A DNA stretch of 64,000 nt, from positions 1,922,001-1,986,000 of the forward strand of contig NZ_JACHVS010000001.1 of assembly GCF_014190875.1 (NCBI RefSeq), given 5' to 3'. Position numbers and translations under genes: made by a program. Below the pieces are notes generated by a model that was not told the origin of the DNA, did not search any database, and worked only from the letters and a program-made list of their open reading frames with translations. The stretch is from Paeniglutamicibacter cryotolerans. Its GTDB lineage: Bacteria > Actinomycetota > Actinomycetes > Actinomycetales > Micrococcaceae. The first letter of the stretch is position 1; each line of letters begins with the position of its first letter. Below, piece by piece: positions 1 to 64,000 of the stretch.

Positions 1-956
<956 letters not shown>

Positions 957-960
<4 letters not shown>

Positions 961-2147
961 TCCTTGGTGGTGTCCGGTGCGCCGAGGTATTCCAGCGCGG
1001 TCAGGGCCAGTGCGGCTGCCCCGTCGTGGATGGCCAGGTTGGCCGCGTCCCCGACGCAGTGCGCGGCGAATTCGGGTTGGTGGTTGGCTGCGGGGAAGCA
1101 GCCCAGGCCGATGTAGGGGTGGATCGCCGGGACCAGTTGGGAGACGTTGCCCATGTCGGTGGAGGCCCGGTTCATGGTGGCCTGCTCCGGGGGTGCGTCG
1201 AAGCTGCGCCCCAGCGAGATCGCGTGCCGGGTGTAGATGGCCAGCGCCCGCTCATCGGTGCGGAATTCGGAGTACGGCTCGGATTCGGGGGTGATCTCCA
1301 GGGCGCAGCCGGTGGCCAGTGCGCCGGCCTCGAAGCACTTGTTGACCCGCTCGTTCAGCGGTTCCAGTTCGGCGAGGGTTTCGGCACGCACGTACCAGCG
1401 TCCCGTGGTGGTTTCGGGGATCGCGTTCGGAGCCTCCCCGCCGCGGGTCTGCACGCCGTGGACGCGGGTTTCCTTCGGCAGCTGCTGGCGCAGCAGCCCG
1501 ATGGCCATCTGGGCGATGAGGAAGGCGTCGTTGGCGTTGACCCCCTGGTCCGGGTAGGCGGCCGCATGGGCCGACTTGCCCTTGTATTCCACGTGCTGGT
1601 GCGCCACCGCGAAGGGGTTGGCCACGGCGGAGTCCACCGGGCTGGGGTGGACCATCATGGCCAGGTCCAGCCCGGCGAAGGCACCGCGCTTGAGCATTTC
1701 GATCTTGCCGCCCCCGCCTTCCTCGGCGGGGGTTCCGTAGAGTTCGATGCGCAGGTCGTGTTCCTCGGCGAAGCCGGCCAGCGTGCAGGCCGCACCGACG
1801 GAGGCCGCGGTGATGATGTTGTGCCCGCAGGCGTGGCCCAGGCCCGGCAGCGCATCGTATTCGGCCATGAGCCCGATCCGGCGGGACCCGGTGCCGAACA
1901 CGGCGCGGAGGGCGGTGGGGAAGTCCAGGTAGTTGCGTTCCACGGTGAAGCCGCGGGCTTGGAGGAAGTCCGCGGTCCAGGCCGCGGCCCGGTGTTCCTG
2001 CCAGCCGAGTTCGGGGTGGGCGTGGATGGCTTCGGACAGGGCCACCAGTGCCGGGTGTTCGGCGCTGACGGCGCCCAAGACCCGCTCGTGGGCGGTGCCG
2101 GCGGACGGCGCCGATGGCACCTGCAGCGCTTCGGTCCTATCGGTCAT
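957..2147 (-). CDS. M20 family amidohydrolase/aminoacylase
   Basis: Metal-dependent peptidase-family M20 amidohydrolase of 396 residues, resembling the AbgB / aminobenzoyl-glutamate hydrolase branch. Visible are the metal-site region around residues 122-140 (MAEYDALPGLGHACGHN), the catalytic-glutamate segment GTPAEEGGGGK, and the dimerisation region in the middle (KGKSAHAAAYPDQGVNA). The family hydrolyses N-acyl or peptide bonds of small amino-acid conjugates; the substrate cannot be read from sequence. Its start lies 11 bp inside the end of the DUF1028 gene and its stop overlaps the aspA start. Placement directly before aspA suggests an N-acyl-aspartate or aspartyl substrate (inference). No damage seen. 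Confidence 0.88.
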
Positions 2148-2808
2148 CGCCGGGTACCCCGTATCCCTCGGAGAGCTGCGGTTCGAGCCCGCGGGTCACA
2201 TAGGCGTCGCGTTGGGGCATCCAGAGCTCCAGGATCCTGCCGAGTTCGGTGACCGGGTCCTCGTGCCAGTCCACGCGCAGGTCGGTATCGCGCCAGCCGT
2301 GTCCGGAGACCACCGACAAGCCGGCCGAATACACCGGTCCTGCTTCGCCTCCCGCGGCGATGGCCCCGCGCAGGCCCGCCAGCAGGCGCACCTCGAGTTC
2401 ACCCTCTGCCGCTTCGAAGGCATCGCAGGCGCCCTGCAACACGTCCGGGTTCGCCAGCATGTTCCCGGCGCTCACGCTGGCCGCACCGGAGCCGGCACCG
2501 AAGATGCCCAGCGTCCTGGAACCGTGGTAGACGGCCGAGGCCCCGGTGGAATCGAGCACCACGAGCTGGCGGAAATCGATGTCCGGCGCGGTGGCCACCA
2601 CCGCTTCCAGGGCCTGTGCCGCGTTGTCCCCGGCTTCGAGGCGGTCCAGCAGGGCCCGGCCCAGCCGCGGATCGGTGATGTTCTGCGAACTGACTGCCCC
2701 CACGCCGTCGCGCAGGTGGATGCACCTGGCCGCGACGGCGGGGGAGGAGGAGGAGACGGCCATGCCGAAGCGGCCGTGGCCGTCGGTGCCGGCGATGCTG
2801 AAGGTCAT
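2137..2808 (-). CDS. DUF1028 family Ntn-hydrolase-like protein
   Basis: 223 residues beginning MTFSIAG, the canonical N-terminus of DUF1028, followed by GRFGMAVSSSSPAVAARC. DUF1028 is related to Ntn hydrolases, has no generally established reaction, and is often found beside amidohydrolases and RidA proteins, as here. The start at 2808 is chosen on family conservation; a longer in-frame extension to 2856 would run into the RidA gene. It begins 2 bp after the RidA stop and its end overlaps the M20 start by 11 bp, so the three are surely co-translated. A role in deamination or hydrolysis of the same substrate is inference. Confidence 0.85.
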   Translation of the reverse strand: MTFSIAGTDGHGRFGMAVSSSSPAVAARCIHLRDGVGAVSSQNITDPRLGRALLDRLEAGDNAAQALEAVVATAPDIDFRQLVVLDSTGASAVYHGSRTLGIFGAGSGAASVSAGNMLANPDVLQGACDAFEAAEGELEVRLLAGLRGAIAAGGEAGPVYSAGLSVVSGHGWRDTDLRVDWHEDPVTELGRILELWMPQRDAYVTRGLEPQLSEGYGVPGDDR

Positions 2809-2810
2809 TA

Positions 2811-3224
2811 CTAGTCCTGTGAGAGTACGGCCGTGGCGTCGATTTCCACGAGCCATTCGGGGCGGGCCAGGGCGGTGACGACGATTCCGGTGGAGACCGG
2901 GAAGACGCCCTTGAGCCAGCGGCCCATGGTCCGGTAGACGGCCTCGCGGTAGCGCGGGTCGATCAGGTAGACGGTCACCTTCACGATGTCCTCCAGGGTG
3001 CCTCCGGCCTCCTCGAGCAGCATCTTGATATTGGCCATGGCCTTTTCGGCCTGCGCTTCCACATCCCCGATGCCCACCGATTCGCGGGTGTCCAGGTCCT
3101 GGCCGATCTGTCCGCGCAGGTAGACCACGCCGCCGGCGACGACGGCCTGGCAGAGGTCGTTGTCCAGGTTCTGCTCCGGGTAGGTTTCCTTGGTGTTGAA
3201 GGTCCGGATGCGGGTGTGCTTCAT
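2811..3224 (-). CDS. RidA/YjgF/YER057c family protein
   Basis: 137 residues from MKHTRIRTFN. RidA proteins hydrolyse reactive enamine/imine intermediates of amino-acid metabolism; this one has the typical length and the C-terminal segment VEIDATAVL. A ribosome-binding site (AAAGGAAG) sits at a normal distance before the ATG at 3224, which decides the start against a 190-codon extension. It is the first gene of the leftward operon RidA-DUF1028-M20-aspA, divergent from the LysR gene. Quenching 2-aminoacrylate-like intermediates of the pathway is a reasonable inference. It may be a specialised paralogue rather than the housekeeping RidA. Confidence 0.88.
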   Translation of the reverse strand: MKHTRIRTFNTKETYPEQNLDNDLCQAVVAGGVVYLRGQIGQDLDTRESVGIGDVEAQAEKAMANIKMLLEEAGGTLEDIVKVTVYLIDPRYREAVYRTMGRWLKGVFPVSTGIVVTALARPEWLVEIDATAVLSQD

Positions 3225-3362
3225 GTGCTCTTCCTTTACGCTGGCAGTCAAGGGGGGCCGACCATCGGGCCCGGGGCCGGTGGTGCCCCGACCCGCGTCG
3301 GTGTCTGCCTTACAGCATCCAACGGGCACTGGAATCTGTCTAACAGTTTTTTCCGGGATAAG

Positions 3363-3381
3363 GCATCTAATATTCAGATGC
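3363..3381. promoter_or_regulatory. Putative LysR operator GCATCT-N7-AGATGC
   Basis: Perfect 6-bp inverted repeat with a 7-bp AT-rich spacer in the 176-bp divergent region between the RidA operon and the LysR gene. It has the T-N11-A layout typical of LysR boxes. It lies just upstream of both possible LysR starts, so autoregulation and control of the operon are expected (inference). A second copy of the core GCATC-N9-GATGC lies at 12385-12403. Confidence 0.55.
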
Positions 3382-3400
3382 AATGGTTTATGCTCGGGGA

Positions 3401-4324
3401 ATGGATGTCACGTTAACCCAACTGCGGTATTTCAGCGAGGCTGCGGCACGCTTGTCGATGACCGGCGCGGCCGAACGGCTCAATGTCGCCCAGTCCGCGG
3501 TCTCCAGCGCCGTCGCCCAGCTCGAACGCCAGATCGGCTCGCAGTTCTTCATCCGGCAACGCTCCAAGGGCCTGGTCCTGACCCCGGCCGGCGAGCTCTT
3601 CCTGCGTGATGCCAAGGCGGTCCTGGCCCATGTCGAGGAGGCCATCGACCACGCCCGCGGGGAACAGACCACGATCACCGGAAGCGTGCGGCTGGCGTGT
3701 TTCAGCACGCTGGCACCCTTCCTGCTGCCGGGCCTGCTCAGCCGGCTGCGTGCCGATCATCCGGGCCTGGAACTGGAAGTGGTGGAGGCCGATGCCGCCG
3801 GGTGCTCCGCGGCGCTGCTGGGCGGACAAGTGGATCTGGCCCTGTGCTACGACCTGGGGCTTCCGGCCGAGGTCGCCGCCACTGCCGTCCATGGCGCCCG
3901 CCCCTACCTGGCCCTGCCGCCGGATCATCGTTTTGCCAGTCGCGCGGAGGTCGCGTTGGCGGAGATGCGCGATGAACCCTATGTCTTGTTGGATCTTCCG
4001 CATACCCGCGAACTGATGCTCTCGATCCTCGCGGACGCGGGACTGGAACCGAACGTGCGTTTCCAATCCCGAAGCTATGAGACGGTGCGCACCTTCGTGG
4101 CCAACGGGCACGGGTATTCCATCCTGCATCAGCGCCCGCACCACGATTTCACCTATGACGGGGGCCGGGTCGCCTCGGTGGCCATCAAGGGCAAGGTCCC
4201 TCAATTGCAGACGGTCATTGCCCGGCTGCGGACCCAACGGCCCACCGCACGCACGCGGGCCGTGGCCCAGGCGGTACGCCGGCAGGTCGCCGGGCTCCCG
4301 GCCGCGGAGCCGTCCGGGGCCTAG
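3401..4324 (+). CDS. LysR family transcriptional regulator
   Basis: 307 residues from MDVTLTQLRYF. An N-terminal winged HTH (residues about 3-60, AAERLNVAQSAVSSAVAQLE) is followed by a periplasmic-binding-like effector domain (about 90-295). The start at 3401 is set by alignment with LysR N-termini; its purine run GGGGA directly abuts the ATG, so a start at 3383 (six residues longer, without Shine-Dalgarno) cannot be excluded. It is divergent from the RidA/DUF1028/M20/aspA operon and probably controls it through the palindrome at 3363-3381. The effector is probably a pathway amino-acid derivative (inference). Confidence 0.9.
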   Translation: MDVTLTQLRYFSEAAARLSMTGAAERLNVAQSAVSSAVAQLERQIGSQFFIRQRSKGLVLTPAGELFLRDAKAVLAHVEEAIDHARGEQTTITGSVRLACFSTLAPFLLPGLLSRLRADHPGLELEVVEADAAGCSAALLGGQVDLALCYDLGLPAEVAATAVHGARPYLALPPDHRFASRAEVALAEMRDEPYVLLDLPHTRELMLSILADAGLEPNVRFQSRSYETVRTFVANGHGYSILHQRPHHDFTYDGGRVASVAIKGKVPQLQTVIARLRTQRPTARTRAVAQAVRRQVAGLPAAEPSGA

Positions 4325-4354
4325 CCGATCCGGGGGCCTGGCCGGTCCGCAGGA

Positions 4355-4960
4355 TCAGGCGGTGCAGGAAACGGCGATCCGCTCGAGCATGGATTCGATC
4401 AGCCGGCGCTGGCGGGATCCGCTCATGGCCCCGGGGTCGAGCATCGCGGTGATGTGCAGGCCCATCATGGTGTTGAGCAGCTCATCGGCGAACAGGTCCG
4501 GATCCGCCGTTCCCGGGCCATCACCCTCGGCCTGCGCCTGGGCCAGGCAGGTCATGATCGAGGCATGCCAGCAGGACAGTGCCTCGCGGCCCACGTGGCG
4601 CAGCGCCGCATCGGTTTGGGCCCGCTGCCAGAAGGACACCGCGACCTTGGCCTCCACGGTGGTCAGGTCCTCGGCCGGGATGATTTCCAGGCACAGTGCG
4701 AGCAGCGCGTCGAGGCCGCGCCGGCCCACCGTCGCCGCATCGATGCGCTCGTTGGTCCGTTCGCAGATCAGCTCGTAGGAGGCCAGCAGCAGTTCGTTCT
4801 TATTCGGGAAGTAGTGCGCCAGGACCCCGGGGGCCGCGTAGCCGCAGGCGCGGGCGATATCGCGCATGCTGGCGTTTTCGATGCCGCGTTCGGCAATGAG
4901 CTGCCAGGTGGTTTCGATGATGGCGCGGCGGCGTTCGGAATGGTCGACCAGGCGGGGCAT
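4355..4960 (-). CDS. TetR family transcriptional regulator
   Basis: 201 residues from MPRLVDHSERRRAII. The N-terminal HTH (about 8-55: ERGIENASMRDIARACG...LAHYFPNKNELL) is followed by a BetI/TetR_C_6-like ligand domain. The start at 4960 has AGAAGGA five bases upstream; an upstream ATG at 4984 is weaker. It lies tail-to-tail with the LysR gene and just downstream of the copper amine oxidase on the same strand, separated by two hairpins (4983-5045). Control of the amine oxidase or its neighbours is likely by position (inference). Confidence 0.88.
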   Translation of the reverse strand: MPRLVDHSERRRAIIETTWQLIAERGIENASMRDIARACGYAAPGVLAHYFPNKNELLLASYELICERTNERIDAATVGRRGLDALLALCLEIIPAEDLTTVEAKVAVSFWQRAQTDAALRHVGREALSCWHASIMTCLAQAQAEGDGPGTADPDLFADELLNTMMGLHITAMLDPGAMSGSRQRRLIESMLERIAVSCTA

Positions 4961-4982
4961 GGAATCCTTCTTCGGGGGATGC

Positions 4983-5045
4983 ACGGCGGGCAGGATCGCG
5001 TTGGACCCTGCCCGCCGTCACTGTACCACCGTGTGCTCCACGGTG
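4983..5045. terminator. Two inverted repeats downstream of amine oxidase
   Basis: A 12-bp inverted repeat (4983-4994 with 5007-5018) and a 7-bp one (5027-5033 CACCGTG with 5039-5045 CACGGTG) lie between the amine oxidase stop and the TetR start. Neither is followed by a T-tract on either strand. They could be attenuating hairpins or TetR operators rather than simple terminators. Confidence 0.4.
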
Positions 5046-5057
5046 CCGTGGGTGGTT

Positions 5058-7007
5058 TTAGCTTGCCTCGTGGCATCCGGTCGGGGCGCAGTGCCCGGCG
5101 GTGGAGGCGGGCAGGTTCAACGTCGGGTTCTCATCGAAGAAGCCGTGCGGCTTGAGCTTGAACCCGGTGGTGTCCACCGGCATGATCGGCCAGTCCTCGG
5201 GTCGCGGGAAGTGCGTGAGCCCGAAGGAATGCCACACCACGATGTCCTCGCCGTCGATTCCACGGTCCTGGGCGACGAATGCCGGCAGGCCGGCGCCGCC
5301 GGGGTGCTGGTTGACGAAGTCCCCGGCCGCATAGAGCTCGTCCTCGGCGAAGCGGGTCACCCACAGGTGGTGCCGGGCGAAGGCTGCACGGGCGGCGATG
5401 GAGGAATCGTCGGCCATGGCCAGGGTCGGCGCGTTTTCCGGGTAGAGCGTGTAGCCCACCGGCACATCCATCTTGTTCAGCGAGCCGGGGTTGCTGATGT
5501 GCCAGGCCCGGCCCACCGTCCCGTCCGCGTCGCGGATCGCCTGGGATTCGGTGGCCAGCACGTTGCGGCTCTGGGTGAACGCGTTGCCGTGCGGGTTTCC
5601 CGGCCCCTTGGGCAGGCGGACCAAATCCAGTTCCTCGACCCGGTTGGTGGTGCCGTCGATCATCATGTCCAGCCGGGCGCTGAACAGGTGCTGGTGGTAG
5701 GGGGCGCCGAGTCCGGGCGCGATTTCCGAAGCGTATTCATAGCCCTTGTGCGGCAGCGCGGCAGTGAACACGATGCCTGTGGCCTTGGCCTCGAACTCGA
5801 TGGTGCCATCGAGGTACAGGTACCAGTAGAAGCCGTAGTCGTAGTTGCCCACGGTGGTGAAGAAGGAGATCACCAGGCGGCGGTTGCGGCGGACCTCGTT
5901 GGAGTTGGCCCATTCATCGGTGTGCTTCCAGGCGATGCCGGCGTCTTCCTCGTGGATGCAGATGCCGTTGGGGATGGTGCGCGGGTTGCCGAAGTCATCG
6001 GCCACCACGGGGGAGAGGTAGGTGATTTCGCCCAGGCAGTCGCAGCCGAGCTTCAGCGAGTTGGCATCGCGTCCGACCAGGTATTCCCCGGAGTCGAAGT
6101 AGTTCTGCCAGCTGCGGTACGGGGCGGGGTCGCCGTAGGGCACGACCATTTCGGAGATGGCGGCGCGGTGGACCACCGGGCGGCGCCGGTTCTGGTGGGT
6201 GTGGTGCAGCTGGTGCAGGACTAGGCCCTCACGGGCATCGAAGCCCACGCGCAGGTCCCAGCCGAGCCAGGAGAGGTGGTTTCCCTCGAGGGTGAAGGAG
6301 GCGCCCTCGGGCTGGATGACGTCGATCGGCTTCATATCGGTGCGTAGTTCACCGTGGATGGCCGGGTCGTTGTAGTTGCCGTTGACCTCCGGGACCGGGA
6401 CCGGTCCGTCGTCGATCAGGTGGTTGACCCGGCGCTTTTCCACATCGACGAAGGCCACCAGCCCATCGATCGGGTGGGCCCAGGCATGGTCAGCCGGGTG
6501 GTCCTGGCGGAAGCCCAGCCCGCGCAGCAGGCGTTTGCCGGTCTCGTTTTCGTACTCGAAGACCCCGGCGGACAGCGGTGCCACCCGGACCTGGGCGGGG
6601 CTCAGGCCCCGGGACTCGAGGGCGGCGAGCCACCCCGGATCCACGGCGAGGATCTGTTCGATGATCTCGAACTCCTCCAGCAGCACCGGCAGCTGGCCCT
6701 CGGTGGCCGGGTCCAGCTCGCGGCTGCTCAGCACCGATCCGCTGCGCAGCGACACGGTGAGGTCCAGCGAGCGTGACAGCGCGGCGTCCCAGAGCATGAC
6801 GCGCACGCGCCGGTCCACATCGGTGCCGGGCTGCGGGTAGAGCAGTTCCTTGGCCGGTTCCAGCAGGCCGACGTAGGCGAAGCGGGTGGTGTCCTCCACC
6901 AGGCCCGCCGCATCGAGGATCGAACGCACCTGCTGGTATTCGACGCTGGTGAGTTGTTCCAGCGGGTGGGTGGTTTGCGTGGCGAGGTGGTCTGTCTGCA
7001 GAGTCAT
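5058..7007 (-). CDS. Copper amine oxidase (primary amine oxidase)
   Basis: Oxidises primary amines to aldehydes with release of ammonia and hydrogen peroxide, using copper and topaquinone. All key residues are visible in the 649-residue chain: catalytic base Asp305 (YFDSGEY), topaquinone precursor Tyr389 in GNYDYGFYW, copper ligands His438 and His440 (YHQHLF), and the third histidine near 593 ([10 protein letters not shown]). Length and motif positions match Arthrobacter phenylethylamine/histamine oxidases. A good ribosome site (GAGGAAG) precedes the ATG at 7007. The aldehyde dehydrogenase on the other side of the divergent region is a natural partner for the aldehyde product. Substrate (tyramine, phenylethylamine or histamine) cannot be decided from sequence. 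Confidence 0.95.
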
Positions 7008-7058
7008 GGGGTCTTCCTCAAGCTGGCGTTTTGATGATACAACTGTTCAATCAACAAT

Positions 7059-7077
7059 GTGATGTTACCCAGATCAC
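7059..7077. promoter_or_regulatory. Inverted repeat GTGAT-N9-ATCAC in divergent promoter region
   Basis: This lies in the 128-bp AT-rich region between the amine oxidase and the divergent membrane-protein/aldehyde dehydrogenase pair. A related GTGAT-N4-ATCAC occurs at 12429-12442 upstream of the APC permease. It is a candidate operator only; the binding protein is unknown. Confidence 0.3.
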
Positions 7078-7135
7078 CGGCGTTCCGTAAAGGCCGTGGC
7101 GGAGATCGGGGTCGATGGAAGGGCCGGAACGTGAC

Positions 7136-7588
7136 ATGCGAAAGACCCTCAGCACCCACCCGCGGCGCCCCCGGATCCTGACGTTGGGCCTGTGCTGCAT
7201 CACCCTGGGGCTTGCCGGAGCACACCTGGCTGCCGCCTTCGAGGGGACCGGGGCCATGGCCGTGGTCATGGGCGTCATGGGCGTGTTCTGCCTGACCTGC
7301 CTTCCCTCCCTGCGTCATGCCGGGCACGGGGTGGAGCGCTCAGCCTTCCACCTGATGTTCATGTCCGCTGCCATGGCGGTGATCCACCTCGCCTGGATCA
7401 GCCTTCCCGGTGCGGGCGGACACCAACACGGCTCGGCACAGCAGCCCGGGGCGATGACCGCCCCGGGGGCAACGATGCTGCTGCTCATCGCCCTGGAACT
7501 CACCGCGCTCTTCCTGGCCTCGGCGGTGATCCGGATCAACCGGAATGCCCTCCGCCGGACCTCGCCATCACTGACCACCAACCACTGA
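7136..7588 (+). CDS. Small four-helix membrane protein of unknown function
   Basis: 150 residues with four predicted membrane segments (about 14-36, 38-56, 72-90 and 112-132) and short basic ends. The loop after helix 3 is glycine/histidine-rich (GAGGHQHGS). No family recognised. The start at 7136 has GGAA six bases upstream; an in-frame ATG at 7115 is an alternative. It is divergent from the amine oxidase and 31 bp before the aldehyde dehydrogenase, so probably its operon partner. A role in metal or amine handling is possible only by association. Confidence 0.65.
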   Translation: MRKTLSTHPRRPRILTLGLCCITLGLAGAHLAAAFEGTGAMAVVMGVMGVFCLTCLPSLRHAGHGVERSAFHLMFMSAAMAVIHLAWISLPGAGGHQHGSAQQPGAMTAPGATMLLLIALELTALFLASAVIRINRNALRRTSPSLTTNH

Positions 7589-7598
7589 CCACCAACCG
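7571..7598 (+). repeat. 14-bp tandem duplication at gene end
   Basis: Two adjacent copies of CTGACCACCAACC plus one base (7571-7584 and 7585-7598) span the 3' end and stop codon of the small membrane protein gene. This is a recent local duplication with little functional consequence. Confidence 0.7.
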
Positions 7599-7619
7599 CC
7601 GAAAACCACTGGAGTCGAA

Positions 7620-9107
7620 ATGACCAGCCAAACCCTGACCACCTGGGATGCCCGCGCCGATGCGCTCTCGATCGATGGACGGGCCTTCGTGGACGGCCGC
7701 CGTACGGGCGCCGCATCGAAGAAGACCCGCATCGTCACCAGCCCGATCGATGGCCGCGAACTCATCGCTCTCAGCGCCTGCGGGGCCGAGGATGTGGAGG
7801 TGGCTGTCGCCGCCGCACGCCGGGCCTTCGGCGCCTGGTCGCGCTCGGGCCCCGAATCGCGCAAGCACGTGCTGTTGGCGTGGGCCGCACTGCTGGAGGT
7901 CCATGCCGAGGAACTGGCGCTGCTCGAATCCCTGGACAGCGGCAAGCCGATCCTGCAAACCACCACGGTGGATGTGCCCGGTGCCATTTCCACGCTGCGC
8001 TGGTACGCCGAGGCCGTCGACAAGCAGCAGGGGGAGATGCCTGTGGTTCCGCCGGGTGCCACGGCCCTGGTGACCCGCGAGGCCCTGGGCGTGGTGGCGG
8101 CCATCGTGCCGTGGAACTTCCCGCTGGAAATCGCGATCTGGAAGCTGGCCCCCGCGCTGGCCTCGGGAAACACGGTGGTGCTCAAGCCCGCCGAGCAGAC
8201 CTCGCTGAGCATCCTGCGCGCAGCCGAGCTGGCCGCAGAAGCCGGCATGCCCGAGGGCGTGCTGAACATCGTCACCGGTTCCGGACGCGAAATCGGCGCT
8301 GCGCTCGCCCTGCACATGGACGTCGATGCGCTGACCTTCACCGGCTCCACCGCCGTGTCCCGGACCCTGCTCGAGGCTTCCGGGCGCAGCAACCTCAAAC
8401 GCCTGAGCCTGGAGGCCGGGGGCAAAAGCTCGAACCTGGTCTTCGCCGATGCGGCGGACCTCGCGCTGGCCGCCGAAAAGGCCGCCTTCGGTGCCTTCTA
8501 CAACCAGGGTCAGGTCTGCTCGTCCAACTCGCGCATCCTGGTCCAGCGCTCGGTCCACGACGAGTTCAAATCCCTGCTGGAGGAAGCGGCTCAGGCCTAC
8601 CTTCCGGCCGATCCGCTGGCCGGGCTCGGTGGAAACGGGGCGCTGATCTCCCGTGGCCACACCGATGACGTGGAGGGCTGGATCCACCGCGGCCGCAGCG
8701 AGGGGACGGTGCTCTTCGGTGGGGGCAGGTTGGATATCCGCGGATCGGACGCCTACCTGGAGCCGACGCTGCTCGGTGGCTTGGATGCCGGGCACGAGGT
8801 GCACCGTGAGGAGATCTTCGGCCCCGTCGCGGTCCTGCAGCCCTTCGATACCGAGGAGGAGGCAGTGGCCATGGCCAACGACACCGACTACGGGCTGGCC
8901 GCCTCGCTGTGGACCTCGGATCTGTCCAGGGCGCACCGGGTGGCCGGGGAGCTGGTCGCCGGCACCGTCTCGGTGAACACCGTCGATGCGCTGGGCAACT
9001 CCACGCCCTTTGGCGGCTTCAAGCAGTCGGGCTTCGGCCGTGACCTGTCCCTGCAGGCGTTCGATAACTACACCGCGGCGAAGACCACCTGGATCCAGTT
9101 CGGCTGA
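7620..9107 (+). CDS. Aldehyde dehydrogenase, PuuC-like
   Basis: NAD(P)+-dependent aldehyde dehydrogenase of 495 residues. The cofactor segment PWNFPLEIAIWKLAPAL (from about 164), general base Glu265 (LEAGGKSS) and nucleophile Cys300 (NQGQVCSSNS) are all present. The N-terminus (W..RA..L..DGRAFVDG) is typical of the gamma-glutamyl-gamma-aminobutyraldehyde dehydrogenase branch. It probably oxidises the aldehyde made by the divergent copper amine oxidase (inference). GGAG precedes the start. A terminator at 9121-9162 closes this transcript. Confidence 0.92.
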   Translation: MTSQTLTTWDARADALSIDGRAFVDGRRTGAASKKTRIVTSPIDGRELIALSACGAEDVEVAVAAARRAFGAWSRSGPESRKHVLLAWAALLEVHAEELALLESLDSGKPILQTTTVDVPGAISTLRWYAEAVDKQQGEMPVVPPGATALVTREALGVVAAIVPWNFPLEIAIWKLAPALASGNTVVLKPAEQTSLSILRAAELAAEAGMPEGVLNIVTGSGREIGAALALHMDVDALTFTGSTAVSRTLLEASGRSNLKRLSLEAGGKSSNLVFADAADLALAAEKAAFGAFYNQGQVCSSNSRILVQRSVHDEFKSLLEEAAQAYLPADPLAGLGGNGALISRGHTDDVEGWIHRGRSEGTVLFGGGRLDIRGSDAYLEPTLLGGLDAGHEVHREEIFGPVAVLQPFDTEEEAVAMANDTDYGLAASLWTSDLSRAHRVAGELVAGTVSVNTVDALGNSTPFGGFKQSGFGRDLSLQAFDNYTAAKTTWIQFG

Positions 9108-9120
9108 TCGGCTGCGCGGG

Positions 9121-9162
9121 TGTGCTCCGTCCGCCTGAGGTGGACGGAGCACATCTGTTTTT
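9121..9162 (+). terminator. Rho-independent terminator
   Basis: Perfect 12-bp stem (TGTGCTCCGTCC, 9121-9132, with 9142-9153), a 9-nt loop, then TCTGTTTTT. It ends the aldehyde dehydrogenase transcript 13 bp after the stop codon. Confidence 0.9.
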
Positions 9163-9164
9163 CC

Positions 9165-9201
9165 GATGCAGAGCATCATTTGATTCTGCTTTACGTGATG
9201 C
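9165..9201. promoter_or_regulatory. GATGC/GCATC half-site cluster upstream of NCS1 permease
   Basis: GATGC-AGA-GCATC (9165-9177) is followed by another GATGC at 9197-9201, giving GCATC-N19-GATGC, one helical turn longer than the GCATC-N9-GATGC sites at 3363 and 12385. It lies between the terminator and the permease start. Candidate site for the LysR at 3401 or a relative; inference only. Confidence 0.35.
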
Positions 9202-9282
9202 ACGTCATGGCCTTAACGTTTAATCCACGCCACAGCCCGGCATCGGAACCGATGCGGGCCGCCCCTCCCAGTCAGGAACGCC

Positions 9283-10704
9283 ATGAGCACCCAGCAAAGA
9301 TCCCGACTCTTTGACATCGAGCAGGAATCCATCGCACCCATCCCCGAGGATGCGCGGCACGGCAAGGCCACCGAACTGTTCACCATCTGGTTCGGGATGA
9401 ATATGACCCCGCTGACCGTGGTCACCGGCGCCACGGCCACCAGCCTGCTCGGACTCCCGTTGATCCCCTCGATCATCGCGATCATGATCGGCCACGCCCT
9501 GGGCGGAATCGGCATGGCGCTGCATGCGGCCCAGGGCCCGGCGCTCGGAGTGCCGCAGATGCTCCAGGCCCGCGGACAGTTCGGCTCCAAGGGGGCAAGC
9601 CTGATCGTGGCCGTGGCGATCCTGATGTTCGTCGGGTACTTCGCCTCCAACCTGATCGTGTCGGCCGATTCGATCACCACGCTCCTTCCGGGAGCCAGCG
9701 GCACCGCGATGATCATCGGGTGCGCCTGCCTGAGCTTCGTGATCGCGGCCTTCGGCTACAACCTGGTCCGCAAGGTCACCCAGATCGGGGCGTACGTCGT
9801 CGGGGCGCTGGTGCTCGTCTCCTTCTTCGCGCTCTTCGCCAACGGCGACTTCTGGGCCAACATCTCCGCCGGTGAGTTCACCTGGCCGGCCTTCTTCGCC
9901 ATGCTGGCCATCGGCATCGTCTGGCAACTGACCTACGCACCCTACGTTTCGGACTACTCCCGCTACCTGCCGGCCAAGTCCGGCACCAAGGGTGCCTTCT
10001 GGGGCACCTACCTGGGCTGCGTGACCTCCAGTGCCACGCTGATGGTGCTGGGCGCCGGCGTGGGCCTGGCCGTCACCGGGGTCGATGCGATGGCCGGACT
10101 CCACGGGATCCTGGGCCCGGTCCTGGGCGCGCTGGTGCTGGTCGGCTTCGCCCTGGTCGCCGCCTCGGGCAACTCGGTCAACGCCTACTGCAGCGCGCTG
10201 TGTGCCTTGACGCTGGTGGAAACCTTCCGCAGTGGCTGGCGCCCGGCGGCCAAGGCCCGGCTCATCACCTCGCTCGTCCTGCATGTGATCGGCATTTCCC
10301 TGGCCCTGACGGCCGCCACCAGCTTCGCGTCCTCCTACTTCAGTTTCCTCAGCGTGCTGCTCTACATCCTGATCCCCTGGTCGGCGGTAAACCTGGTGGA
10401 CTACTACATCATCCGCCACGGGTCCTACGCCGTCACCGAGTTCTACGCCGCGGACGGCGGCCGCTACGGCCGCTGGAATGCCGGTTCCCTGCTCGTCTTC
10501 GTGATCGGCGTTGCGGCTCAGATTCCCTTCATGGCCACCACCTTCTATACCGGCCCGCTGGCCGGGGCCATGAACGGCATCGACATCGCCTGGTTCGTCG
10601 GCTTGAGCGTCAGCGCCTTGGCCTACATCATCATTGCCCGGCTCGCTCCGGCGATGATCCGCCTGGAACCGGCAACGGTTTATTCCGAACCGGTCAGGAA
10701 GTAG
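9283..10704 (+). CDS. NCS1 family purine-cytosine permease
   Basis: 473-residue, about 12-helix transporter of the nucleobase:cation symporter-1 family. The N-terminus reads IEQESIAPIPEDARHGKATE, then the first helix with FGMNMTPLTVVTGA, characteristic of CodB/PucI-like permeases. A ribosome site AGGAA sits five bases before the start. The gene ends 5 bp before the YtcJ-like amidohydrolase, so the two form an operon; the permease probably imports the amide or N-heterocycle that the hydrolase attacks (inference). Exact substrate unknown. Confidence 0.9.
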   Translation: MSTQQRSRLFDIEQESIAPIPEDARHGKATELFTIWFGMNMTPLTVVTGATATSLLGLPLIPSIIAIMIGHALGGIGMALHAAQGPALGVPQMLQARGQFGSKGASLIVAVAILMFVGYFASNLIVSADSITTLLPGASGTAMIIGCACLSFVIAAFGYNLVRKVTQIGAYVVGALVLVSFFALFANGDFWANISAGEFTWPAFFAMLAIGIVWQLTYAPYVSDYSRYLPAKSGTKGAFWGTYLGCVTSSATLMVLGAGVGLAVTGVDAMAGLHGILGPVLGALVLVGFALVAASGNSVNAYCSALCALTLVETFRSGWRPAAKARLITSLVLHVIGISLALTAATSFASSYFSFLSVLLYILIPWSAVNLVDYYIIRHGSYAVTEFYAADGGRYGRWNAGSLLVFVIGVAAQIPFMATTFYTGPLAGAMNGIDIAWFVGLSVSALAYIIIARLAPAMIRLEPATVYSEPVRK

Positions 10705-10709
10705 GAACC

Positions 10710-12350
10710 ATGGAACACGCAGAGTTGTTGTTCGTCAACGGAGCCGTCCACACCATGGATCCCTCCCATCCCCGCAGCAATGCGCTGGCCGTGCGGGGAG
10801 GAAAGATCGCGGCCCTGGGCCCCGAGGCGCTGGAACTGCGCACGGCGCGGACCGAGGTCATCGACCTCTCCGGCAAGGCGTTGCTGCCCGGGTTCCAGGA
10901 TGCCCACGTCCACCCGCTGATGGGTGGGATGCAGATGGTTTCCTGCGACCTGTCCGAGGTCCACTGCCTGGAGGACTACCGGCGGATCATTGCCGAGTAT
11001 GCCGCGGCAAACCCCGAGAAGGAATGGATCGAAGGTGGCGGCTGGTACGGCGATGTCTTCGAAGGCGGTTTTCCCCACCGCCGGCTGCTGGACGAATTGA
11101 TCCCGGACCGTCCGGCCTACTTCATGAGCCATGATGCCCATGGCGCCTGGGTCAATACCCGGGCGCTGGAACTGGCTTCGATCAGTGACGCCACCCCGGA
11201 TCCGGATGGCGGGATCATTGCCCGGGATGCCGACGGGCAGGCCACCGGCATGCTGATCGAGCATGCCGCCGAACTCGTCTCGGCGCTGATCCCGGCGCCG
11301 GGGCAAGCCGAGATCCGCCGCGCGTTGTTGGCGGCACAGGCCTACCTGCATTCCAAGGGCGTCACCGCTTGGCAGGATGCCGCGGTCGGCGACGCTTTGG
11401 GCGCCCCGGACGTGTTCGAGCATTACCTGGCCCTGGAGGAACAAGGACTGCTCACCGCCACGGTGACCGGTGCCCTGTGGTGGCACCGGGACCAGGGCAC
11501 GGAACAGCTGGAGCTGTTCCGTGCCCGGCGGGCAAAGGCCACAGGGCGCTTCCGCGCCACCGCGGTGAAGATGATGCTCGACGGGGTGTGCGAGAACCTG
11601 ACCGCCGCCATGACCCGTCCGTACCGCGGGCACCCGCACGAGCGGGGCATGACGCTGATCGAACCCGAGGCCCTGTGTGAGATCAGCCGGGCCCTGGACG
11701 CCGCGGGCTTCGACCTGCACCTGCATGCCGTGGGCGATCAGGCGGTCCGGGACAGCCTGGCGGCCCTGGACCTGCCCCGGCGTCCGGGCTGGGACCCCCG
11801 CCATCAGCTGGCTCACTTGGACATCATCGATGAAAAGGACCTGGCGGCCTTTGCCCGGGTGGGGGCGATCGCCAATATCCAGCCGTTGTGGGCCCGGCAG
11901 GACCCGGTCCTGGTGGAAACCAAGCTGCCCTATCTGGACGCCGGACACCAGGGCATGCACTTTGCCTTCGAGTCGATGCATCGGGCCGGGATTCCCTTGG
12001 CCATGGGCAGCGACTGGCCCGTCTCGAGCCCGGATCCCCTGTGGGGCGTGCATACGGCGGTGAACCGCACGGCGCCGCCGGCGGATCCGCATGCCGCCGA
12101 TGCACGCTCCCAGCACGAACCCCTGCTGGCCCACGAGGCCATCGCCCTGGATGCCGCCCTGCACGCGGCGACGGCGGGTGCAGCCTATGCAAACCGGCTC
12201 GATGCCGAACGCGGCTGGCTGCGTGCCGGGATGATTGCCGACCTGGTGGTGCTGGACGCCGACCCCCATGCGGTGTGGGCCCGGGAGCTGGGCACCATCG
12301 GTGCCGAGCAGGTCTTCGTGGATGGTTCGCTGGTTTACCAACACCCTTAG
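10710..12350 (+). CDS. YtcJ-like metal-dependent amidohydrolase
   Basis: 546-residue member of the amidohydrolase superfamily (Amidohydro_3, COG1574). Metal-site motifs are QDAHVHPLMGG (about 64-74), a second histidine region DLHLHAVGDQAVRD, and AMGSDWPVSSPDP near the C-terminus. The family hydrolyses amides, carbamates or N-formyl compounds; no finer substrate can be read. The start at 10710 overlaps a GTAGGAA ribosome site and lies 5 bp after the NCS1 permease; an in-frame extension back to 10200 would lie inside that permease and is rejected. Confidence 0.9.
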   Translation: MEHAELLFVNGAVHTMDPSHPRSNALAVRGGKIAALGPEALELRTARTEVIDLSGKALLPGFQDAHVHPLMGGMQMVSCDLSEVHCLEDYRRIIAEYAAANPEKEWIEGGGWYGDVFEGGFPHRRLLDELIPDRPAYFMSHDAHGAWVNTRALELASISDATPDPDGGIIARDADGQATGMLIEHAAELVSALIPAPGQAEIRRALLAAQAYLHSKGVTAWQDAAVGDALGAPDVFEHYLALEEQGLLTATVTGALWWHRDQGTEQLELFRARRAKATGRFRATAVKMMLDGVCENLTAAMTRPYRGHPHERGMTLIEPEALCEISRALDAAGFDLHLHAVGDQAVRDSLAALDLPRRPGWDPRHQLAHLDIIDEKDLAAFARVGAIANIQPLWARQDPVLVETKLPYLDAGHQGMHFAFESMHRAGIPLAMGSDWPVSSPDPLWGVHTAVNRTAPPADPHAADARSQHEPLLAHEAIALDAALHAATAGAAYANRLDAERGWLRAGMIADLVVLDADPHAVWARELGTIGAEQVFVDGSLVYQHP

Positions 12351-12384
12351 TGGATCGGGTTCCACGGCTTTTCAGGACCATCCT

Positions 12385-12403
12385 GCATCTGCATAAGCGA
12401 TGC
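12385..12403. promoter_or_regulatory. GCATC-N9-GATGC palindrome, same as LysR-operon site
   Basis: Within an imperfect inverted repeat (12380-12407), 130 bp before the APC permease start. Core and spacing equal those of the 3363-3381 site, suggesting one regulator for both promoters (inference). A further short palindrome GTGAT-N4-ATCAC follows at 12429-12442. Confidence 0.4.
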
Positions 12404-12533
12404 GGATGATCGAAAATAAGTTCTTTGAGTGATGCCAATCACAACCTAGTGTTGGAGCACACGACGCTTCGCAGACACTTACCGGTCCAAGCGTCAGAAA
12501 CTCCCCTCTGGGGGCAATGACGAAGGACTGATC

Positions 12534-14066
12534 ATGGAACAACCCGGCTCATCAACGCTTCTCGCGCAGGAGCAGACCAAGCATCTGCAGAAATCCCTGG
12601 GACGCATGGACATCCTTTTGCTGGTCGTTGCGGCTGTCGTCTCGATCGAGGTCCTGGGCCAGGTCTCCGGCTTCGGAGGGGAGACCTTCACCTGGACGCT
12701 CATCCTGGCCGTGACGTTCATGATTCCCTATGGACTGGTCTTCGCCGAGACCGGCGGCACCTTCACCGAGGAAGGCGGCGTGTATGTCTGGACCAAGATG
12801 GCCTTCGGGCGTGTCGTTGCCGCCATTGCGGCGCTGTTCACCTGGGTGACGCAGCCGGTCTGGGTCGGCGGGGCCATGGCCTTCGTCGCCGTGGAGACCT
12901 GGTCCGAATACGTCCAGCCCGTGGAAGCCGGCGGGGTGGGGGACTACCTCTTCAAGCTCGGGTTCATCTGGATCACCGTCACCTCGGCGGTCATCAGCCT
13001 CAAACACGGCAAATGGCTGCCGTCCCTCGGCGCGATCCTCAAGGTCCTGTTCCTCGCCTTCTTCCTGGTCGTCACCGCCGTCTATGGCTTCCAGCATGGC
13101 TTCAACGGACTGAACCTCGCGTTCTTCTCACCCACCATGGCCGGCTTCCTGGGCGTCACCCCGTTGCTGCTCTTCTCCTTCCTGGGCTTCGAATCCGGAA
13201 ACAGCGCCGCCGGCGAAATGAAGAACCCGGCCAAGGACGTCCCGATCTCCATTGCCCGCACCTCCGTCCTTGCCGCGGCCAGCTACCTGCTGCCGATCCT
13301 GGCCATCTTGTTGGTGGTCCCGCTGGATGAGATCACCGGCATCGGCGGACTCTTCGGCGCCGTCTCCACCGTTTTTACCGTCTTCGGCTCCGCGGCCGGC
13401 CTCATGCTGTCCATCTCCGCCGTGGTGTTCTGCTTCGTGCTGGTCTCCCAGGGCGCGGCATGGATGATCATCAGCGACCGCATGCAGGCCATGGCCGCGG
13501 CCGACGGTTCCTTCTATGGCGGGTTCTTCGGCCGCTTCCACCCGAAGCTGGGTACCCCGATCCGCATCAACACCCTCTCCGGCGTCGTGGCCACCCTCTT
13601 CATGCTGGCCGCCATGCAGATGACCGGTTCAAGTAGCGCGCTGTTCGGCGTGGTGCTGACCATCTCGATCTCGACCTTCCTGCTCAGCTACCTGATCGCC
13701 ATTCCCGCGGTGGTCCGGCTGCGCACCAAGTACCCCGCGGTTCCGCGCCCGTTCAAGGTGCCGGTCTCCGACACCGGATTCAAGATCCTCGGTGGCATCT
13801 GCTTTGCCTGGATCGCCGTCGGCTCCTGGGTCGCCGTCTTCCCGGGCACGCTCGAGCGGGTCTTCGGCATCGACTACGACTTCGAAGGAACCTGGGGCCT
13901 GTCGCAATCCGCCTTCGCCTCGTTTGCCCTCGGAACCCTCGGGAGCATCCTGGTCCTGGGCATCGTGGGCTACATCTTCGGCAAGAAGGTCCGTGAGGAA
14001 AAGCAAGACGGTCAGGGTGACGATGCGCCAGCATCGGAGTCTGCTGCAGAATCCGTGACTGTTTAA
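12534..14066 (+). CDS. APC family amino acid permease
   Basis: 510 residues, about 12 membrane helices, in the amino acid-polyamine-organocation superfamily. Helix 2-3 contains FAETGGTFTEEGGVYVWTKM, a conserved APC signature; the acidic, serine-rich tail (about 485-510) is cytoplasmic. GAAGGA lies seven bases before the ATG. It stands alone with its own 183-bp upstream region holding two palindromes. It may import amines or amino acids for the neighbouring catabolic genes. Substrate not readable. Confidence 0.88.
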   Translation: MEQPGSSTLLAQEQTKHLQKSLGRMDILLLVVAAVVSIEVLGQVSGFGGETFTWTLILAVTFMIPYGLVFAETGGTFTEEGGVYVWTKMAFGRVVAAIAALFTWVTQPVWVGGAMAFVAVETWSEYVQPVEAGGVGDYLFKLGFIWITVTSAVISLKHGKWLPSLGAILKVLFLAFFLVVTAVYGFQHGFNGLNLAFFSPTMAGFLGVTPLLLFSFLGFESGNSAAGEMKNPAKDVPISIARTSVLAAASYLLPILAILLVVPLDEITGIGGLFGAVSTVFTVFGSAAGLMLSISAVVFCFVLVSQGAAWMIISDRMQAMAAADGSFYGGFFGRFHPKLGTPIRINTLSGVVATLFMLAAMQMTGSSSALFGVVLTISISTFLLSYLIAIPAVVRLRTKYPAVPRPFKVPVSDTGFKILGGICFAWIAVGSWVAVFPGTLERVFGIDYDFEGTWGLSQSAFASFALGTLGSILVLGIVGYIFGKKVREEKQDGQGDDAPASESAAESVTV

Positions 14067-14178
14067 CTCCGGGTGAGGCTGGTCTCGGGAAACTGAAGTC
14101 CGGCTGACGGTGCCGCTCGGGGGCCCCGGCATGCACGGAGTCGGTAGGGGCATGACGAACCACGATCAAAGAGTGCCG

Positions 14179-14219
14179 GAGGTCCTCATGCCCCACAATC
14201 AGTGGGGCATGAGGACCTC
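14179..14219. terminator. Perfect 18-bp stem hairpin
   Basis: Arms 14179-14196 and 14202-14219 are exactly complementary around an AATCA loop. No T-tract follows on either strand. Position 113 bp after the APC permease stop suggests transcript end or mRNA protection. Confidence 0.55.
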
Positions 14220-14263
14220 AGCCGATCTCAACCGCAGCAAATCTGGGGAAGCTCTGGATCGTA

Positions 14264-14290
14264 ATTTCATATGTGCTGTTATCGGCGGTT
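14264..14290. repeat. dif-like repeat, copy 1
   Basis: 27 bp matching 28172-28198 at 26 of 27 positions. On the minus strand it reads ACCGCCGATAA, six bases, ATATGAAAT, an arrangement like a XerC arm, spacer and XerD arm. Same orientation as copy 2. Function inferred only. Confidence 0.45.
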
Positions 14291-14308
14291 GGAAGCACCC
14301 GGCAATAC

Positions 14309-14344
14309 TGGTCTCTCACAAAAGGGCGGCATGATTTCAGGGAC
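14309..14344 (+). repeat. Dispersed ~30-bp repeat, copy A
   Basis: Contains TCTCACAAAAGGGCGGCATG followed by ATTTCAGGGAC. Related copies lie at 39490-39525 and 48638-48674, all in the same orientation. Possibly an insertion-sequence end left after decay; source element not identified. Confidence 0.5.
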
Positions 14345-14586
14345 CGTTCAGTCAGATGTGTTGCTTCGGGGTGTACCCCAACACAGCATTTATGTGAACT
14401 GAAGCAGGAGGCGGAAGGGGTGGTTGTCATTTTCTCTAACGAGCTTGGCCGAAAGAGGCCGGTCCCGCGCATAGGCACGTCCAGCCACCGTCCTCCGGAC
14501 CCCTCTGGCAGGACACGCCTGCGCGGAGCGTGCAGGCCACCAACAATCAACACACTTGAGCCGTGCCGCGGGCATAGGATTCTTTT

Positions 14587-15685
14587 AATTGGCTATCCGT
14601 TTGGTGGACCCTTTCGCCACGGCATTTTCTGGGGCGGGAGAGCCAAGGAGTGCGGAGCCACGTGAGATGCAGTCGGCGTGGTGGACGGAAGGAACGTGAA
14701 CGCCGGGCTGTGTTCCGTGACGTCGCTGGAGGCCGGGACCGGAGCTGGAGAAGTGTTGAGCATGGCCTGGACAAGCCGGTAGAAAATTAGACCCGGGACC
14801 TTCGAAGTTCTCCTATTGAATCTGAAAACGAACTCGTCAAGGTAGGCGGCGAGGTGCTCGGGTTGGACACCGCCTTGATGGGTGGTCAGCATCCATCGCT
14901 TCGTCAGGGAGATGACCAAATGGACTCCCGGAAGCAACTCATGAGCAGGGGCGCCCGAACCGTGCACGACGTGAACGTCATGTACATACCGGGTGGTAGC
15001 AGCGTGATATGCGTTCAAGCCGTCCGTCACGACGGTCGATCCCGATTCAACAGTGGCTGCCAGAAAACCGGATAGCGTAGAAGACTGGGCGTTCGGAATA
15101 ACCAGCGTCCTGGCCCGTCCCAGTGCCTTACCCCCAGCATGCTCCACGGCAACCGCGACCATCGTTTTGCCTGTGGTCCCGCGGCCTCGGATGCCGCTTC
15201 TGGGTCCACCGAAAAACGTCTCATCAACTTCCACGGTGCCGCTCAGGAGGTTCTTCGTCCCGGAGCCCATTCCCTGGCGCAATCGATGCAACATTGTCCA
15301 GACCGACTGGTAGCTGCTGATCCCCAAGGTGCGTTGCAGTTCCAGAGCCGAAACACCGGATTTCGACGTTGCCATGCGCCAGATGGCATGAAACCAGACG
15401 GTCAGCGGAAGCCTGCTTCCGGCGAAGAGCGTCCCTCCAAGGACGGAAACCCATTTGCGACAGCTGGCACAGCGCCAACGCCCACCAACACTCCACCGTT
15501 TTGTTCCCCGGCAATGCGGGCAAACAAAACCGTGGCCTGACCATCTCAACCAATCCAGATAGTCCATGCATGCTCCATCGGTACCGAACTACGCGAGAAA
15601 GTCACCGTAGTGCCCCGGGTAGTCCACACCAGCTTCAGGCATGTAACGAGCGTACGTTCAGGGTCCACCAAACGGATAGCCAATT
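14587..15685 (-). mobile_element. IS1595 family insertion sequence
   Basis: Bounded by a perfect 26-bp inverted repeat (14587-14612 and 15660-15685; inner core GGCTATCCGTTTGGTGGACC). The transposase stop codon lies inside the left repeat. No clear target duplication: flanking octamers differ (TTTTAATT against AATTTAGA when the end is taken at GGCTAT). The element looks intact. Confidence 0.85.
14593..15567 (-). CDS. IS1595 family transposase
   Basis: 324 residues. An N-terminal zinc ribbon (FVCPHCRGTKRWS...RCASC, about residues 14-36) precedes the ISXO2-like DDE domain with VEVDETFFGG (about 112-121), an ADG-equivalent VVTDGLNAY, and a C-terminal catalytic region with FVFRFNRRTS. These are the usual IS1595-family features. 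It lies inside the 26-bp terminal repeats, with the stop TAG in the terminal sequence. No frameshift, so the element may be active. Confidence 0.9.
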   Translation of the reverse strand: MDYLDWLRWSGHGFVCPHCRGTKRWSVGGRWRCASCRKWVSVLGGTLFAGSRLPLTVWFHAIWRMATSKSGVSALELQRTLGISSYQSVWTMLHRLRQGMGSGTKNLLSGTVEVDETFFGGPRSGIRGRGTTGKTMVAVAVEHAGGKALGRARTLVIPNAQSSTLSGFLAATVESGSTVVTDGLNAYHAATTRYVHDVHVVHGSGAPAHELLPGVHLVISLTKRWMLTTHQGGVQPEHLAAYLDEFVFRFNRRTSKVPGLIFYRLVQAMLNTSPAPVPASSDVTEHSPAFTFLPSTTPTASHVAPHSLALPPQKMPWRKGPPNG

Positions 15686-15699
15686 TAGAAAATGACAAT

Positions 15700-15985
15700 C
15701 TGTGCACGGCCAATCCCCTGCGGGTCTACGCCGTGGGCAACGATACGAGTGGGTTTCGGTTGGCAGCGACCACGACACCGGGGTCTTCGCGGTGAAAACC
15801 ATCGGCTACCTGGGCAACACCGCTGGCAGGAACAACCATGCGCACGTAATTCGATTGCCGATCCAGGCCGACGGCAGCAGATCCAACGGTTGGCGTGCCC
15901 GCTCCCGGAAGACGGGACTCGCTGTCCTGGCCCGGGAAAACCGTTTGGAGATCTATGGCTCTTCCACGCGACGGAACTTGTCAAA
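15700..15985 (+). pseudogene. ISAzo13 family transposase fragment
   Basis: An internal piece of an ISAzo13-type transposase: PLRVYAVGNDTSGF in one frame, then WVSVGSDHDTGVFAVKTI and PIQADGSRSNGWRARSRK in another, matching the family's VSVGxDHD and ITADGGGSNG blocks. Start, end and one frame are lost. It is cut on the right by the IS3 element at about 15990. Confidence 0.7.
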
Positions 15986-16009
15986 TCAAATGAGACATAG
16001 TGGTGGTCG

Positions 16010-16975
16010 TTAATGCGTCGAAGGCTCGGCTCTTTTCGCCGGGTCGTTAATGGCCGCCTTGACCGGTAACGGCGGCGCGGCTGGCCGGCGAGCAAATCGC
16101 TCTGGGTGCGCGTGATAGGCCCGGTCCAAGGTGATCTGGCGTCGCTCACGCACCGCGCCAGCGGTGCCGTAATGCACGCTCGCCGGGGTGTGATAACCGA
16201 TCCCCGAGTGCCGGTGCTCATGGTTGTAGTAGACGGTGAACCCTTCTATCCAGGCCCGTGCCTCGTTCACCGAGGCGAAGCGTTCGGGGTAGTCAGAGGT
16301 GTATTTCATTGATTTGAACTGGGCCTCGCTGTAAGGGTTGTCATTGCTCGTGTGGGGCCTGGAGTGGGACCTGGTGATATCCATATCCACCAACATCGAT
16401 GCCAATGCCTTTGACGTCATCGCCGCCCCTCCGTCGGCATGCAGGTAGCCCGGCGGGTGACCGCCGGTATCGGCGACGATCTCCTGGACGAGGTCCGCGG
16501 CCAGCTGCCCATCCTCGATGATTTCGACCCGCCAACCAACGACATAGCGGGAGAAAATATCGAGCACCACGTAGGCGTGATACCAGATTCCCTTGGCCGG
16601 ACCACGCATTTTCGTGATATCCCACGACCAGACGGAATTGGGTTCGGTGGCCATTAGCTCGGGTATTTTTCGAGGCGGGTGGGTCGCCTGCCGCCTGCGC
16701 TCACCACTCATCTTTGCATCCGCCAGGATGCGATACATGCTGCGCTGAGAGCACCAATATCGACCCTCATCTAGTTCGCGGACATAGACCTGGGTTGGTG
16801 AAAGGCTCGCGTAGTCCTCGCGGTTGAGCACGGCCAAAACCTCTGCCCGTTCGCCTGGTGAGAGCTCCGCTGGGTGCTGCGCCTTGGGCCAGGGACCGTG
16901 CATCCGCGGCTTGGGGCTGGACTGACGGTGATGGGTGGCCCGGGAGCGGCCCACCAGCTTGCAGGCATTCACCAC
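16010..16975 (-). CDS. IS3 family transposase OrfB (integrase core)
   Basis: DDE integrase catalytic subunit, 321 residues from the first ATG. Catalytic residues appear in VWSWDITKM (first Asp), LHADGGAAM (second Asp) and SNDNPYSEAQFKS (Glu). An open frame continues upstream of the ATG (SWQAETVVELIPHLGVVN) to overlap orfA, as expected when OrfAB is made by -1 frameshifting. No internal stop. N-terminal HTH_21-like segment around residues 25-75. Confidence 0.9.
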   Translation of the reverse strand: MVNACKLVGRSRATHHRQSSPKPRMHGPWPKAQHPAELSPGERAEVLAVLNREDYASLSPTQVYVRELDEGRYWCSQRSMYRILADAKMSGERRRQATHPPRKIPELMATEPNSVWSWDITKMRGPAKGIWYHAYVVLDIFSRYVVGWRVEIIEDGQLAADLVQEIVADTGGHPPGYLHADGGAAMTSKALASMLVDMDITRSHSRPHTSNDNPYSEAQFKSMKYTSDYPERFASVNEARAWIEGFTVYYNHEHRHSGIGYHTPASVHYGTAGAVRERRQITLDRAYHAHPERFARRPAAPPLPVKAAINDPAKRAEPSTH

Positions 16976-16998
16976 ACCCAGATGGGGGATGAGTTCTA

Positions 16999-17493
16999 CT
17001 ACGGTCTCTGCTTGCCACGATGTGTATTCGGTGCCGGTGATGACGCGTTCTTCGAGCAGAGAGCTTCCAAGAACGCGACCCCTTTTCCCAAGGTGTCCAA
17101 AGCGGCATCAGATGAGGCCAGCTGGTCGCGGGTCCGCTCGTGTGAGGCCCGTTCGGCAGCCAGCTCTTTGGTCAGCTGAGCGATCTGAGTCTGCTCGGTT
17201 GAGTTCTTCGGCCGGCCCCGGCGTGCCGTCGGTTTCTCGAGCTTGCCCGCCTCAAATGCAGCCCGCCATTCTTGGATATGGGAGTCGTAAAGCCGTTCGC
17301 GGCGAAGTATCGCGCCCTTGGATCCGTTCGGTGCCGAGTCGTATTCCTTGACGATTGCCCGTTTGAACTCGGCGGTAAAGGTCCTGCGTGCTGGCCGGTC
17401 CGAACGTGGTCCCTGCTCCGGTGACTCTTGGTCCTGGCCGGTGGGTTCTTCCGGTGCGGGTTGCCCGGTCTCGTCTGGTGTGGATGTGGTCAT
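16999..17493 (-). CDS. IS3 family transposase OrfA
   Basis: 164 residues. A proline/glutamate-rich leader (1-37) is followed by an HTH_Tnp_1 domain (RRTFTAEFKRAIVKEYD...) and a C-terminal coiled coil (about 95-150, QIAQLTKELAAERASHERTR) that normally mediates OrfA/OrfAB multimers. Overlaps the upstream extension of OrfB. Confidence 0.88.
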   Translation of the reverse strand: MTTSTPDETGQPAPEEPTGQDQESPEQGPRSDRPARRTFTAEFKRAIVKEYDSAPNGSKGAILRRERLYDSHIQEWRAAFEAGKLEKPTARRGRPKNSTEQTQIAQLTKELAAERASHERTRDQLASSDAALDTLGKGVAFLEALCSKNASSPAPNTHRGKQRP

Positions 17494-17622
17494 GGTGAAG
17501 TTTCCCTCCTGCCTTCAGCCTCTATTCTCGTTCAAGAAGCGGTCTCTAACGAGTCTGGCTGATAGGGCGACGCGGCGTAGCTTGGTGTTATTGCTCCAGA
17601 CCTTGGCAGTGGATTCAGCCAC

Positions 17623-17662
17623 GCCGAACAAGGAGCAACCATGCCGAACAGGGAGCAGCCAT
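17623..17662 (+). repeat. 20-bp tandem duplication carrying two ribosome site-ATG units
   Basis: Copies 17623-17642 and 17643-17662 differ at two bases. Each contains a purine Shine-Dalgarno (AAGGAG or GGGAG) six bases before an ATG (17641, 17661). The two ATGs are in different frames; only the second opens the longer frame leading into the decarboxylase. Confidence 0.6.
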
Positions 17663-17945
17663 GCTTAGGCATTCATATTATGCCCCCCAACTTGTGTTGC
17701 GGAAATCCATGGTGTTTCCTCGGAGCACAATGGCAGTTAGGACATGCGCGGGCGACCAATGCGCGAGGGCCAACAGGCTTGCGGTTGACGGCCCGAGCAA
17801 CCTTTTCGGCGATGCCGGCTTCGAACCACCGCCGGCGCAACTCATCGACATCCACCTATCCGCGGATGCCTACAACCAGTTCCGGCGCCTCGCCATGATC
17901 GCGGCTTGCTGCGCCCTGAATGAGGAGACATCCAATGCTCGATAA
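17661..17945 (+). CDS. Small hypothetical protein upstream of decarboxylase
   Basis: 94 residues, no family recognised. It has a GGGAG ribosome site at proper spacing and its stop (17943-17945) overlaps the decarboxylase start (17935), which suggests translational coupling. The second half (LIDIHLSADAYNQFRRLAM) looks protein-like; the first half is weaker and may come from IS-flanking DNA. Could be a leader protein or a truncated remnant. Confidence 0.35.
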   Translation: MLRHSYYAPQLVLRKSMVFPRSTMAVRTCAGDQCARANRLAVDGPSNLFGDAGFEPPPAQLIDIHLSADAYNQFRRLAMIAACCALNEETSNAR

Positions 17946-20199
17946 CGTGGCCATCAAGGTATTGATCATTACCGACCCGGGTGCAGGTAGTGGCACCTAT
18001 CGGGAAGCGTTGGAGACTCTGCTGGGTGAGCTCACGCAGTTGGAAGTCGTCGTTCGGCGATCAACCGATGCCGACGACGCGACGCTGGCACTTGGTTCGG
18101 ATGCTTCCTTCGATGCAGTCGTTGTGGATGTCGTCGGCGCGCTCGATGCGGAGACCATCGTTCCTGCCATCCGGCATCGTAATGATCACATCCCGGTGTT
18201 TGTCGCCTCGGGGGTACGTGGAGCCGAGGATCTTTCCGCTTCCGTCCTTGCCAGGATCAACCAGTTCATTTACCTGCTCGATGACACTCCCGAATGGATC
18301 GCCGGCCGCATCCATGATGCCGCACAGAAGTACCGCAGGGCAGTGTTGCCGCCGATGTTCGAGGCTTTGGTCGACTTTTCCACGACGCATGAATATTCCT
18401 GGCACACCCCCGGTCACGAGGGTGGGACGGCGTTTCTCAAGTCGCCGGTGGGTCGCGCCTTTTGGGGATTCTTCGGGCAACAGATGTTCCGCTCCGATCT
18501 TTCCGTTTCCGTTGCCGAAGTGGGTTCGCTTCTCGACCATTCCGGGCCGATCGGTCGTGCTGAACGACGGGCAGCCCACGTGTTCGGCGCGGACATGACG
18601 TTCTTCGTCACCAACGGCACTTCAACCTCCAACCGGGTGGTGCACCAAGCGTCGGTCACCGCGGGGGAGGTGATGGCACTTGACCGGAATGCACACAAGT
18701 CGATGGAGCAGGCAACGACCATCACCCATGGGTTACCGATCTACCTCCGCCCTACGCGCAATCACCTCGGCATCATTGGGCCGATCCCTCCCTCGGAGAT
18801 GACTGCGCAGGCCATTGCCGAAAAGGTTCGCACTTCTCCGTTGATTTCGGACTCTGAAGCCCGACCGGTCATCGCGATGGTCACCAATTCCACTTATGAC
18901 GGGTTGCTCTACCACGTTCCGACAGTCGAAGCGACGCTGGGCTCACATATTGATCGTCTGCACTTTGACGAGGCATGGTACGGCTATGCGGCATTCAATC
19001 CGATCTACGCCGAGCGGTTCGCACTACACACCGCAGACCGGGCCGCGGATGCCCCAACAACTTTTGCCACACAGTCCACCCACAAATTGTTGGCGGCACT
19101 GTCCCAAGCCTCATATGTGCACATCCGCAACGGGCGTCGCCCGATCGATCACGATCTCTTCAACGAGGCATTCATGATGCATGCCTCGACCTCCCCCTTA
19201 TACGCGATCATCGCCTCCAACGACGTGGCAGCTGCAATGATGGCCGGCAGTGGCGGCCTTGCCCTGACCGCTGAATCGATAGCCGAGGCGGTAGCCTTTC
19301 GTAGGACGTTGGCGAGGGTGGCCGCCGAGGAAGGTCCTGGCGGCTGGATGCCGCGTCCCTGGCAGCCCGAAACGGTTCTCGGAGCTGATGGCATTGTGCG
19401 ATTATTCCATGATGCCGACGAGCAGCAATTGATCACTCGGCCAGAGCCATGGCTGCTTCGCGAGAATGACGCATGGCATGGCTTTCAGTTGCCCGATGCC
19501 TATGCGATGCTCGACCCGATCAAGGTCACCGTAACGACACCGGGCCTGGCCAACGACGGGACGCCTGAACAGTTCGGCGTGCCCGCAGCGATCCTTAGCG
19601 CCTATCTCGACGAGCAGGCCTCGATCGTGGTGGAGAAGACCCAGGATTACTCGGTGCTATTCCTGTTCTCGATCGGCGTCACGCGCGGTAAATGGGGAAC
19701 CTTGCTGAGCACACTACTGCAGTTCAAGCACGACGTAGACGCGAACAAGCGCTTGGAAGAAGTCCTGCCGGCGCTTTATAGCAGCAATTCCCGACGCTAT
19801 GCGCGTATGGGGCTGCGCGACCTCGCCGGGCAGATGCACACCGCCATGTCGGAGAATCGACAGTTGGCAGCACTGCACGAAGCCTTCGCAACCCTGCCAA
19901 CTCCGGTGTTGTCCCCGGCGGACGCATACGCCCGGCTGGTCCACGGTGAAACCGATCGCATCAAGATCGATGATCTCGCCTCCCACACCTTGGCAGTGGG
20001 GATCGTGCCCTATCCGCCGGGCATTCCACTGATGATGCCCGGCGAGGAGTCCGGCAGCAGTTCTGGGCCATTGGTCAGCTATCTCAAGGCACTACAAGGA
20101 TTCGACCGTCAGTTCCCCGGGTTCGAGCACGAGATCCACGGTATCGACCATGTCGACGGTGCATACGTCACTCATGTCATCAGGACCGATCATGTCTGA
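17935..20199 (+). CDS. Orn/Lys/Arg decarboxylase, PLP-dependent (AdiA-like)
   Basis: 754-residue fold-type I decarboxylase. The N-terminal response-regulator-like wing domain (about 1-130), PLP core (about 140-410) and C-terminal domain (about 550-754) are in the usual order. The cofactor lysine is Lys384 in ATQSTHKLLAALSQAS; HTPGHEGG (157-164) and DEAWYGYA (345-352) are conserved active-site elements. It removes CO2 from a basic amino acid, consuming a proton and giving an amine (agmatine, cadaverine or putrescine); the substrate is not certain. A strong GAGGAG site precedes 17935. The transporter gene overlaps its end by 8 bp. Confidence 0.92.
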   Translation: MLDNVAIKVLIITDPGAGSGTYREALETLLGELTQLEVVVRRSTDADDATLALGSDASFDAVVVDVVGALDAETIVPAIRHRNDHIPVFVASGVRGAEDLSASVLARINQFIYLLDDTPEWIAGRIHDAAQKYRRAVLPPMFEALVDFSTTHEYSWHTPGHEGGTAFLKSPVGRAFWGFFGQQMFRSDLSVSVAEVGSLLDHSGPIGRAERRAAHVFGADMTFFVTNGTSTSNRVVHQASVTAGEVMALDRNAHKSMEQATTITHGLPIYLRPTRNHLGIIGPIPPSEMTAQAIAEKVRTSPLISDSEARPVIAMVTNSTYDGLLYHVPTVEATLGSHIDRLHFDEAWYGYAAFNPIYAERFALHTADRAADAPTTFATQSTHKLLAALSQASYVHIRNGRRPIDHDLFNEAFMMHASTSPLYAIIASNDVAAAMMAGSGGLALTAESIAEAVAFRRTLARVAAEEGPGGWMPRPWQPETVLGADGIVRLFHDADEQQLITRPEPWLLRENDAWHGFQLPDAYAMLDPIKVTVTTPGLANDGTPEQFGVPAAILSAYLDEQASIVVEKTQDYSVLFLFSIGVTRGKWGTLLSTLLQFKHDVDANKRLEEVLPALYSSNSRRYARMGLRDLAGQMHTAMSENRQLAALHEAFATLPTPVLSPADAYARLVHGETDRIKIDDLASHTLAVGIVPYPPGIPLMMPGEESGSSSGPLVSYLKALQGFDRQFPGFEHEIHGIDHVDGAYVTHVIRTDHV

Positions 20200-21757
20200 A
20201 ACCAGCGGAAACCCACAGCACCCGCGCGGCGCGCGACGTCAGCAGGGCAGTTCCGGCAGCGGCGCACAAGCCGCTGCCCAGAAAAAGGGACGGACGGCAA
20301 AGCGGGTAGTAACGCTCGGTGTCTTCGCCCTGGCCATGATCGAGGTCAACGCCGTCCTCACCGTACGGAACTTCCCGTCGATGGCCGAACTCGGTTGGCA
20401 CAGCATTGGCTGGTATATCCTTGGATTGCTCCTCTTCTTCCTCCCGCTATCCCTGGTCGGTGCCGAACTGGCGACGGGTTGGCCGAAAGGCGGTGGCGTA
20501 TACGCTTGGGTCCGTGAGGCCTTCGGCGAGAAGCCAGGATTCATCGCCATCTGGTCGGATTGGGCGGAGAACCTTGTCTGGTTCCCCACTGTGCTTGCGT
20601 TCATTTCCTCGACTCTGGCGTTCGCACTGTTCCCGTCGGTAGCCGACAACCGATGGCTGATGTTGGTCATCATGCTCGGCGTCTTCTGGCTGGTGACCTT
20701 GGCCAACTTCTTCGGGGACCGATTCAGCAGCCTGATCAGCAGCATCGGCGCTGTTGTCGGTGTGATCATCCCCACTGGATTGCTGATTGTCCTCGTGTTT
20801 GTGTTCGTCTTCTCAGGACAGCCTTCGGCCATCAGCTTCAGTGCAGCCGACATGCTCCCCAACTTCACCGCGGGGTCCCTCCCGTTCGTCGCAACCATCG
20901 TGCTGCTGTTCGCCGGCATGGAAATGGCAGGCTTCCATGCCCTGGAGACAAAGAATCCAGCCCGTGACTATCCGAGGGCGATCCTGCTTTCCGGGGTCAT
21001 CATCTTCGGCCTGACCGTGCTTGGCACGATGGCCGTTGCCATCACCGTGCCGGCCACGGAACTTTCCCTCGCTGCCGGGGTGATTCAGGCCATCGCGGCA
21101 ATGGTCCAGTCCGTGGGCGTGCCCTGGCTCACCATCCCCATCGCGCTGATGATTGTCGTCGGCGCGATCGCCCAGCTGAGCACCTATCTGGTCGGGCCCG
21201 CCAAAGCGATGGGAGTCGCCGCGGCTCAAGGGAACCTTCCTCCAAGCTGGCGCGAACACAACCACCGGGGGTCCCCTGTTGCGGTACTCCTGATCCAAGC
21301 GGTGATCTCGTCCGCAATTGCCCTGCTGTTCGTTCTTATCCCCTCGGTGAACACGGCCTACTGGATTCTGACCGCGCTCACCACTCAGGGGCTCATAGTG
21401 ATGTACCTGCTGATGTTTGCCGCCGCCATCAAGCTGCGGTACAGCCAGCCTGACACGGCCCGCCCCTACCGCATCCCCGGTGGCAAACCCGTGATCTGGA
21501 TCGTCTCCGGCGTCGCCCTCGTGGCGCTTGGTTTCGCCTTCGTGATTGGGCTCTTTCCCCCCAGCAACACCAACGCCCCGACTTGGCTCTACTTCATCCT
21601 GATGTTGGCAGCTTCGCTGCTTCTGACCGTCGGGGCGCCATTCATCTTCTGGAAATTCAAAAAACCATCCTGGCGTGCCAGTAACGCTGAGGCCTATCTA
21701 ACCTCCGAGCAACTTCCTGATGAGCCTGGTGACGAAAGGCATTTTCAGCGTCCGTGA
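20192..21757 (+). CDS. APC family amino acid/amine antiporter
   Basis: 521 residues, about 12 helices after a 45-residue charged leader. Motifs AVLTVRNFPSMAELGWHS and GAELATGWPKGGGVYAWV are typical of the glutamate:GABA antiporter branch (GadC/AdiC-like) of the APC superfamily. The start at 20192 overlaps the decarboxylase stop (20197-20199) and has CAGGA seven bases before it. Together they probably form an amino-acid/amine exchange system that exports the decarboxylation product, giving acid resistance or polyamine export (inference). Its 3' flank is cut by the IS701-like element 47 bp after the stop. Confidence 0.9.
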   Translation: MSETSGNPQHPRGARRQQGSSGSGAQAAAQKKGRTAKRVVTLGVFALAMIEVNAVLTVRNFPSMAELGWHSIGWYILGLLLFFLPLSLVGAELATGWPKGGGVYAWVREAFGEKPGFIAIWSDWAENLVWFPTVLAFISSTLAFALFPSVADNRWLMLVIMLGVFWLVTLANFFGDRFSSLISSIGAVVGVIIPTGLLIVLVFVFVFSGQPSAISFSAADMLPNFTAGSLPFVATIVLLFAGMEMAGFHALETKNPARDYPRAILLSGVIIFGLTVLGTMAVAITVPATELSLAAGVIQAIAAMVQSVGVPWLTIPIALMIVVGAIAQLSTYLVGPAKAMGVAAAQGNLPPSWREHNHRGSPVAVLLIQAVISSAIALLFVLIPSVNTAYWILTALTTQGLIVMYLLMFAAAIKLRYSQPDTARPYRIPGGKPVIWIVSGVALVALGFAFVIGLFPPSNTNAPTWLYFILMLAASLLLTVGAPFIFWKFKKPSWRASNAEAYLTSEQLPDEPGDERHFQRP

Positions 21758-21803
21758 CTACTTTGCTTCTGGATCCGGGTGGACGCACGACAAGTTCTTC
21801 TAG

Positions 21804-23214
21804 TACTACAGCCGCGTTTATTTCCGGTGTCATCGGCGGCATGACCGGACTCCAGCTCGGAAACCTGTTAACCATGAACGGTGAGCGATGATATTTGGGT
21901 GGCGGAAATACATGAACGGGCCCAGGGCCTTCAGGAAATCAGGGAGCTGATCGACGGCGAGTTCGCGCGCACCGAACCGCGGAACAACGCGATCAGCTAC
22001 ATCCGCGGTCTGCTCTCGGACGAGGAACGCAAGAACTCCTGGACCCTGTCCGAACGCGCCGGACGCGGGACCCCCGACGGGATGCAACGCCTGCTCTAGA
22101 GCACCGACTGGGACCCCGACGCGGTGCGCGACGCCCTGTTCGGCTACGTGAAACAACACCTGGGCGACCCGTCGGGGATCCTGGCGATCGACGAGACCGG
22201 CTTCCTGAAAAAGGGCACGGCTTCGGCCGGGGTCGCCCCTCAATACTCCGGCACCGCGGGCCGGGTGGAAAACTGCCAGATCGGCGTGTTCCTCACCTAC
22301 GCAACCGATGCCGGGCGCACCTTCTAAGGATCGGGAGCTCTACCTGCCCAAGGCCTGGGCCGAGGACCCCGAACGCCGCCAGCGCGCCGGAATCCCCGAG
22401 GAACGGGCGATGGCCACCAAACCGGTGCTCGCCGCCCAGATGATCGAACGCGCCCTGGATGCCGGCATCGAAGCAGCCTGGACCGCCGGTGACGCCGTCT
22501 ATGGCCAACACACCGGACTGCGCCGCCGACTGGAAGCCCGCGGCATGCACTACGTCATGGCCGTGCCCATGAACCAGCGCGCCATCATCTCGGTTCCCGG
22601 GCAGCTGCTGGGGACCGAGGGACGGGCCGATGAACTGTTCGCGGCCCTGAACGGGCGCGCCTGGCGCACCCGCACCGCCGGGGCCGGCACCAAGGGGAAC
22701 CGGCTCTACGCCTGGGCGCGGATCCGCATCGACGGACCGGCCATCACCGGCGAGCACTGGCTGCTGGGACGCCGCTCCCTGAAGGACCCGACGGACCTGG
22801 CCTACTTCATCTGCCACACTCCCGAGGATGTCACCCTGATCGAGTTGGCCCCGGTTGCCGGAGCCCGCTGGGCCATCGAGGAAACGTTCCAGACTTCCAA
22901 GGGCGAAACCGGGCTGGATCACTACCAGATACGCCAATACACCGGCTGGTACCGGCATATCACCCTGTCGATGTTCCCCCACGCGTTCCTGATTGTCATC
23001 CGCTCTAAAAAGGGAGCCCGGAGCCGGGTTCCGAGCAACTGGTAAGACTTTCCCGGCCCGAGATCAGGCGCCTGATCGCCCTGATTGCCGGGCCCCGGGA
23101 ATCGGACCCGGCCCACGTGATCCGCTACTCGATCTGGCGTCGAAAACACCCATACCGGGCCCCGTACTGTCATTACAAGGCGCGGGGCCACATGCTACAA
23201 ACGCGACTGTAGTA
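21804..23214 (+). mobile_element. IS701-like insertion sequence, degenerate
   Basis: Terminal inverted repeats TACTACAGCCGCGTTT (21804-21819) and its complement with one mismatch (23199-23214). The transposase gene is broken in three places. No certain target duplication. It truncates a small gene on its right side and lies just after the antiporter. Confidence 0.8.
21884..23213 (+). pseudogene. IS701 family transposase, three lesions
   Basis: DDE_5-type transposase. Visible blocks: [20 protein letters not shown] (first Asp), DAVYGQHTGLRRRLEARG (second Asp) and RWAIEETFQTSKGETGLDHY (Glu). Lesions: in-frame TAG at 22097-22099, a frameshift near 22320 (RTF stop, continuing as DRELYLPKAWAEDP in the next frame), and another near 23020 after HAFLIVIR, after which GSEQLVRLSRPEIRRLIAL continues to TAG 23211-23213 inside the terminal repeat. 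Non-functional as it stands. Confidence 0.85.
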
Positions 23215-23389
23215 AATAGGTCAAAGAAGGCACCATGACGATGGCCAGTCCAGCGGCAATGAACAATGACTGGTGCTCTTCTTTTCCCTTCAACCTCGGA
23301 ACCTGTCCATGTCCCATCTCATGGAGCATGGTGTAGAGCTTGGAGACAGCGAAAGGGCTGGCCACCATGCCCGAAAGTGTGGCGATCAC
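23215..23389 (-). pseudogene. Small membrane protein truncated by IS701
   Basis: GTG start at 23389 overlaps the permease stop as GTGA. It reads 58 native residues, including a membrane segment near SLFIAAGLAIVMVPSLTYL, then enters the IS701 terminal repeat and stops at 23195. The native C-terminus is lost. No family recognised; probably co-transcribed with the permease. Confidence 0.5.
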
Positions 23390-24645
23390 GATTGATCCGG
23401 GCCAGGCAGGTCCGTGGTTCGAGGGGCGTGGTTCTGGTGCCTGGTGTGGTGGTCCATGGGGTGGCCGTCGTTGGAGTGGTCCTCGCCGGTTTGATCGTGT
23501 CCTGAGTCGGGTGAGCCACCCATCATTTTGAGCATGTTGCCGGAGTCGCTGCGGAAGAACACCACGAGCAATGCCAACCCGATGAGGATGAAAGCGATGT
23601 TGAGCCAGGTGGTGTAGTTCCAGCTGATGCCAGCGTCGATGATCGAGAGGTGTCGGTTGCTGGGGACCAGATGCAGGGGCGTGAAGATCAACTCGATGAC
23701 GTAACCGGCGAGCACCATCGCCGCATAAAATATCGCAGTGATGCGCAGTGCCGCCTTCGTGCCGTAGTACTTCCGATAGATGAGGATGATCGGGATGATA
23801 ATCAGGTCAGCGAAAATGAAGCTGATGACCCCGCCGAAGCTGATACCTCCATTCCACAGGACTGCGGCCAGGGGCACGTTTCCCACCGAGCAGACAAAAC
23901 TGATGACCGCGATGAGCGGTCCGATCAGGGGACCGAGAATGAACGCCAGAGTTGGGTCGTTGACGAAAAAGATCGCTTGCAGCCAGGGTTTGGGAACCCA
24001 CGCTGCAAACGCTCCGGCAATGAGCAACCCCAACAGGATGTCGCGGAGCACTGCCGCCCAATCCATCACAAAGTACCGCGACACCGACGTGATGCCGGCG
24101 CGGGAGAACAGCCTCTTCCAAAAGCTCCCTTCCGTAGTGACGGACATGTCCATCGCTGCGTGGCCCTCCATGGAGCCAGCCACACCCTTCTCGGCCTGGT
24201 CCCGGGCGGCCTCCACGATCTTCCCGCGCATCCACATCCGGAATCCGAGAGCGACGAACACGATGATAAACGGGCCGCCGACGAACTCCGCCAGGGTGAA
24301 CTGCCAGCCCATCACGAACGCCAGGATAAGCCCGAGCTCGAGCACCAGGTTCGTGGAGGCGATCTCGAACGCCATCGCGGCAGTGAAGTTGGCGCCCTTA
24401 CGAATCAACGCCCTTGCGAGGGCGACGGCCGCGTAGGAGCACGACGAGGACGCAGCGCCGAGGCCAGCTGCGATCGATAGGGAGCGGGGGGAGTCATCGT
24501 TCATGAGAGCAACGATTCGTTCCTTGCGAACAATCGCTTGAATCACACCTGACAGGGTGAATCCGAGCACGAGTGGCCAGAGGATCTGCCAAGCCATTGA
24601 ACCCGCGATGGCGAGAGCCTGGCCGACAGCTTCCAGAATGAACAT
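23386..24645 (-). CDS. Permease of the ArsP_1/DUF318 (COG0701) family with His-rich tail
   Basis: 419 residues with about 8-10 membrane helices. The family signature GAASSSCSYAAVALARAL (near residues 66-83) and the second repeat SVGNVPLAAVLWNGGISFGG are clear. The C-terminus is a hydrophilic histidine/aspartate-rich tail (HDQTGEDHSNDGHPMDHH...), which suggests metal binding. Some relatives export organoarsenicals; others are of unknown function. The ATG at 24645 has AAGGAGG six bases upstream, better than the ATG at 24651 that directly abuts it. Downstream partner truncated by IS701; upstream is the IS3 element. Confidence 0.85.
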   Translation of the reverse strand: MFILEAVGQALAIAGSMAWQILWPLVLGFTLSGVIQAIVRKERIVALMNDDSPRSLSIAAGLGAASSSCSYAAVALARALIRKGANFTAAMAFEIASTNLVLELGLILAFVMGWQFTLAEFVGGPFIIVFVALGFRMWMRGKIVEAARDQAEKGVAGSMEGHAAMDMSVTTEGSFWKRLFSRAGITSVSRYFVMDWAAVLRDILLGLLIAGAFAAWVPKPWLQAIFFVNDPTLAFILGPLIGPLIAVISFVCSVGNVPLAAVLWNGGISFGGVISFIFADLIIIPIILIYRKYYGTKAALRITAIFYAAMVLAGYVIELIFTPLHLVPSNRHLSIIDAGISWNYTTWLNIAFILIGLALLVVFFRSDSGNMLKMMGGSPDSGHDQTGEDHSNDGHPMDHHTRHQNHAPRTTDLPGPDQS

Positions 24646-24819
24646 GTTCATCCTCCTTCACGGTCTATGTAAAGTGTCCACCTGTTGGGGGTATTTGTGG
24701 GGAGGAATGTTTCGAAAGATCAACCAGGGGCGACGTGAACTCGACCGACTTGTGCGCATTCGGACAGGGCCTGAGTGGTCATACTGATTTGAGACAGGCA
24801 TTCGTAGGAGAATGACTGC

Positions 24820-25113
24820 ATGTCCAAGCGTCAAAAATTCACTCCGGAGTTCCGCGCAGAAGCAGTGGAGCTCTACCTTTCCTCCGAGAAATCCCTGAGC
24901 GAGGTCTCCACCTCCCTGGGCATCAACGAGGGAACGCTGGGCAACTGGGTCCGGTCCTACCGTCAAAAGCACCCGGAGCCCGAAACCCAGGACCGGGGTC
25001 CGGTCGATTGGGCCCACCACGAGAAACTGCAGAAGGAGCTGGCGGAGGTGAAACGGGAGAACGAGTTTTTAAAAGCTGTCGGCGCCTACTTCGCGGCAGA
25101 ACGCAAGAAGTAG
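24820..25113 (+). CDS. IS3 family transposase OrfA
   Basis: 97 residues: HTH_Tnp_1 domain (MSKRQKFTPEFRAEAVELYL...) and a leucine-zipper-like C-terminus (KLQKELAEVKRENEFLKAVG). Typical length. It overlaps the orfB frame near 25090, where -1 frameshifting would occur. Confidence 0.88.
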   Translation: MSKRQKFTPEFRAEAVELYLSSEKSLSEVSTSLGINEGTLGNWVRSYRQKHPEPETQDRGPVDWAHHEKLQKELAEVKRENEFLKAVGAYFAAERKK

Positions 25114-26031
25114 GCGCGGTCTTCGGGTTCATCAAAGCCCACCGGGACCAGTTTCCCGTGGACTGGATGTGCCACCGCCTGGCAGTCTCCCGCGCCTCGT
25201 TCTACCGCTGGCTTAACCCGCCGGCCGAGCTGACTCCCACGGCGGTGCTGCGGGCCGAACGCAAGGAACTGGTCCATGCCGTGTTCACCGAGGCCGCGGG
25301 CATGGCCGGGGCCGGACAGATCGTAGAACTGCTGCGCAACGAACACGACCACCTGGTGGCCAAGGCGACGGTGCTCTCGATGATGAAGGAGCAGGGGCTT
25401 CAAGCCAAGCGGCTGAAGGCCTCCAAGACGACCACGACCCGGGACGCCGATGCCAGGACCGCTCATATCAAGAACCACATGCTCGACAAGGCCGGGCGCC
25501 GGGACTTCCGTTCCCCCGCTCCTGGCGCCAAGCTGGTCGGAGGACATCACGTATTTGCGCACCGGTGAGGGGTGGCTCTATTTGGCCACCGTCATCGACC
25601 TGCACACCCGCATGATCGTGGGCTGGTCCATGGCCCAGACCATGCAGACGCAACTGGTCATCGATGCCATGGAAATGGCCCGGGCCAGGGGTTTCATCCG
25701 GCAGAAAACTGTGTTCAACTCAGATCGTGGATCGCAGTACACCTCCACCGCTTTCCAGGACTGGTGCAAGGCCGCAGGGGTCCGCCAGTCCATGGGAAAA
25801 ACCGGTTAATGTTGGGATAATGCCGTGGCAGAATCGGCATTTTCCTCGTTGAAGAACGAGATGTACCACCACCGGGCCTTCACCCATCGGACCACTGCGC
25901 GTACCGCAGTGGTGGAATACATCGAGACTTGGTACAACCGCCGCCGGCCTCATACTCACAACGGCGGGATTAGTCCGTTAGCCAAGTTCGAGCAGTACCA
26001 GGAAGCTCAGATTGTGGCCCTCGCGGCCTGA
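25085..26031 (+). pseudogene. IS3 family transposase OrfB, frameshift plus nonsense
   Basis: Integrase core in three pieces. The N-terminal part (FIKAHRDQFPVDWMCHRLAV) loses frame near 25540 (AKLVGGHHVF instead of AKLVGDITYL). The middle carries DITYLRTGEGWLYLATVIDL and NSDRGSQYTS. A TAA at about 25807-25809 interrupts KTGSCWDNAVAES, after which AFSSLKNEMYHHRAF and the C-terminus follow in the same frame to 26031. Confidence 0.85.
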
Positions 26032-26065
26032 AACCCAGAAGATCCATCAAACAATCTGTCTCAAA

Positions 26066-27015
26066 AACTTGACCAGCTCATTCCCTGGCTGTCTTTGGGT
26101 CCTTGCGTGCCTGCTCCATGAATTCGGAAAGTACCCATCCGTTAGCCTCAGCATGACTCTCTGCAGCTGCGGGCGCTTTTGATTCCATCTCTCCATCATG
26201 CCTGAACCCGTGATCGAACTATCCGACCAAGTCAGATTCCGGATGGCCCGTTACTACTTGAACAACACGTCCGAGGCGAACGGCCACATCTTATGGCGCG
26301 CCTAGTAGGCAGGGCAGGGCCCTTGCAGCTTCAACACCTTGAATAACCAGAGGCTTCTGGCGATCCTGCTACGACAGGCTTGCCCCGCCATACCGCTCAG
26401 CCATAGTGCTGCTTGAGGTGATGATGTGGAAGCGGCAATCGTAGAAAAAACAGGGAGGAAACACTTCCTAGCCCGGCGAGCTTCCGTGAGGTCTCGTGGG
26501 CCTGCTGGGCTGTGAGCCGGGGGCGTTGCCCGGGCAGTTGAAAACCGGAGATGAACGGTTCATGGTGAGCCGCACGGTCGCGCACCACGTGGACAATAGT
26601 CACGGTTTCCAGGCTCCAGGTCCTGGTGAAATGGGCACCCAAGGCGGCGGCCAGTACCTTAACGCCGGGGAACGCCTTGAGCAGCACTGTGCGGCACTGG
26701 CTCTCGTAATCGGTAGAGAATCGCCGGGGCTCGCGCCCCTGCTATCCCGAAGCGCGGATGAGTTATGAAAGCAGTCGGATGTCCTGCCCGGGCCGGCGCC
26801 CGGACCCCGGCCTGCCAGCTCGAATAACCCGTGCCCGGTCCCGTAGAACCCGGCTGCGGCACGCCGTGTAGGCGTACCCATGGATCCTGCGTGCCGACCA
26901 TCACCGTTACGTAGTGCTTGTCTGGTTTCTGTCGACGACAACCAAGGCCAGCTATATCGTTAGGGATACGGTCCACCCGGCAGGAACTGGCGGCGTCTCG
27001 CATTAAGCTGGAACC
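26066..27015. other. Gene-poor region
   Basis: About 950 bp between the IS3 element and the DUF1016 gene. A minus-strand frame (about 26430-26750, containing LKAFPGVKVLAAALGAHF) has some protein-like character but no recognisable family or ribosome site. I cannot support a gene here. Confidence 0.5.
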
Positions 27016-28062
27016 ATGACCCAGCTCGAGCCGGAGCTTCCCGGCGACTATTCCGACGCCCTGACCACCCTGAAAACCCTCGTGCGGGAAGCCCAGCACC
27101 GTGCGCAGCGTGTCGTGAACACCGCCATGATCGAGCTGTACTGGAACATCGGGCGCACGATCCTGGAGCGGCAGATAGACCAGCCGTGGGGGAGCAAGGT
27201 CATGGACCGGGTGGCACAGGACCTGCGCACGGAATTTCCGCACATGAAGGGATTCTCCCGGACCAATGTGTACAACATGCGTGCCTTCGCCACGGCCTGG
27301 AGCGGTGAGGAACCAATTGTCCAGACACCGTCTGGACAATTGAGTTGGAGCCATAACGTCGCGCTCCTGAACAAGCTCGATAACCAGGAGCTGCGTCGAT
27401 GGTACGCCTCACGGGCCGTGCAGCATGGGTGGTCGGTAGCGGTCCTAGAACACCAGATCCGCACCTCGCTGCACACTCGTGCCGGTGCGGCACCCAATAA
27501 CCTCGAGGTACGGTTGCCGGGTGAAGGTACTGATCTGGCGCGGGAGGTCGCCAAGGACCCGTTGGTCCTGGACTTCCTGGGGCTTACAGAGGACGCCCAG
27601 GAACATGCCATGGAGGAAGCCATGACGCTGCGCATGGCCCAGACCTTGGCCGAGTTCGGTGAAGGCTTCGCCTTCGTGGGGCGTCAGTACCACCTCGACG
27701 TTGATGGGGATAGCTTTTTTGTCGACCTGCTCCTGTACCACGTGCCGTCGGACCGGTATGTGGTGGTGGAGTTGAAGGCCGGCAAGTTTAAGCCAGCGCA
27801 TTTGGGTCAGTTGAACTTCTATGTTGCGGCCATCAACGACATGCTCCGGCTGCCCCGGCAAGCCCCGACCGTTGGGATCCTCGTCTGTGGGTCCAAGAGC
27901 GAACGCACCGTCCGCTACGCCCTGGATGGTTCAACCCAGCCGTTGGCCGTGACGTCCTACACCTACGAGGCACTTCCCGTCGATGAGAAGGCTACGCTGC
28001 CGTCCCCGGACGCCATCATGGCAGCCCTTGAACACGATCCGGGGGATGACCCGGAGGCCTGA
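27016..28062 (+). CDS. DUF1016 (YhcG-like) PDDEXK nuclease family protein
   Basis: 348 residues. The N-terminal DUF1016_N helical/winged domain (about 20-160: MIELYWNIGRTILERQ, FSRTNVYNMRAF) is followed by a PD-(D/E)xK nuclease domain with Asp237 (FFVDLLLYH) and Glu252-x-Lys254 (VVVELKAGKFKP). Such proteins are frequent in defence islands, often next to restriction systems, and have been implicated in DNA cleavage; no partner is adjacent here. A perfect palindrome at 27314-27342 lies inside the gene and encodes residues 100-109 (IVQTPSGQL), where relatives vary. Start has a weak GGAA site. Confidence 0.88.
   Translation: MTQLEPELPGDYSDALTTLKTLVREAQHRAQRVVNTAMIELYWNIGRTILERQIDQPWGSKVMDRVAQDLRTEFPHMKGFSRTNVYNMRAFATAWSGEEPIVQTPSGQLSWSHNVALLNKLDNQELRRWYASRAVQHGWSVAVLEHQIRTSLHTRAGAAPNNLEVRLPGEGTDLAREVAKDPLVLDFLGLTEDAQEHAMEEAMTLRMAQTLAEFGEGFAFVGRQYHLDVDGDSFFVDLLLYHVPSDRYVVVELKAGKFKPAHLGQLNFYVAAINDMLRLPRQAPTVGILVCGSKSERTVRYALDGSTQPLAVTSYTYEALPVDEKATLPSPDAIMAALEHDPGDDPEA
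27314..27342. repeat. Perfect 13-bp inverted repeat inside DUF1016 gene
   Basis: CAATTGTCCAGAC (27314-27326), three bases, GTCTGGACAATTG (27330-27342). Unusually exact for coding DNA. May be a protein-binding or recombination target, or the scar of a small inserted element. Confidence 0.6.
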
Positions 28063-28171
28063 TACGGTGACCGCGCGCACCATCCACCGATGCGGCATAC
28101 GCGAGCCCAGCGAGCCGCAGGCCATACCACTGAGTCTTATTCAGCGGATTCTGCAATAGGATCATTTCCCG

Positions 28172-28198
28172 ATTTCATATGTGCGGTTATCGGCGGTT
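28172..28198. repeat. dif-like repeat, copy 2
   Basis: Matches 14264-14290 at 26 of 27 positions, in the same orientation, in the 292-bp gap between the DUF1016 gene and the DUF4209-like gene. Flanking sequences are unrelated, so only this short site is shared. Confidence 0.45.
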
Positions 28199-28354
28199 TA
28201 AGGCGACGCGCGAGGTGGAATCGATCGGCCAACGCCTCAACTGACGGTGAGTAGGCCTCCTGCGAGGACCCTCCGGTCCAACCCGGTCCAGGGTGAAATC
28301 ATCAAGGGCAGCGCGTGGAGGTAACTAAACAGGAGTGCTCAGCGCACGAGGTTC

Positions 28355-30281
28355 TCACCCTCGCCGACGACGACGTCGTCGATCGCGGGAAAGCACGCGT
28401 CTGGTCTGGCGAATGGATGCGACCCCCATTTTGCGCTGGCGCCGGAACCCCGGAAGGTCTAGGGGTTTGTCTCGTTCCAGTGACCCATGGGAGGTTGCCA
28501 AGCTCAATATCCCCAAGATTCTCAGTATCAGGACTGCTTCGATTGGTCCGATTGATGATACGTAGCCATGGGCAATGGTATTTCTGAGGTTCCACCCCTC
28601 GGCCATCAGTACGCTTCGAATCGTTCGGCTCCACCCAATTTCAAAACCCTCTTCATCAAGCTTGGCCAGGTAGGTTTCCAGACTGGGGAAACGGCCTCGG
28701 ATGTCGCCAGCGGGAGCTCGGTAAACCGGCAATCCAAGAAATTGTGAAAGTTCTCGAGCCACTCTTTCGATCTGGAACATCGTGACAGTACCTACATGCT
28801 GAAAGTCCTCGTCCCAGAATGCTTGGATGCCTTCTCCAAGAACCAGGGCATTTTCGGGAGGAATGTTCATCTCTGAACTGAAGAAAGCCGCCATGTCGAT
28901 GTGGGCCAGGTCTGGGAATTGATCGCGTAGCCGCATGAGCCCCGCCGCTGCAACTCCACCTTGAGCCTGAAGCGCAAATGACTCGACCCTCCCCAGATCG
29001 GCAGCTAAGGCTTGCTCTTCGGTCGTCCTGATGCTTTCAGGTAGCTGGTGTATCCCTACTCTTACATTCGTAAATGTATTTCGAATAGGGGAGTTGGCCA
29101 TTAGCCTTTGGGCAGACTGCATATTTTTGGCATGATCCCCGGTCGGCGCGGGGAGCAGAAGAAATCGGTGCAGAGAGGCTTTCCAGTCGTCCCTGACGAA
29201 TATTTTCTGGATCTCCCTCTCGATGATTCCGCGAGGGATAGAAATCTTTGATTCCACTTTCTGCCAGTCCATTGAGCCCTTGGGAACGTCTTGCAAGCTT
29301 CGAATGGATTCATCATGCAGGTCTTTCAACTCGTAGGCTTTTGCCAGCTGGGCTGCCTTTAGAAAGTGATGTTGTTTGGCGACTCCATCAGCAGCTATTT
29401 GGCCCAGCATCAGTTGGTGCAGGACGTGTTTGGACTGTACGGAATATCGGTCTTCGTCGTTGCGAGCCAGCGCGAGTCGTTCCGGCACCGCGTACTCGGC
29501 AAACTCCGACTGCTCGAACTTTGACCAAAGCCGACCAAGCAACTGCTGCCACCGAAGGCCCTGGGCGCCGTTGGCCGCAGGCAGGGTGAATTCACCCTGC
29601 CTGGGCGCCGTTGGCCGCAGGCAGGGTGAATTCACCCTTTAGGGCCTGCACAAGTCGCAGGAAGACGTGGTGAACCACACCCGCGGTATCGATGCATCGT
29701 TCGATCTCATCCAAGACGGCAGCATGAAGCGGTTCGACCAAGCCAGTAATCCTGAACTGTTGCACCACCGACAATGCCCGCATTGCCAAGTTGTATCGAT
29801 CGCTCCTGTCCCAATCAGACTGGAGGGCCAGGATGGCCGACTCGACTAAAGATGATGCCCTGGCAGGAACATGCCCGTACTTGGATGACAGAAGCAGGTC
29901 GGCCAATCGGGCCTTGGGTGCCCCGTCGTCCAAGGAATTGTATAAAGCCTCCCAGGTTTGTTGCACAGGTTCAGGAGTTTTTTGCAGATTGGGTGGCCAG
30001 GGATCCTCGCCCCGATACTCAGACTCAAGACTCACCCGAATTCGCGCTCGGTTCCATGTAATCGAGGGAATGTAGGAGAACGCCTCCCCAAGAAGTTTCA
30101 GGGCTTGGGGTTCCTTGGTTTGGCCAGTCATGAAGCGTTCCGAAAGTTCATAACCTAGATCCCGGAATGAGGTTTGCCCGCATTCCTTGATTAAGGCGGA
30201 GAGAATCTGGACGTCCTTCTCGGAATACACCAGCTCGAATTCTTCTAAGTTGTCTTCCGCCATAGTCGGGCTATCGTTCAC
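28355..30281 (-). pseudogene. DUF4209-like protein, split by 40-bp tandem duplication
   Basis: Two consecutive frames (29592-30281 and 28355-29635) fuse exactly if one 40-bp repeat unit at 29561-29640 is removed, giving 628 residues. The N-terminal half (MNDSPTMAEDNLEEFELVYS...) is helical and resembles the N-terminal domain found with DUF4209. The C-terminal half ends with the NLRNTIAHG segment (RxxxHG type) seen in DUF4209 proteins of defence islands. GC content is lower than in the neighbours, a sign of transfer. A basic tail (RDRRRRRRRG) ends the second frame. It may be a phase-off state rather than dead. Family assignment is moderate. Confidence 0.6.
29560..29638. repeat. 40-bp tandem duplication within DUF4209-like gene
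   Basis: Two identical 39-bp copies with a 40-bp period (29560-29598 and 29600-29638). Each contains the 16-bp palindrome AGGGTGAATTCACCCT. The period shifts frame by one, so copy number decides whether the gene is open. Confidence 0.85.
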
Positions 30282-30444
30282 GACTGCTCATTCCATTTCA
30301 TAGGTATTCGATGCTTCTAGCGTTGGGGGCAGTAGCGACTGGATTCAGCGAGCTCCTTTGACCACGTTCTGGGTGGAGCAAATTTGGTGGCGAAGATCAG
30401 GGCAAGAAAGCTAGCGGCCAGCAGTGGTAACGCTCGTTGCTTCC

Positions 30445-32211
30445 CTAGGTGCGTGGGTCGGTAGTCGTTTGACCAACGGCACCACCCACGAAGGAATACC
30501 GGCCCGGCCCGGCCGCCGCAGGGTCACACCACGGAGAAAAAGGCCTCCGGGCGCATCCGCCCTTCCCCGGGGCCCTCAAACCGGACCAGTGGGTTCTGGC
30601 GCGCAGCGCCAGGGCCCACCTCCGACCCTGGCTATCCGGCACCCTGGGCCCGGAACGCATGCAACTTGAGCAGGTTATGCCCTGCCGCCAACAACTTCCA
30701 CTCCGCCTGCGCGTTCTGAAGTCCGCGCAACAACAAGTGCTTACCCTGACGGGTTTTGATCTGCCCGAACACCGGTTCCACGATGACCTTCCGGCGCGAG
30801 TAGACCTTCTTGCCGGGCTTGGTCTTCAGCTTCCGGGCCATCCGCTCACCCAAGGTGGCGTTGGCCGGGATCCGGCCCCGCGGGGACTCCGGGATCGGGG
30901 TGGAGTGCTTCACCCGGGCGGTGGAGATGAAGAACCCGGTCCCATGCTCCGCCTCCATCCGCCCCGCCTCCACCAGGTTCGCCTTCGAGCAGTACCCGGT
31001 ATCGGCGCTCAACGTTTTGGGCATCATGCCCAGGTTTTCCTGGACCCGCTCGACCATGGGGACCAGCTGTCCGTAATCGTTGGCCCCTTGGCCCAACTCG
31101 GCGGCAACAATGACCTGATGCCCGGCGTCCACCACCGCCTGCGCGTTATAGCAATAGTGATAGGACCCGTCGGCGGTCTTCATGATCCGCGCTTGGGGAT
31201 CCGTGAAATTCCGTTGCGCCGTGGGCCTCGGTTCCGATTCCCGGGCCGCGGTGTCACCGGCACCGGTGATCTCATCATCGTCATCCCCGCGCTTGGCGGC
31301 CTTCTCTTCGGCTTCTACCCGTGCCTTGTCCGCGGCCTCCTGCTCCAAGGAAGCCCGCGCGGCGGCCATGGCCTTGGACCGGGCCTGCCGGTTGGCCAGT
31401 TCCACCGGCAGCTCGTCCCCGCGCTTACCGGGACCGAACTTCGCATCCTCGGACTCGTCCACGGTCTTGGCCTCCGCCATCAGATCGCTGATCTCCTGGG
31501 CCAGGACCTTCTGCTTTTCGGTCAGCCGCGCGTAGGACATCGCCTTGTGCCGAGAGGCGTTGGCCCGCAGCTTCGTTCCGTCCAGCGCGACCATCCCGAG
31601 TTTGACCATGCCCGCGGCCCGGCAGAGTTCTAGCGCCTGCAGGAACACGTTGGCCAAGGCGGCCAGGTGGCGTTGGCGGAAGCGGCCGATGGATCGGAAA
31701 TCCGGGGCCTGTTGGGCAGCCAGCCAGCGCAACGCCACCACGTCCGTGCATGCGCGCTCCAGCTGGCGGGAGGAGCGGACCCCGGTGCAGTAGCCGTAGA
31801 GCACGATGCGCAGCATCAGCCGTGGGTCGTACGGCGGCTGGCCCTTGGCCTTTTTGTGGGAGGCGTAGAACCGGGTCAGGTCCAGCTCGTTCTCGACCAG
31901 TTCGGCGATGAACCGGGCCAGGTGCCCCTCGGGCAGCCACTCCTCCAGGGAGGGTGGCACCAGCATCACCGCATCGGGTTCAAAGGCCCTGAACCGCTTC
32001 CGCTCCCCGCCGTTGGCATCCATCAGCCCGTCATCAACGGGCTCGAGGCGCTCCACCAGGGATGCGTCGAACAAGCCGTCCTGCGGGATGGAAGAAGAAG
32101 GGGAGTTCATACCCCTCATTCTTCCAGCGACCCCTTTGCGGCCCTGGTTAATTCCTCGGCGTTTTAAGAATCATTTGAGCCCGGCACCCGACTACCGACC
32201 CACGCACCTAG
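30445..32211 (-). mobile_element. IS1182 family insertion sequence with CTAG target duplication
   Basis: Perfect 19-bp inverted repeats GTGCGTGGGTCGGTAGTCG (30449-30467) and complement (32189-32207), flanked by CTAG on both sides (30445-30448, 32208-32211). Transposase intact, so probably a recent insertion. Confidence 0.92.
30632..32119 (-). CDS. IS1182 family transposase
   Basis: 495 residues, DDE type. The N-terminal DUF772-like segment (EEWLPEGHLARFIAELVE, QPPYDPRLMLRIVLYGY) precedes VALDGTKLRANAS (first Asp), LSADTGYCSKANL (second Asp) and VEPVFGQIKTRQG (Glu). A lysine/glutamate-rich insertion lies in the middle (about 205-290). Intact and bounded by exact terminal repeats. Confidence 0.92.
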   Translation of the reverse strand: MRGMNSPSSSIPQDGLFDASLVERLEPVDDGLMDANGGERKRFRAFEPDAVMLVPPSLEEWLPEGHLARFIAELVENELDLTRFYASHKKAKGQPPYDPRLMLRIVLYGYCTGVRSSRQLERACTDVVALRWLAAQQAPDFRSIGRFRQRHLAALANVFLQALELCRAAGMVKLGMVALDGTKLRANASRHKAMSYARLTEKQKVLAQEISDLMAEAKTVDESEDAKFGPGKRGDELPVELANRQARSKAMAAARASLEQEAADKARVEAEEKAAKRGDDDDEITGAGDTAARESEPRPTAQRNFTDPQARIMKTADGSYHYCYNAQAVVDAGHQVIVAAELGQGANDYGQLVPMVERVQENLGMMPKTLSADTGYCSKANLVEAGRMEAEHGTGFFISTARVKHSTPIPESPRGRIPANATLGERMARKLKTKPGKKVYSRRKVIVEPVFGQIKTRQGKHLLLRGLQNAQAEWKLLAAGHNLLKLHAFRAQGAG

Positions 32212-32221
32212 AGGGATGCAT

Positions 32222-33001
32222 CTAGCGGGATTGGATTCCGTGCAGTGCCAGCGCCGCTTGGTAGGGAGGAAGGTTTACTGCGATGCCTTGCGCCCGAGAC
32301 ACCTGGGCCACGTCGTCGTCGAGACCAATGTCCCGGCGGCGCATCCAAAAGGCGTAGCAATGGCCGTGGCCGGCTCCGGCGCTGCCGTGCTTGGACGGGA
32401 ACCGGATGCCCAGGGGATAGGACCCATCGTCGAGCACCTGCTCGCGCAGGTGCGCGGCCAGCAGCGTGGTGCTCCGGCGGTCTCCTCCGGTGACTTCGGA
32501 CAGGGTCAGGGATTCGGGTAGCACGCCGTCATCGTAGAGGTCATGCCCGATAGCGTCGTTCAGGATTTTGAGCGTTGCCGCATGGGCGATGTCGATCCAC
32601 CAGCCCGCACCGAACTCCAGGGTGTAGAGCAAGCGGCCCTCGCGCCAGTTCGCCGGAATCCATCCCGGGACCATGCTGGAATTGGCTGACCATTCCTCCT
32701 CAACGATCCGGCGCATCTCCTCAAGGGGCAACCCCATGAACTTGGCGGTCTTGGCCAAATACGTGCGGTGGCCGTGGGTCATCCGGGCCCAGGAAAGCCC
32801 CTCGATGAAGGCGCTCTCGGGATCGGCCGCGGCATAAAGCGTCCTGCCCGGGGTGTCGAAGCGGTACCAGTTGGCGCGATCCTCGTCCAAGGATCCGCGT
32901 TCCTGCGGGTTCAAGGGTCCGTAGGATTCCTTGGCCACCCGGTAGGCAGTGAGCGGACTCTCGATGAGGGCCAGCCCCGTTTCCTGGCAAATGCGGCTCA
33001 A
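32222..33001 (-). CDS. RES domain toxin
   Basis: 259 residues. The RES fold is visible: AYRVAKE (Arg), WYRFDTPGRTLYAAADPESAFIE (Glu region), and a Ser-containing C-terminal segment IRFPSKHGS. RES toxins degrade NAD+ (established for MbcT and relatives) and stop growth. The TTG start overlaps the antitoxin stop by four bases (TTGA), the usual coupling of the pair. Downstream is the IS1182 insertion, 11 bp past the stop, which leaves the gene whole. Start codon could be a later one. Confidence 0.85.
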   Translation of the reverse strand: MSRICQETGLALIESPLTAYRVAKESYGPLNPQERGSLDEDRANWYRFDTPGRTLYAAADPESAFIEGLSWARMTHGHRTYLAKTAKFMGLPLEEMRRIVEEEWSANSSMVPGWIPANWREGRLLYTLEFGAGWWIDIAHAATLKILNDAIGHDLYDDGVLPESLTLSEVTGGDRRSTTLLAAHLREQVLDDGSYPLGIRFPSKHGSAGAGHGHCYAFWMRRRDIGLDDDVAQVSRAQGIAVNLPPYQAALALHGIQSR

Positions 33002-33381
33002 CCGGAGAACCCGTCCTCGACCATGGCCGTGGCGGCCGCGGCGACTTCCTTGAAACGGTCCTCACGGATCGCATCAAGGGGGGAGTCGTGCTCCAGCCAA
33101 GGGTTGGAACCGATGAACCACATGCGGGCCACGTGCTCGCCCTCGGCCTCGGCCACCAGGCTCCACTGGGTGTAGGCGAATTGGAGGCGCTTGACCGCGG
33201 CCGGCTTGGGGGTCGGTCCGTCCTGTTGGGCCCAACCGTAGCTGATCTTGCGGTCCTTGCTTCCGGCCAGGGCGGCGACGAGGGTCGCGCCCAGGGCGGC
33301 ATTCAGCCGGCGGACGACCTCGCGGATCCCCAGCCGGGCCGTGCGCGCATGGGCCGCCCCGGTGATCGTGGCAATGCTCAT
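32998..33381 (-). CDS. Xre/MbcA/ParS family antitoxin of RES toxin
   Basis: 127 residues. An N-terminal helical DNA-binding region (REVVRRLNAALGATLVAALAG...) precedes the MbcA/ParS toxin-binding domain with the diagnostic NPWLEHDSPLDAIRED near the C-terminus. The start at 33381 (MSIATITG) is preceded by an AGGG site. First gene of the pair, upstream of the toxin. It probably represses its own promoter at the palindrome 33452-33467. Confidence 0.85.
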   Translation of the reverse strand: MSIATITGAAHARTARLGIREVVRRLNAALGATLVAALAGSKDRKISYGWAQQDGPTPKPAAVKRLQFAYTQWSLVAEAEGEHVARMWFIGSNPWLEHDSPLDAIREDRFKEVAAAATAMVEDGFSG

Positions 33382-33451
33382 GGGAGTAACCCTTTCCCGC
33401 GTGTCCGTATGGTCCGCTTGGCTGCGGCCATGCCTCAACAATACCCTGCAT

Positions 33452-33467
33452 GGACACTAAAGTGTCC
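33452..33467. promoter_or_regulatory. Palindrome GGACACT-AA-AGTGTCC, putative antitoxin operator
   Basis: Perfect 7-bp arms in the intergenic region shared by the leftward toxin-antitoxin pair and the rightward restriction enzyme. GTGTCCGTATGG occurs at 33401 and again at 33463, giving repeated TGTCC half-sites. Good candidate for antitoxin binding, possibly coordinating both transcripts (inference). Confidence 0.5.
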
Positions 33468-33617
33468 GTATGGAGACTAAAAATGGACAAAAAATCTACC
33501 AATTTCGGCATTGGGTTGCGCATTCGGCTGGCGGTTCCGCGGCTTCCGGGCGGAGGCGAACCTACCTTGAGCGGTGCGTTCACCAGGTCTTCGGCCCCGG
33601 TGGGGGAAGATATACCA

Positions 33618-36600
33618 ATGGGTTCTTCATCTTTCGGCCAAGTCCTTGACCAGCTGTACTTTTCCGCCACCGACGAGCGGGACAAGGGCACGAAGTTCGA
33701 GCGGTTCATGAAGCGTTACCTGGAGCTGGAGCCGATGTATGCCGACCAGTTCTCCCAGGTCTGGCTATGGGACGAGTGGCCCGAGCGCAATGGGCAGGTC
33801 GACACCGGCATCGACCTGGTCGCCCGGGACCGGTACACCGGGGAACTGACCGCGATCCAGTGCAAGTTCTACGACCCCGCCCGGACCCTGGACAAGAAGC
33901 AGATCGACTCCTTCTTCACCGCCGCCGGCAAAACCGACTTCGCCTACGGCATGGTGGTCTCCACCACCGACAAATGGTCCAAGCACGCCGAAAGCGCGCT
34001 GGAGGACCAGTCCAAGCCCATGACCCGGCTGCGGCTGGCCGACCTGGCGGATTCGACGATCGACTGGTCCGAGTTCGACCTGGACCGTCCCGAAGACATG
34101 GTGCAGCTGGACCGCAAGGAACCGCGCAAGTACCAGCGCGAAGCCATCGACGACGTCGTCACCGGGTTCCAGGACGGCGACCGCGGCAAGCTGATCATGG
34201 CCTGTGGCACCGGCAAGACCTACACCTCGCTGAAGATCGTGGAGGAAATGGTCCCCGTGGGCGGGTCCGCCCTGTTCCTGGTGCCCTCCATCGCGCTGCT
34301 GCAGCAGACCCTCAACGAGTGGAGCGCCCAAGCCACCGTCGCCCTGCGTCCCCTGGCGGTGTGCTCGGACACCAAGGTCGGCCGGCGCGAACACGAAGAC
34401 GTATCGGTGCATGACCTGGCGTTCCCGGCGACCACCGATCCGCAGAAGCTCTTCTACCGGGCCAGCATCAGCACCGGGACCGAGACGGTCACCGTGGTGT
34501 TCTCCACCTACCAGTCCATCGACGTCATTGCCCAGGCCCAGGGGCTCGGTTTGCCCGAGTTCGACCTGATCCTGTGCGACGAGGCGCACCGCACCACCGG
34601 CATCACCGAGGCCACCCACGATGACTCGGCCTTCGTCCGGGTCCACGACCAGGGGTATTTGAAGGCCAAAAAGCGCCTGTACATGACCGCGACCCCGCGG
34701 ATCTATGTCCAGGAATCCAAGGCGACGGCCGCGGAGAACGACGTGGCCGTGTACTCCATGGACGATGAGGCCGTGTTCGGCCCCGAGTTCCACCACCTGG
34801 GATTCGGCAAGGCCGTGGAAATGGGCCACCTCGCCGACTACAAGGTCCTGGTGCTGGCAGTGAACGAGGAAGCTGTCTCCCGCTCCTTCCAGGGCCTGTT
34901 CGAGGAGAACGGGGACCTGTCCCTGGATGACGCCGCCCGGATCGTGGGCTGCTGGAACGGGCTTTCCAAGCGAGGGATCAACGGGGAACGCCTTTCCATC
35001 GGGGACAGCTCGCCAATGAACCGGGCGGTCGCGTTCGCGCGGAACATCAAGGAATCCAAGAAGCTTGCCGAGCAATTCGAACTCATCGGACGCCAGCTGC
35101 TGGTCGAGGACGAGCAGGCGCTGAAGCTGGAGGCAGAGCACGTCGATGGCACCTTCAATGTGCTGGAGCGCTCGGCGAAGCTCGCCTGGCTGCAGGAACC
35201 AGACACCACCAACACCTGCCGGATCCTGTCCAACGCCAAGTGCCTGACCGAGGGCGTGGATGTCCCGTCCCTGGATGCGGTGCTGTTCCTGAATCCGCGC
35301 AACTCCCAGGTCGACGTGGTCCAGGCCGTGGGCCGGGTCATGCGCAAGACCGAGGGCAAGGAATACGGGTACATCATCCTGCCCATCGCCGTGCCGGCGA
35401 CGTCGGATCCGGAAACCGCGCTGAACGACAACAAGAAGTACAAGGTCGTCTGGGACGTGCTCCAGGCGCTGCGCGCCCACGATGATCGGTTCGAGGCGAT
35501 GATCAACAAGCTGGACCTGAACGGGAATTCCAATGGGAAGATCGATGTCATCACCGTCGCGGACCCCTTCGGTGCCGGTGCCGGCGACGGCCCCGGCGAG
35601 GAGGACGGCAGCAAGAAGGCCGACGGGCAGGTCACCGAGGCGCTGTTCCACATGGCCAACGCCGACGAGTGGCGCAACGCGATCTTCGCCCGCATGGTCC
35701 GCAAGGTCGGGGACCGCCGCTACTGGGAACAGTGGGCCGAAGACGTCAAGGGCATCGCCGACCGGCACATCATCCGCATCCGCACCATCCTGGAGGGCCC
35801 CGATGCGCGGGTCCGCGACGAATTCGCCGTCTTCCTCGACGGGCTGCGCGGGAACCTGAACGCCTCGATCACCGAGAGCGACGCGATCGACATGCTCTCC
35901 CAGCACCTGATCACCAAACCGGTGTTCGAGGCATTGTTCGAGGACTACTCCTTCGCAGCGCACAACCCGGTCTCCCAGGTCATGGACTCCATGGTGCAGG
36001 TCCTGGAGCAATACAACCTGGACTCCGAGGTGCAGAACCTCGAGGAGTTCTACCGCTCGGTGCGGGTACGCGCCGAGGGCGTGGAAACCGCCGAGGGCAA
36101 GCAGAAGATCATTACCGAACTCTACGAGAAGTTCTTCAAGCTCGCCTTCCCCCGCACCGCCGAATCCCTGGGCATCGTCTACACCCCGGTGGAAGTCGTG
36201 GACTTCATCCTGCGCGCCGTCAACGACGTGCTGAAAAAGGAATTCGGGGTCTCGATCTCCGACGAGGGCGTGCACGTGCTGGACCCCTTCACCGGCACCG
36301 GAACCTTCATCGTGCGCCTGCTGCAATCCGGGCTCATCAAGCCCGAGGACCTGCTGCGCAAGTACACCCACGAACTCCACGCCAACGAACTGCTGCTTAT
36401 GGCCTACTACATTGCCGCGATCAACATCGAGGCCACCGTCCACGGGCTGCTGCGCGACCACGCCATCGCGGCCGGGACGGATCCCGACGCAGTCGGGTAT
36501 GCGCCCTTTGACGGGATCGTGCTCACCGATACGTTCCAGATGACCGAGGACGGGGACACCCTTGATGAGCACGTGTTCACCAACAACAACGCACGCGTCA

Positions 36601-38471
36601 CCCGGCAGAACAACCTGGATATCAGGGTCATCATCGGCAACCCGCCGTACTCCGTGGGCCAGAGCAGCGGCAACGACAACAACGCGAATCTCAAGTACCC
36701 GACCCTGGACGAATCCATCCGCACCACCTATGCGGAACGCTCCACAGGACGATTGAAGACCTCCCTCTACGACTCTTACATCCGCGCCATCCGCTGGGCC
36801 TCCAACCGTGTCCTGAACTCAAACCATGGCGGAGTGGTGTGCTACGTATCCAACGGCGGCTATATCGACGGGAACACCGCCGACGGACTGCGCAAGACCC
36901 TCACCGACGAATTCCACGAAATCTACATCTACAACCTGCGCGGGAACCAACGCACCGCCGGGGAACAGAGCCGCAGGGAAGGCGGCAAGATCTTTGACGC
37001 CGGCAGCCGTGCCACCGTGGCTGTCATGCTCCTGGTCAAGCGCCCCGGGAAGGTCGACGCATGCCGGCTGAACTACCGGGACATCGGCGATTACCTGGAC
37101 CGCAAGGAAAAACTGGCCATCATCGGTGGATCTACGCTGGGAAACATCCCCTGGGAACAGGTTACCCCGAACGCCGAGGGCGACTGGATCAACCAACGCA
37201 ACGACCTCTTCGAGACCTTCACGCCCCTTGGTGCCAAGGATTCCAATGATCCCGCCATCTTCCAAACCTACTCGGGAGGACTCAAGAGCAATCGCGACGT
37301 TTGGGTATACAACTCCTCCCAGGAGAAACTGCGGCACAACGTCGAGTCCATGGTCGACTTCTACAACAGCGAAGTCGATCGCTATGCCGATGCAGGAGCA
37401 GGACTAGCGGTGGATGGATTCGTTAATAGGGACCCGATGAAGTTCAGCTGGGACCGCGCGGATCGGCAACGGCTTCCTCGGGGAACCAAATACACCGTGG
37501 ATAGAGATCGTGTATTCGTTTCCGCTTACAGGCCCTTCACCAAGCAGCACGTCCAATTTGAGCGACACCTCAACAACACGGTATATCGACTCCCCGTCAT
37601 CTTCCCCAAGACAGACACAGACAATGTCGGTTTCTATATTGTTGGCGGTGGGAGCGACAAACCATTCTCGACGTTGATGGTTGATGCGATACCGGACCTT
37701 TCATTTTGGGGATCCGGACAAGGCCAGTTCTTCCCTCGTTTCACCTATTCCCAAGTAACCGAAGGCAACGATCTGTTTGCTGAGCTGGAAGCTTCCTCGT
37801 CCCATGCCGGTCCACAGCGCATCGACAACATCACTGACGCATCGTTCGTCGACTACTGCAGGGTCTACGGGCCCGAAGTCTCCAAGGACGATATCTTCTA
37901 CTACGTCTATGGACTCCTAAACTCGGCAGAATACCGCGGCAGGTTCGGGGCAGATCTGAAGAAGATACTCCCTCGCATCCCCAAGGTCTCCGACGAAGCT
38001 CGGTTTCGGGCATTCGCTGATGCCGGCCGTCAGCTCGCCGGATTGCACATCGGCTACGAAGACGCCGAGCCATACCCGCTGGTTGAAACCGATACCGGAT
38101 TGACGCCCCAGGACAACGATTACGCCAAGTATTCCGTGAAGAAGATGAAATACGGCGGCAAAGCGGGGGCCTGGGACAAGACCCGGATCATCTACAACGG
38201 GCACATCACCCTCGACGGCATCCCGATCGAAGCCCACCAGTACATGCTGGGCTCCCGATCGGCCATCGACTGGATCCTGGAACGCTACCAAGTCAAGACG
38301 GACAAAGCCTCGGGGATCGTGAACGATCCCAACGACTGGTCCCGGGAACACCAGCATCCCCGCTATATCCTTGATCTCATTGGACGGATCGTAGCCGTGA
38401 GCATGGAAACGAATCGCATCGTCAACGCCTTGCCGTCACTGGGGCTGGATGAAAAGGGGAAGCAGTTGTGA
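33618..38471 (+). CDS. Type ISP restriction-modification enzyme (LlaGI/LlaBIII-like)
   Basis: Single-chain restriction-modification protein of 1617 residues. In order: Mrr-like PD-QxK nuclease (Asp66, Gln81-x-Lys83), superfamily 2 translocase with Walker A GTGKT (Lys200), DEAH (321-324), TATP, and motif VI (VQAVGRVMRK), a coupler region, an N6-adenine methyltransferase with VLDPFTGTGTF (Asp889) and NPPY (1008-1011), and a C-terminal target-recognition region (about 1060-1617). All activities appear intact. The start at 33618 (GGGGGAAG site) fits homologues beginning near the nuclease; an extension to 33450 covers the operator and is unlikely. The GIY-YIG gene overlaps its stop by GTGA. Confidence 0.93.
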   Translation: MGSSSFGQVLDQLYFSATDERDKGTKFERFMKRYLELEPMYADQFSQVWLWDEWPERNGQVDTGIDLVARDRYTGELTAIQCKFYDPARTLDKKQIDSFFTAAGKTDFAYGMVVSTTDKWSKHAESALEDQSKPMTRLRLADLADSTIDWSEFDLDRPEDMVQLDRKEPRKYQREAIDDVVTGFQDGDRGKLIMACGTGKTYTSLKIVEEMVPVGGSALFLVPSIALLQQTLNEWSAQATVALRPLAVCSDTKVGRREHEDVSVHDLAFPATTDPQKLFYRASISTGTETVTVVFSTYQSIDVIAQAQGLGLPEFDLILCDEAHRTTGITEATHDDSAFVRVHDQGYLKAKKRLYMTATPRIYVQESKATAAENDVAVYSMDDEAVFGPEFHHLGFGKAVEMGHLADYKVLVLAVNEEAVSRSFQGLFEENGDLSLDDAARIVGCWNGLSKRGINGERLSIGDSSPMNRAVAFARNIKESKKLAEQFELIGRQLLVEDEQALKLEAEHVDGTFNVLERSAKLAWLQEPDTTNTCRILSNAKCLTEGVDVPSLDAVLFLNPRNSQVDVVQAVGRVMRKTEGKEYGYIILPIAVPATSDPETALNDNKKYKVVWDVLQALRAHDDRFEAMINKLDLNGNSNGKIDVITVADPFGAGAGDGPGEEDGSKKADGQVTEALFHMANADEWRNAIFARMVRKVGDRRYWEQWAEDVKGIADRHIIRIRTILEGPDARVRDEFAVFLDGLRGNLNASITESDAIDMLSQHLITKPVFEALFEDYSFAAHNPVSQVMDSMVQVLEQYNLDSEVQNLEEFYRSVRVRAEGVETAEGKQKIITELYEKFFKLAFPRTAESLGIVYTPVEVVDFILRAVNDVLKKEFGVSISDEGVHVLDPFTGTGTFIVRLLQSGLIKPEDLLRKYTHELHANELLLMAYYIAAINIEATVHGLLRDHAIAAGTDPDAVGYAPFDGIVLTDTFQMTEDGDTLDEHVFTNNNARVTRQNNLDIRVIIGNPPYSVGQSSGNDNNANLKYPTLDESIRTTYAERSTGRLKTSLYDSYIRAIRWASNRVLNSNHGGVVCYVSNGGYIDGNTADGLRKTLTDEFHEIYIYNLRGNQRTAGEQSRREGGKIFDAGSRATVAVMLLVKRPGKVDACRLNYRDIGDYLDRKEKLAIIGGSTLGNIPWEQVTPNAEGDWINQRNDLFETFTPLGAKDSNDPAIFQTYSGGLKSNRDVWVYNSSQEKLRHNVESMVDFYNSEVDRYADAGAGLAVDGFVNRDPMKFSWDRADRQRLPRGTKYTVDRDRVFVSAYRPFTKQHVQFERHLNNTVYRLPVIFPKTDTDNVGFYIVGGGSDKPFSTLMVDAIPDLSFWGSGQGQFFPRFTYSQVTEGNDLFAELEASSSHAGPQRIDNITDASFVDYCRVYGPEVSKDDIFYYVYGLLNSAEYRGRFGADLKKILPRIPKVSDEARFRAFADAGRQLAGLHIGYEDAEPYPLVETDTGLTPQDNDYAKYSVKKMKYGGKAGAWDKTRIIYNGHITLDGIPIEAHQYMLGSRSAIDWILERYQVKTDKASGIVNDPNDWSREHQHPRYILDLIGRIVAVSMETNRIVNALPSLGLDEKGKQL

Positions 38472-39388
38472 GTGCCGGAAAATCTGTTCGCCTGTTTCTG
38501 GTGGATGGCACCCCTGGTGGTTTGGTGACCGCCGAAATCATGAATTGGACGGGCCATGTCCTGGCCGGCCCACGCAGCGGCATCGCGGAACTAGTCAAAC
38601 GGCCCGAGGCCAAACGCACCGGTATCTATGTGCTCCTGGGGGAGGGGTCGCCCACCAGCCCCGGCGGGATCAAATCATATATTGGTGAAGGGGACGACAT
38701 CAGCCGCAGACTCTATGAGCACACCCGCTCGGAGGACAAGGAATTCTGGAACCGCGCCATACTACTGACCAGCAAGGATACAAACCTCACCAAGGCCCAC
38801 GCTCGCTACCTGGAGGCCCGCCTCATAGCCCTGGGCCACCAGGCAGCACGGTCTGAAATCGTGAACGGAACTGCGCCGACACCGCCGGCGCTGCCGGAAT
38901 CAGATGTTTCGGACATGGAGTACTTCATCACCCAGGCGCTGATCGCCCTCCCCGTCCTGGGCATCAACATCTTCCGCGCCCCCGCGACGATTCCATCCCC
39001 AGCCGAAAACGTGAATGTCTCCGTCAAGACCGCGGAATTCAAACTGAAGCTCTCCAATACGGGAACCATGGCCCGGGCTGTGGAAGTCGATGGGGAGTTC
39101 ACAGTTCGCGCCGGCTCGCCCGCCCGCGGATCCTGGGTGGGCACGGCCAATGCCGCGGGATATCGCCCGCTGCGCGAAGACCTCGAACGCGAAGGCGCCA
39201 TCACCATCCGTGATGCGTCGGCGAAGGACGGCGCCATCTTTGCCCGGGACCAGGTCTTCGCCAGCCCCAGCGCCGCGGCAGCGGTAATCCTGGGCCGGGC
39301 CTCCAACGGCCGCAAGGAATGGATCGAAACAACGAGCCAGCGTACCTACGGGGACTGGCAGGAACGCGAATTGGTCGCCCCGCTGTAA
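38468..39388 (+). CDS. GIY-YIG nuclease with DUF4357 domain
   Basis: 306 residues. The N-terminal GIY-YIG domain has GIYVLLG (52-58), SYIGEGDDISRRL (Tyr71, Arg80) and the catalytic Glu116 in HARYLEARL. The C-terminal DUF4357 segment (about 215-300) carries TVRAGSPARGSW and SPSAAAAVILGRASNGRKEW. The GTG start overlaps the restriction enzyme stop, so it is translated with it. Proteins of this type commonly accompany restriction systems; its exact role (accessory nuclease) is inferred. Confidence 0.88.
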   Translation: MSAGKSVRLFLVDGTPGGLVTAEIMNWTGHVLAGPRSGIAELVKRPEAKRTGIYVLLGEGSPTSPGGIKSYIGEGDDISRRLYEHTRSEDKEFWNRAILLTSKDTNLTKAHARYLEARLIALGHQAARSEIVNGTAPTPPALPESDVSDMEYFITQALIALPVLGINIFRAPATIPSPAENVNVSVKTAEFKLKLSNTGTMARAVEVDGEFTVRAGSPARGSWVGTANAAGYRPLREDLEREGAITIRDASAKDGAIFARDQVFASPSAAAAVILGRASNGRKEWIETTSQRTYGDWQERELVAPL

Positions 39389-39489
39389 CGGCATCCGGTT
39401 TCGGAGCGAACCTGTTGCGATCGGACATGCCCGCGGTGAAGGCTACAAGACCGCGAATGTCTGGGAAGGACCGGATATGTCTTGGTAAC

Positions 39490-39525
39490 CATGCCTCTTA
39501 CAAGACGGCGGCATGATTTTCGGGA
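39490..39525 (+). repeat. Dispersed ~30-bp repeat, copy B
   Basis: TGCCTCTTACAAGACGGCGG followed by CATGATTTTCGGGAC. Related to 14309-14344 and 48638-48674. Lies between the GIY-YIG gene and the 3' end of the split membrane-protein gene. Confidence 0.5.
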
Positions 39526-39539
39526 CTCATGTCTGTTAT

Positions 39540-39909
39540 CTAGAATTGGGGGGATCGGACTGCTTGGCGTGATTTCTTCTGAGCCGCTTTAAAGAGTTGC
39601 TCCACATCGTCCATAGTTTGTTGAAGGACGCTGCCTTTAATCATTCCATCGAGTCCCATTAGGTATTCATATACACGATGCTGGATTGCTTCAAAGGCTT
39701 CTCTTAGATCATCGGGTGCGACGATGGACAGTTCTAAGTTTCGTTCTTCTAAGATGTCGAGAGCCTTAACGATGTCTGTGAAGGCGTCGGCGGCCTGCTG
39801 GTCTGATTCGGCGGCTTCCTCGGCGTCGATTTCTTCCCATTCGGCTTCTTCGTTATCAGCAGGTCGGGTTCGACCACCGCCTCTCGGTGCATGGGTACCA
39901 AATTCGTTT
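39540..39909 (-). pseudogene. C-terminal half of ISL3-interrupted membrane protein
   Basis: Frame ending TAG at 39540-39542. It encodes an acidic linker (ADNEEAEWEEIDAEEAAES) and helices (DIVKALDILEERN, EAFEAIQHRVYEYLMGLDGM). Joined to 41299-41633 across the ISL3 insertion it forms one 234-residue protein; the junction reads NEFGTH in frame. GC content is well below that of the flanking genes. Confidence 0.75.
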
Positions 39910-41298
39910 GGTTCTCCTGACGTGAATGTGGGTCCCGTTATCTCTGGTACGGGAGCCTGACTTCCACCGGTCCGCAGGCGAGCATGATCAACGCCAACGC
40001 GGCCTCGGGACTGTGGAATCCGTAGGAGCGGCGGGTCATGGTGCGGATCTTATTGTTCAGGCCCTCGTGCTTCCCATTGGACAGCCCGCGGGTCACCGCG
40101 GCATGGACCCCGTCGATGTGCCCGCGCAGGGTTGCCCCGGCCTTCATGAACGGCCCCAACCCGCTGGTGGTGGCCGCATCGCACCAGGACTGGATCATCG
40201 CCATCACCACCTCAGGTTCCAGGTCCCCGGCAAAGACCTCGCGCAGGGACTCCTTGAGCAGATATCCCTCCCAGAGTGTCCCGCCGTCCTCACGCAGCTG
40301 TTCCAAGGTTTCTTGTTGCGTGGGGGTGAGAGTTCCGGGGTTTTTCAGCAGGGCGTAGCGGTTGCCCTGATACTTCTTCGCAAACGCCTGATCCGGCAGG
40401 GACCGGGCACGCTGCCAGTGGGCCCGGCGTACGGTTTCCAGGGCCTTGGTGCCAAGCTGGACCACATGGAACGGGTCGATGCAGATGGCAGCGTTCGGTG
40501 CGTTGGCCTTCACCGACTTGATGAACGCGGCCCCCATGTCCATGCTCACCGCCTGAATGTTCGCGGTATTTTCGGGGCCGATCTCGGAGAAGAACTGATC
40601 CAACGTCGCGGCGTTCTTCCCGGCTGATCCCCAGAGGATGGTGGAGGTTTCATGGTCCGAAACCAGGGTGAGGTAGTTGTGGTGCTTACGCCAGGAGATT
40701 TCATCCACGCCCAGGTTCACCAGGTTCCCGAAGCGGGAGGCATCGAGCTGGTCCGCGACCACGCGTTCGCAGATCGCCCCCACGGTGCGCCAGGCAATCC
40801 GGGTGAAAGCGGAGACGCTGGACTTGTCCATACGGGTCACCAGCCAAGCGACCAGGTCCTCGAAGTCACGGGTGAACCGGGAGCCATGGCGAGCGAAGGG
40901 CACGGCCTGAACCACGACTCCGTGGGCGGGGCAGCGTAGGCGCCGGCGCAGCATCTTCAGGATCATTGGTGTTCCGGCGGTGTCCAGGTGCCGCCAAGAG
41001 GATGCGTTCCAGCGGGTGTCATAGCTGGCGGTGGTGCTGAAGGGGCAGTGCGGACAGGAAAGTTTCGTGCGGGCGGTGAGTTTGACGGTGGCGGTGACCG
41101 GTCCGTGGCCGGGGTAATCCACGGCGGTGACCGTGGCGCCGGTGAATGTGAAGACGCGGTTCAGTAGAGTGGAAGCTCGCATGGGTGACTCCGTGTAGGT
41201 CTGTTGGTGTGAGAACTTCCAAACCTACCGGGGTTGCCCATGCTTTTTCGTACCATGCTTTCCCCGACCCACATCTCAGTCAGGAGAACCATTCGTTT
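39902..41298 (-). mobile_element. ISL3 family insertion sequence with 8-bp target duplication
   Basis: Terminal repeats beginning GGTTCTCCTGAC (39910-39934 and 41266-41290) and exact 8-bp direct repeats ATTCGTTT at 39902-39909 and 41291-41298, the duplication size usual for ISL3. Transposase intact. It interrupts a membrane-protein gene. Confidence 0.93.
39938..41182 (-). CDS. ISL3 family transposase
   Basis: 414 residues. N-terminal zinc-finger-like region (LSCPHCPF, RLRCPAHG), HTH (SVSAFTRIAWRTVGAICERV), then the DDE domain: LGVDEISWRKHHNYLTLV (first Asp), VSMDMGAAFIKSV (second Asp), DPFHVVQLGTKALETVRR, and a C-terminal Glu region NGKHEGLNNKIRTMTRR. Intact, inside exact terminal repeats. 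Confidence 0.92.
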   Translation of the reverse strand: MRASTLLNRVFTFTGATVTAVDYPGHGPVTATVKLTARTKLSCPHCPFSTTASYDTRWNASSWRHLDTAGTPMILKMLRRRLRCPAHGVVVQAVPFARHGSRFTRDFEDLVAWLVTRMDKSSVSAFTRIAWRTVGAICERVVADQLDASRFGNLVNLGVDEISWRKHHNYLTLVSDHETSTILWGSAGKNAATLDQFFSEIGPENTANIQAVSMDMGAAFIKSVKANAPNAAICIDPFHVVQLGTKALETVRRAHWQRARSLPDQAFAKKYQGNRYALLKNPGTLTPTQQETLEQLREDGGTLWEGYLLKESLREVFAGDLEPEVVMAMIQSWCDAATTSGLGPFMKAGATLRGHIDGVHAAVTRGLSNGKHEGLNNKIRTMTRRSYGFHSPEAALALIMLACGPVEVRLPYQR

Positions 41299-41633
41299 AG
41301 GGATTCCGTTAGTTTCCTGCATGCGGTCAAGCTATCGAAAGTGGCGCTCATTAGTCGATCGCGAAGATCTTTGTGAAGTTCACGTTTGTGAGACAACCGG
41401 GAGGTTAGCCAGATGCCAGCGATGACGCTAAGCACTGGAAGAACTGTTTTCCAGAATTCACTGTCAGTGGCAACCGCCGAAAATGTTTTCCAGATCGGCA
41501 TGAGATCGATATTGACGAAGGGGCGCGCGGGAGCAAACCTAATGTTCTGAAATAGGAACGCACCAGCAGCGGCTGAGATCACGACTATGAGCGTCAGTCG
41601 GATATTGGGATGAAGGGAGCGCCAATTTCTCAT
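41291..41633 (-). pseudogene. N-terminal half of ISL3-interrupted membrane protein
   Basis: From ATG at 41633 (a TTG two codons upstream is possible). Two membrane helices (about 11-29 VVISAAAGAFLFQ; 61-80 LPVLSVIAGIWLTS) then a basic cytoplasmic segment. It runs into ISL3 at 41290 and continues in frame at 39909. Unknown family; resembles small membrane-anchored proteins with a cytoplasmic coiled domain. Confidence 0.75.
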
Positions 41634-41639
41634 TATCAA

Positions 41640-42114
41640 AACCTATCCTAGAAGAGGTTTTGCATTCAGCGGATTGGCCGGCTCGCCTTCGACTGTGACG
41701 TACTTTGGCGTAGGGCGTTTACATACTCTCGACAGCATCGTGCACCCTTGCAGCGTTGTGGTGGTCCGGCCTGTTGTGTGTACATACCCTGGGCCCGTAC
41801 TCATTGGAACGGCTGCCCCTGCTGGTGGGGTTGCAGCGCCATGCAAATTCATTAATAGGTGCGGCACCAATGAGGGCCGCGCCTATTGGTTGGGTTTCAT
41901 CAGGAAGCTGGTGCATTGCAATGGCCGGATTGATCGTCTGGTGACGGAGTCCAATCAAAGGATCCTTTGATGGGATGCCGCACCGCTTGTCCCCACGCCG
42001 AAATCTAAACGCCATGAACAGCCGAATTTCGGGGAAACCAAAATTCTCAACATGGTGTCTCGTGTCCTATTTCTCAAAGAGGACGAAATCTAACCTTTGA
42101 TAAGACCCGGGGGA
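41640..42114. other. Gene-free region with two palindromic structures
   Basis: Contains a 12-bp stem with 10-nt loop (41854-41865 with 41876-41887, one mismatch) and a perfect 18-bp palindrome ATCAAAGGATCCTTTGAT (41954-41971). Open frames here have no ribosome site or recognisable family. Confidence 0.5.
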
Positions 42115-42305
42115 GCCGGTTTAGCCGAGCACGACTTCTTCCCCTCGATGCCGGGCGCCAACCTGCCGGGTGTCGCACGAATCGTCCGCGAGTACTGCGA
42201 GGAACTCCAGGTCCCGTACACGGTGGCGATGCCGGCGCAGTCCTACGCCCCAGTGATCAGCCACCTCAACATGGTCGGGCTCTCCGTGTGTTTCGTCAAC
42301 TTCAA
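42115..42305 (+). pseudogene. Fatty acid desaturase C-terminal fragment
   Basis: Reads AEHDFFPSMPGANLPGVARI, then VREYCEELQVPYTVAMPAQSY, matching the last histidine-box region (EHHxFPSMP) and C-terminus of membrane acyl desaturases; the second histidine of the box is replaced by Asp. The rest of the gene is absent and the IS21 remnant follows. A relic only. Confidence 0.65.
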
Positions 42306-42371
42306 GTCGGCCATTAAAGCGCTAAGAATCAGGCCACCTGGGCTCGTTTTCCTGCCATGTTGGCGTTTGGC

Positions 42372-43102
42372 CTATTTCATCAGGGCGTTCTTGACCCGGT
42401 AGGACTCCCCACGGAACTGCAGCAGCCTTCCGTGGTGGACCAGCCGGTCGATGACGGCAGCGGCCATGTTGTCATCCCCAAACACCGTCCCCCACCTTGA
42501 AAACTCCAGGTTGGTGGTAATGATCAAGCTACGGTTCTCATAGCTGTCGGCGATGACCTGGAACAACAGCCTGGCACCCTCGGTGTCGATCGGCAGGTAG
42601 CCCAGCTCGTCGATGGCCAAGACCTGATTTTTGGCCAGGGATGCGAGCTCCTTATCCAACCGGTCCTCCTCCTTGGCCCGGCGCAGCATCATCACCAACG
42701 CCGAGGTGTGAAGAACCTGGCCGCGATGCCCCGCCGGCAGGCCGCGGCCACCAAGGCGGTGGCCATGTGCGTCTTGCCGGTCCCCACGTCGCCATAGAGG
42801 ACGAGGTCTTGGGCGCGGTCGATGAAATCCAGGGACTCCAGGGGCTCATGTCCGTAGTCCCCGGTGAACTTCACGCAGGTGTAGTCGAAGCCGCTCAGGG
42901 TTTTCAAGGCCGGCAGCCGCGCTGCCTTCAGCAGCCGCTGGCGCCGGGATTCGAGTCGGGATTCGTGCTCGGCGACCAGGACCCCGTGCAGGTATTCGCG
43001 TTGTTTCGGGGTGCCTTTCTCGGCCCACTCGGTGAGTACGCTGCCGGTCAGCGAGGCGTGCTTTCCGGCCTCGAGGATCTCCTGGACGGTGATCGGATTC
43101 AT
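42372..43102 (-). pseudogene. istB: IS21 helper ATPase IstB, frameshifted
   Basis: AAA+ helper of the IstA transposase. N-terminal part (to 42692) includes Walker A GDVGTGKTHMATAL; the second frame (from 42698) includes Walker B VLAIDELGYLP and sensor region LIITTNLEFSRWG. The break comes from a GT dinucleotide duplication near 42707 that turns ARFFTSALVMML into ARFFTPRRW-stop. Otherwise full length (about 243 residues). Confidence 0.85.
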
Positions 43103-44578
43103 GCGACTTCTCCCGTGCTGGTGTTCAGGATGGTGAAGGTGTCATAGACGCTCAGATCCACGTTGGCCGCCGGTGGTTCGGTCCCGTCGGCCAGGCGGCG
43201 GGCCAGCATGCCCAGCATGGCCATGTCCGGTTCGTCCCCGCGCTGGATCAGGGTGTCGGCGGCCTGGATCGCGGTATCGAACCCGGTGGTCCCGGACGCG
43301 GCGTCCACCGCGCTGAACAACCGGCGCCGGTTGGTGGCGGTGGCCGCATCCAGCCAGTCGCGCACCGGGTCGCTGACCAGGGTCCGCAACGGGGAATGGG
43401 ACCACGCACCGGGTTTGGTCACCAGCAACGGGAGAGGGGACGCCGGGTCGAAGATCGTCTCGGCCTGCGTCCCGAAGACACGCTCGAAGGTGCGCACCGG
43501 TGCCGAGTGCTCGTCCAGGATCTGCACCACCTCATGGCCCAGCCCCACGGTGAGCATCCGCCCATTGAACATTGGCCCGGCTGCGTAGGTGTTCCCATCA
43601 ATGAGCAGGTTCCCGGTCTTGTCGGCCCTGCGCGATTCGTAGCGCACCGCTTCGAAACCGATCCCCGGCAGCTGAAGGGACGCGGCCACGTCCTGGGCAA
43701 ACAGCTCGCCCAGGGGCAGGCCCTTGCGGTAGTGCACGGTGGCGGCCAACGAGTCGCATTTGGCCATCAACACCTCATTGAGCCTGGCCAGGGAGGCAGC
43801 TTCTGGCAGCGGGACCATGAAGTTGCGGCGCAGGAACCCGACCGCGTTTTCTTTCGTTGCCCTTCTCATGCCCCGAATACGCGTTGCAATAGCGTGATTC
43901 GGACCGGTAGTGGAGCTTGAACGCACCAAAGAGCTTCGACTCGACGACCTTGGTTCCGACCCTCCGACCGATGCCCGTGGCGTTGTCGAACACCAGGTGC
44001 CGTGGCGCCGCGTTGATGTGCTCGAACACGGTGCGCAGCCCGTGGGCGACGCATTCGGCGGTCTCGCCGCGGTAGGCCTGTACGAAGCGCATGTTCGAGA
44101 ACGGGAAGGTCACCAAGAAGATGTGCAGCACCTGCCGGACCCCGGCAATGATGGCTTCGGCCTGCCCGAAGTCGACCTGCACGGTGCCGGCGGGCCAGAG
44201 AAGCTCGGTGAAGCCCTCCCCGGGCTTCCGGTGGGCGGCCTTCCATTTCTTCGCGTACCGCTGCACCGCCGAATACGCGCCGGTGAAACCGTGTTCCTCC
44301 ACGAGCCGGTCAAAGACCCGTTTGGCCGTATGCCGCTGCTTGCGCGGTCGGCGATCATCATCGGTGAGCCACTGCCCGATGTGGTGCTCGAACCCGGTGA
44401 GCACCGAGGCGCCCGGCCGGGCGGTGGGGGCCGCCGGGGCCGGGGAGAAATCCTGTTGGTTGGCGTACTTGGAGACCGCGTCCCGGCTGACTCCCAACCG
44501 TCGGGCGATCTCCCGGCCCGAGATTCCCTGGGAATCCATAGTTCTGATATTTTCTTGTACGGACATGGGTACCGTCAT
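43099..44578 (-). pseudogene. istA: IS21 transposase IstA, frameshifted
   Basis: HTH (GISGREIARRLGVSRDAVSKY, split here for length as residues about 18-38), DDE core with VQVDFGQAEAII (first Asp) and LVFDNATGIG (second Asp), then a frameshift near 43860 inside GHEKGNVENAVGFLRRN, so the catalytic Glu lies at the break. The C-terminal half continues in the other frame to 43099. Start at 44578 or 44566. Non-functional as read. Confidence 0.85.
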
Positions 44579-44996
44579 CTGCTTTCCAGTTCCTTCCGGC
44601 GCACACGCTTTGCAATGGCAGCGCCGTATGGAACTTATCTGGGTGGTGGCGGGCCCATGTGCCTTGACACACTGGACGGGCCCGAACCACCGGGTGGTCT
44701 TTCTCTGCAGGCCAGTCCGGGAATGATGATTTCCGGGTGGAATTCTCTGGCCTGATTCTTACCGCTCTTTTGGCTGGAAACCGGCCACCAACTTGGCTGG
44801 ATTCCTTGGCTCAAACGGCCTACAGATAGTCGATCACACACATCTCCGCCTGCGACCCGTTCGACTGCCCGATGGTGGACGAGTACCGCCCCTACTAAAA
44901 AAGGCGCAGCCCGGCAGCCCGTTGGCGTCGTCCAGGGAAGAACTGCACGGCGAGAAACATCTGCCCGGCAGACTGTCGCCGACCACCATGGAATCG

Positions 44997-45039
44997 CCTC
45001 AAGCGCCCGGCCGGGGATTCCACGGCCGGACGCTTGAGG
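44997..45039. terminator. GC-rich hairpin
   Basis: Arms 44997-45013 and 45023-45039 pair with one mismatch around a 9-nt loop, followed by TTTC. Terminator-like, orphaned from any recognisable gene. Confidence 0.5.
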
Positions 45040-45149
45040 TTTCACCGCTTGGGGGATAAACGTCTTCGCTGTTTTCCCCGGCCCGGGCAGAGGCGGCAAG
45101 ATGCCCGCACCTCGAGGGCGGACGAGGGACTCGTTCCGGGTAAACAGAA

Positions 45150-45172
45150 GGCCCCTCTATGCCAGAGGGGCC
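45150..45172 (-). terminator. Hairpin GGCCCCTCT-ATGCC-AGAGGGGCC
   Basis: Perfect 9-bp stem with 5-nt loop. On the minus strand it is followed by TTCTGTTT, so it more likely terminates leftward transcription. Sequence to its right (ACGTCGCCGTTA on the minus strand) faintly resembles the end of a 5S rRNA gene, but not enough to call one. Confidence 0.45.
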
Positions 45173-46004
45173 CTCGATGAATGGGGTGGTTTGTCTCGGT
45201 TTAGGTTTAGCTTAACGGCGACGTGTCCCTCCCCTCTTGGCCGGTCAAATCCATCAACGGATGCAAGTAGCAATAGGCTAATAACGAGTGCCGGGCCCTG
45301 TCAAATCCATCCCTGCCCAGTGCTTCCGTGGCTGAATACAGCCAGTGGCAACCCCAGGCGACCAGGGGGAACCAAGCCTCATTCCGGACCAACAAGCTCA
45401 GGGGTCCGGTCCCGCGCCGAACCAACCTTTTCAGCGGACTGCATCAAGGTCCTGGACCACAAGGGTGTCGATGACCCCACGGGCAGGAACTTGCAGGTCA
45501 AAGCCCAAGCACCCGAGAACACCCGTTTCTTCAGCAGAACCGGCAAGGATCCGTGTGAATCAAGCGCCAGAGGTGTGCCCTCGGCCGCACCAGGCGGTTC
45601 TGCGGCGGCTTCCGTGCCGCGATGAGCGATTTTGCTGCGTTGCCAGGACCAGAACCGCACCAAGGAACTGACCGCAAGCATCGGCTACGAAGACTTCGAC
45701 TACTCATTGGTTGTCCCCTGAGGTAGCGCCTTTGCTTGTGGCAACCCGATGACCGCGATCGACAGCTCCTCGTCCCGGTGGGTCCACCGCCGGCCGGCAG
45801 GATCTGCCCGCCGGTGAGTCCGCTACGGCCAGGTCCCCGTTACCCCGGGGCATCCCGAGGGGACCATGCCGTAAGCCAGCGACCTCGCTTGGTTTGGTGC
45901 CCAACCCCTCCAAAAACCCCGGAAACTTGGGGATTTGATTTTCTCTGGAAGCAGTACTATATTTTTTGGCATGCGGGGGAGGAGAGCGAATTACCCCCAG
46001 ATTG

Positions 46005-46584
46005 AGGAAGCTGCAGTTGCTTCCTTTCGGGGGAACCCCGCATGGCAGTACCCGGCCGTCGGACAGCTTGAGACGGCCACCGCAGTAAAGAAGTGCCAGC
46101 AGTAAAGCAGTAGCCGGAGGGCGTGGTCGTCGGACAGCTTGAGACGACCGCAGCAGTACAGCAGTACAGCAGTACCAGCAACACCAGCAGTAAAGCAGTA
46201 GCCGGAGGGCGTGGTCGTCGGACAGCTTGAGACGGCCGCAGCAGTACAGCAGAACCAGTTACCCCGGCAATCAAGCAGTACCAGCAACACCAGCAGTAAA
46301 GCAGTAGCCGGAGGGCGTGGTCGTCGGACAGCTTGAGACGACCGCAGCAGTACAGCAGAACCAGTTACCCCGGCAATCAAGCAGTACCAGCAGTAAAGCA
46401 GTACCAGCAGTATCCGGCCGTCGGACAGCTTGAGACGGCCGCAGCAAAACCGGCAGTACCAGCAGTAAATCAGTAAAGCAGTACCCGGAGGGCGTGGTCG
46501 TCGGACAGCTTGAGACGACCACAGCAGTACCAGCAACACCGGTAGTACCTGCAGTACCGGGCCGTAGGACAGCTTGAGACGGCC
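46005..46584 (+). repeat. Array of seven covarying hairpins with CAGTA/CAGCA-rich linkers
   Basis: Hairpins at 46054-46078, 46125-46149, 46213-46237, 46319-46343, 46416-46440, 46496-46520 and 46560-46584. Each has a 7-bp stem and the same 11-nt loop GGACAGCTTGA. Stems alternate GGCCGTC/GACGGCC (copies 1, 5) and GGTCGTC/GACGACC (2, 4, 6); copy 3 has GGTCGTC/GACGGCC, a G-U pair on the plus strand; copy 7 has one end mismatch. Start-to-start spacing is 71, 88, 106, 97, 80 and 64 bp. Linkers are built from CAGTA/CAGCA/AAGCA pentamers and GGAGGGCGT. A small hairpin (46006-46024) lies at the left end. Not CRISPR: no constant spacing, no unique spacers, no cas genes. Confidence 0.85.
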
Positions 46585-46609
46585 ACAGCAGTAAAGCAAC
46601 ACCCTATGG

Positions 46610-46649
46610 GGCGGGCTAGAGATGGAGCTATATCCATCACTAGCCCGCC
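46610..46649. terminator. 17-bp stem hairpin closing the array
   Basis: Arms 46610-46626 and 46633-46649 pair except for one A-A position, with loop GCTATA. It lies 25 bp right of the last array hairpin. No T-tract. It could end a transcript of the array or bound the element. Confidence 0.6.
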
Positions 46650-47013
46650 TCATGCCGTTCGTGTCAAAGTTTGCATCGCTCACCAGTTGCGCGCACCAGG
46701 GCAGGAATCGGAGTTGACGCTCTCCAAGAGCTCACCCCTTGCCTCCTCGGGTGTTCCTCGGCCGCCCGCTAGAGCTTCCGCCTGGGGGTGGGGCATGGGT
46801 AGCAATGGCGTGAAATAGCGCGCCAGGTCACACGTGCCAGTTTGGGGTATACCCCAATCAGACGACAGGAGACGAGTTAACTACGTCTGGTTAGAGTAGT
46901 GCCCCGTAGAGTGGTGTAACACCCACCAGTGACCTGTACGTTCGTGAAACGGGCGCGGTCACCGTGGGTCCTTCGAGGAAACTCTCACATCCCACTCGAA
47001 AGGACATCTCACG

Positions 47014-48270
47014 ATGACCGCTCCTCATATTGTCGACCCTGCCACCGTACTTTCCGAAGCATTAGGCGACGCGTCGCCCGATCTGATGCGTCACTTGCTG
47101 CAAACCATGATCAATGCCCTGCTTTCAGCCGACGCGGACGCCGTGGCCGGCGCCGAATGGGGCAAGCCCTCATCCGAGCGCCTGGCCCAACGCAACGGCT
47201 ACCGCCACCGCGAGCTCGACACCCGCGCCGGCACCATCGATGTCGCCATCCCGAAACTGCGCCAGGGCACCTACTTCCCCGACTGGCTCCTGGAGCGCCG
47301 CAAGCGCGCCGAAGCGGCCATGATCACCGTCGTCGCTGACTGCTACCTTGCCGGGGTCTCCACCCGGCGCATGGACAAGCTCGTGAAAACCCTGGGCATC
47401 CACTCCCTGTCCAAATCACAGGTCTCCCGCATGGCCACGGACCTCGACGAGCAGGTCCACGCGTTCCGCACCCGGCCGCTGGGCGATGCGGGCCCGTTCA
47501 CGTTCGTCGCCGCCGACGCACTGACGATGAAGGTCCGCGAGGCCGGGAGGGTGATCAATGCGGTGGTCATGGTCGCCACCGGCGTCAACGCGGACGGTCA
47601 CCGCGAGGTCCTCGGGGTCCGCGTGGCCACCAGCGAGACCAAGGCCGCCTGGAACATGTTCTTCGCCGACCTGGTGGCCCGCGGCCTGACCGGGGTCCTG
47701 ATGGTCACTTCCGACGCGCATGCCGGCCTGGTCGAGGCCATCGCGGCGAACCTTCCCGGGACGTCCTGGCAACGCTGCCGCACCCACTATGCGGCGAACC
47801 TGATGTCAGCGACCCCGAAAAACCTCTGGCCGGCGGTGAAAGCCATGCTGCACTCGGTCTATGACCAGCCGGATGCAGCCAGCGTGAACGCCCAGTTCGA
47901 CCGGCTCCTGGACTACGTCGAGGAAAAGCTCCCGAAGGTGTTCGAGCACCTGGACGCAGCCCGTGCCGACATCCTCGCGTTCACTGCGTTCCCGAAGGAT
48001 GTCTGGCAGCAAGTCTGGTCCAATAATCCCAATGAGCGTTTGAACAAGGAGATCCGCCGCCGGACCGACGTGGTCGGGATCTTCCCCAACCGCGACGCGA
48101 TCATCCGCCTGGTCGGGGCCGTCCTGGCGGAGCAAAGTGATGAATGGGCCGAGGGGCGCCGCTACTTCGGCCTTGAAGTCCTGGCCCGCTGCCGCCTCAC
48201 CATCGTGGACTCCGGCCCCGAAACACGCAGCGACCTGCCCGGACTGGAAACCCTGGAAGCCGCCGCATGA
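47014..48270 (+). CDS. IS256 (mutator) family transposase
   Basis: 418 residues. Mutator-type motifs: FVAADALTMKVREAG (first Asp), LMVTSDAHAGLVEAIAANL (second Asp), the family signature TSWQRCRTHYAANLMS, and the C-terminal Glu region WSNNPNERLNKEIRRRTDV. Intact; the upstream region includes the AAAGGACATCTCACG ribosome site. Its stop overlaps the start of the small passenger gene. Confidence 0.93.
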   Translation: MTAPHIVDPATVLSEALGDASPDLMRHLLQTMINALLSADADAVAGAEWGKPSSERLAQRNGYRHRELDTRAGTIDVAIPKLRQGTYFPDWLLERRKRAEAAMITVVADCYLAGVSTRRMDKLVKTLGIHSLSKSQVSRMATDLDEQVHAFRTRPLGDAGPFTFVAADALTMKVREAGRVINAVVMVATGVNADGHREVLGVRVATSETKAAWNMFFADLVARGLTGVLMVTSDAHAGLVEAIAANLPGTSWQRCRTHYAANLMSATPKNLWPAVKAMLHSVYDQPDAASVNAQFDRLLDYVEEKLPKVFEHLDAARADILAFTAFPKDVWQQVWSNNPNERLNKEIRRRTDVVGIFPNRDAIIRLVGAVLAEQSDEWAEGRRYFGLEVLARCRLTIVDSGPETRSDLPGLETLEAAA

Positions 48271-48482
48271 GCCACACCCGGACCGCTGCCCCGGAACGCG
48301 GGGACGACCCCGCGCTTCTTGCTGCCGGCCACGACACCGGCTGGTGGGACGAGCACGGCTGCCCGGCGCCCTGGCCCGCGGACTTCTGGCAGCCCGACGG
48401 CACGATCAACCCCGCTTGGCAGCACGCCGGCATCACCCACGAGGAGGTACCCTTCACCGAGTCAGATAACCACAGCTTCTAG
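48267..48482 (+). CDS. Small passenger protein of IS256 element
   Basis: 71 residues, acidic, Trp/Pro-rich (GHDTGWWDEHGCPAPWPADF). ATGA overlap with the transposase stop implies coupled translation. It lies inside the inverted repeats, so it moves with the element. Function unknown; may modulate transposition. Confidence 0.65.
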   Translation: MSHTRTAAPERGDDPALLAAGHDTGWWDEHGCPAPWPADFWQPDGTINPAWQHAGITHEEVPFTESDNHSF

Positions 48483-48530
48483 CCCTCACCAACCTCGAAG
48501 CACCAAAACGGTTACACCACTCCACGGGAC

Positions 48531-49110
48531 TTGACCCTGGTTAGGCTCATGGCTCGGTGGTGCCGACATTTTCTTGCACGCTCTAGGAAGCTAACTGGAC
48601 ATTTTCACGTGGATGGAAATCTGAGGTGACCCGGGAAAGATGCCTCTCGCAAAAAGACGGCATGATTTCCGGGATACTTCAGAGTGCCCGCGCTTGGGTG
48701 CGTGGCGAGGCCAAAATGATGAAGACGCGCGCCGTAGGCAGGCATGCGATGGGCGCGCGGCCAGAGACCTACGTGGGGGCAGCACGCTATCCCGCGTATA
48801 CGGCCGGCCAGGCCGGTGTCGTCGCGCATGTCGCCGCAGGGCAACTCGAGTGTCAATGGCAGCGCGAACAGCGCCCAATGGTCATTCAAGAGCTAGTACC
48901 TAAAACCAGCGGTTGCGCAACGACATCTGCTGGTCGGTTTTCGACCCAAGTAAGCCTGCTGGCGAGCCCTTCGAACATTCCGTTTGAGGATCTGTGACCG
49001 AACAGATATCGCCGTCTCTTGAGTATGAGTCACCTGGGTGCGCGGCACAGTGTGGATGATGCTCGGCAAAATTCGCCCCAGCGCGTCCGAAGCGCCAGAA
49101 GCCTGCTGAC
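48531..49110. other. Gene-free region with dispersed repeat
   Basis: Between the IS256 element and the DUF262 gene. Holds copy C of the dispersed repeat (48638-48674). Overlapping short frames on both strands show no family or ribosome site. Confidence 0.5.
48638..48674 (+). repeat. Dispersed ~30-bp repeat, copy C
   Basis: ATGCCTCTCGCAAAAAGACG followed by GCATGATTTCCGGGAT. Related to copies at 14309 and 39490, same orientation. Confidence 0.5.
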
Positions 49111-51345
49111 CTATTCGTCGTCAGCTTCGTTTGTGCTCTCCGCGACGACCAGTTCGGCCTCGATCTGCTCTGAGTCTTGGACATCCTCGCCGACCTCGTT
49201 TCCTCGGTCATCTTCGCCAAGGCTGGCGCGGTATTCGTTGCGAACCTCCCAGAGCGACTTCCCAGACTCCTGGATCTTCCAGAATCGCCAACCATTGATG
49301 ACGCCCCGATACAGGCCGGTCGAGTTGGCAGCCACCCCCGCCGCGGACGGCGTGTCATAACCAACATCGTCGACGAACACGCGCCCGTCGAGCCCGACCG
49401 CGGCGGTCGCACCGTTCAGGACAGCGGGGCGAGCGACGAGCACGGTTCCCGGCTGAATGAGCCCCTCCGAGACAAGTAGCGCCAGGTCGACTTCCCCCGA
49501 AGCTTCAGGCTGGACCGGCTGCGTTGCGAGCCCAATATGTCCTGCTGGTGCAGGCCAAACCTTTAGGACCGACGCCGCGAGCATCGTCGTACGCGCAGTG
49601 ATCAGCGTCTCGTCCCAATTGGTCGGCGCGGACTGAATGACATCGTTCGTGAGGAGCACGTCGTTGATGTGCTGAAAGTGCTCTACCTTCTTCGACCATG
49701 ATCCGTTTGAAACCTTCGAATTCAGTTTCTGGGTCACTAAGGTGAGGTTGCCGAGTTCGTGCAGAGTGCGGTCGCGTGACGCCGCCTTCGTTTCGGCTTC
49801 GTCGGGCGACCATATAGCCGGCCAGTTTGCCCGCCACTTTTGAGGGAGTAAGTGCTCGACCGTACCGACCCCACGCGCGATCGGCCCCATACCGAGTGCA
49901 TTCCAATCAGGGTAACCACGGCGGTAGTCTTCGAGCGCTTCAAGGATCATTCGGAGTCGAGCACGGAGATACTTGTTGTATGCGGGCGCACCCTTCAGCG
50001 TCGAGGCGACCTCTGTGTCGTCCGGCCAGTACCCGACGGGCGTCTTGTTCGAAGCGAGGTAGGACTGGACTTCAATGGCCAGACGATCGTGCGGCTGCCT
50101 GCTGAGGTGGACGATGAGGTCGACCATGAATCGGTTTGTGCCCTGCGAGGGCGCTTTTACGATCGCGCGGCGGACGAACCAGCTTTCGAGGTACTTGAGG
50201 ATCTGGGTCTTGTCTTTTTCCGGAACATCGGATTGCGGCTCCTCATCGAGCCAGATCAGCAGCGGTCGCACGACCTCAGAATCGAGAGTGCCGACACGAT
50301 AACTGAACCATTGCACCCTCGTCAACGGACCGTTTACCGCTTGCGCCCCCTCGATGACGAACCGATATCTATCCGCAGCCGTCTTGATCTCCGGTAGCAA
50401 ACTGGACAGGTCGGGCCGCCTGTCGGTCACGTAGCCCTTGAATTGCGTGAATAGCTCTCGGATCGGGAAGTCTTCGAGCCGTCGGGCGCGCAGCCAGTGC
50501 CAGAGGAACCAGGACGCACGCGGGTGCGAGGTGCGTCCGGCCGTGACCTGAGTGACCCACCACGGACTCTCGAGTTCAGCCCAGTTACTGAGGTACGCGA
50601 CTTCGACTTCCGCTTCGGTTCCGGCGTGATTCTGGAAGATGAAGTTCTTGATGAGGTCCGCGGCGCTCAGCGGCTCGCCCCGTGCATTCAGCGTCTCAAA
50701 GATCGCCTGCGCATCCTCTGTCGCGTCGAGGCGAATGCTCACGATCTCAAGCTGACCGGACACGGCATCAACGAGGAGCTTCGCGCTGATCTCGAGCTCG
50801 TCCGCTTTGTCGAGCCACGCGCCGATGGAGTCGCTGAAGTACTGATGCGCCTCAGCGAGCCGCGACGGCACGACGCTCGAATAGTCAACCGGAGCAGGGG
50901 CGCTCATGACCGATTTGAATCCCGCCCGGTCGAGATTCGTCGGCCAGACCTTGTAGCGGTCCTCAGGCTTCTTGTGGAAGGCGGCCGGATTGACGATGAG
51001 CGGCTCGACCTGTGCCGCGAGCATTGCCAGACCGCGGGATTCAAGCTGCGAGTGAAGTGAATCGAGGAGGATCTGGAGCGTCGTGAGTCGCTGCTGACCA
51101 TCGATGACACTCCACTCCTGCATGGTGCCAAGCGTGGAAGGCAGCTGCTGTACGACGAAAGCGCCGAGGAAGTGCGTGGCGGCCGGGTTCTTCGTGGCCA
51201 GCACATCAGCGAGCCGCGCTATGTCCTCCCAGAGGGGCTGCCATTGCCGCTCCTTGGACCAGACGTAAGGGCGCTGGAAAAGTGGCACCACCATTCTTGA
51301 GGGCTGATAGAAGACCTCCCGTGGATTGACCTTTTCGGGCTTCAT
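49111..51345 (-). CDS. DUF262/DUF1524 (GmrSD-like) endonuclease with RAMA-like C-terminus
   Basis: 744 residues. The N-terminal DUF262 domain has the nucleotide-binding/hydrolysis motif VIDGQQRLTT (Asp82-Arg86). The DUF1524 HNH nuclease has VEHLLPQKW (His498) and LGNLTLVTQKLNS (Asn533). A C-terminal segment (about 640-715: GLIQPGTVLVARPAV, VGYDTPSAAGVAA, GWRFWKI) resembles the RAMA domain that reads or accompanies adenine methylation. GmrSD and BrxU relatives cleave modified phage DNA; specificity here is unknown. It stands alone, leftward, after a weak AAGG site. An acidic tail ends the protein. Domain fusion makes it a likely modification-dependent restriction enzyme. Confidence 0.85.
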   Translation of the reverse strand: MKPEKVNPREVFYQPSRMVVPLFQRPYVWSKERQWQPLWEDIARLADVLATKNPAATHFLGAFVVQQLPSTLGTMQEWSVIDGQQRLTTLQILLDSLHSQLESRGLAMLAAQVEPLIVNPAAFHKKPEDRYKVWPTNLDRAGFKSVMSAPAPVDYSSVVPSRLAEAHQYFSDSIGAWLDKADELEISAKLLVDAVSGQLEIVSIRLDATEDAQAIFETLNARGEPLSAADLIKNFIFQNHAGTEAEVEVAYLSNWAELESPWWVTQVTAGRTSHPRASWFLWHWLRARRLEDFPIRELFTQFKGYVTDRRPDLSSLLPEIKTAADRYRFVIEGAQAVNGPLTRVQWFSYRVGTLDSEVVRPLLIWLDEEPQSDVPEKDKTQILKYLESWFVRRAIVKAPSQGTNRFMVDLIVHLSRQPHDRLAIEVQSYLASNKTPVGYWPDDTEVASTLKGAPAYNKYLRARLRMILEALEDYRRGYPDWNALGMGPIARGVGTVEHLLPQKWRANWPAIWSPDEAETKAASRDRTLHELGNLTLVTQKLNSKVSNGSWSKKVEHFQHINDVLLTNDVIQSAPTNWDETLITARTTMLAASVLKVWPAPAGHIGLATQPVQPEASGEVDLALLVSEGLIQPGTVLVARPAVLNGATAAVGLDGRVFVDDVGYDTPSAAGVAANSTGLYRGVINGWRFWKIQESGKSLWEVRNEYRASLGEDDRGNEVGEDVQDSEQIEAELVVAESTNEADDE

Positions 51346-51484
51346 GCCTTGTTCTCGTTCGTCGTCATAACTGCGTATTCCTAGCTGGGTGAATCAATTG
51401 TCATCCGCTGTCATCGGTTCTCCTTAAGGGATGGCCCGAGACAGACCCACATCTGAACCTACACAGCGTCGCTGACGTTCAGGA

Positions 51485-52250
51485 TCACCAACGGTCTCGG
51501 CGCGCCGCGCCGCGCCTCCGGTGTCCATCGGAAACGGCCGTTTCCGGCATGGAATGGCCTCTATGGATATTTACCGGACATGCTGCTTCAGTGATGCACT
51601 CGCCCTGGCTGTGCGCCGGTCTGGGGTTCGCTGGGGGTTCTCCGACCTCGGGGATGGTGTGGCCGCTGCAGGCCGCCTTGGTTACCGCGGCCTGCTCGAT
51701 GCGCGATACGGTAAACCGTCGCATTGCGTCGCGCATTCGGCACCACCCTACGAGGTACCACTGGCCGTCCGTGGAGGCGAACAACACGGGTTCGACGTCA
51801 GGGGTGGTCGTGGTCCTGTCTCTCGATGTGTAGCGAATGCGGACTACTCAATGCTCGGCCATCGCTTCCTCCAGGGGGGGACCTGACCATGCGCGATGAG
51901 GAGGGCGGCGTGCTGACCTAGATACGGTGGGCCAGCTCGTCGGCTCTTGCCCGCGTTCTTGGATCGAGGACGTCCAGGATCTTCTGGATACCGGCTGCTG
52001 CCAGGTCGGCGTAGGGGCATCGGGTGCGGCGGACACGGCCGCCATGAGCGCCACGGCCTGCGCGGGAGACAGGCTGACGGGTGGCAGGGACGCGTCGGCG
52101 GCCAATCCGTACCCACCGCCCGGACCTGGGCGCGCCCATAGAGGCGCGCCGCTGTTCTCCAGCGCATCGAGGTCTCTCTTGATCGTGCGCACGGAAACCT
52201 CGCACTCTCCGGCCAACCGTTCGGCGGACCCCCCACGCGCCGCTGCGGCT
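51485..52250 (-). pseudogene. YafY/WYL-type transcriptional regulator, truncated and frameshifted
   Basis: Remains of an HTH-WYL regulator. The HTH (AERLAGECEVSVRTIKRDLD, GAPLWARPGPGGGYGL) reads near 52050-52240 but its first helix is missing. The middle continues in another frame (ADLAAAGIQKILDVLDPRTR). The WYL domain is at 51590-51850 (RYTSRDRTTTTPDVEPVLFA, WYLVGWCRMRDAMRRFTVSR). At least two frameshifts, plus a lost N-terminus near 52250. Confidence 0.75.
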
Positions 52251-52352
52251 TAACCACTCAAGCTGGCCGAAGGCAAGACGACCACAAGGTCAGCCGTGAG
52301 CATTCCGGCTTAGGCCACTAACGCATTGCTGCCGTATGGCAGTGTCGGAAGC

Positions 52353-52927
52353 CTAGTGAGAACGCTGAATGATCCGGTACACCGTGCTCCGGGCCACTCC
52401 GAAGAGTTCGGCGATTTCGGCGCTGGTGTGCTGGCCTCCGCGGTGGAGGGCGACGAGGTGTTTTTCCTGGGCGGGGGAGAGCTTGGGCTGTTTGCCGCGG
52501 AGCCTGCCCTTGGCCTTGGCGATTTGCATGCCTCCGCGGGTGCGGGCGCGGATGAGGTCGGATTCGAATTCGGCGACCATGGCCAGGACGTTGAACAGCA
52601 GCTGGCCGACGGGGCCGGTGGGGTCGTGGATGGAACCGCCGAGACTGAGCTTGATGTTGCGCTTGGTGAGGTCCTCGACGATGTCGCGGGCGTCGGGCAG
52701 GGAGCGGGCGAGCCGGTCCAGCTTGGTGACCACCAGGGTGTCCCCGGCCCGGCATGCGGCGAGGGCTTGGTTCAGTCCCGGGCGTTCGCGGTTCCGTCCC
52801 GTGAGGCCGTGGTTGACATAGACCAGATCCTCAGGCACGCCGAGAGACTGGAGTCCCGCTTGCTGGGAGGAGAGGTCTTGTTGGTTGGTGGAGAGACGCG
52901 GGCGTACCCGACCAAGTGCGGTGACAT
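52353..52927 (-). pseudogene. Serine resolvase/invertase, frameshifted
   Basis: A serine recombinase split by one lesion. The first frame starts MSPHLVGYARVS (catalytic Ser). A GA duplication near 52890 breaks STNQQDLSSQQAGLQSLG, and the rest continues from about 52885 to 52353 with VVTKLDRLARSLPDARDIVE, AEFESDLIRARTRGG and a C-terminal HTH (SAEIAELFGVARSTVYRI). A start at 52838 could still make a 161-residue protein lacking the catalytic serine. Confidence 0.82.
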
Positions 52928-53009
52928 GGATTGTGTAGCGTTTGCACCACCTTCACCGGGCATTAGTGCTGGCGGGGCATGCGCGAATCTGCAGGCTGCC
53001 GAAATAATT

Positions 53010-54581
53010 GAATTTTCGTAACTGTTCAGGGGGTGGCGGGGATCCAGGGGTCCCCGGCGAACGCGTCCTGGAGCGCCCGGAGCGTGTTGGCGCCCTGCTT
53101 GCAGGCGGTGCCCACGTAGGAGCGGATGGCCAGGAACGCCTCGGCGCCGTCCCATGAGCGCCAGGAGCCGGAGACCTTCTGCTGCAGCTTGACCATGCGG
53201 ATACCGCGCTCGGCTTCGTTGTTCGAGAACGGGACCCGGAAGTCGCTCGCGAAACGCAGGACATCATCCCGGTTCACGTCCAGGCGCCGGAGCAGGGACC
53301 TGATGGTTCCCAGGGCCGGACGCCCGCGTTTGCCGATGGGCGGAGGCAACGGGTTCAGCCTGATTCCCTCGGCAACCAGGCGTTGGTATCGGCGTCGGTA
53401 GCCACGCAGGACCCGCTTGTTCAAGCGGGTCCGCCCGGCGTCCTTGGCCTCGTTGACGGCCACCAGGATTTCGACCAGCAACCCCGCCAGCCCGGTGGCC
53501 CATTGCTGCCCGGTGCCCTCCGCGATCCCGTCCAACTCCCGCAGGTGGTGGACATCGCACAACCCGTGTTGCACCGGGAACTTCCGGTAGGCCGGCAGCC
53601 CGTCGTGGACCGCGACCCCGGTGAAACCGTGACCCAGGATCCCGCCGGAGCCGATCGCCTCGGCTGAGCGGCCGGTGGCCAGATGCAGCAGCGTCAACTC
53701 GGGCGTGCATGCCACGTGCACCCTCCGCAGCACCCCGTTGACGCGGGCCCCCGTCTCATCGAAGTGTACCACCGAGGCGTGCCGCAGCCCCCGGCGGGCC
53801 GTTTCGAGGAATGGTTCCAGCAGTGTCTTTGCCCGGGCGGCCAGGGAAGCCAGCCACCCGGTGGACACCGGCGCGCCGAACGCGTCGGCCATGAGCTCGG
53901 CGGTGCGGGCGACCGGCAGGTGCTGCCGGTGCAGCAGGTAGGCGCCAAGTCCCTGGATCCGCGGTCCATAGCAGGTGGTGGCAGTCGCCTCGGGAGGGAA
54001 CAGGGCCTCGGTGCGGTGCCCGCAGGAACACGTGCGGGTGAGCACCCGGTGCTCAACGATCTGGAGCCGGATCGGCGGCAGATCGAAGACCTGCCGGAAA
54101 CGGTCCCCGGATATTGGTGCATCCGCCAGGTCCAGCCCGCACCGTCCGCAGGCGTCGGGTTCCTGGAAGAGCACTTCATCGGGGTGTTCGGCAGGCTCCA
54201 GGCGCATCCCCGCTTCCCCGGACTGCTTGCCGGGCTTGCGCCCGGTGGGCTGGCGCAGGGATCTGGGCGGGGGTTTGATGAACGCGTCGGTGCTGGGCGG
54301 CTTGGAGGAGTTCTGTGAGTTTTTCCCCAGGCGAACCTCGAGGGTGGCGACGGTGGCCTTCAAAGTGTCGATCTCGGATTTCAGTTGCACGATCAGCGCA
54401 TCGCGTTCCTCCAGCCGGGCCAGCAAGGCCTGGACCGTGGGGACAACGGATGAATCGGACATGGAAACCAGCCAACCCTGGCGAGACGGTGCCTATCTGC
54501 GAACACTTTCAGGATCCACCCGCAGGGACGGGAAACCGCGGCAACACGCCGCACCAACCCCCTGAACAGTTACGAATTTTC
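53010..54581 (-). mobile_element. IS66 family insertion sequence with 8-bp target duplication
   Basis: Inverted ends GTAACTGTTCAGGGGGT (53018-53034) and complement (54557-54573), flanked by exact direct repeats GAATTTTC (53010-53017 and 54574-54581). Single-gene type without the accessory tnpA/tnpB genes. Inserted between the resolvase remnant and the second ISL3. Confidence 0.92.
53026..54462 (-). CDS. IS66 family transposase (stand-alone type)
   Basis: 478 residues. N-terminal coiled coil (DALIVQLKSEIDTLKATVAT), linker NSSKPPSTD, zinc ribbon (ACGRCGLDL, RTCSCGHRT), then the DDE core: VVHFDETGARVNGVLRRVHV (Asp), VAVHDGLPAYRKF (Asp) and PFSNNEAERGIRMVKLQQKV (Glu). Intact; stop lies in the terminal repeat region. 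Confidence 0.93.
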   Translation of the reverse strand: MSDSSVVPTVQALLARLEERDALIVQLKSEIDTLKATVATLEVRLGKNSQNSSKPPSTDAFIKPPPRSLRQPTGRKPGKQSGEAGMRLEPAEHPDEVLFQEPDACGRCGLDLADAPISGDRFRQVFDLPPIRLQIVEHRVLTRTCSCGHRTEALFPPEATATTCYGPRIQGLGAYLLHRQHLPVARTAELMADAFGAPVSTGWLASLAARAKTLLEPFLETARRGLRHASVVHFDETGARVNGVLRRVHVACTPELTLLHLATGRSAEAIGSGGILGHGFTGVAVHDGLPAYRKFPVQHGLCDVHHLRELDGIAEGTGQQWATGLAGLLVEILVAVNEAKDAGRTRLNKRVLRGYRRRYQRLVAEGIRLNPLPPPIGKRGRPALGTIRSLLRRLDVNRDDVLRFASDFRVPFSNNEAERGIRMVKLQQKVSGSWRSWDGAEAFLAIRSYVGTACKQGANTLRALQDAFAGDPWIPATP

Positions 54582-54707
54582 AATGTTTTTAAATGTCGGG
54601 TCTTTTGTCAGTGGGTGTCGCGCTGGGGGATCGGTGAAGGGAACTTGTGGAAGGAAGTTCGCCATCGTCAAGCGATACCTCTTCATATTCAATGTGGCCA
54701 AGTTTCC

Positions 54708-56079
54708 GGGCTCTTGAACTTTGGACGTGGTGCTGGTGTTCAGCACGGCCGGAGGCCCGCCGTGGACAACAGTATACGAAGCCGATAGTTCCGGTGATTC
54801 CGGTAGCCCCGGCCGATCCGTTTCATGTTCTTCGCCGTCAGGTTCGCCGCCTCACTACGGGCATTGGTCAACCGGGTCACGCAGAACACCTGAAGCTCCG
54901 CCTTCCACGACTTCAGGGTCCGCAGCAGCGATTTTGCCTCCGGCATCGTGGTCGCCCGCACGCCGGCTTCCAGCGCCTCCCAAGCCGTTCCGAACGCCTC
55001 CAAATCGGTGGTTTTTAGCAGCTCCCGGACCTTCTCCTTCACCGCATACACGACACCGAGCTCAATATCGGCGGCAATGATCTCCTCCAACCGCACCTGC
55101 TGTCTGGAGCTCATGTTCTCCACGTTGCAGGTCAGCAGTTTCCGGTACTTGTAGCTCGGTTCGGTCATCCGTCCGCGCCGGCCCACCGTCTCATGAGAGC
55201 GGCGCAACCGCACCGCGGTGACCATCCGATTACTCAAGGCAACAACGTGGAAATGGTCCACCGTGATCTCCGCTTCAGGCAGCGCCTCGCGGACCGCCTT
55301 GCGGAACTCGGCTGACATGTCCATCGCCACGATCCTCACCCGGTCCCTCCAGGCTCGGGGCCTCTTTCCGATCCAGGAGAGCACCGTGGGCCCGCGCCGG
55401 CCATCGACAACGTCCAGGATCGTGCCGGTTTCCAGTCTCCGTGAACACGATCGACCACGGCTCGACCCGCATCACCTTGCCCGTGGTTCCCAGCACGTAG
55501 CGGACCTTACGAAACCGGTGCTCATCGACGCCCAGCCAGCGCACGTGCCGGGCGTCCACGTCCCCGACGGTCTTCTCGGTGGCGGTCAGTTTGCGCATCA
55601 CCGTCGGCCAGGAGACACCGGACGCCCGGGCGATGCCCGTCACGGCGCGCAGCTCGTTCATGCCGGCGTCCACGATCTCGCCCACCAGGCGCGTGGTCAG
55701 CCGTGAGCGCAGCGGCAGCTGCTCGGTGCACTGCACAAAGGAGCGCCGCGTGCAGGCAGCCTCCCGGCAGGCGAGCCTGCGTTTGCGCACCAGCACCTGC
55801 AGGTCCTTCCCGCCGCAGGCCACGTCCTTGACCCGGTGCACGGGTCTGGCCTGGATGCGCGAGGAAAGAACCCCGCAGGAAGGGCACCCGGCCTCGGTGG
55901 AAAGCGGCTCGACGACAACGGTGCGCCCGGCCGTGGAAGTCTCCACGGACAGCACCCGGTAGTCCTCGAGATTGAACAAAATCGACGCGGCATCAACAGC
56001 GCCGGTATCCTTGAACACGGCTCGTAGTCCTCAGTATGAATGTCTTGAACAACACCAATACTTGCAGGGCTACGAGCCC
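54708..56079 (-). mobile_element. Second ISL3 family element, decayed (ends approximate)
   Basis: Outer sequence GGGCTC at 54708 is matched by GAGCCC at 56074-56079; beyond this the ends are only loosely similar and no target duplication is seen. The transposase has one frameshift. Confidence 0.6.
54740..56018 (-). pseudogene. ISL3 family transposase, frameshifted
   Basis: N-terminal part: zinc finger region (CPSCGVLSSRI, RRLACREAACTRRSF), HTH, and WLGVDEHRFRKVRYVLG with the first Asp. A one-base insertion near 55436 changes SIVFT-DLETG to SIVFTETGN. The C-terminal part follows in the next frame: IVAMDMSAEFRKAVREAL (second Asp), VDHFHVVALSNRMVTAVR, and TNARSEAANLTAKNMKR (Glu region). It is a different subgroup from the ISL3 at 39910. 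Confidence 0.85.
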
Positions 56080-56178
56080 TATCTATATTTGGGACACCAC
56101 GCTAAAAGTCCGAGAGCCAGTTTCCGTAGCTGACGTGTCTCGAAGTTGCCTGCCGTAGGTTCCGAATACCCTGGTCAG

Positions 56179-59100
56179 ATGGTGAACAACGATGGATCGA
56201 ATGAGAACGAGTTGCCAGATGGCCTCTTTGAGGTATTACTGACCAGCGACCTTGAGAGCCACGTGGAGTCATTCGAAGGGCGTTCCGCCGTAGTCGAGGG
56301 GCTTGGCGTTGAACAGGCCCCGCGATCTTTGACCAGGTTTCTGGCTGATTCCATCGAAACGAGAATGAGTCAGCTTGCACCCCAAGACATGGTGCTGCTG
56401 TCAAATAAGATACTGCGCCTTATAGAAAGCGCTGAGGTCGTAGTCGATGGACCAAAGCGGCTCCGAGCGATTCAGAGGGATACGACATTCCGACGCCGTG
56501 AGATGCTGCGGCCCCAAACACCGCTGGACTCGGCCGCGCTCCTGACAAATAGCCGAGAAGATCCTCAACTCGCTGCCGAGCTGAAAGCCGAGTTGTCATC
56601 CGCCGATCGTGTTGACCTGCTTTGTGCTTTCATCAAATGGCAGGGGATCAGACTCCTGGCCGAGGCGCTTGACGAAGCGAAAGTCCGCGGGATTCCGATT
56701 CGAGTGATCACCACGACATATATGGGCGCGACCCAGCGTGAGGCCATCGATCAACTGGTTCAGCGTTACGGCGCCGAGGTTCGTATTAACTATGAAACGA
56801 ACGCGACCCGTCTTCACGCCAAGGCATGGATGTTCCACCGGAATTCGGGATTCGATACGGCCTATGTGGGCAGTTCGAATCTCAGCAGACCGGCCCTTCT
56901 TGATGGACTTGAATGGAATGTGCGGTTGTCGGGCGTTGCAACGCCGCAGCTCCTACAGAAGTTCGGTATGACCTTTGACAGCTACTGGGGCGACCCTGCA
57001 TTTGTTCCCTACGATCCAGTCCTCGATCGGGATCGCTTAGACGCGGCACTCAAACGAGCAGGAAGTACAACGGCCGAACGAACATTAGGCGCCACCGGCC
57101 TGGAAGTTGTTCCACTGCTGCACCAGAAGGAGATGCTCGAAGAACTGGATGGAGCTCGCTCGAACCGGGGCGAACATAGGAATCTCGTGGTTGCGGCCAC
57201 AGGAACAGGCAAGACTGTACTTGCTGCGCTGGACTATAAGCGCCTCAATGAGGCCGCCGGCGAAGACCTGACGCTGCTGTTCGTTGCGCACCGCAAGGAG
57301 ATCCTGGAACAGTCTGTATCCACCTACCGGAAGGTGCTCGGGCGTGGTGCCTTCGGGGAGCTCTTCGTGGATGGACAGCGTCCAACGTCCTGGAAACACG
57401 TATTCGCGAGTGTCCAGTCTCTTGCCGCCCTTGGACTGGCTGAAATTCAGCCTGGTGCTTTCGACGTTGTGGTCATCGATGAGTTCCACCATGCCGAAGC
57501 CAAGTCCTATCGTAAGCTCATCGAGTACCTGCAGCCCCAGGAGCTCCTCGGGCTGACCGCAACTCCCGAGCGTGGTGACGGTGTCAACGTCGCTGATACC
57601 TTCTTCGACGGACGGATCGCCAGTGAGCTGCGACTGTGGGATGCGTTGGATGCCGACTTGCTGGTGCCGTTCCATTACTTCGGGGTAGCCGATGACGTTG
57701 ACCTGAGCGCCGTCGAATGGAAGCGCGGGAACTACGATATGACGGAACTCAGCAACGTTTATACCGGAAACTCCGTCCGCGCCCTGAAAGTCATCACGGA
57801 GTTGCGGGACAAGGTACTCAGTACTTCTGACATGCGGGCGTTGGGGTTCTGTGTATCCGTTCAGCACGCCCACTACATGGCCAAGGTCTTCAACGACGCC
57901 GGTATTCCGGCCGTTTCCGTCTCCGGGGACACTCCTTCGCAAGAACGAGAAGCAGCCCTGCGGAAACTGCGGGCAAGGGAACTGAACTGCATCTTCGCAG
58001 TTGACCTTTTCAATGAGGGGCTCGACGTCCCTGAGATCGATACGATCCTGCTCTTGCGGCCGACTCAAAGCAGCACCATCTTCCTCCAGCAGCTGGGCAG
58101 GGGTCTCCGCCGGGCCGATGACAAGGCCGTACTGACGGTGCTGGATTTCATCGGTCAACAACGTCGTGAGTTCAGGTTCGACGTGAAATACCGGGCGCTG
58201 CTGAATGCACCACGTGCCGAGTTGGAGAGAGTCCTGAATGGGCAAGGCCAGGGACTTCCTTCCGGATGTGCGATCGTGCTTGACCGGGTCGCCAGGAAGA
58301 TCGTTCTCGATAACATCCGGAATCAGCTGAAACTGAATCGTCCGGCACTGGTCAGGGAAATTCGCTCCTATGGGCGAACGGAACTGGATGTGTTCCTCGA
58401 AGAGTCAGGACGCGACGTCCGCGATATCTATCGCAAGAGCGGGGACGCCTGGACGGAACTGCTTCGGAAAGCCGGGCTGGTGACTGCCCGCTCGTCGTGG
58501 GAGGAAGGCCTGGCCGAAATCCTGCCCGAGCACCGAACTGAAGAACAGGAGCTCCTTAAACGGATGACTCGTTTCTTGCACGTCGATGATGCAGAGCGGG
58601 CCGAGGCATATTCGACGCTTCTTGACCCAGAATCGCCACGCTATGAGGCCTTGGGGCAACGACAACAGACATTTGCCCGGATGCTCTTCTTCACGTTCTG
58701 GGACGATGGCGGAAGCTACAAGACCTACGACGAAGGATTGGACCGGATTCGGGCCAACGGATATGTTGTGGCCGAGCTGCGATCGAGCCTGGCCCGCGGC
58801 GTCAACTCAAGCGCATACGCGCCGAAGGGATTGGGCCTGGGACTGCAACACGTTCCGCTGTATTCACATGCGACCTATTGGAGGTCGGAGGTGTTGGCTG
58901 CACTCGAATATGGCTCGTTGGAAATGGGGAAGGGTGTCAGCCACAGGGAGGGGGTTGCCTGGTGCCCGGCTTCGTCCACGGACGCGTTCTTCGTGACGCT
59001 CAACAAGGATGAAAAGGTCCACAGTCCAAATACGTTGTACAAGGACTATGCCATCAGCTCCGATCTCTTCCATTGGGAATCACAGAACGCCACTTCTCCG

Positions 59101-59331
59101 AAGAGCCCCACAGGTCGCAGATACCTGGATCGGAAGTCCCACGGCTCCCACATCCTCCTGTTCACCCGGGATATCGGAAAAGACAGTCAAGGCCTTTCGC
59201 AGCCTTTTACCTGTCTGGGAACAGCAGATCTCGTCCAGCATCGGGGTGAAAAGCCTATCGCCATCACGTGGAAGCTGAAGCGGGATATGCCGGTCGATGT
59301 TTACAACGTGGCAAGTGCCGCAGCGCGGTAG
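56179..59331 (+). CDS. PLD-nuclease/superfamily 2 helicase with DUF3427
   Basis: 1050 residues from the ATG at 56179 (a TTG at 56146 would add 11). In order: phospholipase D-like nuclease region with RLHAKAWM (His213, Lys215) and GSSNLSRPAL; DEAD/DEAH helicase with ATGTGKTVLAALD (Lys345), VIDEFHH (434-440), LTATPERGDG, and helicase C-terminal motif FLQQLGRGLRRAD; C-terminal DUF3427 domain (about 790-1045, YAPKGLGLGLQHVPLYSH). One PLD half-site is visible, so dimerisation would be needed for nuclease activity. Such proteins are common in accessory regions and may act in defence or DNA repair (inference). Its stop TAG (59329-59331) directly abuts the stop of the convergent monooxygenase. Confidence 0.9.
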   Translation: MVNNDGSNENELPDGLFEVLLTSDLESHVESFEGRSAVVEGLGVEQAPRSLTRFLADSIETRMSQLAPQDMVLLSNKILRLIESAEVVVDGPKRLRAIQRDTTFRRREMLRPQTPLDSAALLTNSREDPQLAAELKAELSSADRVDLLCAFIKWQGIRLLAEALDEAKVRGIPIRVITTTYMGATQREAIDQLVQRYGAEVRINYETNATRLHAKAWMFHRNSGFDTAYVGSSNLSRPALLDGLEWNVRLSGVATPQLLQKFGMTFDSYWGDPAFVPYDPVLDRDRLDAALKRAGSTTAERTLGATGLEVVPLLHQKEMLEELDGARSNRGEHRNLVVAATGTGKTVLAALDYKRLNEAAGEDLTLLFVAHRKEILEQSVSTYRKVLGRGAFGELFVDGQRPTSWKHVFASVQSLAALGLAEIQPGAFDVVVIDEFHHAEAKSYRKLIEYLQPQELLGLTATPERGDGVNVADTFFDGRIASELRLWDALDADLLVPFHYFGVADDVDLSAVEWKRGNYDMTELSNVYTGNSVRALKVITELRDKVLSTSDMRALGFCVSVQHAHYMAKVFNDAGIPAVSVSGDTPSQEREAALRKLRARELNCIFAVDLFNEGLDVPEIDTILLLRPTQSSTIFLQQLGRGLRRADDKAVLTVLDFIGQQRREFRFDVKYRALLNAPRAELERVLNGQGQGLPSGCAIVLDRVARKIVLDNIRNQLKLNRPALVREIRSYGRTELDVFLEESGRDVRDIYRKSGDAWTELLRKAGLVTARSSWEEGLAEILPEHRTEEQELLKRMTRFLHVDDAERAEAYSTLLDPESPRYEALGQRQQTFARMLFFTFWDDGGSYKTYDEGLDRIRANGYVVAELRSSLARGVNSSAYAPKGLGLGLQHVPLYSHATYWRSEVLAALEYGSLEMGKGVSHREGVAWCPASSTDAFFVTLNKDEKVHSPNTLYKDYAISSDLFHWESQNATSPKSPTGRRYLDRKSHGSHILLFTRDIGKDSQGLSQPFTCLGTADLVQHRGEKPIAITWKLKRDMPVDVYNVASAAAR

Positions 59332-60474
59332 CTATGGCAGAGAGGTCATGGTGAACTTTCTGGCCACGGCTGTCCTGATGTTTCCGGATGACACCAACGT
59401 CTGGAATCCATAATCTCGGAACCTGGAGAACTTTCCAGGAAACGACCGGCCAAGGGCCATGTTGAGGTGTGCCTGCCTGCCGGCAATCTTTGCTGCTTGG
59501 AGACGTTGAGCGCTGAAACGCTTCAGTAGGGCGGACACATCTCCGCCACAAGCGAGGATCGTGGCCAGTGCCATCGCATCAATCAGTCCTAAGGCCATGC
59601 CCTGACCACCGATGGGACTGACTTCGTGGGCGGCATCGCCTAATAGCACGACATGACCGTTGACCATGTCAGATACCCGGCGATTGGATGACCTGAACTG
59701 GCTTTCCATCGTGCAGGACTTTGGATCGGCCAGATGCCCAGTGCGCAGCCGAACCAGCTCGCTTAGGTCCTTCTTTTCGGAGGCGCTGGTCCAGGCCACC
59801 CAGCGGCGAATATTTCCGGGGAGCGGGAAAGATTCAACGATCCCATCATGGTGCAGGAAGAGCGCGGCTGTGGAACCGAAGTCCGTGGTATCCGGGTAAT
59901 CGCCCATGACGTAGTGATCCGGGTACCGGCTGCCGCCAAACGTCAGACACATGGATTCACGCACAGAGGACTGGGTGCCGTCTGCGCCGACCAGATAGCG
60001 CGTATCAAGCTCGGCGACCGATGTGCCCAAAGAATCTCCGACGTGAGTCGTCCGAATCGATAGTCCTCGTTGCTGAGTGCCCTCGGTATAGCCACAGAAC
60101 TCGACACCCCCTAGGAACGCCTCTGGATCAAGCTCATGGAGCCGGGACCGCAGGATCCTCACCGTCTCGTTTTGCGGCAGGGCGAGGACATATTTGTGCG
60201 GGCCCGGCAGGACTCCGAAGTCCAACGAAGCAATGACCTTTCCGCGCGAAATTCCCACACCTTCCCGGATCTTGATACCCCTACTGACGACCTCATCCCC
60301 GACGCCCGCCAGGTCTAGGACGTCCAACGCCGGCGGGTGGATACCTATGGCCCGGGAATGGCTGCCGATCTCGGGCCTTCGCTCCAGCACCTTGACCTTC
60401 ATGCACGCTTGGATCAACAAAATGGCCAGCGTTAGCCCGGAAGGACCGCCACCGACAATGACCACATCAAGCAT
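59332..60474 (-). CDS. FAD-dependent aromatic monooxygenase
   Basis: 380 residues, class A flavoprotein hydroxylase. FAD motifs: VVIVGGGPSGLTLA (residues 4-17), LVGADGTQSSVRE in the middle, and VVLLGDAAHEVSPIGGQG near residue 285. The start at 60474 (MLDVVIVGGG) lies 8 bp inside the methyltransferase gene, and no earlier start fits the Rossmann fold. Last gene of the leftward PKS-methyltransferase-monooxygenase cassette; probably hydroxylates the methylated resorcinol-type ring (inference, by analogy with SrsC of Streptomyces griseus). Confidence 0.88.
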   Translation of the reverse strand: MLDVVIVGGGPSGLTLAILLIQACMKVKVLERRPEIGSHSRAIGIHPPALDVLDLAGVGDEVVSRGIKIREGVGISRGKVIASLDFGVLPGPHKYVLALPQNETVRILRSRLHELDPEAFLGGVEFCGYTEGTQQRGLSIRTTHVGDSLGTSVAELDTRYLVGADGTQSSVRESMCLTFGGSRYPDHYVMGDYPDTTDFGSTAALFLHHDGIVESFPLPGNIRRWVAWTSASEKKDLSELVRLRTGHLADPKSCTMESQFRSSNRRVSDMVNGHVVLLGDAAHEVSPIGGQGMALGLIDAMALATILACGGDVSALLKRFSAQRLQAAKIAGRQAHLNMALGRSFPGKFSRFRDYGFQTLVSSGNIRTAVARKFTMTSLP

Positions 60475-61177
60475 TGCCGGGCACCTCGGGTTGGAAAAGA
60501 GCAAGGTTCCGATAGAGGCCACCTTGTTGGACCTGCCAACCAGCCGGAACCAATCGAGCCAGTTCGTCCGCTGTGTAACTCCGCCTAATGGAGGTCAAAC
60601 CATCGCGTCGGATGAAAGACGACTGTGCCAAGGGGAGCGTCGCGGCACCGAACCAGAAGAGTGCGGATCGGCTCCGACGGATATCACTGTGGATTGCCAA
60701 GGAACCGGTGAGTGACTCCGTATCGGAGAAGAGCCCCGCCAGTTGGGGCGGGCTCAGATGATGCAGGATGTGGTTCGAGACGACCACATCGAATTTTGCA
60801 CCTTCGGCGACCAACTCCGAGCTGAAAGCGGGACGAAAGGACAGCCGGTCCCTTCCGAGCCCGGTCTTGTCGGCTGCTCTGGTGGCAAAGCGATAAGCGC
60901 GTTCATCGGGATCAATGCCCAGCACCCGGATGTCGAAGCCGTCCTTGGCGGCCCAGCGGGCCAGATTGATGGTGATGTCTCCGCCGCCGCAACCGATGTC
61001 CAGAAGGGTGGCCCGACGATCCCGGGGGAGTGCTGGTCTGATCAAGGACGTGTAGACCCCGCGCCACCCGGAGACGAACCTGTTCACCAGGGGGAACTGT
61101 GTGTACGTGCGTTCCAGCAGGCGCGGATCGCAGTCCGGGCGATCCATTTCCTCGATGGCGTCGGCATCACGTTCCAC
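60467..61177 (-). CDS. Class I SAM-dependent methyltransferase
   Basis: 236 residues if started at the GTG (61175-61177), which is 8 bp after the PKS stop; an ATG at 61147 is the alternative. The SAM-binding motif I is LLDIGCGGGDITINLA, followed by VLGIDPDERAYRFA and VVVSNHILHHLSP. It probably O- or C-methylates the product of the adjacent type III PKS. It differs from SrsB of S. griseus, which is an ICMT-like membrane methyltransferase, so the cassette is analogous rather than identical. The monooxygenase overlaps its end by 8 bp. Confidence 0.85.
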   Translation of the reverse strand: MERDADAIEEMDRPDCDPRLLERTYTQFPLVNRFVSGWRGVYTSLIRPALPRDRRATLLDIGCGGGDITINLARWAAKDGFDIRVLGIDPDERAYRFATRAADKTGLGRDRLSFRPAFSSELVAEGAKFDVVVSNHILHHLSPPQLAGLFSDTESLTGSLAIHSDIRRSRSALFWFGAATLPLAQSSFIRRDGLTSIRRSYTADELARLVPAGWQVQQGGLYRNLALFQPEVPGNA

Positions 61178-61185
61178 TGTGTTGC

Positions 61186-62325
61186 TCAGCTCGTGCGGTC
61201 CGGCAACAGGGTCATCAGGGCGGTCTCCACAGTCAGTCCGGGGCCGAAGGCCATCGAGCACACGCGTTCGCCCTCTGGTCCAGCCCCGGTAACGGCACCT
61301 TCCATGATGTCCTTGAGCACGAACATCACCGTGGCGCTGGACATGTTCCCGTAGTCGTTCAGGACCCGCCTGGCCGGTTCCAGCTGTTTGTCGGAGAGTT
61401 CGAGGCGACGCTGCACCCGGTCCAGGATGGCCCGGCCGCCGGGATGGATGCCCCAGTGCGGGATGTCCGCATAGGTGTCGGTCAATGATTCGTCATGGGC
61501 CAGCAATGGCTCCAGGGCCCCGACGATATGGTCATCGATGATGTGTGGAACATAGGTCCCCAACACCATCTCGAACCCCTCATCCCCGATGTTCCAGGCC
61601 ATGGATTCCTCACCCACCGGGGTGAGGATCGTTTCGAAGTGATCCAGCCGCATGCCAGCGCCCTGGTACTCACGGGCCGTGACGACGGCAGCGGCGGCGC
61701 CGTCGGCAAAGATGGCCGATCCCATGATCGCGTCCGGGTTATTCGAGCTGCGCACATGCAGCGAACAAAGCTCGACGCAGATCACCAGCACCACGGCGTT
61801 GGGATCTGCTTCGCAGAAGCTCTTGGCCGCCCGCAGCCCCGGGAAGGCGGCATAGCAACCCATGAAACCTAGGTGATAGCGCTGGGTGGAGGGGCTCAGC
61901 CCCAGGCCCCGGACCACCTGGTAGTCCGGTCCCGGGTTGTAGAAACCCGTACAGGAAACGGTGATGACGTGGGTGACATCGGCTGCGGTCAGGTCCGGGC
62001 AGGCATCCAGTGCCTTGCGGGCCGATTCGATGAAGAGCGGGCCAGCCTCGCGGGCAAAGATCTCGTTGCGGACCTTCGTGCTGGGACTGAGCAACAAACC
62101 CGTGTCCCGATCGAAGAACACCGGATCTTGGGCCCGTGAGTCCAGGGTGAGCTCCGCAACTGCGGTGCGCCGGGTGGAGATCTGGGCCGAATCAAAGGAC
62201 GTGGCAATCAGCCGCTGGCCCAGCCGGGTGAGCCCTGGCTGGGCCGCAAACACATCTCGGGCCGGTTCCTGAAGCAGCACGGTGGGTGGAAGAGCAGTCT
62301 GGATGGTTCTCATCATCACTGGCAT
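61186..62325 (-). CDS. Type III polyketide synthase
   Basis: 379 residues, chalcone/stilbene-synthase fold. The catalytic triad is complete: Cys157 (GFMGCYAAFPG), His294 (WGIHPGGRA) and Asn327 (NDYGNMSSATVMF). GFGPG-like C-terminal loop is AFGPGLTVE. It condenses malonyl-CoA units on an acyl starter to make a resorcinol or pyrone. With the following methyltransferase and FAD hydroxylase it resembles the alkylresorcinol/phenolic lipid operon srsABC, so a methylated, hydroxylated phenolic lipid or quinone is the likely product (inference). Start could be Met1, Met4 or Met5. Confidence 0.9.
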   Translation of the reverse strand: MPVMMRTIQTALPPTVLLQEPARDVFAAQPGLTRLGQRLIATSFDSAQISTRRTAVAELTLDSRAQDPVFFDRDTGLLLSPSTKVRNEIFAREAGPLFIESARKALDACPDLTAADVTHVITVSCTGFYNPGPDYQVVRGLGLSPSTQRYHLGFMGCYAAFPGLRAAKSFCEADPNAVVLVICVELCSLHVRSSNNPDAIMGSAIFADGAAAAVVTAREYQGAGMRLDHFETILTPVGEESMAWNIGDEGFEMVLGTYVPHIIDDHIVGALEPLLAHDESLTDTYADIPHWGIHPGGRAILDRVQRRLELSDKQLEPARRVLNDYGNMSSATVMFVLKDIMEGAVTGAGPEGERVCSMAFGPGLTVETALMTLLPDRTS

Positions 62326-62388
62326 GAGCCGAGCCTATGGCCCCTGGGCAACCACCGTAAAGGGTAGGGGCCCAAGATTGGCAAGTGA

Positions 62389-63471
62389 TCAGACGGTTTG
62401 CAGGATTTCCACCTCGCTGGCGATGGACCGCGCCCGTTCGATCAGCGAATCGTGGCCCAACCCGCCGCCGAGCGAAACCACCACATAGCCCTGCGGATGC
62501 CCCTGCACCGGAGTGATGCTGGAAGCCAGCATGCGCACCGGTGTGCCTGTCTGATCCTGGAGTTGGTTGACCAGTGCCGACACGTCCACCGGACGGGTTC
62601 CGTCAAAGCGCAGCACCAGCTGAGTTTCCCTCTTATCCGGAGCGCCGGCCGGCGCCACGCCGGACAGTGCCCGGGTGATCTCCGGCAACGAGCTGCGCCG
62701 GAAGGATTCGAGCAGGCTCAACGTGGTCGGATGTTCCGGGGAGCTGAAGACCTGCCAGACCGGGCCGTGTTCCACGACTTTGCCCCCGTCGATGACGGCC
62801 ACCAGGTCGCAGATCTCCTGGATGACACCCATCTCGTGGGTGATCAGCAAGATGGTGACACCACGCTCGCGGTTGATCCGCTGCAACAGTTCCAGGATGG
62901 ATCGGGTGGTCTCCGGGTCCAGCGCCGAGGTGGCCTCGTCGCAGAGCAGGATCTCGGGATCCTGCACCAGCGCCCGGGCAATGCCGACTCGTTGTTTTTG
63001 TCCGCCGGACAGCTGGGCCGGATAGGCGTCGGCGCGGTGGTCCAGACCCACGAGTTCGAGCAGTTCGGCGACGCGTTGGTCGGCCTCCGCGTCGGGGACT
63101 CCTGCCATCCGCAACGGCAGCCTGACGTTTTCCCACACGGTCTTGGAGGACATCAGCGAGAAATGTTGGAAGATCATCCCGATCCGCCGGCGTACCTCGC
63201 GCAGCTGGTTGCCGGTGACCGCGGCAATGTCCTGCCCATCAAGCAGGATCCGGCCCGAGCTGGGACGTTCGAGCAGGTTCACCGTGCGCAGCAGCGTCGA
63301 TTTGCCGGCACCGGAGCGGCCGATCACCCCGGTGATCTTTCCCGGCGGCAGATCCAGGCTCACGTCATCCAGCGCCAGCACGCCGGTGGCTGCGCCCTTG
63401 GCGGCGTAGGACTTGGTGATGTTCTCGAAGCGGACGCTGCCGCGCGCCGGGGCAAGGGGTGAAGAGGTCAT
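62389..63471 (-). CDS. metN: Methionine ABC transporter ATP-binding protein
   Basis: 360 residues. ATPase motifs: Walker A GRSGAGKST, Q-loop FQHFSLM, signature LSGGQKQRVGIARAL, Walker B LLCDEATSALD, H-loop ITHEMGV. The C-terminal NIL domain (about 275-355) binds methionine for trans-inhibition, typical of MetN. Its ATG shares one base with the metQ stop (TAATG). Directly downstream is the PKS cassette, not metI: the membrane subunit is not on this side. Confidence 0.93.
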   Translation of the reverse strand: MTSSPLAPARGSVRFENITKSYAAKGAATGVLALDDVSLDLPPGKITGVIGRSGAGKSTLLRTVNLLERPSSGRILLDGQDIAAVTGNQLREVRRRIGMIFQHFSLMSSKTVWENVRLPLRMAGVPDAEADQRVAELLELVGLDHRADAYPAQLSGGQKQRVGIARALVQDPEILLCDEATSALDPETTRSILELLQRINRERGVTILLITHEMGVIQEICDLVAVIDGGKVVEHGPVWQVFSSPEHPTTLSLLESFRRSSLPEITRALSGVAPAGAPDKRETQLVLRFDGTRPVDVSALVNQLQDQTGTPVRMLASSITPVQGHPQGYVVVSLGGGLGHDSLIERARSIASEVEILQTV

Positions 63472-64000
63472 TAGAAGCCCAGCGAGATGTCGCCGTGGTA
63501 CTTGTCCAGGATGAACTGACGGGTCTTCTCCGAGTTCAGTGCCTCGCCCAGCTTCACGATGCGCGGGTCGTCCTTCAGCTCGGGACGGGTCACCAGGTAC
63601 TCGGCATACTTCGGGTTGGCCTTGTCGGTGTAGATCGCCGTCTTCACGTCGATGCCGGCATCCAGCGCGTAGTTGGCGAAGACGAAGGCGACATCCACCT
63701 GGTCGATCGAACGGGCCAGCTGGGCCCCCTCGAGTTCCTTGATATCCAGCTTGCGCGGGTTATCCATGACGTCCTTGATGCTGGACTGCGAGTCGCCCGG
63801 GTTCTTCAGCGTGATCAGCTTCTGCTCCTCGAGCAGGACCAGCGCGCGGCCGGCGTTGACCGGGTCGTTGGGGATGGCCACGGTCGAGCCGTCGGTGACC
63901 TCGTCCAGGGTCTTGAACTTGGTCGAGTAGGCGCCGAAGGGTTCGATATGCACCGCGACGGTGGGAACCAGGTCGCCGCCGGTTTCCTTGTTGAAGTTAT
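63471..64000 (-). CDS. metQ: Methionine-binding lipoprotein, 5' end beyond window
   Basis: C-terminal 176 residues of a NLPA/MetQ-family solute-binding protein. Visible segments: VAVHIEPFGAYSTKFKTLDE, VAIPNDPVNAGRALVLLE, VDVAFVFANYALDAG and the C-terminus FILDKYHGDISLGF. The signal peptide and lipobox lie beyond the window edge. Upstream gene of metN in the same operon; delivers methionine to the MetNI permease. Confidence 0.93.
   Translation of the reverse strand, partial: NFNKETGGDLVPTVAVHIEPFGAYSTKFKTLDEVTDGSTVAIPNDPVNAGRALVLLEEQKLITLKNPGDSQSSIKDVMDNPRKLDIKELEGAQLARSIDQVDVAFVFANYALDAGIDVKTAIYTDKANPKYAEYLVTRPELKDDPRIVKLGEALNSEKTRQFILDKYHGDISLGF

Follow-up and report, generated by a model that had tools for sequence, protein, structure and literature searches.

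A candidate non-coding RNA gene made of hairpins with a conserved loop in Paeniglutamicibacter cryotolerans and related Micrococcaceae

A 64,000-nucleotide stretch of the Paeniglutamicibacter cryotolerans genome (called the window here) carries seven 25-nt hairpins on the plus strand between positions 46054 and 46584. What kind of element is this string of hairpins, is it selected as RNA or as DNA, and what could it do? A preliminary description, made from the letters of the window, proposed a structured non-coding RNA array selected on the plus strand and also named a REP/BIME-like element and a protein-binding array. We addressed the question by comparing the array with its counterparts in related genomes.

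The hairpin array and its relatives

With a 17-nt core and up to three mismatches allowed, seven matches were found in the window, against a mean of 0.21 and a largest count of 2 in 100 dinucleotide-preserving shuffles of the window. Because none of the shuffles reached seven, the array is not a product of chance, and the seven described copies of a 25-nt hairpin were confirmed. The 11-nt loop, GGACAGCTTGA, is identical in all seven (Table 1). The paired stem changes reported for copies 1 and 5 and for copies 2, 4 and 6, and the single plus-strand G-U pair of the mixed copy 3, are as claimed. One correction concerns copy 7, where the closing pair is broken. The stem of hairpin 7 occurs in 9 of the 112 units of this hairpin type (called A here) that were counted, and hairpin 7 folds less well than the other six (z of −1.7 compared with −2.6 to −3.4).

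Table 1. Features of the array and of its predicted transcription unit, in window positions.
Feature	Position	Strand	Evidence or properties
Sigma-70-like promoter (predicted), TTGATT-N17-TATATT	45935..45963	+	Sequence scan, conserved in relatives
5′ leader hairpin	45970..46044	+	−39.3 kcal/mol, z −4.0
Hairpin 1, GGCCGTC-GGACAGCTTGA-GACGGCC	46054..46078	+	Core matches, folding
Hairpin 2, GGTCGTC-GGACAGCTTGA-GACGACC	46125..46149	+	Core matches, folding
Hairpin 3, GGTCGTC-GGACAGCTTGA-GACGGCC, one G-U pair	46213..46237	+	Core matches, folding
Hairpin 4, same as hairpin 2	46319..46343	+	Core matches, folding
Hairpin 5, same as hairpin 1	46416..46440	+	Core matches, folding
Hairpin 6, same as hairpin 2	46496..46520	+	Core matches, folding
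Hairpin 7, GGCCGTA, closing pair broken	46560..46584	+	Core matches, folding
Inter-hairpin linkers	46079..46559	+	39–81 nt each, CAGCA/CAGTA-rich
3′ hairpin, terminator-like, without T-run	46605..46654	+	50 nt, −38.8 kcal/mol, z −7.3

The linkers are poor in T (11% compared with 19% in the window). The hairpins follow one another at spacings of 71, 88, 106, 97, 80 and 64, and the common spacings in the relatives are 46, 45 and 37. A 230-aa open reading frame runs across the array region on the minus strand; because the spacings are mostly not multiples of three, here and in the relatives, it is not convincing as a gene. CRISPR arrays have regular spacing with unique spacers. Spacings of 64–106 and repetitive linkers do not match that pattern, and we agree with the earlier statement that the array fits no CRISPR.

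Of 395 Micrococcaceae genomes, at least 18 have the same layout of promoter, leader, hairpins and 3′ hairpin, on chromosomes and on plasmids. At E ≤ 0.001, 35 of the 395 genomes were matched, 18 of them with arrays and 17 with short weak matches. The figure of 18 is a lower bound, with the best two candidates per genome scored; one array of genome G050 was missed and was seen in later searches. The own genus (clade 1) is represented by 15 genomes, six of which have arrays; the other 12 array genomes fall into three further genus groups (clade 2). An array holds 4 to 16 hairpins (27 arrays), and a genome carries one to three arrays. Named plasmids of Arthrobacter sp. TMP15 and A. alpinus A3 bear arrays, as do chromosome-sized contigs. 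P. cryotolerans itself has a second copy of the array on contig C5, which also holds a third array with four hairpins (L020).

The loop had been described as invariant. This is true of the window and largely true elsewhere, with 91 of 112 eleven-nt A loops exact and 32 of 33 exact in the ten-nt variant, but the relatives also have other loops. Clade 2 contains a second hairpin type, B (CCGTC-AAGCAGTAGGA-GACGG), which often alternates with A; B units were not seen in the arrays of clade 1. A third loop, AGAGCACAACA, heads two arrays (L248 and L253) of genome G106, in which the stems are A-like with one changed pair, A-T for G-C (both read by eye). Genome G192 also has a degraded second leader with one A-type hairpin, some 200 nt past its 16-hairpin array (L062:10471-10590).

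An exact-pattern search of representative genomes of all phyla gave at least 119 stretches; among the matches listed, 11 hold at least two hairpins, and all 11 come from Arthrobacter or Paeniglutamicibacter records. The order-wide search with a hairpin model matched 56 of 396 genomes at E ≤ 0.01. Among the best 19 candidates per genome, clusters were seen only in G000 and G106, and the other 54 genomes, among them all those matched outside the Micrococcaceae, gave one or two near-threshold matches each. Phage records gave no match, and viral contigs gave 25 stretches, each a single core match and none within an array. Neither the window nor four relatives matched Rfam 15 at the gathering score; a relaxed threshold gave two chance-level matches below it. 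In a Limosilactobacillus fermentum plasmid, a stretch annotated as a hypothetical gene (L022:1001-1125) is weakly similar to the array, at 75% over some 125 nt, perhaps reflecting repeat composition.

Structure, strand and predicted transcription unit

The stems of 50 distinct A and a units were compared with shuffles. Of the stem cells, 94.6% are paired (90.3% in shuffles), 14 cells are changed on both sides (5.2 in shuffles), and the covariation score is 0.240 (0.170 in shuffles); in each case, none of 500 shuffles reached the observed value. Two measures were weaker: both-side changes affect five of the seven stem pairs, a value that 7 of 500 shuffles also attained, and the number of further pair types is 11, attained by 110 of the 500. 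When the partner was slid by 1 to 3 columns, every covariation measure fell. Among the 112 A units, the rate of change per base is 0.019 in the loop and 0.087 in the stem, so that loops change 4.5 times less often. Loops are less variable than stems and stem changes remain largely paired, in support of the structural interpretation of the preliminary description.

Both strands of the array fold far better than shuffles (z of −6.1 for the plus and −7.7 for the minus strand), and folding energy alone does not tell the strand. The tolerated mismatches do. The stem cells of the 50 distinct units include 28 G-U, 9 A-C and 10 other mismatches (binomial p of 0.003 for 28 compared with 9; the unit rows are related by descent, and p values are guides only). 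Over all 145 units, the counts are 76 G-U and 11 A-C, and over 18 distinct B units, 5 and 0. Because G-U is tolerated more often than A-C, selection acts on the plus-strand RNA. By this comparison among relatives, made at the level of sequence, we could show a conserved unit, its hairpin structure and the strand on which it is selected; the view that the array is under selection as plus-strand RNA is supported.

A promoter of the form TTGA..-N17-TATATT lies upstream of 26 of the 28 arrays scanned. No promoter of this sigma-70-like kind was found for L020, the third array of the own genome, or for L140, which lies at a contig end. Hairpins do flank the array, as had been described, with the correction that the upstream one (46006-46024) is merely the tip of a larger leader hairpin. 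In the window, this leader has an outer helix CATGCGGGG/CCCCGCATG, an inner helix CCCCC/GGGGG and a tip GGAAGC/GCTTCC. The clade-2 leaders have an outer helix AACGG/CCGTT and an inner helix TTCCCC/GGGGAA, and the clade-1 helix sequences differ from these. The leader is conserved inside each clade, and a joint alignment of the two clades does not fold; that the clade-1 and clade-2 leaders correspond is our reading.

Each of the 16 distinct clade-2 arrays examined (loci L018, L019 and L060-L072) has the motif GAACGGAAGTTC in its leader; no clade-1 locus has it. The motif resembles the actinobacterial LexA box. Its halves also form part of the leader helix, and no LexA-like box was found upstream of umuD in two plasmid loci. 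The conservation of GAACGGAAGTTC may only reflect the RNA helix rather than LexA control.

At the other end, the 3′ hairpin covaries in 7 of its 17 pairs, which are changed on both sides among 22 relatives' sequences. Because it has no T-run and the terminator scan did not pick it up, termination at this hairpin is something that we only infer, as we do transcription itself. Promoter, leader, seven hairpins and 3′ hairpin likely form one transcription unit. The existence of an RNA gene is well supported on sequence grounds: the stems covary, G-U exceeds A-C, and promoter, leader and 3′ hairpin accompany the arrays in relatives, in line with the plus-strand structured RNA first proposed.

Genomic surroundings and possible mobility

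The segment 42423-46873 of the window and the copy on C5 have 4,457 bp in common at 99.1% identity. This duplicated 4.46-kb segment lies between two genes, one IstB-like and the other for a transposase of the Mutator/IS256 type. Between the subgroups of clade 2, similarity usually reaches about 115–200 nt upstream of the first hairpin core, which is the promoter region or slightly beyond, and about 45–110 nt downstream, around the 3′ hairpin. Within clade 1, and inside single subgroups, the arrays have longer flanks in common. Neighbouring genes differ between loci, and the most widespread ORF group occurs in 7 of 24 loci, at varying places. The genes umuC/umuD lie convergent downstream of the array in four loci (L019, L060, L066 and L069), two of them on named plasmids; umuDC is annotated in L018 and L019. 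The window also encodes a GmrSD-type restriction protein with a RAMA domain on the minus strand (49111-51345).

In clade 2, a 480-bp segment precedes the array at eight places and partially at a ninth; in the 18 array genomes, it was found only beside arrays. In the seven copies printed, its left end bears a GAACGCTCTGCGGGA-like motif. The right end is TGTCCGTAGCGGGAAC or a near variant in four copies (two in L063, one each in L065 and L067), and it differs from TGTCCGTAGCGGGAAC in L062, L068, L070 and L072. Taken together, the two end motifs look like an imperfect palindrome, TGTCCGNNNNGGGAACGCTNTGCGGGACA. With up to three mismatches allowed, 8 of 11 genomes contain this palindrome, at 11 places in total, compared with 0 in the reversed control; there is none in the P. 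cryotolerans genome. The array-bearing segments of L062, L063, L065, L067, L070 and L072 start at parts of such a palindrome. One of the TGTCCGNNNNGGGAACGCTNTGCGGGACA places adjoins a resolvase-type gene, and in L068 a resolvase-like ORF follows the array at a distance of about 200 nt. These observations suggest that the 480-bp segment and the palindromic ends mark a mobile cassette of about 0.8–1.5 kb, of which the TGTCCGNNNNGGGAACGCTNTGCGGGACA-like palindrome is perhaps the site. The mobility of the array unit, too, is an inference.

Possible function of the RNA

The reading that we prefer, with a probability of about 50%, is that of a stand-alone, accessory non-coding RNA gene whose product acts in trans and whose repeated loops bind a partner many times, as a sponge or a scaffold. 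The sigma-70 promoter would give rise to a transcript of about 690 nt that opens with the leader hairpin, continues as a string of hairpins on flexible linkers and ends at the long GC-rich hairpin. The hairpins would display near-identical 10–11-nt loops, and by multivalent binding in trans these could catch a single kind of partner, most probably a protein, in many copies. The dose would be set by the number of hairpins, 4 to 16 in each of the one to three arrays of a genome. Plasmids and chromosomes would carry the RNA as accessory cargo, and so, perhaps, would small cassettes in part of one clade. A trans-acting multivalent RNA fits because the loops are fixed, the stems freer, the copies many, the linkers flexible and the hairpin number variable, with no fixed neighbour. 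The sponge or scaffold role and the identity of the partner are conjecture, and no partner protein was found. The protein-binding array named in the preliminary description is possible. To our knowledge, multivalent sponge RNAs are known mainly for CsrA.

Several described RNA families share features with the array. CsrB/CsrC and RsmX/Y/Z are sponge RNAs with repeated GGA motifs that titrate a protein (PMC9037510), and the array, as a predicted stand-alone RNA with repeated GGA, is like them. The antitoxin RNAs of type III toxin-antitoxin systems (ToxI, CptI and TenpI) are tandem repeats with a promoter and a terminator and were first found on a plasmid; the array resembles them in its tandem RNA repeats, promoter and terminator-like end, whereas its hairpins are variably spaced, unlike the 36- and 45-nt pseudoknot repeats of those RNAs (PMC4627078). 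No toxin gene was seen directly downstream of the arrays among ORFs that are partly identified; the nearest downstream ORFs differ between loci and are a convergent umuC in four. The ToxN family (PF13958) matched none of the 18 array genomes, and control genomes also gave no match. With no toxin gene directly downstream among those partly identified ORFs, the antitoxin reading is not supported. ANTAR-target RNAs, which are predicted in Arthrobacter, likewise place neighbouring stem-loops on one RNA, but these are dual, with six-base loops (A1, G4) and linkers of 2–25 nt, whereas the arrays have 4–16 hairpins with loops of 10–11 bases and, in the window, linkers of 39–81 nt; loop size and linker length fall outside that definition (PMC8164766), and this reading is not supported.

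The REP/BIME-like reading of the preliminary description is not supported. In 17 array genomes, the hairpin model gave 162 matches at E ≤ 0.3, and all those listed, from the best 150 candidates per genome, lie inside arrays. REP and BIME elements are repeated palindromic units scattered between genes through the genome. The array shares the repeated palindromic units and differs in having its own predicted promoter and 3′ hairpin, with no scattered units among the matches listed.

Other explanations start from the loops or from the surroundings of the array. An RNA decoy by which a mobile element occupies some factor of its host, for example a defence nuclease or an RNA-binding protein, would suit arrays that are plasmid-borne, multi-copy and, in clade 2, set in a cassette-like segment. 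We nevertheless consider it unlikely, since no defence or anti-defence gene common to the loci was seen among the partly annotated neighbours, and phage records and viral contigs held no arrays. Kissing between loops, with A loops (GCUU) pairing with B loops (AAGC) or with one another through AGCU, could build RNA dimers or networks. The A loop GGACAGCUUGA and the B loop AAGC(A/U)GUAGGA do have four complementary bases, and the two unit types frequently alternate in clade 2; yet four pairs are few, clade-1 arrays yielded no B unit, and the A-loop variants GGACCGCTTGA and GGACAGTTTGA weaken the palindrome, so that we hold such assembly to be improbable. It is more improbable still that the array serves as DNA, either binding protein or forming single-strand hairpins for transfer or replication. 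Arrays on plasmids and the ability of both strands to fold would agree with this, and the excess of G-U over A-C on one strand, the promoter conserved on that same strand and the arrays on chromosome-sized contigs all argue against it.

A CsrB/RsmZ-type sponge for CsrA draws on the GGA in both A and B loops and on the distribution of csrA, which was found in 11 of the 18 genomes with arrays and in 112 of the 372 others (Fisher p of 0.009, assuming that all 18 are among the 390 genomes surveyed). In that survey, 122 of the 390 Micrococcaceae genomes have a csrA above the Pfam cut-off. However, no csrA was found in the other 7 array genomes, including G230 (1 contig) and G297 (2 contigs), and there is no excess within the own genus (5/6 compared with 7/9, one of these seven being below the cut-off with an internal stop). 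The consensus of a CsrA site is ANGGA. In the loops (UCGGAC in A, UAGGAG in B), the base two before GGA is a U in place of the A, and the array further differs from CsrB and RsmZ in being accessory and in having two loop types in clade 2. Given the seven array genomes in which csrA was not found and the loops without ANGGA, this reading is not supported, and we give it very little credence. The lowest rank goes to an antisense RNA with many identical seed loops, which we regard as highly improbable. The loops are conserved and probably exposed, as it would need, but the exact 11-mer complement of the A loop occurs outside arrays at 48 places in the 18 genomes, compared with 29 for the control, and among 20 of these 48 exact sites no two had a similar gene or similar DNA. 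Such an absence of a shared target does not support the reading.

The preferred trans-acting, multivalent RNA may be taken one step further, tentatively and with the odds against it, to a mobile gene with RNA as its sole product. A small cassette with recombination-site-like ends would carry a promoter and a multivalent hairpin RNA and would have spread among Arthrobacter and Paeniglutamicibacter. Its loop types might capture a host factor, or each other, in favour of the element, and its hairpin number would be tuned by tandem gain and loss.

We found no description of the element in the published open-licence literature, by topic or by hairpin and loop sequence. A separate and modular RNA family in Actinobacteria, apparently mobile, with stems that covary and without an Rfam model, would indicate an unrecognised RNA-binding partner, and the repeated loop offers a ready bait in the search for it.
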